A DNA stretch of 64,000 nucleotides, taken from contig PYJA01000044.1 of the NCBI GenBank assembly GCA_003635185.1, forward strand, positions 24,680-88,679, in the 5' to 3' direction. Every line of letters begins with the position of its first letter. The first letter of the stretch is position 1. The translations under genes were made by a program, and so were the position numbers. Source of the DNA: Candidatus Poribacteria bacterium. Lineage in GTDB: Bacteria > Poribacteria > WGA-4E > WGA-3G. Below, piece by piece: positions 1 through 64,000 of the stretch. Below the pieces are notes generated by a model, which worked only from the letters and a program-made list of their open reading frames with translations, ran no database searches and was not told where the DNA came from.

Positions 1-153
1 TGCTTCGTCTAACTTGAGTCCGCGTTCAGTTATAATATCTTCAATCTTGAACACAAGATGTGCCTTTGCTTGCATCTCCTCAGGATTAGGAAATCCTAAA
101 TCTTTGTATATATTGCCGCTGCCTTTTTCAACTTTAATTTTCTCATTACTCAT
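1..153 (-). CDS. HigA-like XRE-family antitoxin, partial (runs off window start)
   Basis: Reverse strand reads MSNEKIKVEKGSGNIYKDLGFPNPEEMQAKAHLVFKIEDIITERGLKLDEA...; ATG at 153 overlaps the toxin stop (146-148). Confidence 0.7.
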   Translation of the reverse strand, partial: MSNEKIKVEKGSGNIYKDLGFPNPEEMQAKAHLVFKIEDIITERGLKLDEA

Positions 154-511
154 TTTTCTCCTCCTGCTGTGCATGTTCTTTTGCCTGTGTTAAACGTTTA
201 CGGATTAAATCCATCTCACGCTTTGGTGTCTTTATTCCTCGCTTGGATTTCTTTTTAAAACAGTGTAAGACATAAATCGTTTCTCCAAGGTTCACTACGT
301 AAACCATACGATAAGCATCACCAGCATAATAACTCATAATCTCATGTACACCTGAAAAACCCCTTAAGTGCTTAATTTTATTTGAAATTCTACCAGCCTG
401 TACTCCTTCAAGGATATATCCTACTTTATCTTGGACTTTGTCCGGAAATTCTAATAGTCTCTCTTTGGAATCACCTATCCAGAAAACAGGCCTCATTCGT
501 TCATTTTGCAT
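146..511 (-). CDS. HigB/Gp49-like (RelE superfamily) toxin
   Basis: 121 aa; FSGVHEIMSYYAGDAYRMVYVVNLGETIYVLHCFKKKSKRGIKTP motif typical of phage Gp49-like/HigB toxins; toxin-first overlapping pair. Confidence 0.8.
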   Translation of the reverse strand: MQNERMRPVFWIGDSKERLLEFPDKVQDKVGYILEGVQAGRISNKIKHLRGFSGVHEIMSYYAGDAYRMVYVVNLGETIYVLHCFKKKSKRGIKTPKREMDLIRKRLTQAKEHAQQEEKNE

Positions 512-640
512 AAATATATTCTACTAAATTCGGTGAGATATTGCAAGGGTTTTCTATTTTAACGGTTAACAACGTAGGGATAGGTCCAGAAACCTACCCC
601 TACAAATAGAAACAATTAAATTGGTTAGGATTGCCAGACT

Positions 641-2320
641 CTACCCCGTCACAGCACCTTCAGACGCAGACGAAACAGAATTTGCATATTTCGCCATAAC
701 GCCGCGTGTATAGCGAGGATCGGGAGGAGTCCATTTCTCAAAACGTGCTTGAATTTCAGCATCGGAGAGCGTAACGTCAAGTCTACGTGCCTTCGCATCG
801 ATTATGATTTCGTCACCCTCTTGGAGGATGGCTATGGGACCACCTGTTGCTGCCTCTGGGGCAACATGACAAATCATAAACCCGTGCGTAGCACCAGAGA
901 ATCTACCATCGGTCAAGAGAGCCACATCTTCACTTAAACCTGCCCCAACGATTGCCGCTGTAACGCCTAACATCTCACGCATACCGGGACCTCCGATAGG
1001 TCCCTCATAACGGATAACAACCACATCCCCAGGCTTAATTTCTCCGCCCTTGATAGCGGCGAAAGTGTCCTCTTCCCGTTCAAAAATGCGCGCGGGACCA
1101 CGATGCAGCGTTTTGTCCTGACCGGCTAACTTGATAACACACCCATCTGGTGCAAGATTACCTCTTAAGATGGCAAATCCGCCTGTCGGTTTGAGCGGTT
1201 TGTCTGCTGGTAAGACTACTTTTTGTCCTTCAGTTTCGGTAGCAGCGTTTGCCTCTTCACCAATAGTTTTTCCTGTAACCGTGAGTTCATCGGTATGGAT
1301 TAACTCGGCTTCTGCCAAACGTTTGGCTAAAAATTGAATACCGCCCGCCTCATACAGATCAGTCGCTACAAACTGTCCACCCGGTTTCAGGTCTGCCAAT
1401 ACCGGTGTTCTTTGGCTAATAGTGTGGAAATCCTCAAGCGTCAAAGGGATTTGTGCTTCATGTGCAATAGCAAGGAGGTGCAAAACACCGTTGGTAGAAC
1501 CACCAGTAGCAGCAACAGAGGTAATCGCGTTTTCAAGAGATTTGCGCGTGATAATCTGACTGGGACGACGGTCTGCAGCGAGCATGTCCATTACAAGTTG
1601 TCCCGCTTTATACGCCTCGTTGTCTTTCTCCTCTACCACAGCAGGTACACTGCCACTTCCCATCGGGGCAATGCCCAGCATTTCAACTGCAGTTGCCATC
1701 GTATTAGCAGTGAACTGTCCACCGCACGCACCAGGGCCGGGACATCCTTTGCTTATTAGATCATCTAATTCCTCTACTGTGATAGTGCCTTCTGCATGCT
1801 GGCCGACCGCTTCAAATACATCTTGGATAGTGACATCACGCCCCTGAAAATTGCCCGGCATAATAGAACCACCGTAAAGCGTGAGGGAGGGAATATCTAA
1901 ACGTGCCAATGCCATCACAGTACCGGGAACAGTTTTATCGCATCCGCACAGCGCTACAACAGCATCAAACATGTTGCCAATGGAAACTAACTCTATTGAG
2001 TCGGCTACAACCTCCCGGCTGATAAGCGATGTTTTCATGCCCTCCGTTCCCATTGTGATACCATCGGAGATGCTGACGGTATTGAATTCAAGCGGCGTTC
2101 CGCCCGCATCGCGAATTCCCGCTTTGACCTTCGCAGCGAGTCGTCTTAAGTGGAAATTACAAGGTCCGATCTCAATCCATGTATTTGCAACCCCGATAAT
2201 CGGTTTGTCAAGGTCCGCAGGTGTCAGTCCGCCATCACCGAACATAAGCATGGTGCGTGCAGCGGCGCGGTCAGGTCCATCGGTAATCACATAACTTCGG
2301 GGTTTTAGTGTGTTTGGCAT
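641..2320 (-). CDS. ilvD: Dihydroxy-acid dehydratase
   Basis: [31 protein letters not shown]..., [29 protein letters not shown]; start set at MPNTLK rather than the longer ORF. Confidence 0.95.
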
Positions 2321-2399
2321 CAATTCTATTTTCCTAACAATTGCAATAGTAGCAGGTACCTGTTGTTGTGCCGTAGTTGGCGCGTTGTTGACTATTGGA

Positions 2400-2975
2400 T
2401 TACTCTGTGAATGTGTAAACGAGATCAGTAGGGACATCGTTCGGAAAATTGACAATATGTAACCAGGCTAATATTCCGAGGTGGATGCTCCCGGCATCCT
2501 GTTTGTACTCCTCTTGATACTTCTTTTTAATTGGCGTAAGGTCAAAGTGATACGATTCTTCTACCCGTTGCTCACACATATCAAGGTTGGCATTGTGAAC
2601 GATTGAAATGCCGATCCCAGCGTCGACCCCGATCTGAAAGGGATCTCCTTCGATGAATGCAGATTCTGCAAGGAGGGTAAATTCGTGTGTTTCACAATTA
2701 CCACTGTAAGATACAGAGACTGTGAGAGTGTCCCCTGTTATTGTTGCGCTATTGAAATCATAAGGATTTTCTACCCATTCATCATTATCCTCTTCCTTCA
2801 GAATGACGACCTTCCCCATCAGTTTCGTATCATCAGGCGGAACTTCATTAGGTGTAACAACTTCATCAGTATCTGTGTCGGTTTCATCTATGATTTCATT
2901 TGGCCTCTTTTCGCAACCCATTGCAAATAAGATGGCAAGAGAAAACAAAAAATAGGCAACTTTTTTGAGGAACAT
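2400..2975 (-). CDS. Putative lipoprotein, paralogue of 4372-4917
   Basis: Starts [23 protein letters not shown] (lipobox); body closely resembles the 4372-4917 product. Confidence 0.75.
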
Positions 2976-3087
2976 ATTCTTTTCACCTTTATTGAAATTT
3001 TGTTTTAGACACTGTTTATAACTGCACAACGATAAATAGAATACCTTTAAATGTGTTTGTTATGCAACTAATTTTCGGCATATTTCT

Positions 3088-3182
3088 TACATACCTAACC
3101 AATTACTGATGACACCACCATACTTCGCGATGAGTCCAGCAAACACAACAGAAACCGCAGACATCAACTTAATTAAGATGTT
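3088..3182 (-). pseudogene. Duplicated 3'-terminal fragment of hppA
   Basis: About 90 bp near-identical to the 3' end of hppA at 5040-5133 (ACCAATTACTGATGACACCACCATA...CATCAACTTAATTAAGAT). Confidence 0.85.
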
Positions 3183-3183
3183 A

Positions 3184-3255
3184 CATGGTACGTGCGGTAG
3201 CGCGGTCAGGTCCATCGGTAATCACATAACTACGAGGTTTCAGTTTATTGGACAT
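3184..3255 (-). pseudogene. Duplicated 5'-terminal fragment of ilvD, abutting the hppA fragment
   Basis: Reverse strand encodes [24 protein letters not shown], matching the ilvD N-terminus, then switches to hppA sequence. Confidence 0.85.
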
Positions 3256-3458
3256 TGACTTGTTCTCCTTTAAATAGGTAATACCATTTCTATGTGATTA
3301 TATTGCATTATTTTGTAGGTAGAGTTTCGCAAATTTTACCCATAACTGTCAATTAGTCTCTGATCTTTCTTGTTAGAGGGTTTTGTCTGCACGATTGATA
3401 GGTATCGCATCTGCGGTATGCATTCGTTCTACCTAATCTGCACATATATCGCAATATA

Positions 3459-4097
3459 TCAAAAACCTTCAGGATAGATTATATCCGCGTTTCCTTGCTG
3501 CATAGATTTCCTGAAAAGTTCAATAAGCTCATTCTGAGACAAGTTATCGGACTCATATTCAAGTGCAATTCGCACATACTCGGCAATGATATCATCATAG
3601 GCACCGATGAATTCAAAATACGGTTCTCCTTTTTCCGATTCCACTTTTTCAAGATAGGTATCCCGAAAATTTTCATACCTTTCGACTGTGGCATCATCTA
3701 CTTCACCTGCCTGATGACGCTCGCGGAATGTTTCCTCCCAAACTGTTATCAATTCCATCGCAAAATCGCTTTCAGCGAATTCGAATAATCCTAACAGTGT
3801 TTCTTCAAAAATTGCATCAGATGCCTCGGGCAAGATCGTAAAATCTCCGGTTGTTTGCGCATCTGCGTATACTTTTCTTCTTTTCCCATTGATACGCTCC
3901 ATTACCCATCGTGATCCTTCCAAGGGGAGCGGATCAACAATCCCGTTACAAGACTGAATGTCCTGCTCATTTGTGCAAGTATCGTCAATATCTGGAGGAG
4001 GTATTATATTCGAAATAGGATTTTTCTCGCAACCAAGTGTGAAACAACAAATAATCAGCAGGCTAAACATCATAAGCAAGGAAAGGTTCAATTCCAT
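3459..4097 (-). CDS. Putative lipoprotein of unknown function
   Basis: MELNLSLLMMFSLLIICCFTLGCEKNP signal peptide with lipobox. Confidence 0.65.
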   Translation of the reverse strand: MELNLSLLMMFSLLIICCFTLGCEKNPISNIIPPPDIDDTCTNEQDIQSCNGIVDPLPLEGSRWVMERINGKRRKVYADAQTTGDFTILPEASDAIFEETLLGLFEFAESDFAMELITVWEETFRERHQAGEVDDATVERYENFRDTYLEKVESEKGEPYFEFIGAYDDIIAEYVRIALEYESDNLSQNELIELFRKSMQQGNADIIYPEGF

Positions 4098-4155
4098 AGT
4101 AAATTCCTTTAGTTTTAATGGGGGTAGAGTCCGTGTTATAATATTTTGTCAATTA

Positions 4156-4322
4156 GATATCTTACCCCAAGTTGCTACCTATAAGTTTTTAGACATGGAA
4201 ACACCGTCTTTAATGAAAACATGCTAATAATTAGCCAATATTGTAGCGTGAACTGCCAGTTTGCGCCTTTTATGACACAAACTGGCAGTTTGTGCTACAA
4301 GGTAGCAACTTGAGTTATCTTA
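4156..4322. repeat. MITE-like inverted-repeat element with ends resembling TAACTCAAGTTGCTACCTT
   Basis: Left CCCCAAGTTGCTACCT and right AAGGTAGCAACTTGAGTTA are inverted; internal hairpin of AACTGCCAGTTTGCG / CACAAACTGGCAGTTTGTG; related ends at 39140-39160 and 50590-50611. Confidence 0.6.
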
Positions 4323-4371
4323 TAAAAAGCGAAAGCAAAGGAGTAATCCCTATAATGATTGATTATTGTGA

Positions 4372-4917
4372 TTACATTGTGAATTCATAGACAAGATCTG
4401 TGTTCGGTGCGTCTTTGAGACGTAAAATAATCGTACCTGCTTCCTGTTGGTACGCTTCTTGATACATAGTTTTGATTGGTGTGAGATCGAAGTGATACTC
4501 TTCAGTTGGGTACGCTTCACAAGGGTCATTGTTGGCATTGTGAACAATAGAAACACCGAGCTGAACGGGATCCGATTCCATGAATGCATTATTTGCGATG
4601 AGAGTGAATTCGTGTTTTTTACAACCACCGCTGTAAGATACAGAGATTGTAAGGGTATCATCTGCTATGGTAGCACTGTTGAGTTCGTAAGCATCGTTTC
4701 CCCATTTATCCGTGTCATTCACGCCAGGTTCTAAAATGACGACATCACCCCACACTTTTGGGACATCAACGGGGGCATCATCCCGTGAAATGGAAATGAG
4801 ACCGTCAGGGTCTGAATCTGTGTCGGTTCCATTTAGGGCAGACTTCATCTTTTCGCAACCCATGGCAAATAGGATGACAAGAAAAAACAAAAAATAGGCA
4901 ACTTTTTTAAGGAACAT
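4372..4917 (-). CDS. Putative lipoprotein, paralogue of 2400-2975
   Basis: [28 protein letters not shown] lipobox; high similarity to the other copy. Confidence 0.75.
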   Translation of the reverse strand: MFLKKVAYFLFFLVILFAMGCEKMKSALNGTDTDSDPDGLISISRDDAPVDVPKVWGDVVILEPGVNDTDKWGNDAYELNSATIADDTLTISVSYSGGCKKHEFTLIANNAFMESDPVQLGVSIVHNANNDPCEAYPTEEYHFDLTPIKTMYQEAYQQEAGTIILRLKDAPNTDLVYEFTM

Positions 4918-5039
4918 ATTTTCTCTCCTTTATTCAAATTTTGTTTTAGACACTGTTTATAACTGCACAACGATAAATAGGATACCTTAAAAGGTGTTTG
5001 TTATGCAACTAATTCTCAGAACGTACTTTGGCATATTTC

Positions 5040-7430
5040 TTACATGCCTAACCAATTACTGATGACACCACCATATTTTGCAATGAGACCTGCAAACACA
5101 ACAGAAACCATAGACATCAACTTAATTAAGATATTGAGAGAAGGTCCTGAAGTATCTTTGAAGGGATCGCCAACGGTATCACCGACAACGGTAGCTTTGT
5201 GTTGTTCTGAGCCTTTTTCCCCGTATTCGTCTTTGTGGCTACCTTCTTCAATAAACTTTTTCGCGTTGTCCCATGCACCACCAGCGTTTGCCATCATAAT
5301 TGCTAAGACAAAACCTGTGGCTAATCCGCCTGCAAGTAAACCTAACACACCAGCAACATTAAAAATTAATCCGACAGCGACAGGTACAACGATAGCAATT
5401 AGTGAAGGAAAAATCATCTCGCGTTGTGCGCCAACAGTAGAGATAGCGACACATCGGGCGTAATCCGGCTTTTCCTCACCTTTCATAATGCCGGGTTTCT
5501 CTCGAAATTGACGGCGAACCTCGTCTACCATAGCACTCGCAGCACGTCCGACAGCTTTCATCGTCAACGCGCAGAAATAGAATGCCATGACCGCACCGAT
5601 AAATAGACCAATAAGAACTTGGGGATTCATCAGTGTAACGTTATAATAATCCATGAATTGACTCACTGTGACCTTCAAGGTATCTATACTCCCTTCACCG
5701 GGGATATTTAGTTCCTCTTTGCCTGCTAAATGGATAAGTCCGTGCCGAATTTCTTCAAGATAAGCTGCAAGAAGTGCAAGTGCTGTTAGTGCAGCAGAAC
5801 CGATAGCAAAGCCCTTACCTGTTGCGGCTGTTGTATTACCGAGCGCATCTAACTGATCCGTACGTCCGCGAACGCTTTCGTCCAGTTTTGCCATTTCTGC
5901 GTTTCCGCCAGCGTTATCTGCGATGGGGCCATAAGCATCTGTGGCAAGCGTAATACCGAGTGTGGCAAGCATACCAACAGCAGCGATGCCGACACCGTAA
6001 AGTCCCATCAGTGGTTGAAACTCATCAAATGCATCTGCACCACCGGGAAGATAGTAGCTAACGGCAACTGCACCGATAATTGTAATAACAGGTATTGCAG
6101 TTGATTCCATGCCAACAGCAACACCTTCAATAATCACCGTTGCCGGACCGGTTTGTGCCTGCTTCGCGATAGCACGCGTCGGTTTATACTCGTGAGAGGT
6201 AAAGATTTCGGTAACCTTACCGATAATCAGACCTGCGACAAGTCCAGCGATAATCGCACCCCAAACCTGCCACTTATTGGGAAGGTCAAGGTAAATAAGC
6301 ACCGGAAGTGACACAATAGCGATGCCCAAAGCACTACCATTGATACCAAGATTCAAGGAACCCATCAACTGCCTCATTGATGCCCCCTCTTTTGTGCGCA
6401 CCATATAGATACCCAAAATAGAGAGAAGTACACCGATACCAGCGATAATCATTGGGGCGGAGAGGTATTTGAGTTGAAGGGCAAGGTTATTGTAGTCATT
6501 CGCAGCAACAGCAGCAACACCGAGGGCAGCCGTTGCAAGGATTGAGCCTGCATAAGATTCATAAAGATCAGCACCCATACCCGCAACATCACCGACGTTA
6601 TCACCGACGTTATCTGCAATCACGGCGGGGTTGCGCGGATCGTCTTCAGGGATTCCCGCCTCAACTTTTCCCACAAGATCAGCACCGACATCCGCTGCTT
6701 TGGTATAAATACCACCACCAACGCGGGCAAACAGTGCCTGTGTTGAAGCACCCATACCGAAACTGAGCATAATCACAGTAATCTGAGGTAGCGGATTTAC
6801 GCCTAAAAAATCGGTGCCTATCCAAGGAATCTTAGGAAAAACGTAATAGAGAATGAGAAACCATCCCGTAATGTCAAGTAGTGCAAATCCGACAACTATC
6901 AATCCCATCACAGCGCCTGCGCGGAACGAAACTCTTAGACCGGCATTAAGTCCTTGCATCGCCGCACTTGTCGTACGCGCAGATGCGTTAGTTGCAGTTT
7001 TCATGCCGAGAAAACCGCAGAGTCCTGAGAAAAAACCGCCAGTGAGAAATGCAAACGGAACAACCTGATTTTGTGCCTTAAGAACAAAAGCCATAAAGAT
7101 AAAAATCAGGCAGAGAACAGCGAAAACAATGCCTACGACTTTATATTGTTGTCTAAGATACGCCATCGCACCTTCACGCACAGATTGTGCGATTTCACGC
7201 ATTGTGTCATTCCCTTCGTCCTGTTTCATCACAGAGCGATAAAAGTGGAATGCAAAACCTAAAGCGATAAGTGACCCGATCGGGGCAATCCACCAAATTA
7301 AAGGTACGGGTGGATTTTCTGTAATGGTGTCTGATTGGGCAAAAGCTACGGTGGCTAAACAAAATACAGTTAAGCAGATTAGAATTAACTTCCAATTTAA
7401 CCACCGTCTTTTGCAAGTAATTTCACGCAT
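5040..7430 (-). CDS. hppA: Membrane-bound ion-pumping pyrophosphatase, K+-dependent type
   Basis: DNVGDNVGDVAGMGADLYESY, GNTTAATGKGFAIGSAALTA, DTVGDPFKDTSGPSLNILIKL. Confidence 0.95.
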   Translation of the reverse strand: MREITCKRRWLNWKLILICLTVFCLATVAFAQSDTITENPPVPLIWWIAPIGSLIALGFAFHFYRSVMKQDEGNDTMREIAQSVREGAMAYLRQQYKVVGIVFAVLCLIFIFMAFVLKAQNQVVPFAFLTGGFFSGLCGFLGMKTATNASARTTSAAMQGLNAGLRVSFRAGAVMGLIVVGFALLDITGWFLILYYVFPKIPWIGTDFLGVNPLPQITVIMLSFGMGASTQALFARVGGGIYTKAADVGADLVGKVEAGIPEDDPRNPAVIADNVGDNVGDVAGMGADLYESYAGSILATAALGVAAVAANDYNNLALQLKYLSAPMIIAGIGVLLSILGIYMVRTKEGASMRQLMGSLNLGINGSALGIAIVSLPVLIYLDLPNKWQVWGAIIAGLVAGLIIGKVTEIFTSHEYKPTRAIAKQAQTGPATVIIEGVAVGMESTAIPVITIIGAVAVSYYLPGGADAFDEFQPLMGLYGVGIAAVGMLATLGITLATDAYGPIADNAGGNAEMAKLDESVRGRTDQLDALGNTTAATGKGFAIGSAALTALALLAAYLEEIRHGLIHLAGKEELNIPGEGSIDTLKVTVSQFMDYYNVTLMNPQVLIGLFIGAVMAFYFCALTMKAVGRAASAMVDEVRRQFREKPGIMKGEEKPDYARCVAISTVGAQREMIFPSLIAIVVPVAVGLIFNVAGVLGLLAGGLATGFVLAIMMANAGGAWDNAKKFIEEGSHKDEYGEKGSEQHKATVVGDTVGDPFKDTSGPSLNILIKLMSMVSVVFAGLIAKYGGVISNWLGM

Positions 7431-7459
7431 TAAAAACCTCTCTTTTTATATTTATATTC

Positions 7460-7578
7460 AGGACGGACGCATTTTTCTTAAAGTCCCCTTGATAAGGGGG
7501 ATTTAGGGGGTTAAATAACAGAATAGCGGCTTTTTAACCCCCCTAACCCCCCTTATCAAGGGGGAATGCGTAAGTCCT
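7460..7578. repeat. MITE-like palindromic element, family A (CAGGACTTACGCATT ends)
   Basis: AGGACGGACGCATT...CCCCTTGATAAGGGGGATTTAGGGGG...CCCCCCTAACCCCCCTTATCAAGGGGGAATGCGTAAGTCCT. Confidence 0.8.
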
Positions 7579-7582
7579 ATAT

Positions 7583-8941
7583 TTATTCATAATCCCAATT
7601 GAAAAATTTGAGTGCTTGTCCGACAAGATAAAGTGAACCTGTCACACAGACCAAATCTGTAGGAGATGCGGACGATAAGCCTTTCTTGATTGCTAATTCT
7701 GGGGTTAGACATGTTGTGATCTTCGGACATACACCCGACCAAGCATCTTGTATTGTTTCTGCGGGTAGGACACGCGGATTATTGGAAACTTGTGTTGCAA
7801 TCACGTGATCAGCGGTTTTTGAAATAATCTCGCCAATTGCGGTTAAGTCCTTATCTTTCATAATACTAACGATAAAAGTAACCTGTGTGTAACGAAAATT
7901 TTCACGAATAGCACGACACAACGCTTCCATTGAAATAGATGAATGTGCCCCATCCAGCACAACAAGCGGCGAAGGCATAACTTGTTGAATCCGCCCGTGC
8001 CATTGAACGTTCTTGAAACCAGCATAAACACTGTCTTTTGAAATTACATATCCTTTCTGTTTCAGACATTCAATTGCTGCGATAGCAGTTGTCCCATTCA
8101 CATATTGATGGTATCCAAGTAGTGGCAACGTGAGTTCTGAATAACACTCAGAATCTGTTTCAACATCAAATTGTTGTGCCACCGGGCCGCCTTCAGAATT
8201 CAAAATGACTTGTGAAGCTGAAATATCAGGGGTTTGTGGGACAAAATTTTTGACTTCAATAATCGGTGCATTCCGTTCATTCGCTACCTTTTCAATAACA
8301 GCACGTGCTTCAGGGTGTTGCGGTGCAAGTGCTACGGGACACTCCTGTTTTATAATTTCCGCTTTTTCGCTTGCTATCTCGGTATATGTTTCTCCTAATA
8401 TAGCCGTGTGTTCTAAACCAATTGGTGTAATAACAGATGTCACGGGTGAGACAACATTCGTTGCGTCAAGTCGTCCTCCTAAACCAACTTCAATCACGGC
8501 AAAATCGGTTGCTTTGTCAGCAAAATAGGTAAACGCAAGTGCCGTGTATATTTCAAAAAATGAAACACGCCCGAATTCTGAAGCGGAGACGGTTTCAATC
8601 GCAGGGCTGAGTTTATCTATGTAGAATGCAACTTCTGCTTCTGAAATAAGTTTGCCATCAATACGACACCGTTCCCGCGGTGTTATGAGATGTGGCGACG
8701 TAAACAAACCTGTTTCATAGCCTGCATGTGTTAGCACCGAAGCAATAAGCGCAGCGGTTGATCCCTTCCCTTTACTTCCTGCAACATGGATCACTTTTAA
8801 TCTATTATGTGGATTTCCGAGCAGGTTTAATAACTGCAAGATGCGATTCAGATTATAGAATCGTGCTTGCCGTGAAAAATCCGGACTTCTTTCATAGTCA
8901 ATGAATTGCTCAATATAGGCGAGTGCCGCTTTGTAGTCCAA
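7583..8941 (-). CDS. folC: Folylpolyglutamate synthase/dihydrofolate synthase
   Basis: NRLKVIHVAGSKGKGSTAALIASVLTHAGYETGLFTSPHL; EVGLGGRLDATN; LDGAHS. Confidence 0.9.
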   Translation of the reverse strand: MDYKAALAYIEQFIDYERSPDFSRQARFYNLNRILQLLNLLGNPHNRLKVIHVAGSKGKGSTAALIASVLTHAGYETGLFTSPHLITPRERCRIDGKLISEAEVAFYIDKLSPAIETVSASEFGRVSFFEIYTALAFTYFADKATDFAVIEVGLGGRLDATNVVSPVTSVITPIGLEHTAILGETYTEIASEKAEIIKQECPVALAPQHPEARAVIEKVANERNAPIIEVKNFVPQTPDISASQVILNSEGGPVAQQFDVETDSECYSELTLPLLGYHQYVNGTTAIAAIECLKQKGYVISKDSVYAGFKNVQWHGRIQQVMPSPLVVLDGAHSSISMEALCRAIRENFRYTQVTFIVSIMKDKDLTAIGEIISKTADHVIATQVSNNPRVLPAETIQDAWSGVCPKITTCLTPELAIKKGLSSASPTDLVCVTGSLYLVGQALKFFNWDYE

Positions 8942-9043
8942 ATTTTTGATATTATCGGTTACAGCACACGGAATGTGCCTAATTTTAGATTTAAGATAGT
9001 ATAAAAACTAACAACGAAAAATCTTTCATAATATCTCTTGTTG

Positions 9044-9271
9044 TTAGTGCGGAGGTTCATTGTCTGTTCTCCTATAATATCTAACAACGATCCATAACGC
9101 TATCACAAAACCAACAAATCCTAATATACTGAACACACCACTAATGGATTTGAAAAATTCGGATTCAGACAAAATGTTATAACTGAAGTAGGCTGCGAGA
9201 GAACCTACTATTAAGCTTATTACAAATATTAACATCATCCATCTTCTCTTTTCCATCTGTCTTTCCTCCAA
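9044..9271 (-). CDS. Small membrane protein
   Basis: 75 aa with two predicted hydrophobic helices. Confidence 0.45.
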   Translation of the reverse strand: MEERQMEKRRWMMLIFVISLIVGSLAAYFSYNILSESEFFKSISGVFSILGFVGFVIALWIVVRYYRRTDNEPPH

Positions 9272-9300
9272 TAATGCGCGGAATCAATGCTAAATACACA

Positions 9301-10554
9301 TTAATTTAGATATTCATAAATTGGGAATTGCGCGCAGAATTCTTGAACCTTTTCTCGAATTCGCTGCTTTATAGATGCCTTCTGCCTATTCTCAAGTGCC
9401 TCAGTAATAAAATCCGCGATGTGAAGCATCTCATCTTCTTTCATGCCGCGCGTCGTAACCATTGGTGTGCCAAGCCTTATACCGCTTGTCGTTTTCGGTT
9501 TCCTTTTGTCAAACGGAATTGTGTTCTTATTCACAATAATGCCTGCATCCTCAAGGTGATCCGCTGCCTGTCTACCACTCAATTTCTCATATTTTGAAGT
9601 CAAGTCTAACAACATTAGGTGATTATCTGTACCACCACTCACTAATCGGAACCCATTCTCCATTAATCTCTCGGCAAGTGCTTTAGCATTTTTAACGATT
9701 TGTGCTTGATATGTTTTAAACTCAGGTTCGCTTGCTTCCTTAAAAGCAACGGCTCTGGCAGCGATTGTATGCAAAAAAGGCCCGCCTTGTAAACCGGGAA
9801 AAACAGCACGGTCTATTTTAGCTGCATGCTCAGATTTACACATTATCATCGCCCCACGAGGACCACGTAAGGTTTTGTGTGTTGTTGTCGTAACCACATC
9901 ACTATAAGGAACAGGATCAGGATGAACACCACCCGCGATCAGACCCGCAATGTGCGCTATATCCGCAAGCAGATATGCCCCAACGGAGTCGGCAACCTGC
10001 CGCCACGCAGCGAAATCAAAATGACGTGGATACGCTGTTGCCCCGACAACGATGAGCTTCGGACGATGTTGTTCCGCAAGACTCGCCACCGCTTCCATGT
10101 CAATTAGTTCCGTTTCAGCGTCAACTCCATAAGCTACAACATTGTAATAACGCCCAGAAAAGTTCACCTTATCGCCATGACTCAAATGCCCACCGTGACT
10201 GAGTGACATAGCTAAAATAGTGTCACCTGGGTCAAGCAGTGCATGATAAGCTGCCATATTCGCTTGTGTGCCAGCGTGCGGTTGCACATTCACATGCTCA
10301 GCACCGAAAAGTGCTTTGGCACGTTCAATTGCAAGCGATTCCACGTCATCCATAAACTCACAACCGTTATAGTAACGTTCACCAGGATACCCTTCAGCGT
10401 ATTTATTCGCTAAAATACTCCCCTGAATCTCCATAACGGCACGGCTGGCATAGTTCTCTGATGGAATCAGCATAAGAGAATTTTGCTGACGTGCCAAGTC
10501 CTTGGCGGTAATTTCTACGATTTGTGGGTCTACCTCTGCCAATAATTTGTTCAT
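9301..10554 (-). CDS. glyA: Serine hydroxymethyltransferase
   Basis: [60 protein letters not shown]; start set at [12 protein letters not shown]. Confidence 0.95.
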
Positions 10555-10810
10555 TTCTTCACCGTTTTTAACTTGACATGGTGTTGTTTCATGAAAATCA
10601 AATTGTAACACAAAATCAAAGGATTTTCAAGAAAACTTGATATATCTATGGCAATCTGCTATATTAGTGGTAACGGATTTTCGTTACTTCACAAATTCTG
10701 CACGTTTCTAACTACTGCTACGTCCATCCAAATTTGGTTTGTAGGTCAGGTAGATCGCAAGCGAAACCCATAAGTGTAAACTTAAGGATTTTTCTATGCA
10801 AAAGCCTCTC

Positions 10811-10837
10811 CAGTCCCGTAGGGACGATATGTTTATA
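10811..10837. repeat. REP-like palindrome, family C (AGTCCCGTAGGGACGATATG)
   Basis: CAGTCCCGTAGGGACGATATGTTTATA; same core at 30244, 30322, 50363, 50408, 50455. Confidence 0.75.
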
Positions 10838-10912
10838 TGACAATTTGTAATATCTATGAAATCACAAAACAATTAGTTAACTGGCACAAGTCGTAATTTA
10901 AGGTAATATAGC

Positions 10913-12514
10913 ATGTTCAAAAAAGTTATCTTAACGAGTATTATTTCAACAATTCTATCTCTTAGCGTAATATTCCTAACCACAAACACCAATGCAGCAC
11001 AAGAACACATAATAAAAGCAGTATATTTTATCCCTAAAAACCGTCCAGTCCAAAAACACATACCACCCAAATTATCAGATCAGATTAAACAAACTCAAGA
11101 ATTCTACGCAGACCAAATGGAAATGCATGGTTACGGTAGAATGACATTTAAATATGAAAAAGATGCCAATAATAACCCCGTAATCCATCAAGTTATAGGT
11201 AAATTTGATGATGCCTATTACCACAATAACACTATTGATAAAGTAGAAACAGAAATAAGACAAAGGTTTCATGATGTAGATGACAATATCTATATCATAT
11301 CCATTGACGTTAGTAACGGACTAATAGGCGGTTATTGTGGTAAGGCACGATATGAAGGCGGTCCAGTTTTCATTCCGTCAACAGGTAATTGCGTCCGAGA
11401 AGATGATGTTGTAAATTTGATCGCACATGAACTGGGACACGCCTTAAATCTACACCACGATTTCCGTGACGTGAAATATATCATGGCAAGGGGAGGCCCC
11501 CAACGTACGCAGTTTTCAGAATGTTCGGCAATGCTTTTGTCTGTTAGTTTTTTCTTAAACAAAGTCCACACACATGAAAATGCCAAAGGACAAATTGAGA
11601 TGTTAACGCCAAAGACATACACTATCAACCACAGAGAACATAAGCTAAAATTCAAGGCAAGTGATCCTGATAAAATAAATCAAGTATTTTTAGAATACTC
11701 AATACCCGACAGACTTGCAGGAATAGCAGATTGTAAGTCCATATCTAATAAAATAACAGCAGAGATAACGTTTGATATGCCCGACGATGCGATAAAGTCT
11801 CAAAAGACACATATATGGTTACACGTCATAGACATAAACGGTCATAAAACGACAAAGGAATATGAACTCACAGGTTCAGAAAAGAAAGACTTAGGTTTTA
11901 CATATCTAACGCTTGAATACGATAATCCAAACGCGCTTACACCCATAAATCCACAAATAGATTGGGGTTGGGATTGGGGAGGATGGAAACACTTTTGGGA
12001 AAAGAAGCCTAATGAACCCATACCCGACCGCCCCCATCAAGGATTTCAACGCCCCGAACACATATTTTTTATAGAAAAATGGGATCACTGGTTTTACGCA
12101 CACGTTGAAGGTCATTTTGTATACGATCTTACACTAACAGACATTGATCATAAAGTTTTTGATGCCTATTTTTACTTGCCGAACCCTTGTGGAAATATAG
12201 CATCAGTAGAAATGATATGTAATGCAGATAATGTAGAGATATACCGATCAGGAATGATCAAATGGGCGCAAGCACAAAACAAGCACATCAGATTCAACAT
12301 TCCTGAAAATACAAAAGAATTTGTCATACAGATGGATGATGCAGGAGATGACGGAGTTTGTGATCACTACATAATAGCAAATGCAAAACTCTTAACAATT
12401 GAACCTGAAGAATCTGAAGAGGAAATAAATGAAACAGAAAAAGAAGAACCCAGATCCGTTGAAGCAAAATCAAAATTAGTCTTAACTTGGGCAAGACTTA
12501 AAAAGGGTCAATAG
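10913..12514 (+). CDS. Secreted metzincin-like zinc metalloprotease
   Basis: Signal peptide MFKKVILTSIISTILSLSVIFLTTNTNA; HELGHALNLHH (HExxHxxxxxH). Confidence 0.7.
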   Translation: MFKKVILTSIISTILSLSVIFLTTNTNAAQEHIIKAVYFIPKNRPVQKHIPPKLSDQIKQTQEFYADQMEMHGYGRMTFKYEKDANNNPVIHQVIGKFDDAYYHNNTIDKVETEIRQRFHDVDDNIYIISIDVSNGLIGGYCGKARYEGGPVFIPSTGNCVREDDVVNLIAHELGHALNLHHDFRDVKYIMARGGPQRTQFSECSAMLLSVSFFLNKVHTHENAKGQIEMLTPKTYTINHREHKLKFKASDPDKINQVFLEYSIPDRLAGIADCKSISNKITAEITFDMPDDAIKSQKTHIWLHVIDINGHKTTKEYELTGSEKKDLGFTYLTLEYDNPNALTPINPQIDWGWDWGGWKHFWEKKPNEPIPDRPHQGFQRPEHIFFIEKWDHWFYAHVEGHFVYDLTLTDIDHKVFDAYFYLPNPCGNIASVEMICNADNVEIYRSGMIKWAQAQNKHIRFNIPENTKEFVIQMDDAGDDGVCDHYIIANAKLLTIEPEESEEEINETEKEEPRSVEAKSKLVLTWARLKKGQ

Positions 12515-12748
12515 TTTATCAGTGAATAAACAGGTATGTAGTTGAAAGTATAATAATTGCAAAGACAATTAAACTGTAAAATGTCCAAAATTACTAATTG
12601 CGATAGATTTTACATTAAAGATACACCTTGATCGGCGCGCTTACAAAGTGCTAAATCAACGCCGAATGTGCGTATGGCATTTATCGGAGTTGAAAACCCC
12701 TCCTACAAAAGAGATGTAGTATTCACGCCAAAAACTTTACATACCCTC

Positions 12749-12879
12749 AGGACTTACGCATTTTCTCTTAAAGTCCCCTTGATAAGGGGGATTTAGGGGG
12801 TTAAAAAGACTAAAAACAGTGAAATACGGACTATTTAACCCCCCTAACCCCCCTTATCAAGGGGGAATGCGTAAGTCCT
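12749..12879. repeat. MITE-like palindromic element, family A
   Basis: Near-identical to 13238-13368; inverted ends CAGGACTTACGCATT / AATGCGTAAGTCCTG. Confidence 0.85.
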
Positions 12880-13115
12880 GAACATTATAATAACAATTCG
12901 TCAAGGAATTTTATTATCAAATTCACTAAATGGTTGACTCGGTAAGTATTTGCGTTTTGAATTCTCTAAATACACCCCCCTTTATCCCCCCGCAAGCGAG
13001 GGGAAGGGACTTTTGAACCTATTACGTAAGTTTTGTACATAATAAATGTTTAGCGAGTAAACCACTAAAGAAATCCCAGAAAAGTTAACTTCTAAAAATT
13101 GACGCTAATGGTGCT

Positions 13116-13170
13116 ACAACATGCACAATCTAACAGAATGTGGGACAACATGCACAATCTAACAGAATGT
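13116..13170. repeat. Two tandem copies of a 26 bp sequence, period 29
   Basis: ACAACATGCACAATCTAACAGAATGT at 13116 and 13145. Confidence 0.85.
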
Positions 13171-13237
13171 CTATTATTGGCGGAGGTATTGCTTACCTTA
13201 ACACAATCTAAATGCCAACATCAAATAAACTCTTTAC

Positions 13238-13368
13238 AGGACTTACGCATTTTCTCTTAAAGTCCCCCTTGATAAGGGGATTTAGGGGGTTAAAAAGACT
13301 AAAAACAGTGAAATACGGACTATTTAACCCCCCTAACCCCCCTTATCAAGGGGGAATGCGTAAGTCCT
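13238..13368. repeat. MITE-like palindromic element, family A
   Basis: Inverted ends CAGGACTTACGCATT / AATGCGTAAGTCCTG; flanked by TTTA on both sides (possible TSD). Confidence 0.85.
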
Positions 13369-13437
13369 GTTTATATACCCTTGACCTTTTCCCTGGTGTA
13401 TGGTAAGCTTAAGATGCCTATGACCGGGGTATGAGAT

Positions 13438-13718
13438 GGGTGTGTAAAGTTTTTGTCACCCTTTTTTGTCTGAATCGCGGATTGCCACCAAATCAACGGT
13501 ATGAATGCCATTTAGGCATTCCCCGGATTTCACAGATTTCGCGGATTTCCGAGTCTGGTTCTCTAAGCATCCTATCAAAAGTTTGCATTTAGTGGTTGAA
13601 GCGGGATTTGGAATGTGAAGACTCAATAATCCGCGAAATCTGTGAAATCCGCGATAATCCGTGATTCTGACAAACCCCGCGATTCAGACAGGACACATGC
13701 CAAAAACTTTACACACCC
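13438..13718. repeat. MITE-like element, family E
   Basis: Inverted ends GGGTGTGTAAAGTTTTTG(T/G)C; internal inverted GGATTTCACAGATTTCGCGGATT / AATCCGCGAAATCTGTGAAATCC. Confidence 0.75.
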
Positions 13719-13754
13719 GTATAAGATTTAATTTTCGTAATTCAGGAAAATAGA

Positions 13755-14024
13755 ATGACAACTTACATTGTTACTTTTGAAGTCGCTGATGATTCTAAAA
13801 AGAATGCTTTTAAAGAAAATCTTAGAAAATATAGCGGTTATTGTCCTATTCACGATAACTGCTGGGCAATCATTTCTAATCAAACACCCACTCAAATTCT
13901 GGATTTTTTGGGACAAGTTGTGTCCGAAACAGATAGAATATTTGTTATTCGATCTGGGATATACTCTGCATGGCTAAACGCCTACAGTCCTAAAAATAGT
14001 GAGTGGCTAAAGGAGAGATTGTAA
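13755..14024 (+). CDS. SinR-family / Cas2-fold-like small protein
   Basis: MTTYIVTFEVADD...NCWAIISNQTPTQILDFLGQVVSETDRIFVIRSGIYSAWLNAYSPKNSEWLKERL resembles stand-alone Cas2-like SinR-family proteins. Confidence 0.5.
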   Translation: MTTYIVTFEVADDSKKNAFKENLRKYSGYCPIHDNCWAIISNQTPTQILDFLGQVVSETDRIFVIRSGIYSAWLNAYSPKNSEWLKERL

Positions 14025-14102
14025 AATGCTTGATCCGAACTCTCCTTACAGCGATGAAAGACTTCTAATAAAACGGGGCAGAATTGATCTCTGAATATAT
14101 AT

Positions 14103-15284
14103 ATGAATATGAAGCAGATAGGACTTATTTTTTTTATAATTGTTTTCTTTAGTGTCCAACCGCTGTTTGGGCAGTTACCAGATTCGCAAACTGAGCCTGC
14201 TTCTCCACCTACGCAAGAAGAAAAACCTGTGGAGAACGACAAAGAGGACGCGGAACTCGTTTCACCATCCAATAATGAGAAACAGGAGACCGAAAACGCA
14301 TCACAATCTACACCTGAAGAAACCTCTGTAGATAACGAGAAGCAGGAGACCGAAAACGCATCACAATCTACACCTGAAGAAACCTCTGTAGATAACGACA
14401 AACAGGAGGAAATACCGAATAGTGAGAAAGTAGAAACCGAAGAGCAGCTGGATGCATCGGATCCAACACTGCCAAAGTGGCAAGGGCGGCAGCGGATTTT
14501 CAAACTGGTTAACGATTATCAGTTAAAAGCAGATGATGTCATCACAACGCTTGTGATGATTGCCGGTGACGCGACTATACAAGGGACAGTAACAGGTAAT
14601 ATTTTAATAATCGGTGGAGATGTTGCGCTCGCGCCTGGTGCACAAGTGAAAGGAATGCTAAAGGTAATTGGAGGGCAGATAACTGGAAACCTTGAATCGG
14701 CAAAGAATTCCAGTGTGAGTAACCATTGGAGAACCTTACCTGCTGTAGCGAATATATTGATGCATCCTCACACTGTTTGGGATATCAAAAAACATCGGAA
14801 TTTTCGCTTGACAACCTTAAAATTCGCCCTGCTACTTTTGGCATACCTGTTAATTGCGCTGGTATTTCCAAGACCGATAAATGCGATAAGTTCACTGCTG
14901 GCCCGTAGACCGATTGAGTGTATTCTATTTAGCATTTTAATGTTTGTTGTTATTCCAGCAGTTTTTGTTGTCCTAATACTTTCTATTATAGGATATCCGT
15001 TCTTGTTGCTGTGCATTTGCCTTTTGGTACCGTTGGCATTATGTGGAAAAGCGGCAATTTTTTACACACTTGGCAGCACACTTCTTGCCGGACGTTTAAA
15101 ACCGCTTGCAGTTATTTTTGGCTTTATTCCCTACTTCATGGCAACTGAAATTCCACATGTGGATTGGATAGCCTTCCTTACTTTTAATGGCATCGGTATT
15201 AGTCTCTGTATACTGGCAATCTTAAGTGCCACGTCATCACAAAGGCAAGGCAAAAACACCCATTGGTCTGAAAGGGTGCGCTGA
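14103..15284 (+). CDS. Membrane protein with bactofilin-like repeat segment and acidic repeat linker
   Basis: GDATIQGTVTGNILIIGGDVALAPGAQVKGMLKVIGGQITGNL then multiple TM helices. Confidence 0.6.
   Translation: MNMKQIGLIFFIIVFFSVQPLFGQLPDSQTEPASPPTQEEKPVENDKEDAELVSPSNNEKQETENASQSTPEETSVDNEKQETENASQSTPEETSVDNDKQEEIPNSEKVETEEQLDASDPTLPKWQGRQRIFKLVNDYQLKADDVITTLVMIAGDATIQGTVTGNILIIGGDVALAPGAQVKGMLKVIGGQITGNLESAKNSSVSNHWRTLPAVANILMHPHTVWDIKKHRNFRLTTLKFALLLLAYLLIALVFPRPINAISSLLARRPIECILFSILMFVVIPAVFVVLILSIIGYPFLLLCICLLVPLALCGKAAIFYTLGSTLLAGRLKPLAVIFGFIPYFMATEIPHVDWIAFLTFNGIGISLCILAILSATSSQRQGKNTHWSERVR
14277..14406. repeat. In-CDS tandem repeat, 60 bp period, two copies plus partial third
   Basis: EKQETENASQSTPEETSVDN twice then DKQEE; copies differ by one base (AACAGG vs AGCAGG). 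Confidence 0.9.
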
Positions 15285-15286
15285 TA

Positions 15287-16288
15287 ATGCATCTTCAATC
15301 CCCTATTTTTCTCAGTCTATTCCTCATATTGCCGCTGTTGATAATATATTTCTGGTGGATACGGAAATACGCAACTTTGCATGCTATTCGCTTCAGCGAA
15401 CTTGAAGGTGTTCGACAAATTCCGAAAACGTCCGCTGTCAAACTACTACCGTTGCTCAAGGTAATTAGGTTCATCGTAATAGCACTTCTTATTTTTACCC
15501 TTGCGCGTCCACAACTCTCCCAAAGTCAGGAGCGGCGTTTCGTGGAAGGCATTCATATTTTTTTGGCACTTGATGTTTCTGAAAGTATGCGGGCAGAGGA
15601 TTTTAAGAACGCTAATCGGCTCCAAACAGCGAAATCGGTTATTCGAGATTTTTTGAGGAACCGTGAAAGCGATCAGATCGGATTAGTCGTCTTTCCAGGG
15701 GAAAGTTTCACAATTTGCCCGCTCACACTGGATTATTCATTTTTGATAGAAAGACTTGATGACGTGGAAATTGCCATGGGAGGTCAGTTAAAAGACGGCA
15801 CGGCTATCGGTGACGCAATCGCCACTGCTACATATCGGCTGCGAGATTCAGAGGCAAAGACAAAAATTGCCATTCTTTTAACAGATGGTGAAAACAATGC
15901 CGGCACAATTGACCCTAAAACAGCAGCAGCGTTAGCACAATCTTTTGGCATTAAGGTTTACACCATTGGCATGGGGAAAGAAGGAGGCGCGCGTATCCCT
16001 TATGAGGATACTACATTTGGGAAGCGATATCGAGAGGAATTAACCTATCTTGATGAAGGGACACTCCAGCAGATCGCCAATACCACTGGTGCCCGTTATT
16101 TTCGCGCCACGGACGTAGAATCGCTAAAAAATATTTATGCAGAAATCGATAAACTCGAAAAGACAAAATTTAAGGTTGTTAACTGGACTAAACGCAAAGA
16201 ATTAGCAGCGTATTTTCTAATACCTGCAGCCCTTCTGTTAGGGCTTGAAATTGTATTAAGTAATACGGTTCTAAGGAAAATCCCATAG
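15287..16288 (+). CDS. BatA-like VWA-domain membrane protein
   Basis: N-terminal TM helices; LALDVSESMRAEDF, LLTDGENNAGTIDP (MIDAS motif); C-terminal TM. Confidence 0.85.
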   Translation: MHLQSPIFLSLFLILPLLIIYFWWIRKYATLHAIRFSELEGVRQIPKTSAVKLLPLLKVIRFIVIALLIFTLARPQLSQSQERRFVEGIHIFLALDVSESMRAEDFKNANRLQTAKSVIRDFLRNRESDQIGLVVFPGESFTICPLTLDYSFLIERLDDVEIAMGGQLKDGTAIGDAIATATYRLRDSEAKTKIAILLTDGENNAGTIDPKTAAALAQSFGIKVYTIGMGKEGGARIPYEDTTFGKRYREELTYLDEGTLQQIANTTGARYFRATDVESLKNIYAEIDKLEKTKFKVVNWTKRKELAAYFLIPAALLLGLEIVLSNTVLRKIP

Positions 16289-16326
16289 AACCACTATCAT
16301 TTCCAATCATTCTCAAGGAGATTATT

Positions 16327-17088
16327 ATGAAAAACATTATTGCATGTAATTTAGGGAGTTATCGGCAGTTCGGAGCAAATGCTTATTCACACTTAGCAGA
16401 AATCGGTCTGACCAACGTAGAGATCGGTGTACCTTCAGCTGATTCGATTGACACTGTACAGGAAGGTTTGAAAGCGCACGGCCTCACAGCAACAAGCCTA
16501 CTTGGCAGATGTGATGTTCAATCTGACACGGTTGTTGATGATTTTCAAACGACGTTAGATGTCGCAAACGGGATGGGTGTGAAGGTTATTTTTGTAAGCG
16601 TTCATGCTGGTGAAACAGACCGAAACGTTGTCCATGACCGTCTCCGTGCTATTGGTGAAAATGCTGAACCGCTGGGTGTTAAAGTGTGTTTAGAAACGCA
16701 TCCAGATATGGCACACAACGGGGACATCGCGCTTGAGACAATGAAAGGCGTTAATCACCCGAATATATGCATCAACTTTGATACGGGTAACGTCTATTAT
16801 TACAACCATAACGTGACAGCTGTTACAGAGGTGCAAAAAATTGTTGAATATGTTGGTGCAGTTCATCTTAAAGATACAAATGGCGGTTATCGGACGTGGC
16901 ATTTTCCAACCCTCGGAGAAGGTGTAGTTGATTACAAAGCCGTATTTCAGACACTGAACGAGGCGGGTTTTTATGGCCCCTTCACGATGGAATTAGAAGG
17001 GATTGAAGGTGAGAATCTTGATGAAGCAGGCGTTAAGGCTCGCGTTGCAGATTCACTACAGCACCTGAAAGATATTGGGGTCATCTAA
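16327..17088 (+). CDS. Sugar phosphate isomerase/epimerase (AP-endonuclease family 2 TIM barrel)
   Basis: ICLETHPDMAHNG-like and CINFDTGNVYYYNHN...VGAVHLKDTNGG motifs. Confidence 0.8.
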   Translation: MKNIIACNLGSYRQFGANAYSHLAEIGLTNVEIGVPSADSIDTVQEGLKAHGLTATSLLGRCDVQSDTVVDDFQTTLDVANGMGVKVIFVSVHAGETDRNVVHDRLRAIGENAEPLGVKVCLETHPDMAHNGDIALETMKGVNHPNICINFDTGNVYYYNHNVTAVTEVQKIVEYVGAVHLKDTNGGYRTWHFPTLGEGVVDYKAVFQTLNEAGFYGPFTMELEGIEGENLDEAGVKARVADSLQHLKDIGVI

Positions 17089-17462
17089 TGGATACGAATC
17101 TTTGTATCATTCGGCTCGGTGAGGGTGAACGGGTCGGAGGTGCGCTCGGAGAAATCTTGGATACCCCAGATATGACAACGATTGGAGCTTTTGCTGTATC
17201 TAAAGAACATCCGACTGAGCTGCATTTCCACGATTTTGATGAGTACTGGTATTTTACGGAAGGCACGACAACGGTAACGCTCCGTACTGCTGATGGTCAA
17301 TCCAAATCCTATCGCATCGGTCCAGGGGACTTAGTCGTCACGCCTAAGGGCGTTGAACATGGACACATTCCTGACGATGTTGTTAAAGGTGTGCAATGGG
17401 TGAGTGTGATTCATCCTGATGCACGTCGTGGGCATTTGCACCGAGAATTCCCATCGGTATAA
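17088..17462 (+). CDS. Cupin-domain protein
   Basis: ELHFHDFDEYWYFTEGTTTVTLRTADG...GPGDLVVTPKGVEHGHIP; start overlaps previous stop. Confidence 0.8.
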   Translation: MDTNLCIIRLGEGERVGGALGEILDTPDMTTIGAFAVSKEHPTELHFHDFDEYWYFTEGTTTVTLRTADGQSKSYRIGPGDLVVTPKGVEHGHIPDDVVKGVQWVSVIHPDARRGHLHREFPSV

Positions 17463-17506
17463 AGTTGTAGGCATATCTTGTTGTGCCGTAACACGGATAG
17501 TAGAAA

Positions 17507-17815
17507 ATGGATACAACAATCTTTACCAAACGCGAGATTAAACAAACGCTTCTCAGCCATCAGAACACGCTGAGAACATACGGTGTGAAACGCCTTGGAC
17601 TTTTTGGATCCTATGTTAAAGACACCGCTCATAGCGAAAGTGACATCGATCTGCTTGTAGAACTTGAGGAAGTGTCATTTGATCGATATATGGAGCTCCG
17701 TATTTTTCTCGAGGACCTATTTCAGAAAAAGATTGACCTCGTCATCGCTGATTCGCTCAAACCACGTTTGCGCCCACACATCGAAAAGGAAGTTGAGTAT
17801 GTCGCAGGACTTTGA
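17507..17815 (+). CDS. MntA-like nucleotidyltransferase (MNT) antitoxin
   Basis: GLFGSYVKDTAHSESDIDLLVEL (GSx10DxD). Confidence 0.85.
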   Translation: MDTTIFTKREIKQTLLSHQNTLRTYGVKRLGLFGSYVKDTAHSESDIDLLVELEEVSFDRYMELRIFLEDLFQKKIDLVIADSLKPRLRPHIEKEVEYVAGL

Positions 17816-18152
17816 CATCTATTTTGAGGATATATTAGAGGCAATAGAGAGGATTCAAGAATATGTCCAGGATGTTACACGCGAGACTTTTGAAACGGAT
17901 CGGATGCGAATTGACGCGGTCATCCGAAACCTTGAAGTCATTGGTAAGACTGTTAAACAGGTGCCTGGTTCCGTTCGAGAAAAGTATCCAAGTGTCGCAT
18001 GGTGGAAGATTGCTGGGTTGAGAGATGTCCTCATTCATAAATATTTTGATGTCAATCTTGAGATTGTCTGGGGTGTGGTGCAATCAAATATTCCGATTTT
18101 GCAGACAGATTTTGCAGACAGAAATCCAACAGATCCTTCAGGAGAAAAGTGA
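17799..18152 (+). CDS. HepT-like HEPN-domain toxin
   Basis: GLRDVLIHKYFDVN contains the HEPN RxxxxH-type motif; overlaps the MNT gene by 17 nt. Confidence 0.85.
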   Translation: MSQDFDIYFEDILEAIERIQEYVQDVTRETFETDRMRIDAVIRNLEVIGKTVKQVPGSVREKYPSVAWWKIAGLRDVLIHKYFDVNLEIVWGVVQSNIPILQTDFADRNPTDPSGEK

Positions 18153-18191
18153 ATAATTCTATAGCGCACGCTCGTTAAGAAAGGTTAAATT

Positions 18192-19079
18192 ATGTCAACA
18201 CCAAAACATCCGCTGCCCTTGCGGCGGTTAGGACGCACAGAATTAGATGTCACATGCCTCAGTATGGGTGGTGCTGGTATCGGCAGAGGGGAAATCACCG
18301 ATGATGAAGCGATAGAGGCAGTCCGCTGCGCTATTACATTAGGCATAAATTATCTTGATACGTCACCTCTTTACGGTGAGAGCGAAAGACGGGTTGGACT
18401 GGCACTTGCAGATGGGTGGCGTGAGAAGATTTATCTTGCTACGAAAACGGGGACACACCCAAAATGGCGAGGTGATTACAGCGCTGCAGGCACACGGCGC
18501 AGTGTAGAAAATAGTCTCCGTCTGTTGCGGACTGATTACCTGGATGTTTGTTTAGTGCATGACCCGTCAAGTATGGATCCGGTTGTTGCCAAAGGCGGTG
18601 CTTTAGATGAACTACAGCGGATGCGCGAGGAAGGATTGGTTAAATTCATCGGTCTTGGTGTCCGAGAACACGAATTCCATAAAATTGCTATAGAAACTGG
18701 TATCGTAGATGTCATCCTAACCCATTTGGATTATACGTTACTTAGCCAAACTGCAAATGAGTGGTTATTATCCTTTGCTCATGAAAACGACATTGGTGTC
18801 ATCAACGGCAGTCCTTTGGGAATGGCGTTACTGACTGGACTTGAACCGGATATCGAAAACAAATCACCTGAGGCAGAAAAAGCACGCCAACTCTGGCAGT
18901 GGGCAACTGACAACAATTTGAGTTTGTTGAACCTCGCTATCCAATTTTCCCTACGTCAGCCGTTAATTGCAACAACCTTGACAGGTTCTAAGAATGCGAT
19001 AGAGGTGGAGCAAAATTTTGCTGCTGCTACAACACCTGTCTCTGACGATGTGTGGCAACAACTCCAGGTACTTTTGTAG
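18192..19079 (+). CDS. Aldo/keto reductase
   Basis: LPLRRLGRTELDVTCLSMGGAGIG...INYLDTSPLYGESERRVG...LATKTG. Confidence 0.9.
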   Translation: MSTPKHPLPLRRLGRTELDVTCLSMGGAGIGRGEITDDEAIEAVRCAITLGINYLDTSPLYGESERRVGLALADGWREKIYLATKTGTHPKWRGDYSAAGTRRSVENSLRLLRTDYLDVCLVHDPSSMDPVVAKGGALDELQRMREEGLVKFIGLGVREHEFHKIAIETGIVDVILTHLDYTLLSQTANEWLLSFAHENDIGVINGSPLGMALLTGLEPDIENKSPEAEKARQLWQWATDNNLSLLNLAIQFSLRQPLIATTLTGSKNAIEVEQNFAAATTPVSDDVWQQLQVLL

Positions 19080-19090
19080 GAGAAGATTTA

Positions 19091-19840
19091 ATGAAATTTC
19101 AAGGAAAGGTTGCATTAGTAACCGGAGGTAGCCGCGGTATAGGGAAGGCAACTGCTCTCAAACTTGCAGGTGAAGGTGCAACCGTTGCCGTACACTATTC
19201 CCGATCAGCTGCCAAGGCGAGAGAGGTTTGCGATCAGATTCATGTCTTGGGACAAAAAGCAATACCTGTCCAAGCCGACATCTCGGACAGAGAAGCAGTA
19301 AATAGAATGGTTGCGGTGGTAACAAAAGAACTCGGCACAATAGAATTATTAGTAAACAACGCTGGTGATGTCGGTGATATGGTATTTGAAGATCTCACCC
19401 CTGAACATTGGGATCGGATAATCGCAATTAATTTAACCGGCCCCTTCAATGTGTTATGGGCAGTCAAACCCGGGATGATCAAACAACAGTTCGGGCGTAT
19501 TGTAAATGTATCGTCAATTGCAGCGTTAGCAGTCCGCCCGAATCAAATGCCTTACGCGGCAGCAAAAGCAGGTGTTATTTCTCTGACGAAATCGTGTTGT
19601 GGCCCACTTGCCCAGCATAATATCCGCATCAATTCTGTAGCACCGGGTGCAATCGCGACAGATATGCTGAGCGAAGTTTCGCCAGAAATGGTGGAACAAC
19701 TCCGATCAACTACTCCGCTTGGCAGGCTCGGTGAACCGGAAGAGATGGCAGATGTAATAGCGTTTCTCTTAAGTGAGGAATCCAGTTATATGACGGGGGC
19801 AACTGTGATTGCAAGTGGAGGGCGTATTCTCATACCGTAA
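19091..19840 (+). CDS. Short-chain dehydrogenase/reductase, FabG-like
   Basis: ALVTGGSRGIGKATA; NNAG; YAAAKAG. Confidence 0.9.
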   Translation: MKFQGKVALVTGGSRGIGKATALKLAGEGATVAVHYSRSAAKAREVCDQIHVLGQKAIPVQADISDREAVNRMVAVVTKELGTIELLVNNAGDVGDMVFEDLTPEHWDRIIAINLTGPFNVLWAVKPGMIKQQFGRIVNVSSIAALAVRPNQMPYAAAKAGVISLTKSCCGPLAQHNIRINSVAPGAIATDMLSEVSPEMVEQLRSTTPLGRLGEPEEMADVIAFLLSEESSYMTGATVIASGGRILIP

Positions 19841-21110
19841 CTACCAGCTTTGTTTCTCCAATTTCCAGATCAAAAGCAACATAAGTGTGCTTACCTTCAC
19901 AGAGAAACGTGTCTCTCTGAAAGTCGCGCCGAGAATGAACCTCGCGCAGATCCCATCCGTTTACTTGGATATGACGGACCGGTGCATCAATCACTAACGT
20001 AAAGTTTGCTGTCGGGAATTGTGTGTAAAGATTTATTTGCTCTTGTTCTTCAAGGATAGTAACGTCTGTGAATTCACGTGCCATCCAATAGTGTCCGATT
20101 TCCGATGTTTTCATCCAGAGCGTTTTCGTTCTATCAGGATCGTAATTATCTAACCTTGATTTGACGGTTTTTAAAATATCAAATCCGAGTTTTTCTCCAT
20201 TAAAATAGAAACCGGGCCAATGTCCTACAAGGACACACGGCAGTTCCTTCTCAAGAATTGGTGGCAAACGCCCGCCTTGCCCATCTTCTGTAATGAACCG
20301 ATCAGCATTTCCTAAATCGTAACCTGTCCACCCGCCAAACCAATCACCTGCACACGCTACAATACTTGCAATAGCGATCCCTTTCTCCTTGTCGGCGTGC
20401 CAGATAGGGACATCTGGCAATTCATCGTGTTTAAGCCAAAGAAAATAGAAGGGGCGTGGATCATTGTTGACCTCCTGTGATGCGGCTAACACCGCCTTTG
20501 AATATGCTGCCTCTTGTCGTTTTCCGAATGCGCCAGGGCTCGTTACACCTTCACATGGAATGCCAACACTGTTTAGCATTTCCATCGCAGTGATAATATA
20601 ATCTGTTAATCTATTGTCAACAGGTGGATCTACCCACTCAACTTGTTCCCACTCTTCAGTCAGTGAGAACGTCTTCAAATCAACGACAGCGGTATGCGTG
20701 AGCATCTCCGGTGTTAAATCGAAGTTTGGCCAGATAATTTCTCTGTAAATTCGCAGCCACGACTGATATTCGTGTGTCTGACTTTTTTCGAAAACTTGGG
20801 CGGGAAACCCTTCATCAACGCGCCCAACTCCTGCGGGATAAGGAATAAGGCTAAACTTTCCTTTCACACCGTTTTCCCAGCACCATTCTGCCCACTCCCA
20901 CGCAAAGTCTGCAGGGATTGTTGGTGGTATTTTTTTTAGTTGAGCCGCATCACCTTCCCATCGATCTGGCGGGATATTCGGTTGATGTCGTGCTTTCCAC
21001 GCATGTCTTTGTTGTATCCAATAATAGGCGAGATTAATTACCGGACATGAATCGTCAACAATAAGGGATAATGGTGTTCTGAGGAGTGGATTACAGATAG
21101 TAACATTCAT
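19830..21110 (-). CDS. Hypothetical protein (possible polysaccharide-deacetylase-like)
   Basis: Long ORF; SLIVDDSCPVINL near N-terminus; convergent overlap with the SDR stop. Confidence 0.55.
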   Translation of the reverse strand: MNVTICNPLLRTPLSLIVDDSCPVINLAYYWIQQRHAWKARHQPNIPPDRWEGDAAQLKKIPPTIPADFAWEWAEWCWENGVKGKFSLIPYPAGVGRVDEGFPAQVFEKSQTHEYQSWLRIYREIIWPNFDLTPEMLTHTAVVDLKTFSLTEEWEQVEWVDPPVDNRLTDYIITAMEMLNSVGIPCEGVTSPGAFGKRQEAAYSKAVLAASQEVNNDPRPFYFLWLKHDELPDVPIWHADKEKGIAIASIVACAGDWFGGWTGYDLGNADRFITEDGQGGRLPPILEKELPCVLVGHWPGFYFNGEKLGFDILKTVKSRLDNYDPDRTKTLWMKTSEIGHYWMAREFTDVTILEEQEQINLYTQFPTANFTLVIDAPVRHIQVNGWDLREVHSRRDFQRDTFLCEGKHTYVAFDLEIGETKLVVTV

Positions 21111-21122
21111 TCTTTTCTGCTT

Positions 21123-21896
21123 CTATAGTCCAGTTTCATTGGTAATTTGTTTAACACAGTTTCTGATGTAGGGTACATCGTCTACCCATAGCCCTTGAAT
21201 ACCATTTTTTAGTGCCCAAGCAACATCCTGGGATGTCAAGATAAATCCAGCCTCAACAACAATTCCTTTTGCACACAATTCATTAACTTGTCGTGGAATG
21301 GAACGTGTAAAGGCGTTGTAGATTCCAAAATGATTAATTTTGTGCCATCCCAAGATAATACGGTTTGCATCAATCTCGGTGGCTGCTTTGAGAAAGTTTG
21401 CCATCGGATTAATGAAAATCACGCTCGTCTGGAGTTTCGGTTCTAATCGTTTCGCATCAACAAGCAATTGTTTTCGAAGATAAAAGGTGAGAATGCTGAC
21501 AAGATGAACGACATCAAAGTGATAAATACGTTCTATGATGATAGGGAGGAGTTCAGGTGTGTCCGATTTCGGTTCAACAAAACACGGCATCAGGTTTTCC
21601 TGTGCAAATCTAAGTGCGTCATCAAGGTGTGCCACAGGTTCATCTGAGTTTTTTGATTTTAATTGCTGTACCTCTTTCCAGTTTAATTGGCTGAGGGGCA
21701 TCGAGCATCCAGTGGCTTCGCTAATATCGTATCGGTTAAAATCAACATGAATCAACACTGGTTGCTTATCTTGGGTGAGGCAGACATCACATTCAAATCC
21801 ATCAGCACCGTCTGAGAGTGCTTGTTTAAAAGAGGCAAGTGTGTTTTCGGGTGCGCGTCCCATGCCGCCGCGATGTGCCAGAAGTTGAATGTTCAT
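21123..21896 (-). CDS. Glycerophosphodiester phosphodiesterase
   Basis: LLAHRGGMGRAPENTLASFKQALSDGADGFECDVCLTQDKQPVLIHVD. Confidence 0.9.
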   Translation of the reverse strand: MNIQLLAHRGGMGRAPENTLASFKQALSDGADGFECDVCLTQDKQPVLIHVDFNRYDISEATGCSMPLSQLNWKEVQQLKSKNSDEPVAHLDDALRFAQENLMPCFVEPKSDTPELLPIIIERIYHFDVVHLVSILTFYLRKQLLVDAKRLEPKLQTSVIFINPMANFLKAATEIDANRIILGWHKINHFGIYNAFTRSIPRQVNELCAKGIVVEAGFILTSQDVAWALKNGIQGLWVDDVPYIRNCVKQITNETGL

Positions 21897-22330
21897 AAAC
21901 TAATTTGTGCCGGATGTTCTCCTAAACTTAATAAGGCTCTACGCAGATTTATCCGCTGTGGAAGATTCATATTCAGTACCTCAGCTGTTGCCCTACCTGT
22001 CCGCGTACGACCTAAAATGAGGAGAAGGTCTTCACTCCACATAAAATGGCGATTCCAGTTTTTTAAACGAGGATTGAAGAGTGGAACACGTTGTCCTGTT
22101 TGTGGGTCTTGTGCATGTGTTTTTGCATGCTTGTGGTTGTTACACCTTGGGCATGCCCACGCTAAATTATCTAATGAATTAGTTCCACCCGTTTTTTGAG
22201 GAATGATATGTTCACAATGAAAAGAGGAGGTGGCGAAATTGTCAGGTGTTCTGCAATATTCACAAAATCCTTTCGCACGTCCTTGAACTTGTCGGCGTAT
22301 ACGAGCAGAAATACGATCAACGAACATCAT
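21893..22330 (-). CDS. HNH endonuclease
   Basis: CEYCRTPDNF...FHCEHIIPQKTGGTNSLDNLAWACPRCNNHK. Confidence 0.85.
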   Translation of the reverse strand: MMFVDRISARIRRQVQGRAKGFCEYCRTPDNFATSSFHCEHIIPQKTGGTNSLDNLAWACPRCNNHKHAKTHAQDPQTGQRVPLFNPRLKNWNRHFMWSEDLLLILGRTRTGRATAEVLNMNLPQRINLRRALLSLGEHPAQISL

Positions 22331-22827
22331 CCTTTACTATATTCCTGCCTTTTGGTTTCCGAATGAATTAATTGGGAAATAGATTCATAATAATCGGGTT
22401 CATCATGTTGGGAAATATGGAGACCATATTCTGAGAGAATTTCGCTTGCTGGTTTTTTCCAACGATGTACTAAGATAGTGAGTGCTTCAAGACGTTTGAC
22501 ACTCATTTCTGCCAACTTTGTTAAAAAATTCTCGTATTCAACCGTTTCGTCATCGCATAAGTCTGTATCCTCTCGCTTAAGTCGCAATTCCCAATATCGT
22601 CGATTCTCTTTTTCGGGTAAACGGGTGTTTTTCTTGATAAATGCTAATACCTCATCATCAGAGGCATCAGGATCGACGTTTTCATCTACTATGCTCCCCT
22701 GCTGTTGCTGCCATTCTGCCAACTTCTGCGTGAATTGATCCAGTTCGCCCGGCGATAACTGTTTAACGCTATTCAGTAAATGTTCTACTCTTAGTTCAGC
22801 GGGGACATCAACGATAGACATTAGCAT
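22327..22827 (-). CDS. Hypothetical protein paired with the HNH gene
   Basis: 166 aa ORF with 4 nt overlap to the HNH gene; VEHLLNSVKQLSPGELDQFTQKLAEWQQQQ. Confidence 0.65.
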   Translation of the reverse strand: MLMSIVDVPAELRVEHLLNSVKQLSPGELDQFTQKLAEWQQQQGSIVDENVDPDASDDEVLAFIKKNTRLPEKENRRYWELRLKREDTDLCDDETVEYENFLTKLAEMSVKRLEALTILVHRWKKPASEILSEYGLHISQHDEPDYYESISQLIHSETKRQEYSKG

Positions 22828-22935
22828 TCCTCCGAGGATGTAATGATATAGCGATTACAAATCGCTTTATATACCACAAGTTTAACACAGATTGTTGCAG
22901 GTTGCAAGTCGTTCTGTGTTGGCGTACGGAACAGG

Positions 22936-23667
22936 TTAGACTTCCTTTTTCTTATGCCACATCCACTCAAAGTTATCCTGCGGTTGAAATCCTAAAATCC
23001 GTTTCGTCTTCACATTTGAGAATTGCTGATGGGGCAAGTCTGCGAAGATATTGAAAATCTCACATTTTGATGGTAGTTCTTCCAGATCAATTTCCAGCCC
23101 CAACCGAAACGCCTCACCCGCATCGCGCCAGCTCACGGAAAATGGATTGAGATCGGTACCTTCTGCTTCATAGTTGAGGTCTTGGAAACTGAGAAATAGA
23201 TAACAGAGAACATAGATGTCGTAATGTTCAGTAAATATCTTACAGATTTCTTGTCCAAGCCCCTTCGTTAACGGATAGAGTCCCGTGCTGGTATGCGGTG
23301 GCACATCAGGGTTGATTTCATAATCGTAGGAAGTATAACTCTCACCTTGGATGGTAAAATGCGGACCGGTATTGATAACGCGGCGTATGCCGTGTTCAAC
23401 AGCAGCACGCATCATGTTATAACATCCACGGGTGCTAACATCAAATGCTAATTGCCGGTCATGACGAAGCACTGAGCAGTTGATAATAGTGTCCATTCCC
23501 TCTGCTGCGTGCATCACTTGGTCTAATGAACCGACATCAATGTGCATAGATTCATGTTTCGTTTCAATCTCATTTATGTCTGTTACGCGCAAAGTGTAGT
23601 AGGGTTCCAATGCCTTAACAACATGGGGACCGAGGTAACCGTTTCCACCTAAAATAAGAACTTTCAT
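22936..23667 (-). CDS. NAD-dependent epimerase/dehydratase
   Basis: MKVLILGGNGYLGPHVVKAL Rossmann motif. Confidence 0.8.
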   Translation of the reverse strand: MKVLILGGNGYLGPHVVKALEPYYTLRVTDINEIETKHESMHIDVGSLDQVMHAAEGMDTIINCSVLRHDRQLAFDVSTRGCYNMMRAAVEHGIRRVINTGPHFTIQGESYTSYDYEINPDVPPHTSTGLYPLTKGLGQEICKIFTEHYDIYVLCYLFLSFQDLNYEAEGTDLNPFSVSWRDAGEAFRLGLEIDLEELPSKCEIFNIFADLPHQQFSNVKTKRILGFQPQDNFEWMWHKKKEV

Positions 23668-23689
23668 TGCTATATTTCCTCCGGGCCAG

Positions 23690-24409
23690 CTATTTTGTCG
23701 TTGGCACAAATTGTGGATTGAATTTCAAATGTCCCTTCGCTTTTCCGATATTAAAACGGGAACCGGAAAAGTCCGATTGGACATGAAAAATGCCCCATTT
23801 CGACGGTGCATCAATTGCGCCTTGGAATGCTGCAACAGCATCGTTTATTTCAAGCCACATAGCGTTGAACTCCGCCTCAGCTGCTTCTTCAGCTGTAGTA
23901 ATTGTGCCAAGTCTAAGGCATGTTACTTGGATTTTTCCTTCCCGTGCGAATTCACGACATGTAAATTCACCAAGGTGTTTTGCCAGTACGAAACTATCCG
24001 TACTCGGACGCGGCCTCCAATTCTCTTTAACAGTCCAATCTTCACTGTGTTGCTCAAACAAGCGAAGTGTGCTGGCATAGATAAAGTGTTGGACACCTTC
24101 TGCCGATGCAGCCATCAACAAGTTGTAGGTGCAACGTGTCTGATAATCAATCTCAAAGTTTTCTGGTTGGTCGGCATTTGCCACAAGATCGGACGGGACT
24201 TCTGCGATATGGACAATAGCGTCTATGCCCTTCACCAATTCGTTTGTTGACTCGTCGTGTCCTAACGCACTCTGCACAAACTCACATCCATGTAAATTGG
24301 CGCTATCAATAGGTTGAAGTTCAGTTAGACGGATCGTATGCGATTTAGATGCAGCGGCTACTAATTTGCGTGCCAATTCAGAAGCTGCTGAGGTAATCAA
24401 AACTTTCAT
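23690..24409 (-). CDS. NAD-dependent epimerase/dehydratase
   Basis: MKVLITSAASELARKLVAAA; HFIYASTLRLF. Confidence 0.75.
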   Translation of the reverse strand: MKVLITSAASELARKLVAAASKSHTIRLTELQPIDSANLHGCEFVQSALGHDESTNELVKGIDAIVHIAEVPSDLVANADQPENFEIDYQTRCTYNLLMAASAEGVQHFIYASTLRLFEQHSEDWTVKENWRPRPSTDSFVLAKHLGEFTCREFAREGKIQVTCLRLGTITTAEEAAEAEFNAMWLEINDAVAAFQGAIDAPSKWGIFHVQSDFSGSRFNIGKAKGHLKFNPQFVPTTK

Positions 24410-24445
24410 AGGATTTCTCTCAAAATTTGGGATATTAGGTTTGTT

Positions 24446-24856
24446 CTATAAAACTTCTCGAATTTTCGTTGCAATGTTTTTAATCTCTTCAATATTTCCT
24501 TCACCCCTCGGTTGCCAAAGTGGCTGCAATGAATCTGCTTTCCACCGCGGAATGAGGTGCAGATGAAAATGGAAAACCGTCTGAAATCCGGCTGGTTCGT
24601 TATTTTGAATTAGGTTGAGACCATCTGGGTTTAGTGCCTCACGAATCGCTGTAGCAAGCGGGATTGCGGCTTCCATTATTTTACTGCCTACTTCTGTAGG
24701 TATATCAAAGATATTCCGATAGTGTTGCTTCGGTATAATCACTAAATGTCCCGGGGTTGCAGGGGCAATATCCATAAAAGCAAAAACGTGTTCGTTTTCA
24801 TATACTTTGGCAGAGGGAATTTGGCCTTCAGCAATCGCACAAAAGATACATTCCAT
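24446..24856 (-). CDS. HIT-family protein
   Basis: MECIFCAIAEGQIPSAKVYENEHVFAFMDI...HFHLHLIPRW. Confidence 0.9.
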   Translation of the reverse strand: MECIFCAIAEGQIPSAKVYENEHVFAFMDIAPATPGHLVIIPKQHYRNIFDIPTEVGSKIMEAAIPLATAIREALNPDGLNLIQNNEPAGFQTVFHFHLHLIPRWKADSLQPLWQPRGEGNIEEIKNIATKIREVL

Positions 24857-24923
24857 TAATTCGTATCCTCGCAAGAATTTTGGGTAATTTTAGCAAATTC
24901 GGATTTGAATATCAAGAATAAAT

Positions 24924-25094
24924 ATGAGTTCGTTTACGACACCTGTCAACTCGTTGACATCTGTTCAGGAGATATGTTATCATTTCAAGCAAGGTGGGAA
25001 GAATTTTGTAGCCTTAAAAATTATTGATGACGGAGATGTGATTGGAGGTTTTGATTTTCAAGTTACAGCACCAAAGGATCGGAGACATAGTTAA
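24924..25094 (+). CDS. Small ORF of unknown function (56 aa)
   Basis: MSSFTTPVNSLTSVQEICYHFKQGGKNFVALKIIDDGDVIGGFDFQVTAPKDRRHS*; below the ORF-track length cutoff. Confidence 0.35.
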   Translation: MSSFTTPVNSLTSVQEICYHFKQGGKNFVALKIIDDGDVIGGFDFQVTAPKDRRHS

Positions 25095-25147
25095 ACCTGT
25101 AACTATTGAACCAGTGAAAATGTCTTGAATTAGGAGGAGTTCCATAA

Positions 25148-25882
25148 ATGATAGGTGAAGAAAAATTTAAGGTAGACCTTGAAGGCTATCTCGTCATTAA
25201 GAACGTTTTGACTGAAGACGAAGTGGCAGAAATGAACGCCTTTATAGACAAAGGCGATATGGATAGGCGACCGAGTCTTTGGGGAGAACCGTTTAAGAAT
25301 TTGATTGACCATCCAAAAATACTTCCGTACCTTATTGAGTTATTGGGACCGCATGTCCGTCTCGATCATGATTACGCAATCTTGATGAACGCAGGCGAAA
25401 AAAGGGGTGGATTGCACGGCGGTGAAGATGGTGGACATGCACGCGGAAACGTGGGGGATCACTGGTATAAATACCGCGATGGCGTGATGCGGAATGGATT
25501 GTGTGTGATGACCTACAATTTGGCAGATGCCCCGGAAGGTGCAGGCGGGTTTGCGTGTATTCCAGCAAGTCATAAAAGCAATTTTGCACCAGAAATTCCG
25601 AGAGAGGTTCGACTCTTTGAACGTGCAGCACACTATGTCGTTCAACCGCCACTTGAAGCGGGAGATGTGCTGTTTTTTACTGAAGCACTTATTCACGGTA
25701 CAATGCCGTGGACAGCAACGCATCAGCGGCGTGCTTTGCTATATAAATATAGTCCCGGACATTCCGCGTGGTCGGGGAATTACTATGACATTAGCCAGTA
25801 TAACGACTTGACAGAACAGCAGAAACGAATGCTCTTGCCACCATCTATAGGTAGGAGGCCGCGCGTTGTAGAAGCGAATTGA
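25148..25882 (+). CDS. Phytanoyl-CoA dioxygenase (PhyH) family protein
   Basis: LRLDHDYAI...GLHGGEDGG...YNLADAPEGAGGFACIPASHKSNF...GDVLFFTEALIHGTMPW. Confidence 0.9.
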   Translation: MIGEEKFKVDLEGYLVIKNVLTEDEVAEMNAFIDKGDMDRRPSLWGEPFKNLIDHPKILPYLIELLGPHVRLDHDYAILMNAGEKRGGLHGGEDGGHARGNVGDHWYKYRDGVMRNGLCVMTYNLADAPEGAGGFACIPASHKSNFAPEIPREVRLFERAAHYVVQPPLEAGDVLFFTEALIHGTMPWTATHQRRALLYKYSPGHSAWSGNYYDISQYNDLTEQQKRMLLPPSIGRRPRVVEAN

Positions 25883-26056
25883 GATTGACTGTTATAGTGA
25901 AATCCACAATTACCTGGACATTGGCAAGGTTAGGAAACCTTGCCAGCGTTATGGTGTGGGGATGTTGTTCATTGAAATGTGAACATATTTTCGGATTTTA
26001 CTATAAGAATCTGGTGCTAAAACTGATAACCACTACATAGAAAGGAATTTATATCC

Positions 26057-26791
26057 ATGACAGGTGAAGAGAAATTTGCCGCAGACCTTGAGGGATATCT
26101 GATAATTAAGAACGTTTTGACAGATGATGAAGTTGGTGAGATGAACGCCTTTATTGACAGAGGTGAGCTGCAAGGACCTCCGAGTCTTTGGGGTGAACCC
26201 TTTAAACGTCTCATTGACCATCCGAAAATTCTACCCTATCTTATAGAAATGCTGGGTCCAAATGTCCGTCTGGATCACGATTACCCCATTTTTATGAAAG
26301 ATGGCGATGGACGCGGAGGACTACACGGTGGTGAAGATGGTGGTCGGCCCGGTGGTCCCGAAGGCGATCATTGGTATAAGTATCGTGACGGTGTGATGCG
26401 GAATGGGTTATGTGTCATGACATACAACCTTGCAGATGCACCTGAAGGCGCAGGCGGTTTTGCATGTATTCCGGGGAGCCACAAAAGCAACTTTTTGAGA
26501 GAAATACCACCAGAAGTTCGCAACTTTGAACGTCCAGTACACTATGTCGTTCAACCTGCGCTTGGAGCAGGAGATGTGTTGTTTTTTACGGAGGCACTTG
26601 TTCATGGCACAATGCCGTGGAAAGCGGACCATCAACGTCGTTCCTTGTTATACAAATACAGTCCGGGACATTCCGCGTGGTCCGGAAATTACTACGACAT
26701 TAGCAAATACGGCGAGTTGACTGAGCAGCAGAAACGGATGCTGATGGCACCGTCCATTGGTGGGAGACCGCGCGTCGTAGATTCAAATTAA
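26057..26791 (+). CDS. Phytanoyl-CoA dioxygenase (PhyH) family protein, tandem paralogue
   Basis: Same motifs as 25148-25882 throughout. Confidence 0.9.
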   Translation: MTGEEKFAADLEGYLIIKNVLTDDEVGEMNAFIDRGELQGPPSLWGEPFKRLIDHPKILPYLIEMLGPNVRLDHDYPIFMKDGDGRGGLHGGEDGGRPGGPEGDHWYKYRDGVMRNGLCVMTYNLADAPEGAGGFACIPGSHKSNFLREIPPEVRNFERPVHYVVQPALGAGDVLFFTEALVHGTMPWKADHQRRSLLYKYSPGHSAWSGNYYDISKYGELTEQQKRMLMAPSIGGRPRVVDSN

Positions 26792-26803
26792 GAGGAAGGT
26801 GTA

Positions 26804-27970
26804 ATGCCAAAAACCCAACTGACAGGCAAACAGAGCGACTTCCTTAAAATCGTTGTTGCTGCGGCAGGACGTGGTGACCTTGAGGCAGTTCGGCAATTTT
26901 TAGAAGACAGACCTGAATGGCTTCACACCATCGGTTCGCACGGTAGAACAATGTTATGGGAGGCTGCATATCGTGGAAAATTAGAAGTCGTTAAATTTCT
27001 GGTAGAACAAGGTGCGGATATAAATCTTCCCGGTTGCCATCTTAGTCAACACGATCTTGAAATAACACCCTACTGTGTTGCACGGCACGAAGGACGCGAC
27101 GAGGTAGCGGATTATCTGTTACAGCAAGGCGCAATTGTGGATATTCATACCGCTGCCTATCTCGCTGACTATGAAACGACTCTTTCGATCCTTGATAACG
27201 ACCCTAATCTTGTCAATAGCAGATACCTCCAGTCCGTGATGCTGCCATCAGGTGAACCGGATTCCTTTGAATATCGTGATACGGAGTGGGCTACACCGCT
27301 CTGCTATGCGATTGTTGGAGGGAATATACGGATTGTTAAACTGCTTATTTCAAGAGGTGCTATAATTGAACCGCACAGTAAACTTTTGTTGGATCACGCC
27401 GTATCAGCGGATCGGGTAGACATTGTTAAATTGCTAATTAATAATGGAGCGGACCCAAGCGAAGCACCACGAATTTATGATGATAATTCTGAGATGAGTG
27501 TACTGCTCAAGTCTCATGGTGTCCCGTCCAAGGACATAAACGCCTTTGACTGGATGGGTTGGCCTCCACTTCCTTATGCATGCCGTGGGGATAAAGGAGA
27601 ACATCCTGAAGCAGTTCTGAGACTTTTGGAACTGGGTGCAGATATAAATGTCCAAAGTAGCAAAGGGAAAACAGCACTGCACTGTGCTGCGAAGGCAGGT
27701 TTTCTCAAAGTAATTGATGTTTTGATGGAAAATGGCGCGACTATTGATGCAACCGACAACAACGGTGAAACGCCGCTGTTTGAAGCAATTCGTTCAACAA
27801 TAAAAGATAGAGACAAACAACGTGCATCAATAGAAGCACTGCTTGTAAAAGGCGCAAACCCGAATCATAAGAATAAGAGAGAGTTAACGCCGCTACAAGT
27901 TGCTCAGCAGATGCGGAGAGCAGACGCAGAAAAAGTTGTTGCATTATTGAAAAAGTATCGTGCTGCCTAA
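26804..27970 (+). CDS. Ankyrin-repeat protein
   Basis: Repeated GRTMLWEAAYRGKLEVVKFLVEQGADINLP-type units. Confidence 0.9.
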   Translation: MPKTQLTGKQSDFLKIVVAAAGRGDLEAVRQFLEDRPEWLHTIGSHGRTMLWEAAYRGKLEVVKFLVEQGADINLPGCHLSQHDLEITPYCVARHEGRDEVADYLLQQGAIVDIHTAAYLADYETTLSILDNDPNLVNSRYLQSVMLPSGEPDSFEYRDTEWATPLCYAIVGGNIRIVKLLISRGAIIEPHSKLLLDHAVSADRVDIVKLLINNGADPSEAPRIYDDNSEMSVLLKSHGVPSKDINAFDWMGWPPLPYACRGDKGEHPEAVLRLLELGADINVQSSKGKTALHCAAKAGFLKVIDVLMENGATIDATDNNGETPLFEAIRSTIKDRDKQRASIEALLVKGANPNHKNKRELTPLQVAQQMRRADAEKVVALLKKYRAA

Positions 27971-28013
27971 CTTGTCCTATCCACTTTTAGTTTTGTAACC
28001 TGACTTTATAAAA

Positions 28014-28745
28014 ATGAAAACTCCGTATACACGCGAAAAACTCATCCAAGATTTTTCCGATCTGGGCATTGAAAAAGCAGATACGCTTTTTATCCATTCG
28101 TCCTTCAAGAGTTTAGGTGCTGTTGAAGGCGGAGCTGGTACTGTTATTTCTGCGCTTGAGGCGGTCATCCGACAAGATGGATTGATTTTGATGCCTTCGT
28201 TTAACCTTCTACCGAGTCGTGAGGAACGTGTGGGATCCTGGGATGTTGAAAAAACTCCCTCCACAGTAGGATGGTTGACAGAGTTTTTTCGGCAGATGCC
28301 CGGCACCTATCGTTCTGACCACTATTCGCATTCTGTTGCTGCACGCGGGAAAGGTGCGGAGAAGTTTGTCGCTGATCATCTCCGATGTGACGGCTATCAA
28401 TCTCCGTGGGATTACCCGCCTTGGGGAAAGACTTATGGCACGCATTCGCCAATGTTCCGCGCATACAAGGCTAATGGCAAACTTCTCATGCTTGGTGTTG
28501 ATTACCAAACCTCAACTTATATTCATCTGGTTGAGGTAATTTATTGGAATAAACGCCTTGCTGATAATTCTGAAGCAAACTTTGTTGGATTAAATCGTCC
28601 AAAACTGGGTGAATTTTGGGATGGACTCGGTAATCTGAGACGGAGTCAGGTCGGAGATTCAGACTGTCGTTTGTCTAACATAAAGACGTATGTAGATACT
28701 CTTCTCGCAGAAGTTGAAAGGAATCCTAACCCTTACGTTGCGTAA
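28014..28745 (+). CDS. Aminoglycoside N(3)-acetyltransferase-family protein
   Basis: LFIHSSFKSLGAVEGGAGTVISALEAVI...LMPSFN...HSPMF...LLMLGVDYQTSTYIHLVE. Confidence 0.85.
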   Translation: MKTPYTREKLIQDFSDLGIEKADTLFIHSSFKSLGAVEGGAGTVISALEAVIRQDGLILMPSFNLLPSREERVGSWDVEKTPSTVGWLTEFFRQMPGTYRSDHYSHSVAARGKGAEKFVADHLRCDGYQSPWDYPPWGKTYGTHSPMFRAYKANGKLLMLGVDYQTSTYIHLVEVIYWNKRLADNSEANFVGLNRPKLGEFWDGLGNLRRSQVGDSDCRLSNIKTYVDTLLAEVERNPNPYVA

Positions 28746-28786
28746 AGTGTATAATTGAAAAGGATTACTCATCTCCATAGGAGTTA

Positions 28787-29383
28787 TTGATGACCGACAA
28801 AGAGATTATTACGCATTCACGTTCGCTACGGAACGAAGCAAGCAACCTGCTTAATCACGAAGGTTTGCTGCCAATGTTAAAATATTTCGGGACAACTCGT
28901 GTTATCGGTAGTTATACATTGGATACGATGACATGGCGTGATATTGACATTAGTATGATACTGCCGGATGAACAGGATGTTGAACTTTTCTTTGAAATTG
29001 GGAGCAGAATCGCAACGAAGTTTCACGTTACAAAAATGTCGTATTCAAATCACTTTATTCGCAATTTTCCAGGGTTTGATCACGGGCTTTATTGGGGTAT
29101 TCGGCTTTGCTATGCGGAACGGGAATGGAAGATAGACCTATGGGGATATGGCGAAACAGATTATGAAACACACATGGCTGACTTTGATGTGTTGCACAAC
29201 CAGCTGCAGCAGGCAGATCGCACTGCAATCCTTCGTATCAAACACGCTGTATCTCAACGTCCCGACTATCGGGGAGATGTCTATAATAGTATGGCGATCT
29301 ACCGCGCAGTACTTGAGGGAAAGGTTAAATCTTTAGAGGAATTCAACGCCTGGATTGAAAGGAATTCACATGCTAACACTTGA
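28787..29383 (+). CDS. Nucleotidyltransferase-fold-like hypothetical protein
   Basis: VIGSYTLDTMTWRDIDISMIL resembles a GS...DxD NTase core. Confidence 0.5.
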   Translation: MMTDKEIITHSRSLRNEASNLLNHEGLLPMLKYFGTTRVIGSYTLDTMTWRDIDISMILPDEQDVELFFEIGSRIATKFHVTKMSYSNHFIRNFPGFDHGLYWGIRLCYAEREWKIDLWGYGETDYETHMADFDVLHNQLQQADRTAILRIKHAVSQRPDYRGDVYNSMAIYRAVLEGKVKSLEEFNAWIERNSHANT

Positions 29384-30155
29384 AGAAAAATGGTTTTTTG
29401 ACCACCACGGATTTATCATTCTCCGCAATGTCGTACCCTCCGAAGATATCCAACGAATGATAGAATTGGGCAATCTTTGGCACGACATGACGTTAGAAGA
29501 ATTGCCGCCTCCGTTAACTTCTACTTCGCGCAACAGCCCCTATTCTTCAACGATTGCACACTGGATAAATAATGTCCAATACGGTGATGCAGTTTTCCAG
29601 CGATTAGTGCTTAATCTTGAGATTATGCGCGTCGTTATTGCACTAACGCGAGCAGCACCATGCCTCGTAGACTGTGCCTTGACCAAAAACTATACAACCT
29701 CTGATGACATCAATTTTCATGCGTCTGGGCAGGATTACGGCGTGGAGAATGGTGAACCGCACGCTGGTTTTATCAATGCTGGCACATCTTTAGTTGATGT
29801 CCCTGAAGGAACCGGTTTTGTCTGCCTACCCGGAAGCCATAAACGAAACTTTGACCCACCTGATAATCTGTCAATTTATGACGGTCCCCCTACAGTAAGC
29901 AATGTTCCCGTCAATGCTGGTGATTGCGTTATCTTCACAGAAGCACTCTACCACGGTGCCAGACGTTGGACAGAAGATTATCCTCGTTTTACTGTTTTTA
30001 ACCGATACATTGATAACGGATCGCATGGCGCGTTGCCTAAAGAGGAACATAAACATCTGATCTCGGATGAGGTTTACGAATTGGAACAGCCAGCGATTCG
30101 TGGGCAACAGAAACAAGTTGTAAAACGTATTTTAAATGACTTGGGTTCAGTTTAA
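29370..30155 (+). CDS. PhyH family protein
   Basis: PHAGFINAGTSLVDVPEGTGFVCLPGSHKRNFDPP...GDCVIFTEALYHGARRW; start set at MLTLEEKW. Confidence 0.85.
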   Translation: MLTLEEKWFFDHHGFIILRNVVPSEDIQRMIELGNLWHDMTLEELPPPLTSTSRNSPYSSTIAHWINNVQYGDAVFQRLVLNLEIMRVVIALTRAAPCLVDCALTKNYTTSDDINFHASGQDYGVENGEPHAGFINAGTSLVDVPEGTGFVCLPGSHKRNFDPPDNLSIYDGPPTVSNVPVNAGDCVIFTEALYHGARRWTEDYPRFTVFNRYIDNGSHGALPKEEHKHLISDEVYELEQPAIRGQQKQVVKRILNDLGSV

Positions 30156-30163
30156 AACTTTCT

Positions 30164-30391
30164 CCATAGGTGTCAATTTAAGAAAATATTTCTTGTTCTA
30201 AAATCCCTTCTGAATAGGCATGACGATTGGAACTGTCCACATCTTAGTCCCGTAGGGACGATATGTTTATAGAAGAATGTTGTCCTCCCTCTCTTGAGTT
30301 CCGTAGGAACGGCATAGAAAGATAAACATATCGTCCCTACGGGACTGAAGGTACTACCACAGCGAATTTATCCCTAAATTGACACCTATGG
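30164..30391. repeat. MITE-like element, family B, carrying internal family C palindromes
   Basis: Inverted ends CCATAGGTGTCAATTTA / TAAATTGACACCTATGG; internal AGTCCCGTAGGGACGATATG at 30246 and inverted at 30325. Confidence 0.75.
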
Positions 30392-30527
30392 TGCTGCTCC
30401 GTTTCTGCACAACCTAACAGGTTATGCTACAGAAATGTCCAAGTAATTATATGCTTACTATATATCTCAACATGGAATAATGAATTGGGAAATGTTTATG
30501 AAAGAAAACTTGGTATCAAACTCCTAA

Positions 30528-32405
30528 CTATTCTCTTTTCATCTCAATCAAATGCGCACCTTCCAACCCAGCACGCACCTCTTCATCATAACTTGTCACA
30601 ACGACTTGGTGATCTTCAGCAAGTTGACGAATAAAGTCTACCATCAACGTTTTTCGTTGTTCATCTAAATGAAGTGTTGGATCATCAAACACAAAGAAAC
30701 CGGGGTTGCCTAAAACTTTGGCGAGTGCTACCTTGAAACAGAGATAGAGGAACATTTTTTCACTACCACTGAGCAACATCAAACTCCGATCGACACCATC
30801 AATTTTAACCGAAGGAAGCAGATGTTGTTTCTGTAAGTCAATACGCGTTCTTCCAAAAAGTTCCATCTGTTCGAGTCGGCGATGGAGTTCCTCCTCCGCA
30901 GGTTTAAGGATTTGGCGTTGAAGTGTCTCAATGGTCTTGTCAACCCCAGCACAAGCGAGTTCAAGACTGAGCGTTGTTCTTTCAACCTGTTCTGCTTCAG
31001 CATTTACCTTCTGAAGCCGCTCAAGTCTATCTAATTGCACTGCTTCTTCCTGCTTCAGTTTTTCAAGTTTTTTGCGTTCACTGGCAATTTGCGCTTTCAA
31101 TTGACGTTTGTCTAAATTTTCGGTGATAGATTCTGCAGATTGCACATCGTTATTGAATGATTCATCCGTTCCTTCTTCTGATACACCTTTCTCACTTAAC
31201 CGTGTTTTAATCGTGTCAAGTTCAGTTTGGACTTTATCAATATCCTGCTCAAGTTGTTCTAACCGAGTCGCTTTCGTCTGCAGGGTGCGTAGTCGCTGTT
31301 CAAGTTCCTGCCGACTTTCTAAATTGTCCGTTTTTTCGGTCAACGTTTTCTTATGGACATCTAATTCTGTAGATAGTTGCGATTTTTCGGTATCCTTCTC
31401 TTGAATAATCTTCTGAACGATTTCTTGTTCGATCTTCTGATGGCAGGTGGGACAGTGTCCATCGCCATTCTCAATCAGTGTACGCAGCGTGTCGCGGACC
31501 TTCGTTAATGCTGCAATTTGAGAATCCATACTACCTATTTTTTGGATAAGTTCTTCACGTTCCTTTTCTAATCCAACGGCTTCTTTAACTGCTGTCTCAA
31601 TAGTAGTCATCATTTCGCGTAGGTGGGAAATATTGTTAAAACCGCTCAAAACTTCTGTGCGTTCCTGTGTTAAATTATTTAATTGTGTTTGTGTCTGTTC
31701 GCGATTCTGTTTCCATTCAGCGATTAATTCTGCATCTCCTGTTTCCATGCTGTCTGCCGCCTCAAGTTCTTTCAATTTTGCTTCTATTTTTTCAATTTCT
31801 GTTTTGTGTGCGGTCTGTGCGCTAAACCGCAGGCTATTTTGATGTGCCTGGATCCTGTTCCGCTCGCGTTTTGCAAGACGACGTGCGTCAATGAATCGTT
31901 CACGGACTTCAATCAATCTGTCAATACCGAGGAGCGCGAATAAGATATCACGACGGGTTGCGGGTTGTCGGGCAAGAAATTCAAAAATCTCACCTTCGCG
32001 CAGGAATGTCGTCAAAGCAAGTCGGTCATGCATAATCCCAAATCGTTCTTTCAAAGTAGCTTCAACGACTGTGATGCGTTTCTCATCAAAGACAATATGC
32101 CATTCTCCGTTTTTTTCTTGCCTAAGCTGAAAACGTTTACCCGTTCCACGAAAGAGCATGTAACGTTCACTATCTTCCACAAATTGAAGTCCGGCTGTTC
32201 CGCTATACGATTTTGCACTTTTTATTGCTGCAGCATCAACACGTGGCACGATTGGTTTACCAGTTAAAGTAAAAAAGATGGCGTTGACAAGCGTACTTTT
32301 GCCACTGAAGTTGGGACCAAAAATGAGATTGATGCCATCGGACAGTTCAAAATCTTGCTGTTGAAAACAACCGAATGTCTTGAGGCGAATCCGCTCTAAC
32401 TGCAT
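30528..32405 (-). CDS. SbcC/Rad50-like AAA ATPase with zinc hook
   Basis: GPNFSGKSTLVNAIFF; coiled coil; CPTC hook; LLSGSEKMFLYLCFKVALAKVL; FFVFDDPTLHLDEQ. Confidence 0.85.
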   Translation of the reverse strand: MQLERIRLKTFGCFQQQDFELSDGINLIFGPNFSGKSTLVNAIFFTLTGKPIVPRVDAAAIKSAKSYSGTAGLQFVEDSERYMLFRGTGKRFQLRQEKNGEWHIVFDEKRITVVEATLKERFGIMHDRLALTTFLREGEIFEFLARQPATRRDILFALLGIDRLIEVRERFIDARRLAKRERNRIQAHQNSLRFSAQTAHKTEIEKIEAKLKELEAADSMETGDAELIAEWKQNREQTQTQLNNLTQERTEVLSGFNNISHLREMMTTIETAVKEAVGLEKEREELIQKIGSMDSQIAALTKVRDTLRTLIENGDGHCPTCHQKIEQEIVQKIIQEKDTEKSQLSTELDVHKKTLTEKTDNLESRQELEQRLRTLQTKATRLEQLEQDIDKVQTELDTIKTRLSEKGVSEEGTDESFNNDVQSAESITENLDKRQLKAQIASERKKLEKLKQEEAVQLDRLERLQKVNAEAEQVERTTLSLELACAGVDKTIETLQRQILKPAEEELHRRLEQMELFGRTRIDLQKQHLLPSVKIDGVDRSLMLLSGSEKMFLYLCFKVALAKVLGNPGFFVFDDPTLHLDEQRKTLMVDFIRQLAEDHQVVVTSYDEEVRAGLEGAHLIEMKRE

Positions 32406-32406
32406 A

Positions 32407-32613
32407 TTAGTTGCCTCGTTTTTCTTGGATGAGGTCATATATCATTTGCGCTCTGACCTTCTCACGCCCATTTTTCAGAGTGAATTCAAAGGCGTTCACA
32501 ATTGCTTCAAACTCATCAGGACCGAGGGTAATATATTTCGGGTCGTGTTGGATGATCGCTTCTATTTCTGCTTTATAGATTTCTCGTGTTTCATTTTCAA
32601 GAACAGTATCCAT
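32407..32613 (-). CDS. Small hypothetical protein upstream of the Rad50-like gene
   Basis: 68 aa ORF ending 2 nt before the Rad50-like start. Confidence 0.55.
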   Translation of the reverse strand: MDTVLENETREIYKAEIEAIIQHDPKYITLGPDEFEAIVNAFEFTLKNGREKVRAQMIYDLIQEKRGN

Positions 32614-32657
32614 ACTTATATCCTTGTGAATTTTCGCTTCAAACCCATCACTGTAGA

Positions 32658-33788
32658 TTAGATTTTGGATTTAATTTTCATCAACCGTTCGCCTGCTTCC
32701 ACAAGGACATCATCTGCCATGCTAAACATAAACCTGAACTTTGTTTTACCAAGATGTGAATGACTGTAGAAACTGGAACCCGGGACACCACCAACGCCAA
32801 TTTCTTTGACCAACCAATGCGCAAATGCTGTGTCATCAGGGAAGCCAAAATCAGTAATGTCTGTCATAATGTAATAGGCAGCCTCTGGTGGATGACAACG
32901 AAATCCTGCTGCTCTAAGTGTATTAACGAGTCTTTTGCGATTTCGGTCATATTTTTCCACTAACTCTTGGTAGTAAGTTGGTGGCAAGTTGAGTGCAGCG
33001 ATACCTGCACGTTGTAACGGATGCGGCGCGCCGACGGTTAAGAAATCGTGCATTTTGCGAATTGCATCTGTTAAGACTTCTGACGCTACGACATATCCTA
33101 AACGCCATCCTGTCATGGAATATGTTTTGCTCAATCCGGATACAGTAATTGTCCGATCTCGCATCTGCGGCAATGATCCGATACTAAGATGCGATTTGTC
33201 GTCATAGATCATGTGCTCGTATATCTCATCCGTTACAGCGATGCAGTCATATTCACAGCAGAGATCAGCGATCTGTTGGAGTTCGTCTTGCGTAAAGACC
33301 TTGCCAAGCGGATTGTTGGGAGTGTTTATAATTATCGCCTTTGTGTTGGCAGAGAAAGCATTTCGGAGTTCAGTTGGGTCATAGGTAAACCGCATAATAC
33401 CATCTGCAGACTGTGTCTCATGTAGTGAAACATAGACAGGCTTTGCACCAGAGATAATCGTATCCGGCCCATAGTTTTCATAAAAAGGTTCAAAGATGAT
33501 TACCTCATCCCCAGGATTGATAATCGCGAGCAGCGCGGACAGCATGCCTTCCGTTGAACCACAAGTAACAGTAATATTTTTAGCAGCATCGGTAGGAATG
33601 TGGTTGAAAGTCGTCATTTTATGTGCGATTGCTTCGCGAAAATCAGGTGCTCCCCAGGTAATGCTATATTGGTTATATCCTTCTTGAATTGCCTCAACTG
33701 CTGCTGCTTTGACAACCTCTGGCGGTTGATAGGCAGGTGTGCCTTGCGACAGATTAATCGCATTATGACGCAAACAGAGCTGCGTCAT
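32658..33788 (-). CDS. Pyridoxal-phosphate aminotransferase (class I/II); true N-terminus probably upstream to ~33851
   Basis: INLSQGTPAYQPPEVV; IINTPNNPLGKVF; TVSGLSKTYSMTGWRLGYVV. Confidence 0.9.
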   Translation of the reverse strand: MTQLCLRHNAINLSQGTPAYQPPEVVKAAAVEAIQEGYNQYSITWGAPDFREAIAHKMTTFNHIPTDAAKNITVTCGSTEGMLSALLAIINPGDEVIIFEPFYENYGPDTIISGAKPVYVSLHETQSADGIMRFTYDPTELRNAFSANTKAIIINTPNNPLGKVFTQDELQQIADLCCEYDCIAVTDEIYEHMIYDDKSHLSIGSLPQMRDRTITVSGLSKTYSMTGWRLGYVVASEVLTDAIRKMHDFLTVGAPHPLQRAGIAALNLPPTYYQELVEKYDRNRKRLVNTLRAAGFRCHPPEAAYYIMTDITDFGFPDDTAFAHWLVKEIGVGGVPGSSFYSHSHLGKTKFRFMFSMADDVLVEAGERLMKIKSKI

Positions 33789-33888
33789 GCCACGGATAAC
33801 AGATTCAGTAAAACGGGTGGATTTGTCTGAGAGTTTGGATTGAAGGGAAATTTGAATATCCTCTATCTGCTTTTATTGTGGAAGACTA

Positions 33889-34800
33889 TCAAAGTCTATT
33901 TTCAAAAAGGGACGACTCTTGATGATCTTCATCTCTACGGGCGTTTTTTGGTGCATCAATGGCTGGCGGTTCAAAATTAGTAACGAGTGCTTCCAACATT
34001 GGCTTTCTATTTGATTCGTTGGCACCGACATGATAAAAATGTTCTCGCGTAATGACATTAAAATCAGACCAAAGTTTTAGAATAGCCTGATTTTCTCTGT
34101 GTTCATTACTATGCCAAGTTGAGAGAATGAATCGGGCTTTGGATGCTTTCAGTCCTTGATAGAGTGATTTTTCGTCCGTTTTGTTCCAGCTATTAAAATA
34201 ATCTGTATGTCGTCCAGCATAAGGCGGATCACAATATATAAAGTCCGCTTCGGTTGCCCCAGATAAGGTAAGGCGAAAATCTTGATGCAAAAAAGTCCAG
34301 TCACTGAGGCTTGCAAGTTTGGAAACCCAATCAACTTGATTCACGATTTTGGTAATATATGCTTTAGAAAAACGTTCCGGTTTGTGCCCGAACGGCACGT
34401 TAAAGTCGCCTTTCCTATTAAAGCGAATAAGTCCGTTAAAGCAAGCACGGTTCAAAAACAGGAAATCAAGCGGAGATTTCTGGGTATTAAACCGTTGACG
34501 TACTTCATAATAATAATCTGCTCCCTGCTTTGCTAACTTACTTCCTTCTGATACAAGGAATTCACGTACGACAATCGGATTGATGGTGCCGTCGTTAATT
34601 CCCTGATAAAAGGAGATAAGGTGTGGGTTTGTATCACAGAAAAGTGCCTTGTGCGGTTTAAGGTTAAACCCTACAACACCAGACCCCATAAACGGTTCAA
34701 TCCAGAGACCTTTGCCATCCCATTGGAATGCCTCTGCTATCCAGGTAACCAATTTGCTTTTGATACCTTGACATTTTATCGGTGGAATAAGGACCTTCAT
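33889..34800 (-). CDS. Dam-family (D12 class) N6-adenine DNA methyltransferase
   Basis: WIEPFMGSGVVGFNL; ADFIYCDPPYAGR; NRKGDFNVPFG. Confidence 0.9.
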   Translation of the reverse strand: MKVLIPPIKCQGIKSKLVTWIAEAFQWDGKGLWIEPFMGSGVVGFNLKPHKALFCDTNPHLISFYQGINDGTINPIVVREFLVSEGSKLAKQGADYYYEVRQRFNTQKSPLDFLFLNRACFNGLIRFNRKGDFNVPFGHKPERFSKAYITKIVNQVDWVSKLASLSDWTFLHQDFRLTLSGATEADFIYCDPPYAGRHTDYFNSWNKTDEKSLYQGLKASKARFILSTWHSNEHRENQAILKLWSDFNVITREHFYHVGANESNRKPMLEALVTNFEPPAIDAPKNARRDEDHQESSLFENRL

Positions 34801-34961
34801 TATGAGTTGAATGCTTCCTGCATATAATATAACCACAAAAAATTAAGGATATGATGTTAGGCACGCAGTTATACTCTCAATACATGTAACGAAATAACCC
34901 AAGCTCCAGTACGCTCTCGCAAAATGCCTATCGGAGCGTGTCTATTTACTAATCGTGACTA

Positions 34962-35750
34962 TCAATTTTCCGTATATCCTACCTTAATTTTTCCCCAAAT
35001 TATTGCAGCTTTGTCCGCTGCTTCAACCGCGAGTGCTTCTTCTAAGCCATTTTTCATTAACATCTGAATGTCCTTTTCCTCTAATGAGACATTGAAGAGC
35101 AGCATTTCATCGAACATCCCTTGCCACTCTCTGCCGCCGTTAGACCATGAACCGATGCGGCCAGGTCCAAATTCACCGGGCAGAGCCCCCTCCCATTTCC
35201 CTCCGGCATCAAGTTCCCCATCAAAGTAGACGCGAACCGATTCTTCAATACTGCTGTATGCAACTGCAAGATGGTACCATCTATTCAAGATGCTTTGGTC
35301 TGCTGTGAAATCCGAATCTGCATACCCTGGGTGTCGCGCAGGATTGTTGGAATGAATACCGAATTCCATCTTATTGTCCGGACGAAATTGGTAATGGACG
35401 AACCCTCGAGCCCAACCATCATGGTTAAAAAAACATCTCCACGCCCCAACCCTACCTGTCAAATTGAACCACTTTAGCAGTGTAAATTCTTTAAGTGGTG
35501 CAATCGCTGGAACGGTGACCCAAGCGTCTGTGCCATTGAGTTCAATAGCGTTGCCAAATTTTCCTTCTACCCACTTCGCGCCGCCAACAAGGTTGCCATC
35601 ATTGCCATTGTCAGATGAATCTGCAGCGACTTTTCCATCTATTTCATCAAACAACCACGCACCGACAATAGTATCCGGATCAATTTCAGCTATGCTGAGT
35701 TGTACAAGCATGAAACATAAGGTTATAAAACTAATTGTTAAGCGTCCCAT
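34962..35750 (-). CDS. LamG/concanavalin-like domain secreted protein
   Basis: Signal peptide; GAWLFDEIDGKVAADSSDNGNDGNLVGGAKWVEGKFGNAIELNGTDAWVTVP. Confidence 0.85.
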   Translation of the reverse strand: MGRLTISFITLCFMLVQLSIAEIDPDTIVGAWLFDEIDGKVAADSSDNGNDGNLVGGAKWVEGKFGNAIELNGTDAWVTVPAIAPLKEFTLLKWFNLTGRVGAWRCFFNHDGWARGFVHYQFRPDNKMEFGIHSNNPARHPGYADSDFTADQSILNRWYHLAVAYSSIEESVRVYFDGELDAGGKWEGALPGEFGPGRIGSWSNGGREWQGMFDEMLLFNVSLEEKDIQMLMKNGLEEALAVEAADKAAIIWGKIKVGYTEN

Positions 35751-35852
35751 TTTGGTTCCTCCTTAAGTTGTCGGTTATAAATTTCTAAAAACTTGGTAAA
35801 TCCACGAATTCGCTTGTATCGCAGATCGTCATAAAAATGTGTCGTCAACACT

Positions 35853-36395
35853 CTACACTTCGGTTCTATAACTTAAAATTATACCATCTTCCAGGGGAAT
35901 GTCAACAGAATTTAATAGCGGTGTGTAAAAAACGAATTCTACATAATCTAACATCTCAGCGCGCATCGTCACGGTATCATCAGCTACGATTAACCCGCCC
36001 GAACGGATATTGGGCAACACTAATTCTAAATATCGCCTATACTCGCCTTTATCCGCATCAAGAAACACAAGATCAAAAATGGCATCACACTTTGGAATTT
36101 CGTCAAGTGCATTTCCGACCCGGACTTCAACAATATCGTCTAACTGAGCTTCTTTGAGATGTGCCTGTGCCTCAGCTGCACGTTTTGGGTCAAATTCCAA
36201 TGTGATGAGCCTGCCGCCAGTTTCCTTCAGTGCAGCAGCAAGCCATATTGTGGAATATCCATTACTTGTCCCGACTTCAAGGACGTTTTGTGCCTGAATA
36301 GAACGGATGAGGATAGAAAGAAATTGTCCGTTTTCGGGTGCGATATTCGTATACTGTTTTGCGGTTCTTTCAGGCCGTTTTAAAATAGACAGGAC
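35853..36395 (-). pseudogene. O-methyltransferase (SAM-dependent), start codon apparently lost to a repeat insertion
   Basis: Frame open to 36395 (RPERTAKQYTNIAPENGQFLSILIRSIQAQNVLEVGTSNGYSTIWLAAALKETGGRLITLEFDP...); the in-frame stop at 36396-36398 lies in the repeat end; first TTG only at 36200. Confidence 0.65.
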
Positions 36396-36530
36396 TTACG
36401 CAATAATATCAGGACGGACGCATTCCCCTCGCTTGCGGGGGGTTAGGGGGACCAATAGGCAGAAATTGGAGTTTTTATCTCCCCGGACGCTATCGCTATG
36501 GGGGCCGCCCCCTAAATCCCTCTTATAGTA
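36390..36530. repeat. Degenerate family A-related element
   Basis: CAGGACTTACGCA at 36390 and CAGGACGGACGCATT at 36410; G/C-run hairpin interior; right end uncertain. Confidence 0.5.
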
Positions 36531-36988
36531 AATTATGTAAATAAGTTTACATATATTCTGTCCGAGCGATCTCCGAATCGCGACGAAACCACTAATAGTC
36601 GGGAATCGGAGTTCCCTCCTACAGCTGATATGTAAAGTTAATTGTAAAATCCACTATATCAGGGGAACTTTTTATCGTGAGCCGGAACCCTTCCCTCCAT
36701 AAAATAACGACTAAAAATTCAAATTTTTTCCTCATGATGCACGTTTTTTGGTCAAACTTTCGTCAATTAGTACAGTGTCAACCGTTTCGCACTGTTTAAT
36801 TTCCAAACTTAACATTTGATCGTGTCTTTTGGTGAATGCAAACACGATCTAATACCAGTTCTAACATATAATGTCTCTTTTTGTAGCACAAACTGTTAGT
36901 TTGTGTCCTGAAGAATAACTACCATAACAACCGTCCATGAGACAATAATTTATAGAAATGGTTAATTTGTTCAATAGGAGAAAGTTTC

Positions 36989-38698
36989 GTGGAAAGAGAT
37001 GACGATGTTCAACTGATTCGCAGAATCTTATCGGGTGACGACGCTGCGTTTAACATTTTGGTTGAAAAATACCAAGAGAGCATTCATGCCCTTGCATGGC
37101 GGAAAATTCGAGATTTTCACTATGCGGAAGAGATTATGCAAGACACTTTCCTTAAAGCATATAAAAAACTTCCGACACTCAAGAATCACAATCAATTTGC
37201 TGGGTGGCTCCATGTCATCGCAAATCATCTTTGCATTGATTGGGTCCGAAAACAAAAGCCTGCAATGCAATCCTTGGAGGATACACGTTTGGAAGAGATC
37301 GAGGAATCCTCTTATACACAACACATCTCGGAACAGCGGATGACAGAGAGAACTGAGTATTGCCATGAGCTTGTCCAACAACTCTTGGAAAAATTGCCAG
37401 AAAACGAACGCGAGGTCGTAACACTCTACTATCTTGACGAAATGTCAACGAAAGAGATTGGTGAAGTCATGGGAGTGTCAGTAAATACAATTACGAGTCG
37501 ACTCCAACGCGCACGAAAACGTTTACAAACTGATCAGGAACTCTTAGATCAAGAATTCTTTGGTCATTTACAATTATCAGATAATCTGAAGGAGAATATT
37601 ATGAGTCAATTAGAGCAACTTCGCAACAAGTTCAATTCATTCATGGAACAGGTAAAATCTGATCCTGCATCAAGAGAGGATATTCTTAAAGAGGCATCCA
37701 TCGAGATTGATGACGCGCTTAAGGGTGAAATTACACCTGAGTTGGCGCATCTTGTGGTTGATGATATATACCCACACATGGGTAAGCAGGGAATAGAAAA
37801 ACGACTCTCTCTTCTACATAAGTTCTTGGATGACGCACCAGATAATAAAGAACGTTTTTGGGCACATCAAGAGTTAGCTTCAAGCCTTGCCTTTCTTGGA
37901 AGACACCGAGAATCAGTAGAGGAACAATTACAACTTTACCGATGGGCATGCAAAAATGACATTCCAGATAAGGATGTATTACATATTTTCTGTCCTAATC
38001 TTGAGAACCCAGCATCTTGGTCTGCAGAAGGTCGAATTGATGAATGGATTAAACTATATCGTGAGGCATCGGAACGTCTAAAAAAACCTGATATAAGTTA
38101 TCTTGACCGCTGCGAATTTCTACAAATCGGTGCAGAAGTACTTCGAGCAAACGGAAAATCGGATGAGGCATTAATTGAACTCGAAAAGTTGGAAAAAACG
38201 AATACTAAACAGGATTGGAGACACTATTTTCGATTTTGGTTAATTGTGAAAACAAATCGTTTGCTACTGTATAACAGACGGAATGAATCGGAACGTTTTG
38301 ATGAAATCATAACGGAACTCAAGAACTATATGGAAGGTGAGTATAAGAAATATAATGCGGGTCAACCGGTAAATACTGGTGATCTCATCTGGCTTTCTCA
38401 CGACATTGGCTGTTGTCTGGTGTGGATAAATAAGTACAGTATAGCAAGAAGTTTTTTACAAGTCGCTTGTGATTTGGGAGGTGAGAATCACTATGGACAC
38501 TTCATGCTCGCTGTAAGTATCTGGGCATCAGATAAGGACCGTGAGAAGACTCTACATCATCTCAAGATTGCTGAGGAAGATTATGCTGTAGCTTCCTATA
38601 ATTTTCGTGATAGTTACTACTCATCTTTCGTTAATACACCCGAATTTTCGGATGTAAAGGATGATCCGGAGTTTCTGAAGGTCCTGGGGCAGAAGTAG
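36989..38698 (+). CDS. ECF-type RNA polymerase sigma factor with large C-terminal TPR-like extension
   Basis: AEEIMQDTFLKAYKKLPTLKNHNQFAGWLHVIANHLCIDWVRKQ; LPENEREVVTLYYLDEMSTKEIGEVMGVSVNTITSRLQRARKRL; then ~370 aa helical region. Confidence 0.85.
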   Translation: MERDDDVQLIRRILSGDDAAFNILVEKYQESIHALAWRKIRDFHYAEEIMQDTFLKAYKKLPTLKNHNQFAGWLHVIANHLCIDWVRKQKPAMQSLEDTRLEEIEESSYTQHISEQRMTERTEYCHELVQQLLEKLPENEREVVTLYYLDEMSTKEIGEVMGVSVNTITSRLQRARKRLQTDQELLDQEFFGHLQLSDNLKENIMSQLEQLRNKFNSFMEQVKSDPASREDILKEASIEIDDALKGEITPELAHLVVDDIYPHMGKQGIEKRLSLLHKFLDDAPDNKERFWAHQELASSLAFLGRHRESVEEQLQLYRWACKNDIPDKDVLHIFCPNLENPASWSAEGRIDEWIKLYREASERLKKPDISYLDRCEFLQIGAEVLRANGKSDEALIELEKLEKTNTKQDWRHYFRFWLIVKTNRLLLYNRRNESERFDEIITELKNYMEGEYKKYNAGQPVNTGDLIWLSHDIGCCLVWINKYSIARSFLQVACDLGGENHYGHFMLAVSIWASDKDREKTLHHLKIAEEDYAVASYNFRDSYYSSFVNTPEFSDVKDDPEFLKVLGQK

Positions 38699-38767
38699 GA
38701 TAAATAGTCCCGTTACCTATACTTGCATTCGGTTAGGAGGGAAACCTTATCCGCCCAATTTACTTCT

Positions 38768-38811
38768 TGTAGGATCGACCTCCTGGTCGCGACCGGGAGG
38801 TCGATCCTACA
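38768..38811. repeat. Long perfect-type hairpin, family F
   Basis: TGTAGGATCGACCTCC-tggtcgcgaccg-GGAGGTCGATCCTACA. Confidence 0.85.
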
Positions 38812-38928
38812 GAAGAATTGTCCTCTGCACTCAACCCGAGATTCAGATAACTCATTTTTGTGTCAAAGGGGCGCAAAACTGGAAGTTCACGGGATAAAAT
38901 ATTGGCTAATTAACAGTATTTTTCACTT

Positions 38929-39160
38929 GTAGCACAATCTGTATGAAGTTTAAATAAATATTTCGGTAAGGGGGCGAGGTTTGGAAACCTCGCCAGCAGT
39001 AGGTGTACATCTCTGCTGGTGAGGTTTCCTAACCCCACCAAATTACCCAATTTATTTTTTAATCTTCATTTAGATTGGGCATATTAGGGCGCAAACTGAC
39101 AGTTTGCGCTACAAAAACGGTGTTCGCCTGTCTAAAATCTTGCAATAGCAACTTGAGTTA
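38929..39160. repeat. MITE-like composite element, family D
   Basis: Left TGTAGCACAATCTGTATGAAGTTTAAATAAATATTTCGGTAA; right ...TTTAATCTTCATTTAGATTG...GCCTGTCTAAAATCTTGCAATAGCAACTTGAGTTA; shared with 50283-50611. Confidence 0.65.
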
Positions 39161-39175
39161 TGGGAGAAGAATAGA

Positions 39176-39931
39176 ATGAATTTCAAAAATCTTGTTAACA
39201 TTTGCTATGGCTTACTCTTATGTTTTGTGGTTTCTACATCAATAACAATTAGCGAAGGAGAAGAAATGAATCCTTTGACACTTGAAGATTTGCTCAAATT
39301 TAACACATTTGTTGGGCGCGTTCCCATTGATATTACCTCCGATGGAAACTGGATTGCCTACAACACGCAGAACCGTGAACAGTATGAAGGTGGAGGCGGA
39401 GACTCATTTTATTCTAAAACAGGTGTGATGATTAAAATGGCGTACGCGACGGTTTGGGTGACAAATACGCGTACGGGAGAACACCATAATTTAACCCCGG
39501 ATTGGGGTTCAAGTTGGGCACCAAGATGGTCCCCTGATGGAACGCGTCTTGCGTTTTATTCAGATCGGATGGGTAAGCCGCATCTATATGTCTGGAACCG
39601 AGAAACTGACGATATGCAGGAGTTTGCATCGGTAACCGTTCGGACGTTCTTTGGCTTTGAGGTGCCGAAATGGACACCAGATGGACGTTATGTTCTTTTC
39701 AAATCCATTTCCGCGATAGATACATCCATCAAAGAGGAATCTGTGGAAGACAAATCTGAAATTTCGCCTAAACCTTCCTTTGTTGAAATTTGGGACTGGC
39801 CCAAAAAACAATCTCAAAAACGGGAAGAGGAGTCAATACAGGAAAACGAACAACCTAAAGAAAAAAACGAGGAAGAGGGAATCGAGACTTGGCTATTGCT
39901 GATACTAAAACCGGCAAAACACTGCCGTTAA
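39176..39931 (+). CDS. S9-type prolyl oligopeptidase-like protein, N-terminal beta-propeller part (frame 0)
   Basis: APRWSPDGTRLAFYSDRMGKPHLYVW repeats; ends shortly after a slippery heptamer. Confidence 0.75.
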   Translation: MNFKNLVNICYGLLLCFVVSTSITISEGEEMNPLTLEDLLKFNTFVGRVPIDITSDGNWIAYNTQNREQYEGGGGDSFYSKTGVMIKMAYATVWVTNTRTGEHHNLTPDWGSSWAPRWSPDGTRLAFYSDRMGKPHLYVWNRETDDMQEFASVTVRTFFGFEVPKWTPDGRYVLFKSISAIDTSIKEESVEDKSEISPKPSFVEIWDWPKKQSQKREEESIQENEQPKEKNEEEGIETWLLLILKPAKHCR

Positions 39932-41484
39932 TGAAGGGATATAACATTAGAAATTTCGATATAGATCCCAATGGTGAACGTGTAGCTATCACGGTTGATG
40001 TAGGTACACAGGGATATGATCTCTATGTTCTACCTCTTCCAAAAGAACTACACGAGGCTTCATCCGCGGAAACTGAGCCGCTTGTCAGGGCAATTCCTCT
40101 CGGAGACGGAATTACTGTTAGTTGGTCGCCGGATTCAAAATATGTTGCCTGGGTAACGGTAAGTAAAGGAGGTGAGTTCGCATCAGGGAAGGCTTATGTT
40201 GTTAACGTAGAGACAAGTATGGTCCGTAATCTTACAGACAGTCTTGACGATTACCTTGGAAATCCGTATCGACCACCGTTGTGGATAGGAGAAAGCGATG
40301 CACTTCTTTGCGTTAATGGGTATGTATGGAAAGTGCCTCTTAACGGTGACGCGGTACAAAATTTGACGGAAAATTTTGGTTCTTTTGCTAATGTATTTTA
40401 TCCAGGCGAAGGGTATACACCTTGGACGGTAGACGGTACCATGATACTAACGACTTATGACGATGGTTTCTATTGTCTGAGTCTTACGGATAACACAATG
40501 ACACTTCTGCACAAAGACGAACATCGGAATGTTCAGGCGGGCCGCTTTCGTCAAGATGTGGCAGAGGAAACCGGAGAATGCGTTTACGTTGTTGAGAGCA
40601 ATCAAGAACCACCGAATATCTGGATGAGCGATGCTACTTTTGAATCCCCGCGGCAAATTACAGATATCAATCCACACTTAAAGGCAATTGACTTTGGCAC
40701 AGGCGAACTTATTGAGTGGACACTTGAGGATGGGCGAAAGGTAAAAGGTGCCCTCGTGCTACCGCCTGAGGCATCTGAGGAAAATCCAGTACCGATGATT
40801 GTAAGCGTCTACGCAGGCAGTTTCAGGTTACATTCCTTCAACAGGTTTGCTTTCGGGGAGAACGTAGGAGGTGCCCATCCAGGTATGTTTGTCTCACGAG
40901 GCTATGCACTTTTCTTGCCCGACTTCCCCGTCCCGAAGATTGAGCCGTCTAAGCAGTTTGCTAATGTAATTCTTCCAGGAATTGATGCAGCAATTGGGAC
41001 TAAAAAGGTAGATGCGGAACGGTTGGGTGTCATCGGTCACAGTTTCGGTGGATATACCGTGAATGTTCTTATCACACAAACGACGCGATTTAAAGCGGCA
41101 GTTGCTTCTGCAGCTATGGGTAACTTAATCAGTGGATACCTTGGTAGTGGACTTGGTACCGGTTGGTACGAGACTGGACAGGCCGGGATGGGTGGACCCC
41201 TATGGGAATTTCCGCAGCGCTATATTGATGGCTCACCAGTCTTCCATCTGGATAAGGTTGAAACGCCTTTGCTTCTGATTCACGGAGATCAAGATTTCAT
41301 CCCCTTTGAACAGGCGCAGGAAATGTTCATTGGGCTTGCAAATCTTGAGAAAGAGGTTGTGTTGTTGAAATACAAAGAGGCAGACCATTGGCAGGGCTTC
41401 TGGTCAAACGAAAAACTTGCCGATTATTGGGAGCGCGTACTAAACTGGTTTGACGAATATCTAAAATCGGAGAAAACTAATTAA
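39889..41484 (+). CDS. S9-type prolyl oligopeptidase-like protein, remaining propeller and catalytic domain (-1 frame)
   Basis: GVIGHSFGGYTVNVLITQT nucleophile elbow; LLIHGDQDFIPFEQ; ADHWQGF. Confidence 0.8.
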   Translation: MAIADTKTGKTLPLMKGYNIRNFDIDPNGERVAITVDVGTQGYDLYVLPLPKELHEASSAETEPLVRAIPLGDGITVSWSPDSKYVAWVTVSKGGEFASGKAYVVNVETSMVRNLTDSLDDYLGNPYRPPLWIGESDALLCVNGYVWKVPLNGDAVQNLTENFGSFANVFYPGEGYTPWTVDGTMILTTYDDGFYCLSLTDNTMTLLHKDEHRNVQAGRFRQDVAEETGECVYVVESNQEPPNIWMSDATFESPRQITDINPHLKAIDFGTGELIEWTLEDGRKVKGALVLPPEASEENPVPMIVSVYAGSFRLHSFNRFAFGENVGGAHPGMFVSRGYALFLPDFPVPKIEPSKQFANVILPGIDAAIGTKKVDAERLGVIGHSFGGYTVNVLITQTTRFKAAVASAAMGNLISGYLGSGLGTGWYETGQAGMGGPLWEFPQRYIDGSPVFHLDKVETPLLLIHGDQDFIPFEQAQEMFIGLANLEKEVVLLKYKEADHWQGFWSNEKLADYWERVLNWFDEYLKSEKTN

Positions 41485-43493
41485 TGAAACTACAAAAAAC
41501 TTATGCGATAGTGTTGCTTATTACACTATCGCTTATTTTAATGGTAAACGGACAGAACATAGCGGCACAAAACATACAAACCGTTAAAAAAGAACTCCCC
41601 GCAGTCAAAACCGAACAACCACCTACCATTGATGGTATTCTTAATGACGCATGCTGGCAAGACGCACCAAAAGCCGTTGGCTTTACCGACCAACGCACCG
41701 AAAAACCTGCCAAGAATCAATCTGTCGGTAGGGTTGTTTATACCGACGAAGCTATCTACGTTGGACTTCACCTCTACGATGAAATACCCGATAAAATCGT
41801 GGCGCGTCAAACCAAAGATCAAACCGGCATCGGTGGAGAAGACTGGGTTTCTTTCACTATCGATCCATTCCACACACACCAATATTCTGATAGGAATTTC
41901 TTCATTGTAAATCCACTCGGCACGAAATTCGCACATCTTGCCACAGGACGTGCTGCAAAAAGCGAATGGATCGGACTTTGGAAAGCTGCAGCACAGATTG
42001 TCCAAGACGGATGGGTCGTAGAGATGGAAATTCCATGGCAGATACTGGACTACCCCAACACAACAGAACCTATTCGGATGGGTATAAATCTTGACAGATT
42101 TCAACAACGCACAGGCGAACGTTCATGGTGGTGTAATCTTGGCGTTCAAGAATTCCGAGAAAACGATGGACATTGGATTGATGTGTTACCTCCGCCGCGA
42201 AAACGTGACCTAAAATTCTTACCCTACCTGATTAGCGGCATTAGTGAAACAGAAACCGATGTAGGAGCAACCTCCCGGTCGCGCCGAGAATATACTGCCC
42301 GCGCAGGAGCAGACCTACGCTATGAAGTTACGCCACAACTGCGCCTCATCGGCACAGCCAACCCAGATTTTGATAACATTGAACAATCTGTTGAAGGTAT
42401 TGATTTTTCTTACAGTGAACGCTATGTAAGTGATCGGCGTCCGTTCTTTTCTGAAGGTGGGAATGTCTACAATCTTGGTAATCTTTTCTATTCGCGTAGG
42501 ATAATGGATATGGACGGAGGGCTTAAACTCTTTGGAAAAGTAGCAAAAAACACATCAGTCGGCACATTAGGCACCTATCACCGGAACAACCAGAACTTTA
42601 TCCTACGCGCAAAACAATCCTTGACAGCAACTTCTCACATCATCGCGGGGTTCCTAACGCACCATCGTCCCGATACAGATACAAACAGTATAGGACACCT
42701 TTCAGGTAGCGTTAGACACGGTAAGCTTTCGGCCGAATCAAGTTTCACCCAAAGTTGGGAAGGGGAATCAGATGGAAGAAAAGGAGATGCATACATAAAA
42801 TACAATGGTTCGCTTTTTCAATCAACGTTATTTGGGTATTTTGTGGATCCAGATTTCGTAAATAACCTCGGCTATCAACCGTTCACCAGCCTCCGTGGGG
42901 GTGGCGTAGAGGGAATTATCTCAAACGAATGGCGGCAGGGCTTAATCCGTAGTATTTTCGTTGGAGCGAATTTCATAGCTGCTAACAATTACGATGGTGA
43001 ACTATTTCAGCAAGATGTCTCTGTCTTTTCAAATCTCTCAACACATAGTGATTACGGGCTTTCTATTAATTGGTATGGTGGACGATTTCAAGAATTCACT
43101 GATAGTGTCTTTAGCATCAGATTAAGAGCACGTACATCAGATCAGTTCAACAATGTCAATGTTAGCTATAACTGGGGAGAACAAGCAGATAAGCGGCTTC
43201 ATCGCGTCAGTGGAAATCTGAATCTCCGTGCTTACGGCTTTACTGCAGGTCTCTCCTCCAATATTCAATGGCATTTTGAAAGACGCTATCAGCATATCCT
43301 AACCCTCGGCTACGATTTCAGTCCCGCCTTAAGCCTCGGTAGCCGTTTAATTTGGCAGATAGAAGGATTTAATATCTACTTCGCGTTGCGCCGTTCCGGG
43401 TATGCTGGCACAGACTTTTTTATCATCCTCGGAGATCCAAACGCATCCAAATTCAAAGAACGTCTGGTAGCAAAAGTTATCCGGGCATTTTAG
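41484..43493 (+). CDS. CBM9-like / DUF5916-type outer-membrane-associated protein
   Basis: PTIDGILNDACWQDAPKAVGFTDQR...AIYVGLHLYDEIPDKIVARQ...LIGTANPDFDNIEQ...RRPFFSEGG. Confidence 0.8.
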   Translation: MKLQKTYAIVLLITLSLILMVNGQNIAAQNIQTVKKELPAVKTEQPPTIDGILNDACWQDAPKAVGFTDQRTEKPAKNQSVGRVVYTDEAIYVGLHLYDEIPDKIVARQTKDQTGIGGEDWVSFTIDPFHTHQYSDRNFFIVNPLGTKFAHLATGRAAKSEWIGLWKAAAQIVQDGWVVEMEIPWQILDYPNTTEPIRMGINLDRFQQRTGERSWWCNLGVQEFRENDGHWIDVLPPPRKRDLKFLPYLISGISETETDVGATSRSRREYTARAGADLRYEVTPQLRLIGTANPDFDNIEQSVEGIDFSYSERYVSDRRPFFSEGGNVYNLGNLFYSRRIMDMDGGLKLFGKVAKNTSVGTLGTYHRNNQNFILRAKQSLTATSHIIAGFLTHHRPDTDTNSIGHLSGSVRHGKLSAESSFTQSWEGESDGRKGDAYIKYNGSLFQSTLFGYFVDPDFVNNLGYQPFTSLRGGGVEGIISNEWRQGLIRSIFVGANFIAANNYDGELFQQDVSVFSNLSTHSDYGLSINWYGGRFQEFTDSVFSIRLRARTSDQFNNVNVSYNWGEQADKRLHRVSGNLNLRAYGFTAGLSSNIQWHFERRYQHILTLGYDFSPALSLGSRLIWQIEGFNIYFALRRSGYAGTDFFIILGDPNASKFKERLVAKVIRAF

Positions 43494-43700
43494 GGTTTTC
43501 ACGGATATCCGTGTGTTGTTCATAAACGGGTTAATTATTTCTGCTACCTCTCATGTTATAATATATGACGTGAGAGGTGTTTTATTTTAATGACAAATAT
43601 ACAAACAGAACGTTGTAAGCTCGTAATAAATAAGGTTAAAAAATATAGATCGCTAAACATCTTTTAGAAAATAAACCCTTATGTTCAGGAGGCAAATCTT

Positions 43701-45134
43701 ATGAAAAGTCTGTGGAGACCGGACTTCGTTAGCAAGTTTGTGTTGACTTTGCTGATATTCGTATCCGTTTGCTCAGTAGTAGCACAGGATACCAAAGCCA
43801 AAAAGGGGACAGAGATGGAAAAAAACAGAATTCAGATTTACAAAGAAAACCCGCGTTACTGGCAGTATAAAGGTGAACCGATTCTCCTAATCGGCGGTTC
43901 AGTTGAAGATAACCTATTTCAAATACCGAATCTCAAAGAGCATCTTGAACTGCTAAAGTCAGTTGGCGGTAACTATGTGCGGTCTACGATGGGGTGGAAT
44001 GATGAAGGCGATATACCACCTTTTAAAAAAGTCGGCGACAAATATGACTTAAATCAATGGAATGAAGAATTTTGGACACGTTTCCGCAACTTCATCACTT
44101 GGACTCATGAGATGGATATTATTGTCCAGATAGAAGTATGGGCAACTTTCACCTATTACCGAGATAATTGGGATGTCAACCCCTACAATCCAAAAAATAA
44201 TAGCAATTACACCGCAGAAGAAACGGGATTACCGACTGTTGTCAAAGACCATCCTGTTGCAACGGGGAATAACTTTTTTTGGTCTGTTCCGAAAGAGCGC
44301 AATCAGCAGAACGTCTTAAAATATCAGGAAATGTTTGTAGATAAACTGCTCTCAGAGACACTTCCTTATGGACATATACTCTACTGTATGGACAATGAGA
44401 CAGCCGTCACGGCTGCATGGGGTGAATATTGGGCAACGTATATCCAGAAAAAAGCAAAGGAAGCAGGCCGTGTCGCCGAAACGACTGAGATGTGGGATCC
44501 GTGGGATTTGTCCGATGAGAAACATAGAGCCACTTTTGACCATCCCGAAACCTATTCGTTTTGTGATATATCACAAAATAATCATCAGAAACGGCAGCGG
44601 CATTGGGATAACGCCCAGAAAATTCGAGCGAACCTCTCACCGATCCGTCCCATCAATAATATTAAGATTTACGGTGCTGATGGTGGGCGATTCGGCAGTA
44701 CGCGAGATGGATTAGAGCGATTTTGGCGAAACATTTTTGGCGGGTTTGCATCAGCGCGGTTCCACCGTCCGGATAGCGGCGTTGGCTTGAGCAAAATCGC
44801 ACAGGCACACCTTAAGAGTATGCGCGCTGTCACAGATGAGATAGACGTTTTTACATGCGAACCACATAACGATCTACTTTCCAACAGAGAAGAAAACGAA
44901 GCATACACCTTTGCAAATCCGGGAAAGGAATATGCAGTCTATTTTCCAAAAGGTGGCTCGGTTGATCTCAATTTAAGTCTTGGCAAAAACGCAGATGCGA
45001 AAACGGTAAAAGTCAGATGGTTGAATATCAACAAAAGCGAATGGAAAAAAGAAGAGGAAATCCCCTTTAGTGATAGCATAACATTAGTCGCAGAGACCGA
45101 AGAGCATTGGGCAGTTTTGGTTCAAGTAAAATAA
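43701..45134 (+). CDS. Secreted glycoside-hydrolase-like protein (DUF4038-like), copy 1
   Basis: Signal peptide; ENPRYWQYKGEPILLIGGSVEDNLFQIPNLKEHLELLKSVGGNYVRSTMGW. Confidence 0.65.
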   Translation: MKSLWRPDFVSKFVLTLLIFVSVCSVVAQDTKAKKGTEMEKNRIQIYKENPRYWQYKGEPILLIGGSVEDNLFQIPNLKEHLELLKSVGGNYVRSTMGWNDEGDIPPFKKVGDKYDLNQWNEEFWTRFRNFITWTHEMDIIVQIEVWATFTYYRDNWDVNPYNPKNNSNYTAEETGLPTVVKDHPVATGNNFFWSVPKERNQQNVLKYQEMFVDKLLSETLPYGHILYCMDNETAVTAAWGEYWATYIQKKAKEAGRVAETTEMWDPWDLSDEKHRATFDHPETYSFCDISQNNHQKRQRHWDNAQKIRANLSPIRPINNIKIYGADGGRFGSTRDGLERFWRNIFGGFASARFHRPDSGVGLSKIAQAHLKSMRAVTDEIDVFTCEPHNDLLSNREENEAYTFANPGKEYAVYFPKGGSVDLNLSLGKNADAKTVKVRWLNINKSEWKKEEEIPFSDSITLVAETEEHWAVLVQVK

Positions 45135-45162
45135 GATGTATTCATATTTCAGGGGTAACCTT

Positions 45163-46599
45163 ATGAAAAATATGTGGCGACTACACTTAGTTATCAACAA
45201 ATTCGTGTTGGTTTTACTTATATGCATGTTCGTTTGCTCAGCAGTAGCATGGGATACCAAAGCCAAAAAGGATACACAGATGGAAAAAAACAGAATCCAG
45301 ATTTACAAAGAAAATCCGCGTTACTGGCAATATAAAGGCAAACCCGTTCTGCTAATAGGCGGTTCTGTTGATGACAATCTGTTTCAGATACCGAATCTCA
45401 AAGAGCATCTTGAGTTATTGAAGTCTGTCGGAGGAAACTATGTTAGGTCTACGATGGGATGGACTGAGGCAGTCGATGTGCCGCCCTTCAAAAAAGTTGG
45501 TGATCTGTATGACTTAAATCAGTGGAACAATGAATTCTGGACGCGTTTTCGTAACTTCATCACTTGGACACACGAGATGAATATTATCGTCCAGATTGAA
45601 GTGTGGGCAACTTTCAACTATTATAGAGATTACTGGGATGTCAATCCCTTCAATCCAAAAAATAATAGCAATTATACCGCTGAGGAAACAGGATTACCCA
45701 CCGTCGTCAATAGCCATCCAAGCGCAGCGAAAAATAACTTTTTCCGGTCTGTGCCGAAAAAGAATAATCAGGAAATCGTCCTAAAATATCAACAAAAATA
45801 TGTGGATAAACTGCTCTCAGAGACACTTTCTTATGGACACATACTCTACTGTATGGACAATGAGACAGCCGTTACACCTGCGTGGGGTGAATATTGGTCA
45901 ACGTATATCAAAAAACGGGCAGCCGAAGCTGGACGCGGCGTTGAAACAACTGAGAGTTGGAATCCTTGGGAATTGTACCATGAACAACACCGAAATACAA
46001 AAGAGCATCCAGAAATATATTCGTTTTGTGATATATCACAGAATAACATGCAGAAGCAGCAGACACATTGGGACAATGCTCAGAGATATCGGGCAGAACT
46101 TTTACCGATCCGTCCCATGAATAATGTTAAGATTTACGGTGCCGATACTGGGAAATACGGTACGACGCGAAACGGGTTGGAACGGTTCTGGCGAAATATC
46201 TTTGGTGGATTGGCATCAGCACGGTTCCATCGTCCACCTAACGGACTCGGTTTGACCGAAACTGCACAAGCGAGCATCAAGAGTATGCGAATGATAACAG
46301 ACGAGATGGACGTTTTTACATGCGAACCTCACAATGACCTGCTTTCTAACAGAGAAGAAAACGGAGCGTACGCCTTCGCAAATCCCGGAAAGGAATACGC
46401 AGTCTATTTTCCAAAAGGTGGCTCAGTTGATCTCAATTTGAGTATCGGTAAAAACACAGATGCCAAAACGGTAACAATTAAATCGCTAAATATCCGCAAA
46501 AGTGAATGGACTGCGGAACAGGAAACCTCCTTCAGTGATAGCATGGCATTAGTCGTAGAGACCGAAGAGCATTGGGCAGTTTTGATCCAAATAAAATAA
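45163..46599 (+). CDS. Secreted glycoside-hydrolase-like protein, copy 2
   Basis: Near-collinear paralogue of 43701-45134. Confidence 0.65.
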   Translation: MKNMWRLHLVINKFVLVLLICMFVCSAVAWDTKAKKDTQMEKNRIQIYKENPRYWQYKGKPVLLIGGSVDDNLFQIPNLKEHLELLKSVGGNYVRSTMGWTEAVDVPPFKKVGDLYDLNQWNNEFWTRFRNFITWTHEMNIIVQIEVWATFNYYRDYWDVNPFNPKNNSNYTAEETGLPTVVNSHPSAAKNNFFRSVPKKNNQEIVLKYQQKYVDKLLSETLSYGHILYCMDNETAVTPAWGEYWSTYIKKRAAEAGRGVETTESWNPWELYHEQHRNTKEHPEIYSFCDISQNNMQKQQTHWDNAQRYRAELLPIRPMNNVKIYGADTGKYGTTRNGLERFWRNIFGGLASARFHRPPNGLGLTETAQASIKSMRMITDEMDVFTCEPHNDLLSNREENGAYAFANPGKEYAVYFPKGGSVDLNLSIGKNTDAKTVTIKSLNIRKSEWTAEQETSFSDSMALVVETEEHWAVLIQIK

Positions 46600-46722
46600 A
46601 GTTGAAGTTGAGAAAATGTGTCAAATTTTTTGCATTAACACAAATCTTGTAGTATAATTTATAGCGTTGCTTAAGGGGGAAATCAGTACTAACACCGTTT
46701 TCACAATATCGGGGCAATCGCC

Positions 46723-47016
46723 ATGCTTAAACGACGGTTAGACCAATTCAAACATGAAAATATCGGAATGTTTGATCTTGCTTCTATCGGGATAACGCTT
46801 GCACTCGCAATTACTATCGGTTATTTCGGAGGCAAGTGGATTGGCGGGAAATTAGGCCACGCAGAAATCGGATCATACATCGGGTTTGTGCTTGGAGTCG
46901 CTGCCGGATTCATGGAGATGTTTCGGTCAATAGCGCGATGGAATAGAAAAATGGAACGCATGGAAAAACAACACCGTGATGAAGCACAACAAGCACAAGA
47001 AGGTGAAGGAGAGTAA
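46723..47016 (+). CDS. atpZ: AtpZ-like ATP synthase accessory protein
   Basis: ALAITIGYFGGKWIGGKLGHAEIGSYIGFVLGVAAGFMEMFRSI. Confidence 0.75.
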   Translation: MLKRRLDQFKHENIGMFDLASIGITLALAITIGYFGGKWIGGKLGHAEIGSYIGFVLGVAAGFMEMFRSIARWNRKMERMEKQHRDEAQQAQEGEGE

Positions 47017-47086
47017 CGCCTAAAGTAATGGGGACAGAGGTTTTTTTGCGTCCGTAAATCGTCGTTGTTTGACAAAGGAGCCGCTC

Positions 47087-47746
47087 ATGAAGAGTGCCGT
47101 TTTGGAACCTCAAGACTGGTATATCCGACACGTCTATCTCTTTACAATCGGTCTCACCGTAGCTGTTATCGTGGAAGCAGTGATAACAGGCGAAGCTTCT
47201 ATGCTTTCTTCTACGATTCCGATTTTTCTCATTAGAATTACTATCGGGTTTAGTCTATGCTGGTCTATTGAACTTGCAGTTCGGAGATTTATTTTAACTG
47301 GAAAAACGAAGCAAACAAAGTCCTTGCGGGGTATCATCTTTCTCAGTAGGTATACAATCTCTGGCGGCCTACTCTATTTTCTATTTGCTTCAATTGATAT
47401 CATATTCGCGATCATAAGTTGCATCGCTTATTATTTCGTAAGCGGGGAGAGCAGTAGCAAGTTAGGTGATGCGAAAAGAATAACAGAAGAAAATATGGTC
47501 AACATCGCTTCGGGTTGTCTAATAGTTGTTCTCGCTTTTTGTGTCGGTTATTTCGGGGGTAGGTGGATCGGAAGATATTTCGGCAACGCAGAAATCGGAT
47601 CTTATGTCGGGTTGGCTCTCGGCTTCGTTGCTGCGTTTGTGCTGGGGCATCGAATGCAAAAACAACGGAGTGAAGCTGCGCAACAAGCACAAGACATGAA
47701 AAAGGATAACCTATTGAGACTCAGCAACGATTCTTCGTTACTTTGA
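47087..47746 (+). CDS. Fusion of AtpI-like (N-terminal) and AtpZ-like (C-terminal) domains
   Basis: N-part resembles 47763-48170 product; C-part CVGYFGGRWIGRYFGNAEIGSYVGLALGFVAAFVLGHRMQKQRSEAAQQAQ resembles 46723-47016 product. Confidence 0.7.
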   Translation: MKSAVLEPQDWYIRHVYLFTIGLTVAVIVEAVITGEASMLSSTIPIFLIRITIGFSLCWSIELAVRRFILTGKTKQTKSLRGIIFLSRYTISGGLLYFLFASIDIIFAIISCIAYYFVSGESSSKLGDAKRITEENMVNIASGCLIVVLAFCVGYFGGRWIGRYFGNAEIGSYVGLALGFVAAFVLGHRMQKQRSEAAQQAQDMKKDNLLRLSNDSSLL

Positions 47747-47762
47747 CAAAGGAGTCACTTAA

Positions 47763-48170
47763 ATGGGGCCCACACTTGAATTTGGTGACCGGTTTATTCG
47801 ACAAGTTTATATCTTAACAATTTGCCTCACCGTTGTAATTGGTGCTGTATTGTTAGGTTTCAAACGTCCCGCACTCCCAAGTTTTCTAATCGGCAGTGCC
47901 ATTGGTCTGAGTATGTTCTGGTCAATCGAATTCGTAATTCGGAGGTTGATTCGTCCGGGAAAGACACAGAAAACAAAGTACTTGCTCGGCTTTATCGCTC
48001 TCGGTAAATATACTGTACTCGGTGTGCTACTCTTTTTCCTGTTTAAAATGGAATGGTTGAATATTTACGCGTTCGGCGGCGGAATTGTTTTAGTTCAAGG
48101 TGCTATCATTATCAAAGCAATCGGGTTGATGATAAATGTTCTTAGAAAAAAAGATCCTGATCAACCATAA
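47763..48170 (+). CDS. atpI: AtpI-like ATP synthase accessory protein
   Basis: Four predicted TM helices; paralogous to the N-terminus of the upstream fusion. Confidence 0.65.
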   Translation: MGPTLEFGDRFIRQVYILTICLTVVIGAVLLGFKRPALPSFLIGSAIGLSMFWSIEFVIRRLIRPGKTQKTKYLLGFIALGKYTVLGVLLFFLFKMEWLNIYAFGGGIVLVQGAIIIKAIGLMINVLRKKDPDQP

Positions 48171-48215
48171 AGTGGATGAAGTAATCCCAAATTTAAGAAA
48201 TATAAAAAATAAAAT

Positions 48216-49046
48216 ATGAAAAAAATATCGTTTATCTGTTTGGTTGTCGGACTCACTTTGATTATTGTAGTAGCTGGGAGTTTCGCAGCCGACAATGGCC
48301 ACCGTAGTTTGCTCTCTCCGATTTCAAAGTTGTTACCGGATAACATCATTCCTGAACCGACTCGGTGGCATCAACCGGATCTAATTCCCAATACATACTT
48401 TGCTGTTGTCGTCTTAACACTGTTTTTTGTCTTCGTCACCCGGAAGTTGAAACGGGTCCCTGAAGGAAAAGGACAAACTCTGTTAGAGGTATTTGTAGGC
48501 GGTATCACGGACTTCTTCGGCGGTATTTTAGGCGACCACGGCAAAAAATATGTCCCATTCGTTGGATCCCTCTTCATCTTCATTCTCTTCCTGAACTTTC
48601 TTGGAATCATTCCGGGGCTTCAACCCCCGACAGCAGATTTGAACACAACGCTTGCCCTCGGCATAACGGCTGTATTAGGTGTTCAAATTATTGCTATTAA
48701 AGAACTTGGGATAGGAGGCTATCTGAGACATTTAGCTGGTGATCCTCCGTTGTTAGGGATTTTGATGTTCCCACTTGAAGTTATAGCGCAGTTATCGCGT
48801 GCGGGTTCACTTGCTGTGCGGCTTTTCGGAAATATTTTTGGTGAAAAATCGGTTGTTATTGAACTCACAGCTCTGGGGATTGTTACCATAGGATCATTTT
48901 TTCTCCCAATACCAGTTCAGATACCAATGCTGTTCTTTGGATTGTTTGCTGGCTTTTTGCAGGCATTCGTTTTTACAATATTAACATCTATCTATATCGT
49001 GCTGTTCATTGAACACGACGAAGAAGCGCATGAAGCGCATCATTAA
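48216..49046 (+). CDS. atpB: F1Fo ATP synthase subunit a
   Basis: LEVFVGGITDFFGGILG; SLAVRLFGNIFGEK. Confidence 0.95.
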   Translation: MKKISFICLVVGLTLIIVVAGSFAADNGHRSLLSPISKLLPDNIIPEPTRWHQPDLIPNTYFAVVVLTLFFVFVTRKLKRVPEGKGQTLLEVFVGGITDFFGGILGDHGKKYVPFVGSLFIFILFLNFLGIIPGLQPPTADLNTTLALGITAVLGVQIIAIKELGIGGYLRHLAGDPPLLGILMFPLEVIAQLSRAGSLAVRLFGNIFGEKSVVIELTALGIVTIGSFFLPIPVQIPMLFFGLFAGFLQAFVFTILTSIYIVLFIEHDEEAHEAHH

Positions 49047-49099
49047 TTTTCTATGGGTCAAGTGTTAACTTGCCCCTATCCGTCCAAGGAGGACATTTC

Positions 49100-49453
49100 A
49101 TGATTTATTTAGCAGTGTTAGCGTTTGGTGTAACTTTAGGGTTGCCGATCGCTGTTATTTTTGCCTCAACGGCGCAAGGAAAGGCAACAAGTACTGCTCT
49201 TGAAGGTATTGCGCGTCAACCTGAGTCATCTGGAAAAATTCAGACCGCGATGATTATCGGTTTGGCACTCATTGAATCGCTTGTTATTTACGCACTATTA
49301 ATGTTCTTTATTCTGCAAGCAAAACTTCCAGCAGATGAAATGCTGAGAGGAATGATTGATGCCGATGCAGGAAATGCTCCGGTTGAACAGGTGCAGGAAG
49401 ACACCGCTAAAGCTAACGGTGTTGAAATGGAAGATGCAGGCGAAAACGAATAA
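49100..49453 (+). CDS. atpE: F1Fo ATP synthase subunit c with acidic C-terminal extension
   Basis: AQGKATSTALEGIARQPESSGKIQTAMIIGLALIESLVIYALLMFFIL; RBS AAGGAGG upstream of ATG 49100. Confidence 0.9.
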   Translation: MIYLAVLAFGVTLGLPIAVIFASTAQGKATSTALEGIARQPESSGKIQTAMIIGLALIESLVIYALLMFFILQAKLPADEMLRGMIDADAGNAPVEQVQEDTAKANGVEMEDAGENE

Positions 49454-49496
49454 ACGTAACCTCCAACATATTGGGGCATCCCAAAATTGCCCGTAA

Positions 49497-49623
49497 ATGT
49501 CAATTGAGTGCCTGATTTTCTTGTTGGAGGGCTTTGGAAGCCCGATTTTTTGAAACCTAATCCGTTAAATCGGGGTTAGAAACCCCTCCAACAATAGGAT
49601 ATATCCTTAAATTGACACCTATG
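49497..49623. repeat. MITE-like element, family B
   Basis: ATGTCAATTGAGTGCCTGATTTTCTTGTTGGAGGGCTTTGGAAGCCCGATTTT...CCTCCAACAATAGGAT...TTAAATTGACACCTAT; near-identical to 57683-57813. Confidence 0.8.
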
Positions 49624-49680
49624 AGGCATCCGAAAGAAATGCCCAAAAAAGTTGGGACCTATTAGCGAGTCCAGAAACTC

Positions 49681-50265
49681 ATGAGAAAAAAGATATATGC
49701 ATGTTGTCTCATTTTAATGGGAATGTGTCTCACCAGTGTATTCGCCGCGGATCCTCCCGCAGAAGGTGGACTTTTAGACTTGCTTGGGATTGATTCGAAG
49801 ACGATCATCATGCAAGTCATCGGTTTCCTTGTTGTACTCTTAGTGCTTTGGAAGTTCGTTTTCGGCAAGGTAGGCGGGCTTTTAGAGGAACGCCGAACTG
49901 AAATCGTGACCCAGTTGGAACAATTGAAAACAGACCGAGAAGAATTGGACCAACTCACCGCTGAAACACGACAACGTTTAGGCGACATTGAAAACGAGTC
50001 GCAAGCTAAAATCCAAGCTGCGATTGAGCAGGGAAACACAGAACGACAGCAAATCGTTGCACAAGCGCGGCAAGAGGCTGAAGATGAGATCGCAAGAGCA
50101 CGTGCTGAAATTCAACGTGAAAAAGATGAGGCTATCTCTGAACTGCGGGGTGTTATTGCTGAACTCGCGATTGATGCAGCCGGTAAAATCATCAGTGCGG
50201 AACTCACACCAGAGAGACACCAAAATATTATTGATGCGTCCATTAGTAGGTTGTCAGTGGAATAG
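49681..50265 (+). CDS. atpF: F1Fo ATP synthase subunit b
   Basis: IIMQVIGFLVVLLVLWKFVFGKVGGLLEERRTEIVTQLEQL then long helix. Confidence 0.9.
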   Translation: MRKKIYACCLILMGMCLTSVFAADPPAEGGLLDLLGIDSKTIIMQVIGFLVVLLVLWKFVFGKVGGLLEERRTEIVTQLEQLKTDREELDQLTAETRQRLGDIENESQAKIQAAIEQGNTERQQIVAQARQEAEDEIARARAEIQREKDEAISELRGVIAELAIDAAGKIISAELTPERHQNIIDASISRLSVE

Positions 50266-50282
50266 TAATCAGTAATCAGTGC

Positions 50283-50611
50283 TGTAGCACAATCTGTATG
50301 AAGATTAAGTAATTAAATCGGTAATTTTTCATTATGTATATTCAGAACATTTTAAGTGCTCTTCAGTCCCGTAGGGACGATATGTGTCCGCCAACGACAT
50401 ATTTTGGACATATCGTCCCTACGGGACTAAAGAGGAGTTGTTCAACGTTTTCTATAAACATATCGTCCCTACGGGACTAAGGAAAATACCGAAATATTTA
50501 TTTAATCTTCATCAAAACGCGCTTACAGGGTTTAATGGAAATGAGTATTACCGGATTAATCTTCATTTTAGATTGTGCCTGTCTAAAATTTATAGGTAGC
50601 AATCTGAGTTA
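50283..50611. repeat. Family D composite element containing three family C palindromes
   Basis: TGTAGCACAATCTGTATGAAGATTAA...ATTACCGGATTAATCTTCATTTTAGATTGTGC (inverted); AGTCCCGTAGGGACGATATG at 50365, inverted at 50409 and 50459. Confidence 0.75.
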
Positions 50612-50648
50612 ACTGACGACTGAAAACTATTATAGGCAAAGACGAACT

Positions 50649-51188
50649 ATGAGAGATATTCGGGTCGCAAAACCTTATGCTCGTGCCTTATACGAGGCGG
50701 CTGTTGAACAAGAAGTGCTGCCATCTATTACCGCTGATATTGATAAGCTGCGGGAACTGCTTGAACAGTCAGAGGAATTGACACAATTTATTAATTCACC
50801 TCTGCTGACCCCACAAATTAAAAGCGACACGTTTCAGCAACTATTTTCCGACGGTATGCATCCGCTGATGATTAATTTCTTCAAACTTCTTGCATTAAAG
50901 CAACGTGAACGTTATCTTGTCGCAATAATGGATGTTTTTTCTGCAATTGTTGATGAAGCTGCTGGCAGGGTTGTCGCAAAAGTAACGACAGCAGTGCCGA
51001 TTACGCAAAATCAAGAGCAACAGCTTGTCCAACAATTAAGCGCATATTCGGGAAAACAGGTGCGGTTGGAAACCGAAACTGATGAGCAGATTCAAGGTGG
51101 GTTTGTTGTGCAATTAGGCGACACCGTTTTTGATGCAAGTGTCACGACACAACTCCAACGTTTGAAACGACAACTCGCAAAAGGGTAA
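50649..51188 (+). CDS. atpH: F1Fo ATP synthase subunit delta
   Basis: VAKPYARALYEAAVEQ...VVAKVTTAVPITQNQEQQLVQQLSAYSGKQVRLETETDEQIQGGFVVQLGD. Confidence 0.95.
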   Translation: MRDIRVAKPYARALYEAAVEQEVLPSITADIDKLRELLEQSEELTQFINSPLLTPQIKSDTFQQLFSDGMHPLMINFFKLLALKQRERYLVAIMDVFSAIVDEAAGRVVAKVTTAVPITQNQEQQLVQQLSAYSGKQVRLETETDEQIQGGFVVQLGDTVFDASVTTQLQRLKRQLAKG

Positions 51189-51205
51189 AATATATACAAT
51201 CCCTT

Positions 51206-51418
51206 GTAGGTTGGGTAGAACGGATCAGAGAAAGAGAGTGATGATACCCAACATATCTGGAAATTACATACCTACACATTCCAGCGAGGTGGTAGTGAAA
51301 CTCGTGTATGTAGCCGACGGCGAAACCGAAACGGTAGACTACACATTCCAGCGAGGTGGTAGTGAAACCCAACAAGGAACTTACAAAGTCGGGTTTCGCT
51401 GCGCTCTACCCGACCTAC
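51206..51418. repeat. Inverted-repeat-bounded element with internal 30 bp direct repeats
   Basis: Ends GTAGGTTGGGTAGAACG / CGCTCTACCCGACCTAC; CTACACATTCCAGCGAGGTGGTAGTGAAAC at 51272 and 51339. Confidence 0.75.
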
Positions 51419-51508
51419 GACATATCTATTAGCAGAAGTGATTAACACGAAATTTGCAGGTTTCCCTTATGAATGTAGACAATTACCACTCCATAGAGGA
51501 TTGAAAAT

Positions 51509-53107
51509 ATGGCAAGAGAAGTCCGACCGGACGAAATATCTAATATACTAAAACAGCAGCTGCAACAGTTTGAACAGGACGTAGATGTCTACGACTCTGG
51601 CACTGTGCTGGAGGTAGGCGACGGTATCGCACGGGTGCATGGGCTTGCCAACGCAATGGCGAGCGAAATGATTGAATTCCCGAACGATATTTACGGCATC
51701 GCTTTTAACCTTGAAGAAGACAACGTCGGTTGTGTGCTGTTCGGTGAAGACCAACTTATACATGAAGGCGATACCGTAAAACGCACAAATAGGCTGCCTG
51801 AAGTGCCTGTCGGTGAGGCACTCCTCGGACGGATCGTTGATGCACTCGGACAACCCATTGATGGCTTGGGAGATATTCACACAGAACATAGACTCCCTGT
51901 GGAACAGAAAGGGTTAGGTATCGTTCAACGGCAACCTGTCAGTGAACCACTTTACACAGGCTTAAAAGCTATTGATAGTTTAACACCAATCGGTAGAGGA
52001 CAGCGGGAACTCATTATCGGTGACCGCAGAACTGGTAAAACTGCAATCGCAATAGATGCAATCCTCAGCCAGAAGAACACAGATGTTTATTGCTTTTATG
52101 TTGCTATCGGTCAAAAGGGTTCTACGCTGGCGCAAGTTGCGAATACCCTTCGTGAACATAATGCGATGGAATATACCACCATCGTCTCAGCACCTGCAAG
52201 TGCGCCGTCACCGCTGCAATATCTTGCTCCCTACTCTGGCACTTCAATGGCGGAATACTTCTGCCATAACGGCAAACACGCGCTTATCATCTACGATGAT
52301 CTGACAAAACATGCGTGGGCATACCGCCAAATGTCACTGCTTTCACGCAGACCGCCGGGGCGTGAAGCATATCCTGGTGATGTGTTCTATCTACATTCAC
52401 GCCTATTAGAACGGGCTGCGAAACTTAGCGACGAGTTGGGAGGCGGTTCACTCACCGCGCTACCGATTATTGAAATCTTTGAAGGTGATTTGACGACCTA
52501 TATTCCGACAAACGTTATCTCAATCACTGATGGGCAGATATACTTAACAACGGATCTATTCAATCAAGGTGTGAGACCCGCTATTGATGTTGGTACGTCT
52601 GTTTCGCGTGTTGGAGGTGATGCGCAGGTCAAAGCAATGAAATCGGACGAAGTTGCAGGCACACTAAAACTTGATCTTGCAAGTTTCCGAGAAGTTGCTG
52701 CCTTTGCACAATTCGGATCGGATCTGGATGCATTAACACAATCTCTGCTCTTACGCGGCACGAGGCTTGTAGAATTGCTGAAACAACCGCAATATCAACC
52801 GATGCCTGTTGAAAGAGAAGTTGCCTCTATCTTCTGCGGTACAAACGGCTATTTAGATGATGTTCCTGAATCAGAAGTTGCACGGTTTGAATCTGAATTC
52901 CTGCAGTCCCTTGACAGGAATCATGCAGAACTCCTTTCAGAAATCGCAGAAACCGGTCTGTTGAGTGATGAATTGCTTGAAACCTTGCACGCCGCAGCAA
53001 AGGCATTCAAGGAAAATTGGAGTGATACACCGCCAGCGCATCCGCAAATTGAGGAAGTGCCAGCAGCAGAGGACACAGGCACAGAAACACCGACAGAAGG
53101 TGAATAA
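51509..53107 (+). CDS. atpA: F1Fo ATP synthase subunit alpha
   Basis: [44 protein letters not shown]. Confidence 0.97.
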
Positions 53108-53163
53108 CCATGGCAACGTTACGAGAAATTCGGTGCCGTATCGCCAGCATTAAAAACATTGAG
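53009..53163 (+). repeat. Left copy of atpA 3' / atpG 5' direct duplication flanking the R-M pair
   Basis: AAGGAAAATTGGAG...GAAGGTGAATAACCATGGCAACGTTACGAGAAATTCGG(T)GCCGTATCGCCAG(C)ATTAAAAACATTGAG. Confidence 0.95.
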
Positions 53164-53232
53164 TTTTCAGGAAGTTTTAAAAATGTGAGTTTAGTTCGCT
53201 TCCGATCTGAAATAAGGACAATAAAATGGTAA
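53110..53232 (+). pseudogene. Truncated atpG 5' fragment (18 native codons then unrelated tail)
   Basis: MATLREIRCRIASIKNIE identical to AtpG start except one residue, then FSGSFKNVSLVRFRSEIRTIKW*; stop overlaps the ATG at 53226. Confidence 0.9.
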
Positions 53233-54206
53233 AGACCATTGATGAGAAAGTCAATACCGTTTTAACGCAAAATACTTTCTGGTTTCAGGATAGAGAGTTT
53301 GAGGAAAAGTACGAAGCGAATATTACTGTTCTGAAAGAAACCTTACTTGTGTTGAGAAATGAGATTCAAAATCAAGGTCTGACCAAGAAATTACTTGAAG
53401 ACTTACTTTTGAAAAAAGCAAACGGGTTAAAGGTTTTGCTGACACTCACAGGATTATCCAACGAATCCTTTAAGCGGTTAGTTAGTTTTATTAGGGTCGT
53501 TGATGATGCGGAACTTTCAAAATTCTCTTTTAGAGATCAATGGATAGAAGAATCAGAATTAGAAAGCCTTGATATAAGAGAGTGGTCTGATTCAAAAATC
53601 GAAAGTAAAATTCGGGAGAATGTATATTTTAGAAAAGGTATTGTCAACCTTTTTTATGAAGGTTCAACTATTCCTTTGCTATCTAAAACTCTCCCACTGT
53701 TTGAGTTAAAAAAGTTAAGCTGTTCTAAACTGAAATTTGACATTGAAGCAATGATTGATACTTTGATCCGCTATAAAGAAAAAGGCTCTTATTCGGGCAA
53801 AATGAAAAATAATCCAGAAGTCACTATCGGTAAACTCTTAGACGACATAGAAATTAGTTTTGAGAGCGGCGACCTAAATAAACTGAAAGAACACGCTCCA
53901 ACCGAGAAACGTACAATGGATTTTATCATTCCCAATCAAGAAAATCCCCAAATTATTATTGAGTCATCATATTTGACAACGACTTCTTCAGGCCAAGGCG
54001 ACAAAGCGAAAACTGAGAATCACATTAGACACTTACTTAAAGAACATTACCCTAACGCGCGCTTTTGGGGATTTGTTGACGGTATCGGGTGGTATGTTCG
54101 GAAAAACGATTTGCGAAGAATGGTTGAAGCGTTTGAAGATGTTTTCACTTTGGAAGAATCGGAACTTAAACGTTTCCAACAATCGTTAATTGCCGTTTTA
54201 AAATAA
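53226..54206 (+). CDS. Putative type II restriction endonuclease (PD-(D/E)xK-like, partner of adjacent methyltransferase)
   Basis: Adjacent to DNA methyltransferase; EKRTMDFIIPNQENPQIIIESSYLTTTSSGQGDKAKTENHIRHLL resembles an endonuclease core. Confidence 0.65.
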   Translation: MVKTIDEKVNTVLTQNTFWFQDREFEEKYEANITVLKETLLVLRNEIQNQGLTKKLLEDLLLKKANGLKVLLTLTGLSNESFKRLVSFIRVVDDAELSKFSFRDQWIEESELESLDIREWSDSKIESKIRENVYFRKGIVNLFYEGSTIPLLSKTLPLFELKKLSCSKLKFDIEAMIDTLIRYKEKGSYSGKMKNNPEVTIGKLLDDIEISFESGDLNKLKEHAPTEKRTMDFIIPNQENPQIIIESSYLTTTSSGQGDKAKTENHIRHLLKEHYPNARFWGFVDGIGWYVRKNDLRRMVEAFEDVFTLEESELKRFQQSLIAVLK

Positions 54207-54247
54207 CAGAACGTTAATAATCCCTCATGATTTATTTAAGGTGTACT

Positions 54248-55219
54248 ATGGACAAATTTATCAACAAAATCATTCACGGCGATTGTATAGAGGTTATGCA
54301 GCAAATTCCTTCAGATAGCATTGATGTTACATTTGCTGATCCGCCTTTTAATCTGAAAAAAAATTACGGGAATTACAAGGACGAAAAGAATACAGACGAT
54401 TATCTCAGTTGGTGTAAACAGTGGATCCTTGAAATGATAAGAATAACAAAACCGAGTGGATCCATTTTTCTTCACAATATCCCTAAATGGCTTACCTATT
54501 ATGCTGAGTTTCTAAACGAAGTTGCAGATTTTCGCCATTGGATCGCATGGGACGCGCCAACTGCACCTATGGGCAAAACTTTGCAACCCTCGCACTATGG
54601 CATTTTGTTTTATGCAAAGAATCAACAGGAAAACAAATTTTATGAAATTCGGTATCCACATAAGCGATGTCGCAAATGTGGATACTTGTTAAAAGACTAC
54701 GGTGGAAAAAAGAAAATTCTACACCCTTTTGGACCGCTTGTTTCTGATATATGGTCGGATATTCACCGCATTCGTCATAATAAACATAGAGACCCACATC
54801 CATGCCAACTTCCAGTACATCTTTTAGAACGTATTCTTTTAATGAGCACAGACGAAGGGGATGTCGTTTTAGATCCATTTATGGGGACAGGCACAACCGC
54901 CGTTGCTGCCGCAAGATTGGGAAGGAACGTTATCGGCATAGATATCGATCCTCAATATGTCCAAATTACTAAAAAGAAATTAGCACAGGAATCCCCAAAC
55001 TCTAAAATTGAGGATATTTGGGTAAGTTTTTATCTCGGTGAAATTGTTACAATTGTTGATAAAGATTGGGAACTGTTGAAGTCGTCCTTTGTGATACCAG
55101 AAGATATGAAGTGTATTGACTTCAAAAAAATCAAAACTAATGGCGGAGTCATTACCACGGCACCGCAGACCCGTCAACTTTCTTTAGATCTTAAAGAGGA
55201 AAAATGTGACTGTTATTAA
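54248..55219 (+). CDS. Type II DNA methyltransferase (beta-type motif order, DPPF)
   Basis: VTFADPPFNLKKNYGNYKD; VLDPFMGTGTTAVAAARLGRNVIGIDID; start set at MDKFINKIIHGDCIEVMQ. Confidence 0.92.
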   Translation: MDKFINKIIHGDCIEVMQQIPSDSIDVTFADPPFNLKKNYGNYKDEKNTDDYLSWCKQWILEMIRITKPSGSIFLHNIPKWLTYYAEFLNEVADFRHWIAWDAPTAPMGKTLQPSHYGILFYAKNQQENKFYEIRYPHKRCRKCGYLLKDYGGKKKILHPFGPLVSDIWSDIHRIRHNKHRDPHPCQLPVHLLERILLMSTDEGDVVLDPFMGTGTTAVAAARLGRNVIGIDIDPQYVQITKKKLAQESPNSKIEDIWVSFYLGEIVTIVDKDWELLKSSFVIPEDMKCIDFKKIKTNGGVITTAPQTRQLSLDLKEEKCDCY

Positions 55220-55313
55220 AGGAAAATTGGAGGGACACACCACCATACCAACCACAAACCGAGGAAGTGCAAACTGAAGAAACAGAAGAAGCACCCACAG
55301 AAGGTGAATAACC

Positions 55314-57651
<2,338 letters not shown>

Positions 57652-57682
57652 TTCGTAGGTTGGGTAGAGCGCCAGCGAAACC

Positions 57683-57813
57683 TATAGGTATCAATTTAGT
57701 GCCTGATTTTCTTGTTGGAGGGCTTTGGAAGCCCGATTTTGTGAAACCTAATCTGTTAAATCGGGGTTGAAAACCCCTCCAACAATAGGATATTTTCTTA
57801 AATTGACACCTAT
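57683..57813. repeat. MITE-like element, family B, in the atpD-atpC gap
   Basis: TATAGGTATCAATTTAGTGCCTG...TTAAATTGACACCTAT; flanked by GGGTAGAGCGCCAGCGAAACC at 57662 and 57814. Confidence 0.85.
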
Positions 57814-57941
57814 GGGTAGAGCGCCAGCGAAACCCAACTTATAGACTGCATGTAGTTTTGCCAAACTGGCAAAACGGATTACGTGAATAATTATTATTTG
57901 CCAAGAGAAACCTAACCGAACGCTTGGCGCAAGGTTAAAAA

Positions 57942-58349
57942 ATGTTAAACAGAAGTTTTCACCTTGAAATACGCACACCAGAAAAACTGATTTACGAAGG
58001 CGATGTGACCAGCGTTAACGCGCCGGGAATTGAAGGCAACTTCCAAATTCTATACGGACACATCCCTTTCCTTACAGCCTTAGATGTCGGTGAAATCCGT
58101 GTCAATGAATCGGAAACGCCGCGGTCAATGGCGACAAGTGGCGGCGTTTTTGAAGTGCTACGCACGGGTGTCACCGCATTGGTTGAAACAGCAGAATGGG
58201 CATCGGATATTGACGTGACACGTGCTGAAAATGCACTTGAACGGGCCCAAGAGCAACTTGCTGCAGATACACCGGATTTAAATCGCCCACGTGCTGAAGC
58301 GGCCCTTGCGCGTGCGCAAAATCGGATTAAGGTTGCAAGCGATTTGTAA
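57942..58349 (+). CDS. atpC: F1Fo ATP synthase subunit epsilon
   Basis: FHLEIRTPEKLIYEGDVTSVNAPGIEGNFQILYGHIPFLTALDVGEIRV. Confidence 0.95.
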   Translation: MLNRSFHLEIRTPEKLIYEGDVTSVNAPGIEGNFQILYGHIPFLTALDVGEIRVNESETPRSMATSGGVFEVLRTGVTALVETAEWASDIDVTRAENALERAQEQLAADTPDLNRPRAEAALARAQNRIKVASDL

Positions 58350-58436
58350 GTATCACTCCGATGCGTCCATTTTTACACAAAAAACTTGAGACAGATCAGA
58401 ATTGTCAGTATAATTAACCATAAGAAGACTTAATTG

Positions 58437-58877
58437 ATGCCGCTTCCTAATTTGAACGATGCAGGTGAATTGCCTATAGGAATACATCAAGCTACAATTG
58501 ATGAGGTGATTGCTCAATTTGGCAGCGGAACCTTACAGCGAAAAATTGTGACTACACGTTTGCAAAGAATCTATCAAATCGTTAAAGGGACGGGAAACCT
58601 TCAGCAATTGATTATTTTTGGAAGCTATATTACGGCGAAGCCCGAACCTAACGATGTGGATGTTGTGGTTATCTTTAGTGACGATTTTGACCTAACGGTT
58701 TGCAACGAGGAAGTAAAAAGACTTTTGGACCATCAACAAGCAGAAAACGAATTCGGAGCCAGTATATTTTGGATACGTCCATCGTTACTGTTGTTTCAGA
58801 CACTTGAGGAGTTTATTGAAAGTTGGCAAGTTAAACGTGACGGGACGCGGCGCGGTATCGTAGAGGTGAGAAAATGA
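58437..58877 (+). CDS. Nucleotidyltransferase-like protein
   Basis: LQQLIIFGSYITAKPEPNDVDVVVIF (GS...DxD). Confidence 0.7.
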   Translation: MPLPNLNDAGELPIGIHQATIDEVIAQFGSGTLQRKIVTTRLQRIYQIVKGTGNLQQLIIFGSYITAKPEPNDVDVVVIFSDDFDLTVCNEEVKRLLDHQQAENEFGASIFWIRPSLLLFQTLEEFIESWQVKRDGTRRGIVEVRK

Positions 58878-59119
58878 TTCAGAATGACAAAGAGCTCAAA
58901 GTAAGTCAAGAACGCATAGCGTATTTTCAAGACTTGCTCTTACAACTGCGGGTTAAGGCAACACCTGAAGAATTTGCGCTCATCTCAACTGGATATCGGA
59001 CTGAAATTCTGAAAATGCAAGATGAAGTGCTCGAATACTTGACTCGCCATTCATGTGAACCGATACCTACGAATACGACTGCTGCAGAGATATCAGGTGC
59101 TTCAACTAATGGGAACTGA
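58874..59119 (+). CDS. Small partner protein of the nucleotidyltransferase (putative TA pair)
   Basis: 81 aa; 4 nt overlap with upstream gene; VSQERIAYFQDLLLQLRVKATPEEFALISTGYRTEILKMQDEVLEYLTRH. Confidence 0.65.
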   Translation: MIQNDKELKVSQERIAYFQDLLLQLRVKATPEEFALISTGYRTEILKMQDEVLEYLTRHSCEPIPTNTTAAEISGASTNGN

Positions 59120-59142
59120 TAATCGTTCAAACATTTGTCCTG

Positions 59143-59335
59143 GGTTGAAACAGTAGGGTGGGCATCGGATATTGACGTAGCACGTGCTGAAAGTGCGCTT
59201 GAACGTGCCAAAGAACAACTTGCGACAGATGCGCCCGATTTGAATCGTCCACGTGCAGAAGCGGCACTTGCCCGCGCACAAAATCGGATTAAGGTTGCAA
59301 GCGATTTGTAAGCATCGCTCCGATGCGTCGATTTT
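59143..59335 (+). repeat. atpC 3'-end copy C1 (incl. stop codon)
   Basis: Encodes VETVGWASDIDVARAESALERAKEQLATDAPDLNRPRAEAALARAQNRIKVASDL* versus native VETAEWASDIDVTRAENALERAQEQLAADTPDLNRPRAEAALARAQNRIKVASDL*. Confidence 0.97.
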
Positions 59336-59433
59336 CCAATTAAAATCTTATACGCTTTTATTTAAAATTTATTGATGTTTTTGCTGTGATATGTTAAAAT
59401 GGTTTCTAAGTCTACGAGAGGTTTGTCCACAAT

Positions 59434-59856
59434 ATGCGCCTTGAGAATTATGAACCTGCCGAATATAAACTCAGCAAGTCCCAAGTCGAAAAGCAAAAGC
59501 GTGAAATATCAGCGCAATTTGATATCCTATCACAACGGGAAGATAATTGGGATGGACGCGGTTCACAAAAACCAACCGAATTAACATTAGTGCACGCGAA
59601 AGTGATTATGAACGCATTGTTAGATTCTGTCACTTCCGTCGGATATCAGTGCGATATGCCATCTATCTCCAGCGATGGAGACGGCTATGTAACCGCAGTA
59701 TGGTACAAAAACGAACGGCAATTACACCTTCAAATTGGAGAACATGAGGCTGAATACTTCAAAGTTTGGGGCACGAATATTGATACAGAGATGGACGCAG
59801 ACTTTCTAAAACCTGAAAATTACCTACCGCTTTGGAAATGGTTAATTGATGAATAG
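59434..59856 (+). CDS. Uncharacterised protein with NWDGRGS motif (first gene of a pair)
   Basis: ILSQREDNWDGRGSQKPTELTLVHAKVIMNALLDSV; overlaps next gene by 11 nt. Confidence 0.7.
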   Translation: MRLENYEPAEYKLSKSQVEKQKREISAQFDILSQREDNWDGRGSQKPTELTLVHAKVIMNALLDSVTSVGYQCDMPSISSDGDGYVTAVWYKNERQLHLQIGEHEAEYFKVWGTNIDTEMDADFLKPENYLPLWKWLIDE

Positions 59857-60316
59857 CAGAAAGCCCGTGCAAGATAATGAGGAACTTTATCGAAACGTAC
59901 GAGGCAAATTGGAAGATAAGGAATATACAATTCAAGATGGAAAACTCATAATTGAGTATCACGCCTTTTGGGATTCATCTTTGAAACCGTCTGTAGATAG
60001 AGCGAAGTTAAAAGATTTCGAGCCTACTTCGGCTCTATTATGTGAAACGAATGGTATTGTTAGCATTCAAGCGGGTGATGTCCGCGCAATAGGAACTGTA
60101 AAAACGAAACATAAGAATGAAGTGATAGCTGTTCATGCCGTAGATGTTATCCCTGATCCAACACCTGAAAATCCAGCACATGCCATAATTATTGTAAAAC
60201 CTGAATTTTTTGATTCTAAAAGCAAGCAGAAAAATGCATTCAAGTTACTACAAATCGCACTTGCTCAGCTTGCTACTAAAAGCGGATGGACTTTAGAACC
60301 AAACCCGCAGGAATAA
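59846..60316 (+). CDS. Uncharacterised protein (second gene of a pair)
   Basis: NEELYRNVRGKLEDKEYTIQDGKLIIEYHAFWDSSLKPSVDRAKLKDFEPT. Confidence 0.7.
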   Translation: MMNSRKPVQDNEELYRNVRGKLEDKEYTIQDGKLIIEYHAFWDSSLKPSVDRAKLKDFEPTSALLCETNGIVSIQAGDVRAIGTVKTKHKNEVIAVHAVDVIPDPTPENPAHAIIIVKPEFFDSKSKQKNAFKLLQIALAQLATKSGWTLEPNPQE

Positions 60317-60331
60317 CCAAAAGCGTTTTTC

Positions 60332-60490
60332 GGATATTGACGTAGCGCGTGCTGAAAATGCACTTGAACGTGCCAAAGAACAACTTGCGGCAGATGCGCC
60401 CGATTTGAATCGTCCACGTGCTGAAGCGGCACTTGCCCGCGCACAAAATCGGATTAAGGTTGCCAGTAATTCGTAAGCATCACTTTGCAG
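60332..60490 (+). repeat. atpC 3'-end copy C2 (incl. stop codon)
   Basis: Encodes SDIDVARAENALERAKEQLAADAPDLNRPRAEAALARAQNRIKVASNS*. Confidence 0.97.
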
Positions 60491-60545
60491 GTGTGTAAAG
60501 TTTTTGGCAAAGTTGTCAGGACATTTAGAAATCTTCTAATCTTTG

Positions 60546-60782
60546 CTAAGCAGACCTTAACAATTTTTCGACATTCCATTTAATAGTTGGTGGTGGAAGT
60601 GTTTCATTTTCTTGGCGTGCAACTTCTATCCATTCATCAACAATCTCACACAACTCGCGATACACCTCAACTTCATCATCACCATGACAACACGTGCCGA
60701 TAATTCCTGGGCAAAACCCAATAAAACATTGGTCCTCGTCTGACCATTTCACAATTTTAATATACTTTGCGCTATCTGTCAT
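60546..60782 (-). CDS. HicB-like antitoxin (orphan)
   Basis: IKIVKWSDEDQCFIGFCPGIIGTCCHGDDEVEVYRELCEIVDEWIEVARQENETLPPP. Confidence 0.65.
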   Translation of the reverse strand: MTDSAKYIKIVKWSDEDQCFIGFCPGIIGTCCHGDDEVEVYRELCEIVDEWIEVARQENETLPPPTIKWNVEKLLRSA

Positions 60783-60850
60783 TATTGAGACTCCTCAATT
60801 TTTCTTTTAACTTCCTTTAATAGTAACACACATGCCTTGTTGAATTGAGA

Positions 60851-61357
60851 TTAGAGATAACCTGCCTCGGAGAGTAAGTTCGCGAGGTTATTTTTTCTGC
60901 CACAACGTCCTGTCAGGACCGTCAAAGTTTTACCTTTGAATTTCATCTTAAGTTCTCGTTTTTGATGTTTTGGATTAGCCTCTCTAATACCCCTCTTGGT
61001 AAACACAATTGGAACGTAGACAGGCTCTTTTAAATCCTGCACGAGTGTAGCGGCAAATTCTAAACCGCTTTTCAACTGATCAAGCACTTGTGATTCGTCG
61101 CCTTTACCACGACCTTTGAGTTCAATTGGAACAGCAAAGAGGATATTTCTATTCCTGTAAAACAGCAGCCGGTCACACCGTTTTCTGCTATCTCCGCGTA
61201 AATCAAACTCTTTCTCTACATTTATCACGATCTTCTGTCTGGGTATGTCGGTCCGGTATACCTTACACCCTTCTCCGCCGCAGTCATTAGTGAGGCTGTC
61301 TGGAGACACCTGCTCTTGAACGTGCGTAAGTCCTTTACTCAGATTCAACCGCATCAC
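60851..61357 (-). CDS. PD-(D/E)xK-like nuclease candidate, second gene of ATPase pair
   Basis: FDLRGDSRKRCDRLLFYRNRNILFAVPIELKGRG (D...ExK-type core). Confidence 0.55.
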   Translation of the reverse strand: MMRLNLSKGLTHVQEQVSPDSLTNDCGGEGCKVYRTDIPRQKIVINVEKEFDLRGDSRKRCDRLLFYRNRNILFAVPIELKGRGKGDESQVLDQLKSGLEFAATLVQDLKEPVYVPIVFTKRGIREANPKHQKRELKMKFKGKTLTVLTGRCGRKNNLANLLSEAGYL

Positions 61358-62777
61358 TCCCTTTCATTTGCTCAATTCTATTTTGTAATCCTGCCGAACG
61401 GTTATAGAGATCCTCCGCTATATCCAAATGATCCTCCGGTTCTATACCTTCAACAAGGTCAAATGGGAGTTCTGTGACCGGCTCGTTCTTATGGAACTGC
61501 CACGCGCCTACCTCTTCCGCTTTCAGCCAGTCTGCTGATTCACTTGTGGGTTTTCCGTGTTTTTGCAATTCACCTTCGCGAATTAGGTTGCTGATTTGTT
61601 GGAGGAGATAGTTGCTATGGGTTGTAATCACGACGCGAACACCGGCTCGGATCAAACGAGCAAGGGTTTGGGCGATCTTAGTTTGCGCACCTGGGTGCAG
61701 GTGAGATTCAGGTTCTTCAATAATGAGCAAGTCACCCTGTTTAACAATACTTCGCAGAAAGAGGACTAAAGGCGCAAGCTCAGACACCATTGCAGAGGAG
61801 TGACTCATCCGCAGTGCCTCTTCTGCCTGATCTGGACGGTACAGAAATTCCGGAGACGCTTCTGGTGTGGGGCGTTCAACCTCTATTTTCCCCTCCAGCA
61901 GCTCTGCTTCCAGTTGTTCAGCAACGCGACGTATATTACTTGACGATCCCTTGTGTTCCTTGTAGTTAACGATCTGCTGCAGAAAATCTGCTACCATTCC
62001 CGAAAACATAGATAATTCAAAGCGATCTAAACCGAGACGCGTCGACCACTTGATAAGGGCAGTCGCAAGCACATCGCGGCTTTGCATGATCCCGCTGCGG
62101 ACAGCAGGCAAGTAATATGAATACCCTTCCTGCCACTGATCAGTACGTAAAGTCTGCAATAGGTGTTCAACATCAGGCACCGGACAGAATTCTGTCTTAC
62201 GTTTTGCGTCAAGAAGAACCATGTCTGGATTGATACGACCTATTATCGTAGGATCAGCGGATCCAGAGGCACGTACCTCAAAATCCCAAAACTTATGTTC
62301 TTTATCCCGAACCGTCAGTGAAACTTTCATTTCTTTGTCTTGACTCTCAGTGAATCGAATTAACTTGGAAACATCCTCAAGATTGAAACACCGTTTCAGC
62401 TCATTTGGGAAGTCTTCCTGATGTGTAAGTCCATACGCCAACGTGACTTGTATCCGTTGCGGTAAGTCGGAAAATTTGAACGGACGCTCAGGCGTGTTTA
62501 ACTTGTCGAGTGCCGCTAACATCTCTTGTTCTAACGCCTCCCATTGATCTTGTGGATAATGGTCAGGTGAACGGAGAACAAAATCGAAATAAGAAGCAGT
62601 AGAGTCTGCCCAAGGAAATTGTGAGATGCCCCCAAAATTCTCGTATAATGCGTAAATGAGAGCGGCGAGATATGTCTTACCAGTGTTACTCTCACCGACA
62701 AATACAGTCAGCGGGCGCAGGTCTATCTCTGCCTTTTCTATGGGACCGAAGTTTTTTACGTTAATATAGGCGTTCAC
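61335..62777 (-). CDS. AAA (ABC/OLD-like) ATPase
   Basis: LTVFVGESNTGKTYLAALIYALYE; GDLLIIEEPESHLHPGAQ; RVVITTHSNYLL; GTG start at 62777 preceded by GGAGAAG. Confidence 0.85.
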   Translation of the reverse strand: MNAYINVKNFGPIEKAEIDLRPLTVFVGESNTGKTYLAALIYALYENFGGISQFPWADSTASYFDFVLRSPDHYPQDQWEALEQEMLAALDKLNTPERPFKFSDLPQRIQVTLAYGLTHQEDFPNELKRCFNLEDVSKLIRFTESQDKEMKVSLTVRDKEHKFWDFEVRASGSADPTIIGRINPDMVLLDAKRKTEFCPVPDVEHLLQTLRTDQWQEGYSYYLPAVRSGIMQSRDVLATALIKWSTRLGLDRFELSMFSGMVADFLQQIVNYKEHKGSSSNIRRVAEQLEAELLEGKIEVERPTPEASPEFLYRPDQAEEALRMSHSSAMVSELAPLVLFLRSIVKQGDLLIIEEPESHLHPGAQTKIAQTLARLIRAGVRVVITTHSNYLLQQISNLIREGELQKHGKPTSESADWLKAEEVGAWQFHKNEPVTELPFDLVEGIEPEDHLDIAEDLYNRSAGLQNRIEQMKGSDAVESE

Positions 62778-62859
62778 TGCTTCTTCTCCTATTGGTGATG
62801 ACTTTGAATTAATTATATATTCATCAGTGATCAATAGCAAGGAAATGAATCGATAAATC

Positions 62860-62907
62860 GCACTTGCGCGTGCGCAAAATCGTATTAAGGTTATGAACAA
62901 TTCGTAA
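62860..62907 (+). repeat. atpC 3'-end copy C3 (short, incl. stop codon)
   Basis: GCACTTGCGCGTGCGCAAAATCGTATTAAGGTTATGAACAATTCGTAA = ALARAQNRIKVMNNS*. Confidence 0.88.
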
Positions 62908-62964
62908 TTACTTCTTCCAGTTTTCCGGTAAGCGCGCTTTGTAAGCGTGCTTTACCTTCCCGCC

Positions 62965-63990
62965 TTACTCATTGAGGATACGAAGCACATCCTCAATTTC
63001 GGCTTTGAGATTTGCATCGCCTGCTTTTATTGCAAGCCGCAAAGCATTACGTAGGTCTTGCCTTGCTTCCAGCGTGCGACCTAAAAGAGCCTTCGCAAGT
63101 CCCCGAGTGTAGTATGCCAAAGCATCATCAGGTTTGAGTCGGATAGCCATAGTATAGTCTGCAATTGCACCCACATGATCTCCAGTTTTCAACTTCGCAA
63201 TTCCCCGATTGACGTATGCTTCGGCATCATCAGGTTTTAGTCTTATAGCGATGTCAAAATCGGCAATCGCAGCAAAGTATTGTTCTAAGTCAGCCTTCGC
63301 AACTCCCCGATTGACGTAGGCATTGGCAGCATCAGGTTTGAGTCGGATAGCATGGGTATAGTCTGCAATAGCACCCTTATAATCTCCAAGTTTATGTTTT
63401 GTATATGCCCACAAGAAGTATGTCTCAGCAGATATAGATTGTTTTCCTTGTGATAAAGGTTTTGCTGGCTTCTTCTGCTCCAGCAGTTTCTTGAGATATT
63501 TTGATGGTATAGCAAAATTGAGATTCTGTGCATCCAAAGATTTATAGACAGCAAAGGACACCCCAATCACTTCACCTTTCCTATTTAGCACAGGTCCGCC
63601 ACTGCTCCCTGGAGAAATCGGCGCAGTCATCTGCAGGCGTTCTTTCGTGAGTTTATCTCTGCGGCTACTGATAATACCATCCGAAAACGTGCCTTCCAAA
63701 CCTTTCGGATTTCCCGCAACGTAAACCGTCTCACCAACCCGAACTTTATCACTATCTCCGAGAGAAAGCGGTTTAATACCGAACGCTGTTACTTTTAGCA
63801 GTGCAAGGTCGTTTGTCTTGTCAGTAGCAGTAACGCCTTCAATATTGTATGTTGTGTTTTTACCGACTAACTTTGCAGTGCCTTTGGCTGCGCCTTCAAT
63901 CACGTGGTAGTTGGTAGCAATAAGGTTGGATTTCACAAAGAATCCGCTGCCAATGCCCAAAGTTTTGCCATTTTTATCCTGCATTTCCAA
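62965..63990 (-). CDS. Trypsin-like serine protease with TPR repeats (probably extends beyond window)
   Basis: NLIATNYHVIEGA, DLALLKV, ISPGSSGGPVLN; then YVNRGVAKADLEQYFAAIADFDIAIRLKPDDAEA TPR units. Confidence 0.85.
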   Translation of the reverse strand: MEMQDKNGKTLGIGSGFFVKSNLIATNYHVIEGAAKGTAKLVGKNTTYNIEGVTATDKTNDLALLKVTAFGIKPLSLGDSDKVRVGETVYVAGNPKGLEGTFSDGIISSRRDKLTKERLQMTAPISPGSSGGPVLNRKGEVIGVSFAVYKSLDAQNLNFAIPSKYLKKLLEQKKPAKPLSQGKQSISAETYFLWAYTKHKLGDYKGAIADYTHAIRLKPDAANAYVNRGVAKADLEQYFAAIADFDIAIRLKPDDAEAYVNRGIAKLKTGDHVGAIADYTMAIRLKPDDALAYYTRGLAKALLGRTLEARQDLRNALRLAIKAGDANLKAEIEDVLRILNE

Positions 63991-64000
63991 GTATACTGTC

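Follow-up and report, generated by a model that had tools for sequence, protein, structure and literature searches.

Displaced atpC ends and reshuffled accessory modules in Poribacteria point to sequential displacement behind a housekeeping gene

Three extra atpC 3' ends stand in a row behind the functional atpC gene of a Candidatus Poribacteria metagenome-assembled genome (MAG; 141 contigs, 82% complete), with unrelated gene modules in between. This ladder, which emerged from a self-comparison of the 64,000-nucleotide stretch of DNA analysed here (the window), is probably a stack of imports that were added behind atpC by sequential displacement and spread from tail to tail, in a process that operates in sponge-associated Poribacteria apparently without a dedicated recombinase.

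The functional atpC gene, coding for the epsilon subunit, occupies positions 57942-58349 of the plus strand (PF02823 8e-23, PF00401 7e-13). Self-blastn aligned its tail (58181-58373, repeat family D1) with a displaced tail, C1, at 59143-59335 (193 bp, 87% identity, E 4e-62). A second tail, C2, at 60330-60484 matches 58203-58357 (155 bp, 86%) and is closer to C1 (93.5% against 59165-59319), and a third, C3, at 62860-62910 matches 58302-58352 (51 bp, 82%). All four ends lie on the plus strand in the atpC frame, which C1 and C2 keep intact, and terminate at the stop codon or a few bases beyond it. A search of the whole genome found no atpC-end copies outside these four places. The original prediction had described such a ladder, on one strand and in one frame, and the self-comparison bears this out; its coordinates held overall, with C2 now starting at 60330 and C3 ending at 62910. 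C3 is followed by the sequence that adjoins atpC in relatives with an empty site (compared in L064, L094 and L132), including a terminator-like hairpin on the plus strand (62927-62956; -17.6 kcal/mol, z -3.6), and then by a minus-strand trypsin-like/TPR gene (62965-63990; PF13365 7e-32 plus TPR) that forms the conserved right flank in many relatives.

Cassette A pairs a DUF6932 nucleotidyltransferase gene (58437-58877, plus strand; PF22014 8.5e-26, PADLOC PDC-M63A 1.3e-9) with an open reading frame for a small partner (58874-59119, plus strand), and the same pair lies after atpC in L113 and elsewhere in other genomes. Cassette B comprises two plus-strand open reading frames, one for an NWDG protein (59434-59856) with homologs at atpC in L086, L088, L075 and L098 and at other loci, and one for a second protein (59846-60316) whose homolog adjoins that of the first in L075 and at non-atpC loci. 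Cassette C is a HicB-like (UPF0150) gene on the minus strand (60546-60782) with a PF21748 match of 2.7e-4, which is below the cut-off; no HicA gene was found beside it at the window locus, and the same cassette occurs in L083, L098 and L075. Cassette D, also on the minus strand, encodes a PD-(D/E)XK-like protein (60851-61357), recognised by a motif read by eye and a weak PADLOC match (PDC-M47B 0.007) and with no Pfam match, and an AAA_15/AAA_21 ATPase (61335-62777; PF13175 3.8e-24, PADLOC PDC-M47A 2.5e-34) whose start was placed from relatives. The cargo was thus as predicted, except that the HicB-like gene and the ATPase pair, taken together as one of three gene sets, are separate cassettes in relatives. 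These modules may have defence or toxin-antitoxin roles. Phage carriage was rejected, as the module A protein, the module D protein and atpC all lacked relatives among viral contigs.

Displaced atpC tails were present in 21 of the 52 family genomes compared, with cargo reshuffled between species. With t denoting a tail, the order behind atpC is A-t-B-t-C,D-t in the window, F-t-x-t-MNT/HEPN-t-B-t-D-t-C-t in L075, B-t-E-t-D-t in L086 and C-t-F-t-B in L098, and single modules occupy the site in L083 (C-t), L084 (E-t) and L127 (A-t). Empty sites are present as well; in L064, L094 and L132 the GGTAGGCGCGC-type hairpin region directly follows atpC, and in many loaded sites it comes after the last tail only, as judged from the window fold and a reading of stop-aligned sequences; neither empty-site control fold showed the hairpin, L132 folding weakly and L064 having been folded on the wrong strand. 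Because the distal tail keeps the empty-site hairpin, it is the original atpC end, of which C3 is the remnant in the window. In L086 the distal tail is intact and the proximal one broken, which counts against a strict newest-first order. The downstream synteny agrees with the insertion hotspot and varied cargo that had been predicted, and cargo combinations differ between species instead of recurring in one fixed arrangement.

The tails differ from one another mostly by synonymous changes. In the window, the functional tail is separated from C1 by 15 synonymous and 7 nonsynonymous changes and from C2 by 15 and 5, for a dN/dS of about 0.1 (0.11 for C1, 0.08 for C2), and at an aldehyde dehydrogenase (ALDH) locus in the chromosome assembly G034 the counts are 13 and 0. 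The pooled P against a model in which the copies are identical at birth and the displaced copy is neutral is 3e-13, in a test that is limited to in-frame tails, and so carries some bias, and that includes non-independent pairs from within one genome. As the differences are mostly synonymous, the tails are alleles of different strains and not local duplicates, in keeping with the earlier proposal that they had diverged as functional genes elsewhere. In the tree, L098 has a displaced tail that falls apart from the atpC of the same genome (AU p 0.004-0.018), and together with the substitution tests this indicates that the ends within one genome stem from different strains. For the window tails a clade with their own atpC was not rejected (AU p 0.40); tails of only 50-190 bp leave the tree weak in power, and the tail tree alone does not decide the origin of C1 and C2. 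Two tails are compatible with a local duplication, with gene conversion or with import from a very close relative: f1 of L075, placed next to the atpC of its own genome (99/95), and f1 of L114, which matches that genome's atpC at 99% identity.

Transfer between genera was seen in the comparison of L123 (genus g1) with L080 (g2). These two are about 80% identical through atpC and the surrounding genes, and identity steps up to 97-100% some 48 bp upstream of the atpC stop codon, stays there through module A and falls off again at the start of the right-hand tail. Both limits lie inside atpC tails, and the exchanged tract extends into the core gene alongside. L123 atpC has the g2 type over its final ~25 bp, and its displaced tail is of g1 type. 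The interior of this displaced tail is the same as the host's own tail, a sign that conversion or duplication is at work too.

In the mechanism that we propose, each import would consist of DNA from a related strain in which an accessory module stands behind that strain's own atpC end. On one side, homologous recombination inside atpC would make the imported end the functional gene end. On the other side, homology-facilitated illegitimate recombination would join the first import to a point within the old atpC tail of the recipient, and later cassettes, already ending in an atpC tail, could enter by tail-to-tail homologous recombination. The recipient's old tail and hairpin would be shifted downstream as a scar, so that the newest module adjoins atpC and the oldest tail lies at the distal end; the proximal tail of the window would then be its newest gene end. 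The claim that the ends arrived with the cargo would stand insofar as foreign gene ends were imported, but the imported end would become the functional one in atpC, with the displaced copies being earlier ends. The process would presumably depend on RecA and on DNA uptake by transformation. ComEC was found in 18 of 19 genomes searched, and ComEC homologs occur also in bacteria not known as competent.

The open reading frame list and Pfam yielded no integrase in the window array, and no recombinase was seen in the modules examined. One tyrosine recombinase is encoded in the window's genome (G000), on another contig, one or two exceed the cut-off in each of six other genomes, and serine recombinases are absent from three of the four genomes searched. 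The lack of an encoded recombinase noted originally therefore holds for the array, in a genome with very few. A palindrome (GCATC..GATGC) after some atpC stop codons was rejected as a recombination site, as the window stretch folds no better than shuffles and other cassettes begin with unrelated sequence.

The same architecture was found at gene X, ALDH and proS (with two displaced tails), and module B stands after either of two genes, atpC and gene X, with a different tail at each. atpC is therefore a hotspot and not a unique system, and the atpC-specific cassette system first envisaged was not borne out. An atpC-specific attachment site is likewise ruled out by the same or similar architecture at these genes and at the atpA/atpG junction. 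At this junction, in the same operon as the ladder, genes for a DpnII-like restriction enzyme and a DNA methyltransferase (53226-55219, plus strand; PF04556 1e-6, PF01555 2e-52) lie between the left (53005-53163) and right (55215-55367) plus-strand copies of an atpA-end/atpG-start duplication, 83% identical by self-blastn. A genome-wide scan covered 1.2 Mb from two relatives' chromosome assemblies and, for a small control, 0.2 Mb from E. coli; many of its matches were internal repeats or paralogs. We consider it unlikely that Poribacteria sustain a genome-wide, integrase-free traffic of defence-type modules that insert just after the stop codons of housekeeping genes through an undescribed dedicated mechanism, with gene 3' ends as general landing pads.

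Insertion with long target duplication, in which the repeats would be copies of one target and identical at birth, predicts an identical topology; the DpnII-like system flanked by its 159-bp junction duplication also speaks for it, and L114 f1 is a possible exception in its favour. It is nevertheless an unlikely origin of the ladder, since the copies differ chiefly by synonymous changes (up to 13:0) and were not identical at birth, homology does not run past the stop codon even at ALDH, where the copies are 94% identical, and the end of the functional L123 atpC is foreign over its last 25 bp. Integration into icd, prfC and trmE is known to replace the gene end synonymously and to displace the original end, and satellite-type elements, integrated at gene 3' ends by a site-specific recombinase in trans and restoring the gene end with their own copy, would likewise leave both marks. 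What makes such elements very unlikely here is that the tails are cut off at lengths that differ from cassette to cassette (about 50 to over 190 bp), which does not fit one crossover core with a restored end of constant length, that module B is followed by different tails at atpC and gene X, and that recombinases are as scarce in the seven genomes, and as absent from the modules, as described above.

Simple tandem duplication of the end of atpC within one lineage, with gradual decay and no relation to the cargo, would account for the frame-broken, hence decaying, state of 12 of the 22 displaced tails in the family and for the grouping of L075 f1 with its own atpC. The tails, however, lie on either side of unrelated modules, which vary from species to species, dN/dS is near 0.1 between the window copies, and the L123/L080 transfer with its joints in the tails contradicts this account, which is thus highly improbable. 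An assembly artefact of metagenome binning might be suspected of a window taken from a fragmented MAG, but the same structures recur in many independent MAGs and in the chromosome-level assemblies L080/G034, L099/G080 and L114, so that its probability is negligible.

The proposed stack of imports behind atpC resembles known sequential displacement. For T6SS effector genes of V. cholerae, immunity gene arrays have been attributed to sequential displacement, with homology-facilitated illegitimate recombination proposed and ordinary homologous exchange afterwards (Kirchberger 2017, PMC5361080). As in these arrays and in orphan Rhs tips, where an incoming end and its module are anchored by homology in a shared upstream part and the old 3' end is moved downstream, leaving the newest beside the intact gene, the intact atpC is followed by a row of displaced atpC 3' ends. 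In T6SS arrays the ends that are displaced belong to effector genes, which have a functional link to the cargo, whereas the poribacterial ladder has a housekeeping anchor with no evident tie to its cargo, a protein that is hardly changed and several anchor genes per genome. Long target duplication, reported for restriction-modification and other genes (Nobusato 2000, as cited in PMC1643837 and PMC3031569), shares with the ladder transposase-free modules between long direct repeats of variable length and cargo of restriction-modification type, but the ladder's repeats are alleles that differ synonymously and were not freshly duplicated, and a single site has taken up several insertions in a row. 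Core-gene hotspots of homologous recombination have the same conserved flanks, quick cargo turnover and lack of an integrase, and unlike them the ladder would recombine via tail copies inside the array and leave a series of scars. Integron cassette arrays also stack small modules after a fixed point, with a recurring sequence behind each and the newest proximal; the ladder differs in having neither an integrase nor an attC-type site and in that a fragment of a housekeeping gene serves as its recurring sequence.

These observations suggest that the long-target-duplication repeats of at least some restriction systems may be two alleles joined, and not one target copied. For Poribacteria, sequential displacement behind atpC would provide a recombinase-free route for stacking defence or toxin-antitoxin-type genes behind essential genes with no harm to them, and the scars left behind would show in what order the imports arrived and where each came from.

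Self-comparison of the window revealed four same-direction copies of the atpC 3' end, one belonging to the working gene (the functional tail, 58181-58373) and three displaced: C1 (59143-59335), C2 (60330-60484) and C3 (62860-62910). A whole-genome search detected no further copies elsewhere. The original prediction of a ladder of atpC ends around unrelated modules is thereby confirmed, with four modules between the copies: A, a DUF6932 nucleotidyltransferase with a partner, similar to PDC-M63A (PADLOC model, 1e-9); B, an NWDG pair; C, HicB-like; and D, an AAA_15 ATPase with a PD-(D/E)XK-like protein. The module D ATPase resembles the candidate defence system PDC-M47 (PADLOC models, 2.5e-34), with a weak match for its partner (0.007). 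Other repeats in the window include a 124-bp intergenic repeat (94%) before and inside the atp operon (49500-49623 and 57691-57814), probably a dispersed element, and a 134-bp direct repeat (12748-12880 and 13237-13369; 98.5% identical, spacing 357 bp) with a third copy near 7458.

Compared with the functional tail, C1 carries 15 synonymous and 7 nonsynonymous differences (dN/dS 0.11) and C2 carries 15 and 5 (dN/dS 0.08), in agreement with the predicted predominance of synonymous changes. The pooled dN/dS over in-frame displaced atpC tails was 0.19. In the chromosome assembly G034, the last 208 bp of an aldehyde dehydrogenase gene (ALDH, named by eye from its sequence) are displaced behind a 201-aa reading frame, with a terminator-like hairpin still behind the displaced tail and 13 synonymous and 0 nonsynonymous differences between the two ends. 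Under a null of copies identical at birth and a neutrally evolving displaced copy (mean omega 0.55), the window tails gave P values of 3e-3 and 8e-4, ALDH gave 3e-6 and the pooled set 3e-13, the last somewhat biased as it includes only in-frame tails, some with a common functional tail. The displaced tails are alleles, not duplicates. Because the frame is broken in 12 of 22 displaced tails of at least 100 bp, these scars decay later. Tail trees, which are weak, bore out the expectation of descent outside the host's own atpC lineage for one relative's locus, L098 (own clade rejected, p 0.004-0.018), but not for the window, whose own clade was not rejected (p 0.40); tails that adjoin modules B and D in three genomes clustered at 83/73.

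At the empty sites L064, L094 and L132, a GGTAGGCGCGC-type hairpin stretch directly follows atpC, whereas at many loaded sites, including the window (fold z -3.6), it is present only after the last displaced tail; the distal tail is therefore the original atpC end. Modules start at, or a few bases from, the stop codon that ends the atpC copy before them; the truncation point of the following tail tends to be specific to the cassette type.

The closest named relatives of the window are metagenome-assembled genomes of Candidatus Poribacteria, a group that inhabits marine sponges. At least one displaced tail lies downstream of atpC in 21 of the 52 distinct family genomes having the locus. The cargo there varies and is reshuffled between relatives; the alternative cargos and empty sites anticipated by the original prediction were both found. 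With t as a displaced tail and letters as module types, examples of the cargos are F-t-x-t-MNT/HEPN-t-B-t-D-t-C-t (L075), B-t-E-t-D-t (L086), C-t-F-t-B (L098), A-t (L127), C-t (L083) and E-t (L084). Pfam content of other modules includes Uma2, HEPN/nucleotidyltransferase, a weak PIN, Schlafen AlbA_2 and AAA_35. The right flank is conserved, being either a PhyH-like or a trypsin/TPR gene; in the latter, 102-bp TPR repeats (window 63081-63430) differ in copy number among relatives. At L114 (10453-16600), a subtilase gene splits module A, and the proximal atpC tail and module start recur downstream (99% over the tail). In G009, a module D outside the atpC locus lies between 127-bp direct repeats (95%; L158 4771-4897 and 7242-7368) of an apparently intergenic element.

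L123 and L080, from two genera of the family (g1 and g2, respectively), have in common module A and a small inverted-repeat insertion. Identity between these loci is ~80% through atpC, rises to 97-100% from ~48 bp before the stop, and stays high for ~900 bp before dropping at the start of the displaced tail. The L123 atpC ends with ~25 bp of g2 type and has a displaced tail of g1 type; the interior of both tails is L123's own, with a deletion common to both. These identity steps and mixed tail types show that recombination joints fall within the atpC tail on each side. The insertion itself (~130 bp, inverted ends TACCATTTCT...AGAAATGGTA) separates module A from the atpC stop; in L123 (10001-10390, G017) the deletion removes ~31-34 bp, with a frameshift, from the C-terminal part of atpC, and is near-identical in the displaced tail. 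Other genome pairs also have modules more alike than core genes, and the window partner gene is 93.5% identical to that of L100, against ~85% for core genes.

The architecture extends to other anchor genes. Displaced tails occur likewise behind gene X in genus g2. In G060 the displaced tail and the following gene still overlap by the original ATGA, an arrangement also present at G059, the empty site; in G073 (empty site, G030) module B separates gene X from its tail. Two displaced tails of proS form a second ladder in G009 (L203, G009:C1:1080001-1100000); they have the same left truncation and similar flanks, and the cargo includes an aspartyl-protease-like gene. Between atpA and atpG in the window (53005-55367), a DpnII-like R-M system is bracketed by a duplicated 159-bp stretch (83%) comprising the end of atpA and the start of atpG; both genes remain intact. 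Two relatives' chromosome assemblies yielded ~7 clean displaced-tail cases in 1.2 Mb, and a small control of 0.2 Mb of E. coli K-12 yielded none.

The window array was predicted to lack an encoded recombinase, and the sole tyrosine recombinase gene found in the host genome is indeed on another contig. Six relatives each have one or two tyrosine recombinases over the cut-off, serine recombinases were absent from three of the four genomes searched, and the only recombinase-like gene in modules examined by Pfam was an IS605-type TnpB (L080). Of 19 genomes searched for ComEC, 18 have it. The model proposed for T6SS immunity arrays (PMC5361080) is the best supported, with the same proposed route: foreign DNA would be imported, anchored by homology at one end, presumably RecA-dependent, and its free end would be joined illegitimately. 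After the first import, ordinary homologous exchange could proceed between the resulting tails.

Displacement arrays (PMC5361080), insertions with long target duplications (PMC1643837, PMC3031569) and recombination hotspots at core genes are each known separately, and no prior description of such housekeeping-gene-end ladders was found in the literature searched. What is new is a housekeeping gene serving as a repeated anchor, an allele signature that tells import from duplication, and ladders of atpC ends common to, and reshuffled across, two genera.

What the first reader, a model, noticed from the sequence alone, without database searches (positions are those of the whole stretch)
59434..60316. 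Uncharacterised two-gene mobile module (NWDG protein + LKPSVDRA protein)
Seen: two overlapping genes (11 nt) of 140 and ~155 aa, delimited on both sides by atpC-end copies, i.e. a complete transferable unit. Protein 1 carries DNWDGRGSQKP; protein 2 carries LYRNVRG...FWDSSLKPSVDRAKL. I recognise no characterised toxin, nuclease or transferase motif. Inference from position (siblings are R-M, TA-like and ATPase/nuclease modules): a defence or toxin-antitoxin-like pair.
Basis: partly seen in the sequence, partly recalled or inferred. Interest (0 to 1): 0.72.

Follow-up and report, generated by a model that had tools for sequence, protein, structure and literature searches.

The report
Short PDC-M32-like toxin–antidote gene pair
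A sponge-symbiont-type bacterium carries a small mobile two-gene unit that is a stripped-down distant relative of a candidate anti-phage system, and the way its genes are lost across relatives suggests the second gene is a toxin kept in check by the first; no experiment has tested this yet.

Summary
The two genes are real: A 59434-59856 (140 aa) and B 59849-60316 (155 aa, from the conserved ATG). Both are under purifying selection and found as a pair in many genomes of the phylum. Copies of the atpC 3' end (86-87% to atpC, 94% to each other) flank them, and the same site in relatives holds other modules. Neither protein matches Pfam, NCBIfam or PDB. Both are distant, colinear relatives of the two subunits of PADLOC's untested 'phage defence candidate' PDC-M32. 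A matches only its C-terminal ~100 residues; the ~250-residue N-terminal domain is absent.

Across 85 genomes, intact B is almost never found without A (1 of 35 assessable), whereas intact A often lacks B (17 of 49). A second, divergent pair type repeats this (1 of 37 against 44 of 81). A is acidic and upstream. B's predicted fold (pLDDT 88) has no significant PDB or viral match and keeps Ser49 and His112 in 58/58 sequences and Arg16 in 53/58.

Best reading: a minimal toxin/antidote-type defence module of the PDC-M32 superfamily that travels attached to an atpC 3' end. Homology and mobility are well supported, the toxin/antidote polarity is inferred, and the biochemistry is unknown.

The parts
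59434..59856 (+). Gene A (P1), 140 aa, acidic (pI 4.7), 'NWDG' domain; proposed antidote
   Evidence: ORF; family alignment; PDC-M32A C-terminal match; pI and dN/dS
59849..60316 (+). Gene B (P2), 155 aa from ATG 59849 (156 from TTG 59846); proposed toxin/effector
   Evidence: ORF; start and overlap; family; PDC-M32B relation; model pLDDT 88.2
59849..59856 (+). 8-nt overlap ATGAATAG (B start inside A stop), translational coupling inferred
   Evidence: comparable overlap in the other type-1 pairs
59891..59893 (+). Codon of B Arg16 (numbered from TTG 59846), Arg in 53/58 family members
59990..59992 (+). Codon of B Ser49, invariant 58/58; a Ser is at the matching 'LS' position in the plasmid PDC-M32B proteins
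60179..60181 (+). Codon of B His112, invariant 58/58; a His is also invariant in the plasmid PDC-M32B proteins
57942..58349 (+). Intact atpC; its own 3' end appears to have been replaced by an incoming one
   Evidence: 5' part 92% but 3' end 81-82% identical to the nearest relatives, against 88-90% for the downstream copies
59143..59335 (+). atpC 3'-end copy 2 (upstream edge of the A-B unit)
60330..60484 (+). atpC 3'-end copy 3 (downstream edge of the A-B unit); left breakpoint at atpC nt ~262
62860..62910 (+). Fragment of a further atpC 3' end (82%) at the far end of the module array

Best explanation
A-B is a minimal toxin/antidote-type module of the PDC-M32 superfamily of candidate anti-phage systems. 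A is made first and B is translated from an overlapping start. A, an acidic protein made only of the 'NWDG' domain that forms the C-terminus of PDC-M32A, binds and restrains B. B is an effector of undescribed fold whose conserved Arg16/Ser49/His112 are the best candidates for its active or ligand-binding site. If A is lost or disturbed (phage attack, or loss of the DNA), B is freed and harms the cell or the infection. The unit carries no recombinase and travels attached to an atpC 3' end: it recombines into atpC near nt 260-275, gives atpC a new 3' end and displaces the old end downstream. Shown: the genes, their pairing, homology of both to PDC-M32A/B, one-way dependence of B on A, purifying selection, replacement of the atpC 3' end. 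Inferred: A-B binding, toxicity of B, defence role, trigger.
For: Homology. A matches PADLOC PDC-M32A in 27/29 family members (best 9e-9), only in profile region ~255-345 of 375. hhalign of A family against three real PDC-M32A: E 8e-5, C-terminal region. B family against real PDC-M32B: E 1.4e-4, colinear; one family member hits PDC-M32B at 0.0017. The real PDC-M32 pairs on Rhizobium, Rhodococcus and Limnohabitans plasmids have the same order and overlapping genes. Polarity. Type 1: intact A 49 (32 with intact B, 7 with broken B, 10 with none); intact B 36 (32 with full A, 2 with an N-terminally divergent A, 1 with a frameshifted A, 1 at a contig end); Fisher p 3e-4 to 1.4e-3. Type 2: intact A 81 (37 with B), intact B 37 (36 with full A); p 8e-9. 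A of the orphan or broken-B loci stays under purifying selection (dN/dS 0.05-0.16). A is acidic in all pairs tested. Abundant orphan antitoxins are reported for known TA systems (PMC7192599). A and B distances correlate, r 0.90. B model pLDDT 88.2, pTM 0.83. Mobility.
Against: No toxicity or phage data exist. PDC-M32 is itself untested as far as the held library shows. A has no recognised DNA-binding domain. One-way dependence also fits 'A does the work, B is an optional accessory'. The window's B does not itself reach any PADLOC model. Mirror-tree correlation is expected from simple co-inheritance. MAG frameshifts may inflate the count of broken B, and genomes are related, so the Fisher counts are not fully independent.
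Confidence: 0.55

Rival explanations
1. A is the primary functional protein (sensor or effector) and B an optional accessory; together they act as a defence complex without toxin/antidote logic.
For: A occurs without B in 17/49 (type 1) and 44/81 (type 2) loci and stays under purifying selection there. In several relatives A carries a conserved N-terminal tag plus variable linker, and PDC-M32A carries a 250-aa extra domain, so A is the more elaborated partner.
Against: B pseudogenes beside intact A are common (7 and 8 cases), while broken A beside intact B is nearly absent, which is the pattern of selection against free B. B is as strongly constrained as A and holds the invariant polar residues.
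Confidence: 0.25
2. The pair is a selfish addiction module that only stabilises the atpC-linked segment, with no antiviral role.
For: It sits in an array of small exchangeable modules with atpC-end copies. The toxin/antidote asymmetry fits addiction as well as defence.
Against: The homologous family was listed by PADLOC as a phage defence candidate. Neighbouring modules include an ATPase resembling PD-T4-4/PDC-M47/AriA and, further upstream, a restriction-modification module. Unit-level loss is frequent among relatives.
Confidence: 0.15
3. An ordinary housekeeping or metabolic gene pair that happens to lie beside atpC.
For: The genes are conserved and under purifying selection.
Against: Patchy presence (30/85 genomes), several unrelated sites, multiple decayed copies, no Pfam or NCBIfam family.
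Confidence: 0.05

Closest known systems
PDC-M32 (PADLOC phage defence candidate, PDC-M32A + PDC-M32B)
   Same: Two adjacent overlapping genes in the same order. A's whole domain aligns with the C-terminus of PDC-M32A. B aligns colinearly with PDC-M32B and shares its Arg, Phe, Ser and His positions.
   Different: The ~250-residue N-terminal domain of PDC-M32A is absent; some relatives instead carry an unrelated N-terminal tag and linker. B is too divergent to reach the PADLOC models directly.
Type-2 A/B pairs of the same phylum (alignments A8/A7, loci L043-L046 and others)
   Same: Same order and overlap. Both members hit PDC-M32A/B weakly. The joint alignment raised the B model from pLDDT 55.6 to 88.2. 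Same A-without-B asymmetry.
   Different: Only ~20-25% identical in B; A lacks the NWDG motif itself.
Type II toxin-antitoxin modules
   Same: Small overlapping operon, acidic upstream protein, frequent orphan upstream gene, downstream gene almost never alone.
   Different: No homology of either protein to a known toxin or antitoxin family, no recognised DNA-binding domain in A, toxicity untested.

Membership tests
PDC-M32 | First gene matches the PDC-M32A profile | tested here: met
   27/29 family members, best 9e-9; window A itself 0.0012, C-terminal region only
PDC-M32 | First gene has the N-terminal ~250-residue domain of PDC-M32A | tested here: not met
   Window A is 140 aa and aligns only to residues ~259-351; the longer relatives' N-termini do not align either
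PDC-M32 | Second gene reaches the PDC-M32B profile | tested here: not met
   Window B: no PADLOC hit up to E 1; a single family member at 0.0017
PDC-M32 | Second gene homologous to PDC-M32B by profile-profile comparison | tested here: met
   hhalign E 1.4e-4, colinear over ~100 columns; shared Arg/Phe/Ser/His
PDC-M32 | Two adjacent co-directional overlapping genes | tested here: met
   8-nt overlap in the window; overlapping genes in the Rhizobium, Rhodococcus and Limnohabitans pairs
PDC-M32 | Protection against phage | not testable with these tools
   No experimental report found in the held library; the single paper found lists PDC-M32 only as a PADLOC prediction
Type II toxin-antitoxin | Downstream gene toxic alone, neutralised by the upstream protein | not testable with these tools
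   Needs expression assay
Type II toxin-antitoxin | Toxin rarely found without its antitoxin, antitoxin often found alone | tested here: met
   Type 1 p about 3e-4 to 1e-3; type 2 p 8e-9
Type II toxin-antitoxin | Belongs to a known toxin or antitoxin family | tested here: not met
   No Pfam/NCBIfam family for either; PHROGs only one weak partial match to a family of unknown function; no PDB sequence match for either family profile; no PDB/BFVD fold match for B

The most novel reading that the evidence does not exclude
The NWDG-domain protein and the SVDRA-family protein are the core of a so far undescribed toxin-antidote superfamily, spread over several phyla, whose toxin has a new fold with a Ser/His/Arg site; PDC-M32 is its elaborated defence form, with a sensor domain added to the antidote. 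The short form travels between bacteria by swapping gene 3' ends at atpC without a dedicated recombinase of its own.
Probability: 0.35. Interest if true: 0.78.

Novelty: new variant of a known kind. Interest (0 to 1): 0.52.

Why it matters
It reduces an uncharacterised candidate defence system (PDC-M32) to a two-protein core of about 300 residues, predicts which protein is the toxic one, names three residues to mutate and gives a confident model with no solved relative. That makes the mechanism directly testable in E. coli. The exchangeable modules behind atpC also show a simple route by which small defence-type genes change places.

Tried and rejected
Pfam, NCBIfam and PHROGs scans of the window proteins and PDB sequence searches gave nothing useful. 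The WRAP-T hits of A are designed or repeat proteins with zero significant stretches, and the family profile does not repeat them. A first B model from type-1 sequences only was poor (pLDDT 55.6) and its PAS/LOV fold hits were discarded; the good model gives no significant match. The Acetobacter plasmid pair (tandem NWDG protein + 'SspB') was considered as an intermediate, but its second protein is not B-like. A shared N-terminal tag on other proteins was sought and found only on A of this family. Searches of genome contigs and viral contigs failed because that machine did not answer, so the distribution outside the phylum rests on plasmid records only. Flanking direct repeats as a general rule for the pairs: only 9 of 62 loci within the available flanks, against 1 inverted control, so repeat bracketing is not claimed for every copy.

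Full report
Observation. The window is part of a 4.57-Mb draft genome in 141 contigs. Gene A runs 59434-59856. Gene B is open from a TTG at 59846, but the family's conserved start is the ATG at 59849, giving an 8-nt overlap. The intact atpC (57942-58349) is followed by a nucleotidyltransferase-type module (DUF6932, 58434-59119), an atpC 3'-end copy (59143-59335), A-B, a second copy (60330-60484), a HicB-like gene, a nuclease/ATPase module and a short third fragment (62860-62910).

Reality of the genes. The genome holds two more pairs (C140, 55-56% identical; C78, 29-35%) and a lone A (C28). In 85 genomes of the phylum the B profile finds 30 positive genomes and the A profile 31. In intact pairs the genes are adjacent, same strand and A first, nearly always overlapping. 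Synonymous changes outweigh nonsynonymous ones in both (dN/dS 0.07-0.45).

What they are. No Pfam or NCBIfam family fits. PADLOC gives a weak hit of A to the C-terminus of PDC-M32A, and this becomes consistent across the family: 27 of 29 members, best 9e-9, always in positions about 250-345 of 375. One B relative hits PDC-M32B. Genuine PDC-M32 pairs on Rhizobium leguminosarum, Rhodococcus qingshengii and Limnohabitans plasmids (A full-length 5e-86 to 2e-168, B 1e-49 to 4e-35) let both families be compared profile to profile. A aligns with the C-terminal ~100 residues of PDC-M32A (E 8e-5) and B with PDC-M32B (E 1.4e-4). Two independent matches to the two subunits of one two-gene system, in the same gene order, are strong evidence of common origin. 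The ~250-residue N-terminal domain of PDC-M32A is missing. Several relatives have instead a conserved ~57-residue N-terminal tag and a linker of variable length, found on no other protein in the family's genomes.

A second pair type, found through the PDC-M32B profile, occurs in 39 (B) to 51 (A) of the 85 genomes and hits PDC-M32A/B weakly on both members. Aligning its B with the window's B (20-25% identity) raised the predicted model from pLDDT 55.6 to 88.2 with pTM 0.83. This is indirect support that the two types share one fold. That model has no significant match in the PDB (best E 0.49) or among viral proteins (best E 0.08). Ser49, His112, Ile115 and Pro119 are invariant in 58 sequences, Phe41 in 57 and Arg16 in 53. 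Arg, Phe, Ser and His positions are also invariant in the three plasmid PDC-M32B proteins.

How it works. The best clue is loss. Of 49 intact type-1 A genes, 17 lack an intact B: 7 have a decayed B beside them and 10 have none. Of 36 intact B genes, 32 have a full A, two have a full-length but N-terminally divergent A, one has a frameshifted A and one lies at a contig end. Fisher p is 3e-4, or 1.4e-3 counted harshly. Type 2 repeats this: 44 of 81 intact A lack intact B, against 1 of 37 intact B lacking a full A, p 8e-9. Orphan or broken-B copies of A stay under purifying selection (dN/dS 0.05-0.16, although part of that divergence may predate the loss of B). This one-way dependence, an acidic upstream protein (pI 4.2-4.9) and the overlap are the usual marks of an antidote followed by a toxin; orphan antitoxins are abundant in Klebsiella (PMC7192599). 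The counts come from related draft genomes and are not fully independent. The alternative that A is the working part and B an accessory is not excluded.

How it moves. In 13 of the 20 other genomes examined at atpC, one or more substantial extra copies of the atpC 3' end (100 nt or more) occur downstream, most starting between atpC nt 240 and 274 and ending near the stop codon. The modules between them are reshuffled: DUF6932 modules in G035, G075, G081 and G083; A with broken B in G042; a complete pair in G038; A without B in G037 and G041. In G044 the intact atpC runs directly into the gene that follows copy 3 in the window (92.7%), which is the site without this unit. The 5' part of the window's atpC is 92% identical to its nearest relatives but its own 3' end only 81-82%, while the displaced copies are 88-90%. 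So newcomers bring their own atpC end and push the older ends downstream. None of the genes seen in the array is a recombinase. Homologous recombination through the shared atpC ends is the simplest mechanism, but the recurrent left breakpoint could also reflect a recombinase acting in trans; this was not resolved.

Verdict. The finding is real and its interpretation was on the right track. It is a short variant of an uncharacterised candidate defence family, with a supported prediction of which partner is the toxin. It is not filed as PDC-M32 itself, because the N-terminal domain of A is absent and B does not reach the PADLOC model.

Noticed in passing
window 53005-53163 and 55215-55367: A restriction-modification module (DpnII-like endonuclease 53226-54206 and N4/N6 methylase 54227-55219) sits between two 83%-identical copies of the atpA-end/atpG-start junction, the same bracketing principle as at atpC.
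   Followed up: partly
window 58434-59119: DUF6932/nucleotidyltransferase gene plus 81-aa gene, a module directly behind atpC, also found behind atpC with atpC-end copies in other genomes (L126, L128, L129, L130).
   Followed up: partly
window 60546-62900 (- strand): HicB-like protein, a nuclease-like protein (weak PDC-M47B / PD-T4-4_B matches) and an AAA ATPase close to PD-T4-4_A, PDC-M47A and AriA: probably a defence module of its own.
   Followed up: partly
L114 1451-2056 and 4670-5083; L115 1429-1938 (reverse-complemented coordinates): A's C-terminal segment is fused in frame to an atpC-end copy at ATTG(A)CGT, with B lost; chimaeric A-AtpC reading frames in two genomes (G041, G037).
   Followed up: partly
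L016, L018, L020, L023, L024, L031, L032, L036: A proteins with a conserved N-terminal tag (M..LQ.ATYSS.L.GT.SSGASP..Y...W) and variable, partly repeated linker before the NWDG domain; absent in the window copy; meaning unknown.
   Followed up: partly
L044 22-993 and 2204-3176: A type-2 pair lies between two 973-bp copies (91.5%) of a Phd-like antitoxin + PIN-domain (VapBC-like) cassette.
   Followed up: no
L067 4935-6240 (Acetobacter persici plasmid): A protein with two NWDG domains (PDC-M32A 1.7e-7) overlaps by 11 nt a 140-aa gene annotated as SspB that is not B-like: the NWDG domain may have exchangeable partners.
   Followed up: partly
L011 4947-6814: A lone NWDG-domain A gene directly follows a DNA methylase with an HNH domain in the same genome.
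   Followed up: no
window 49510-49623 and 57701-57814: A ~114-bp, partly palindromic repeat (95% identical) in two intergenic spaces of the atp cluster, possibly a small non-autonomous mobile repeat.
   Followed up: no
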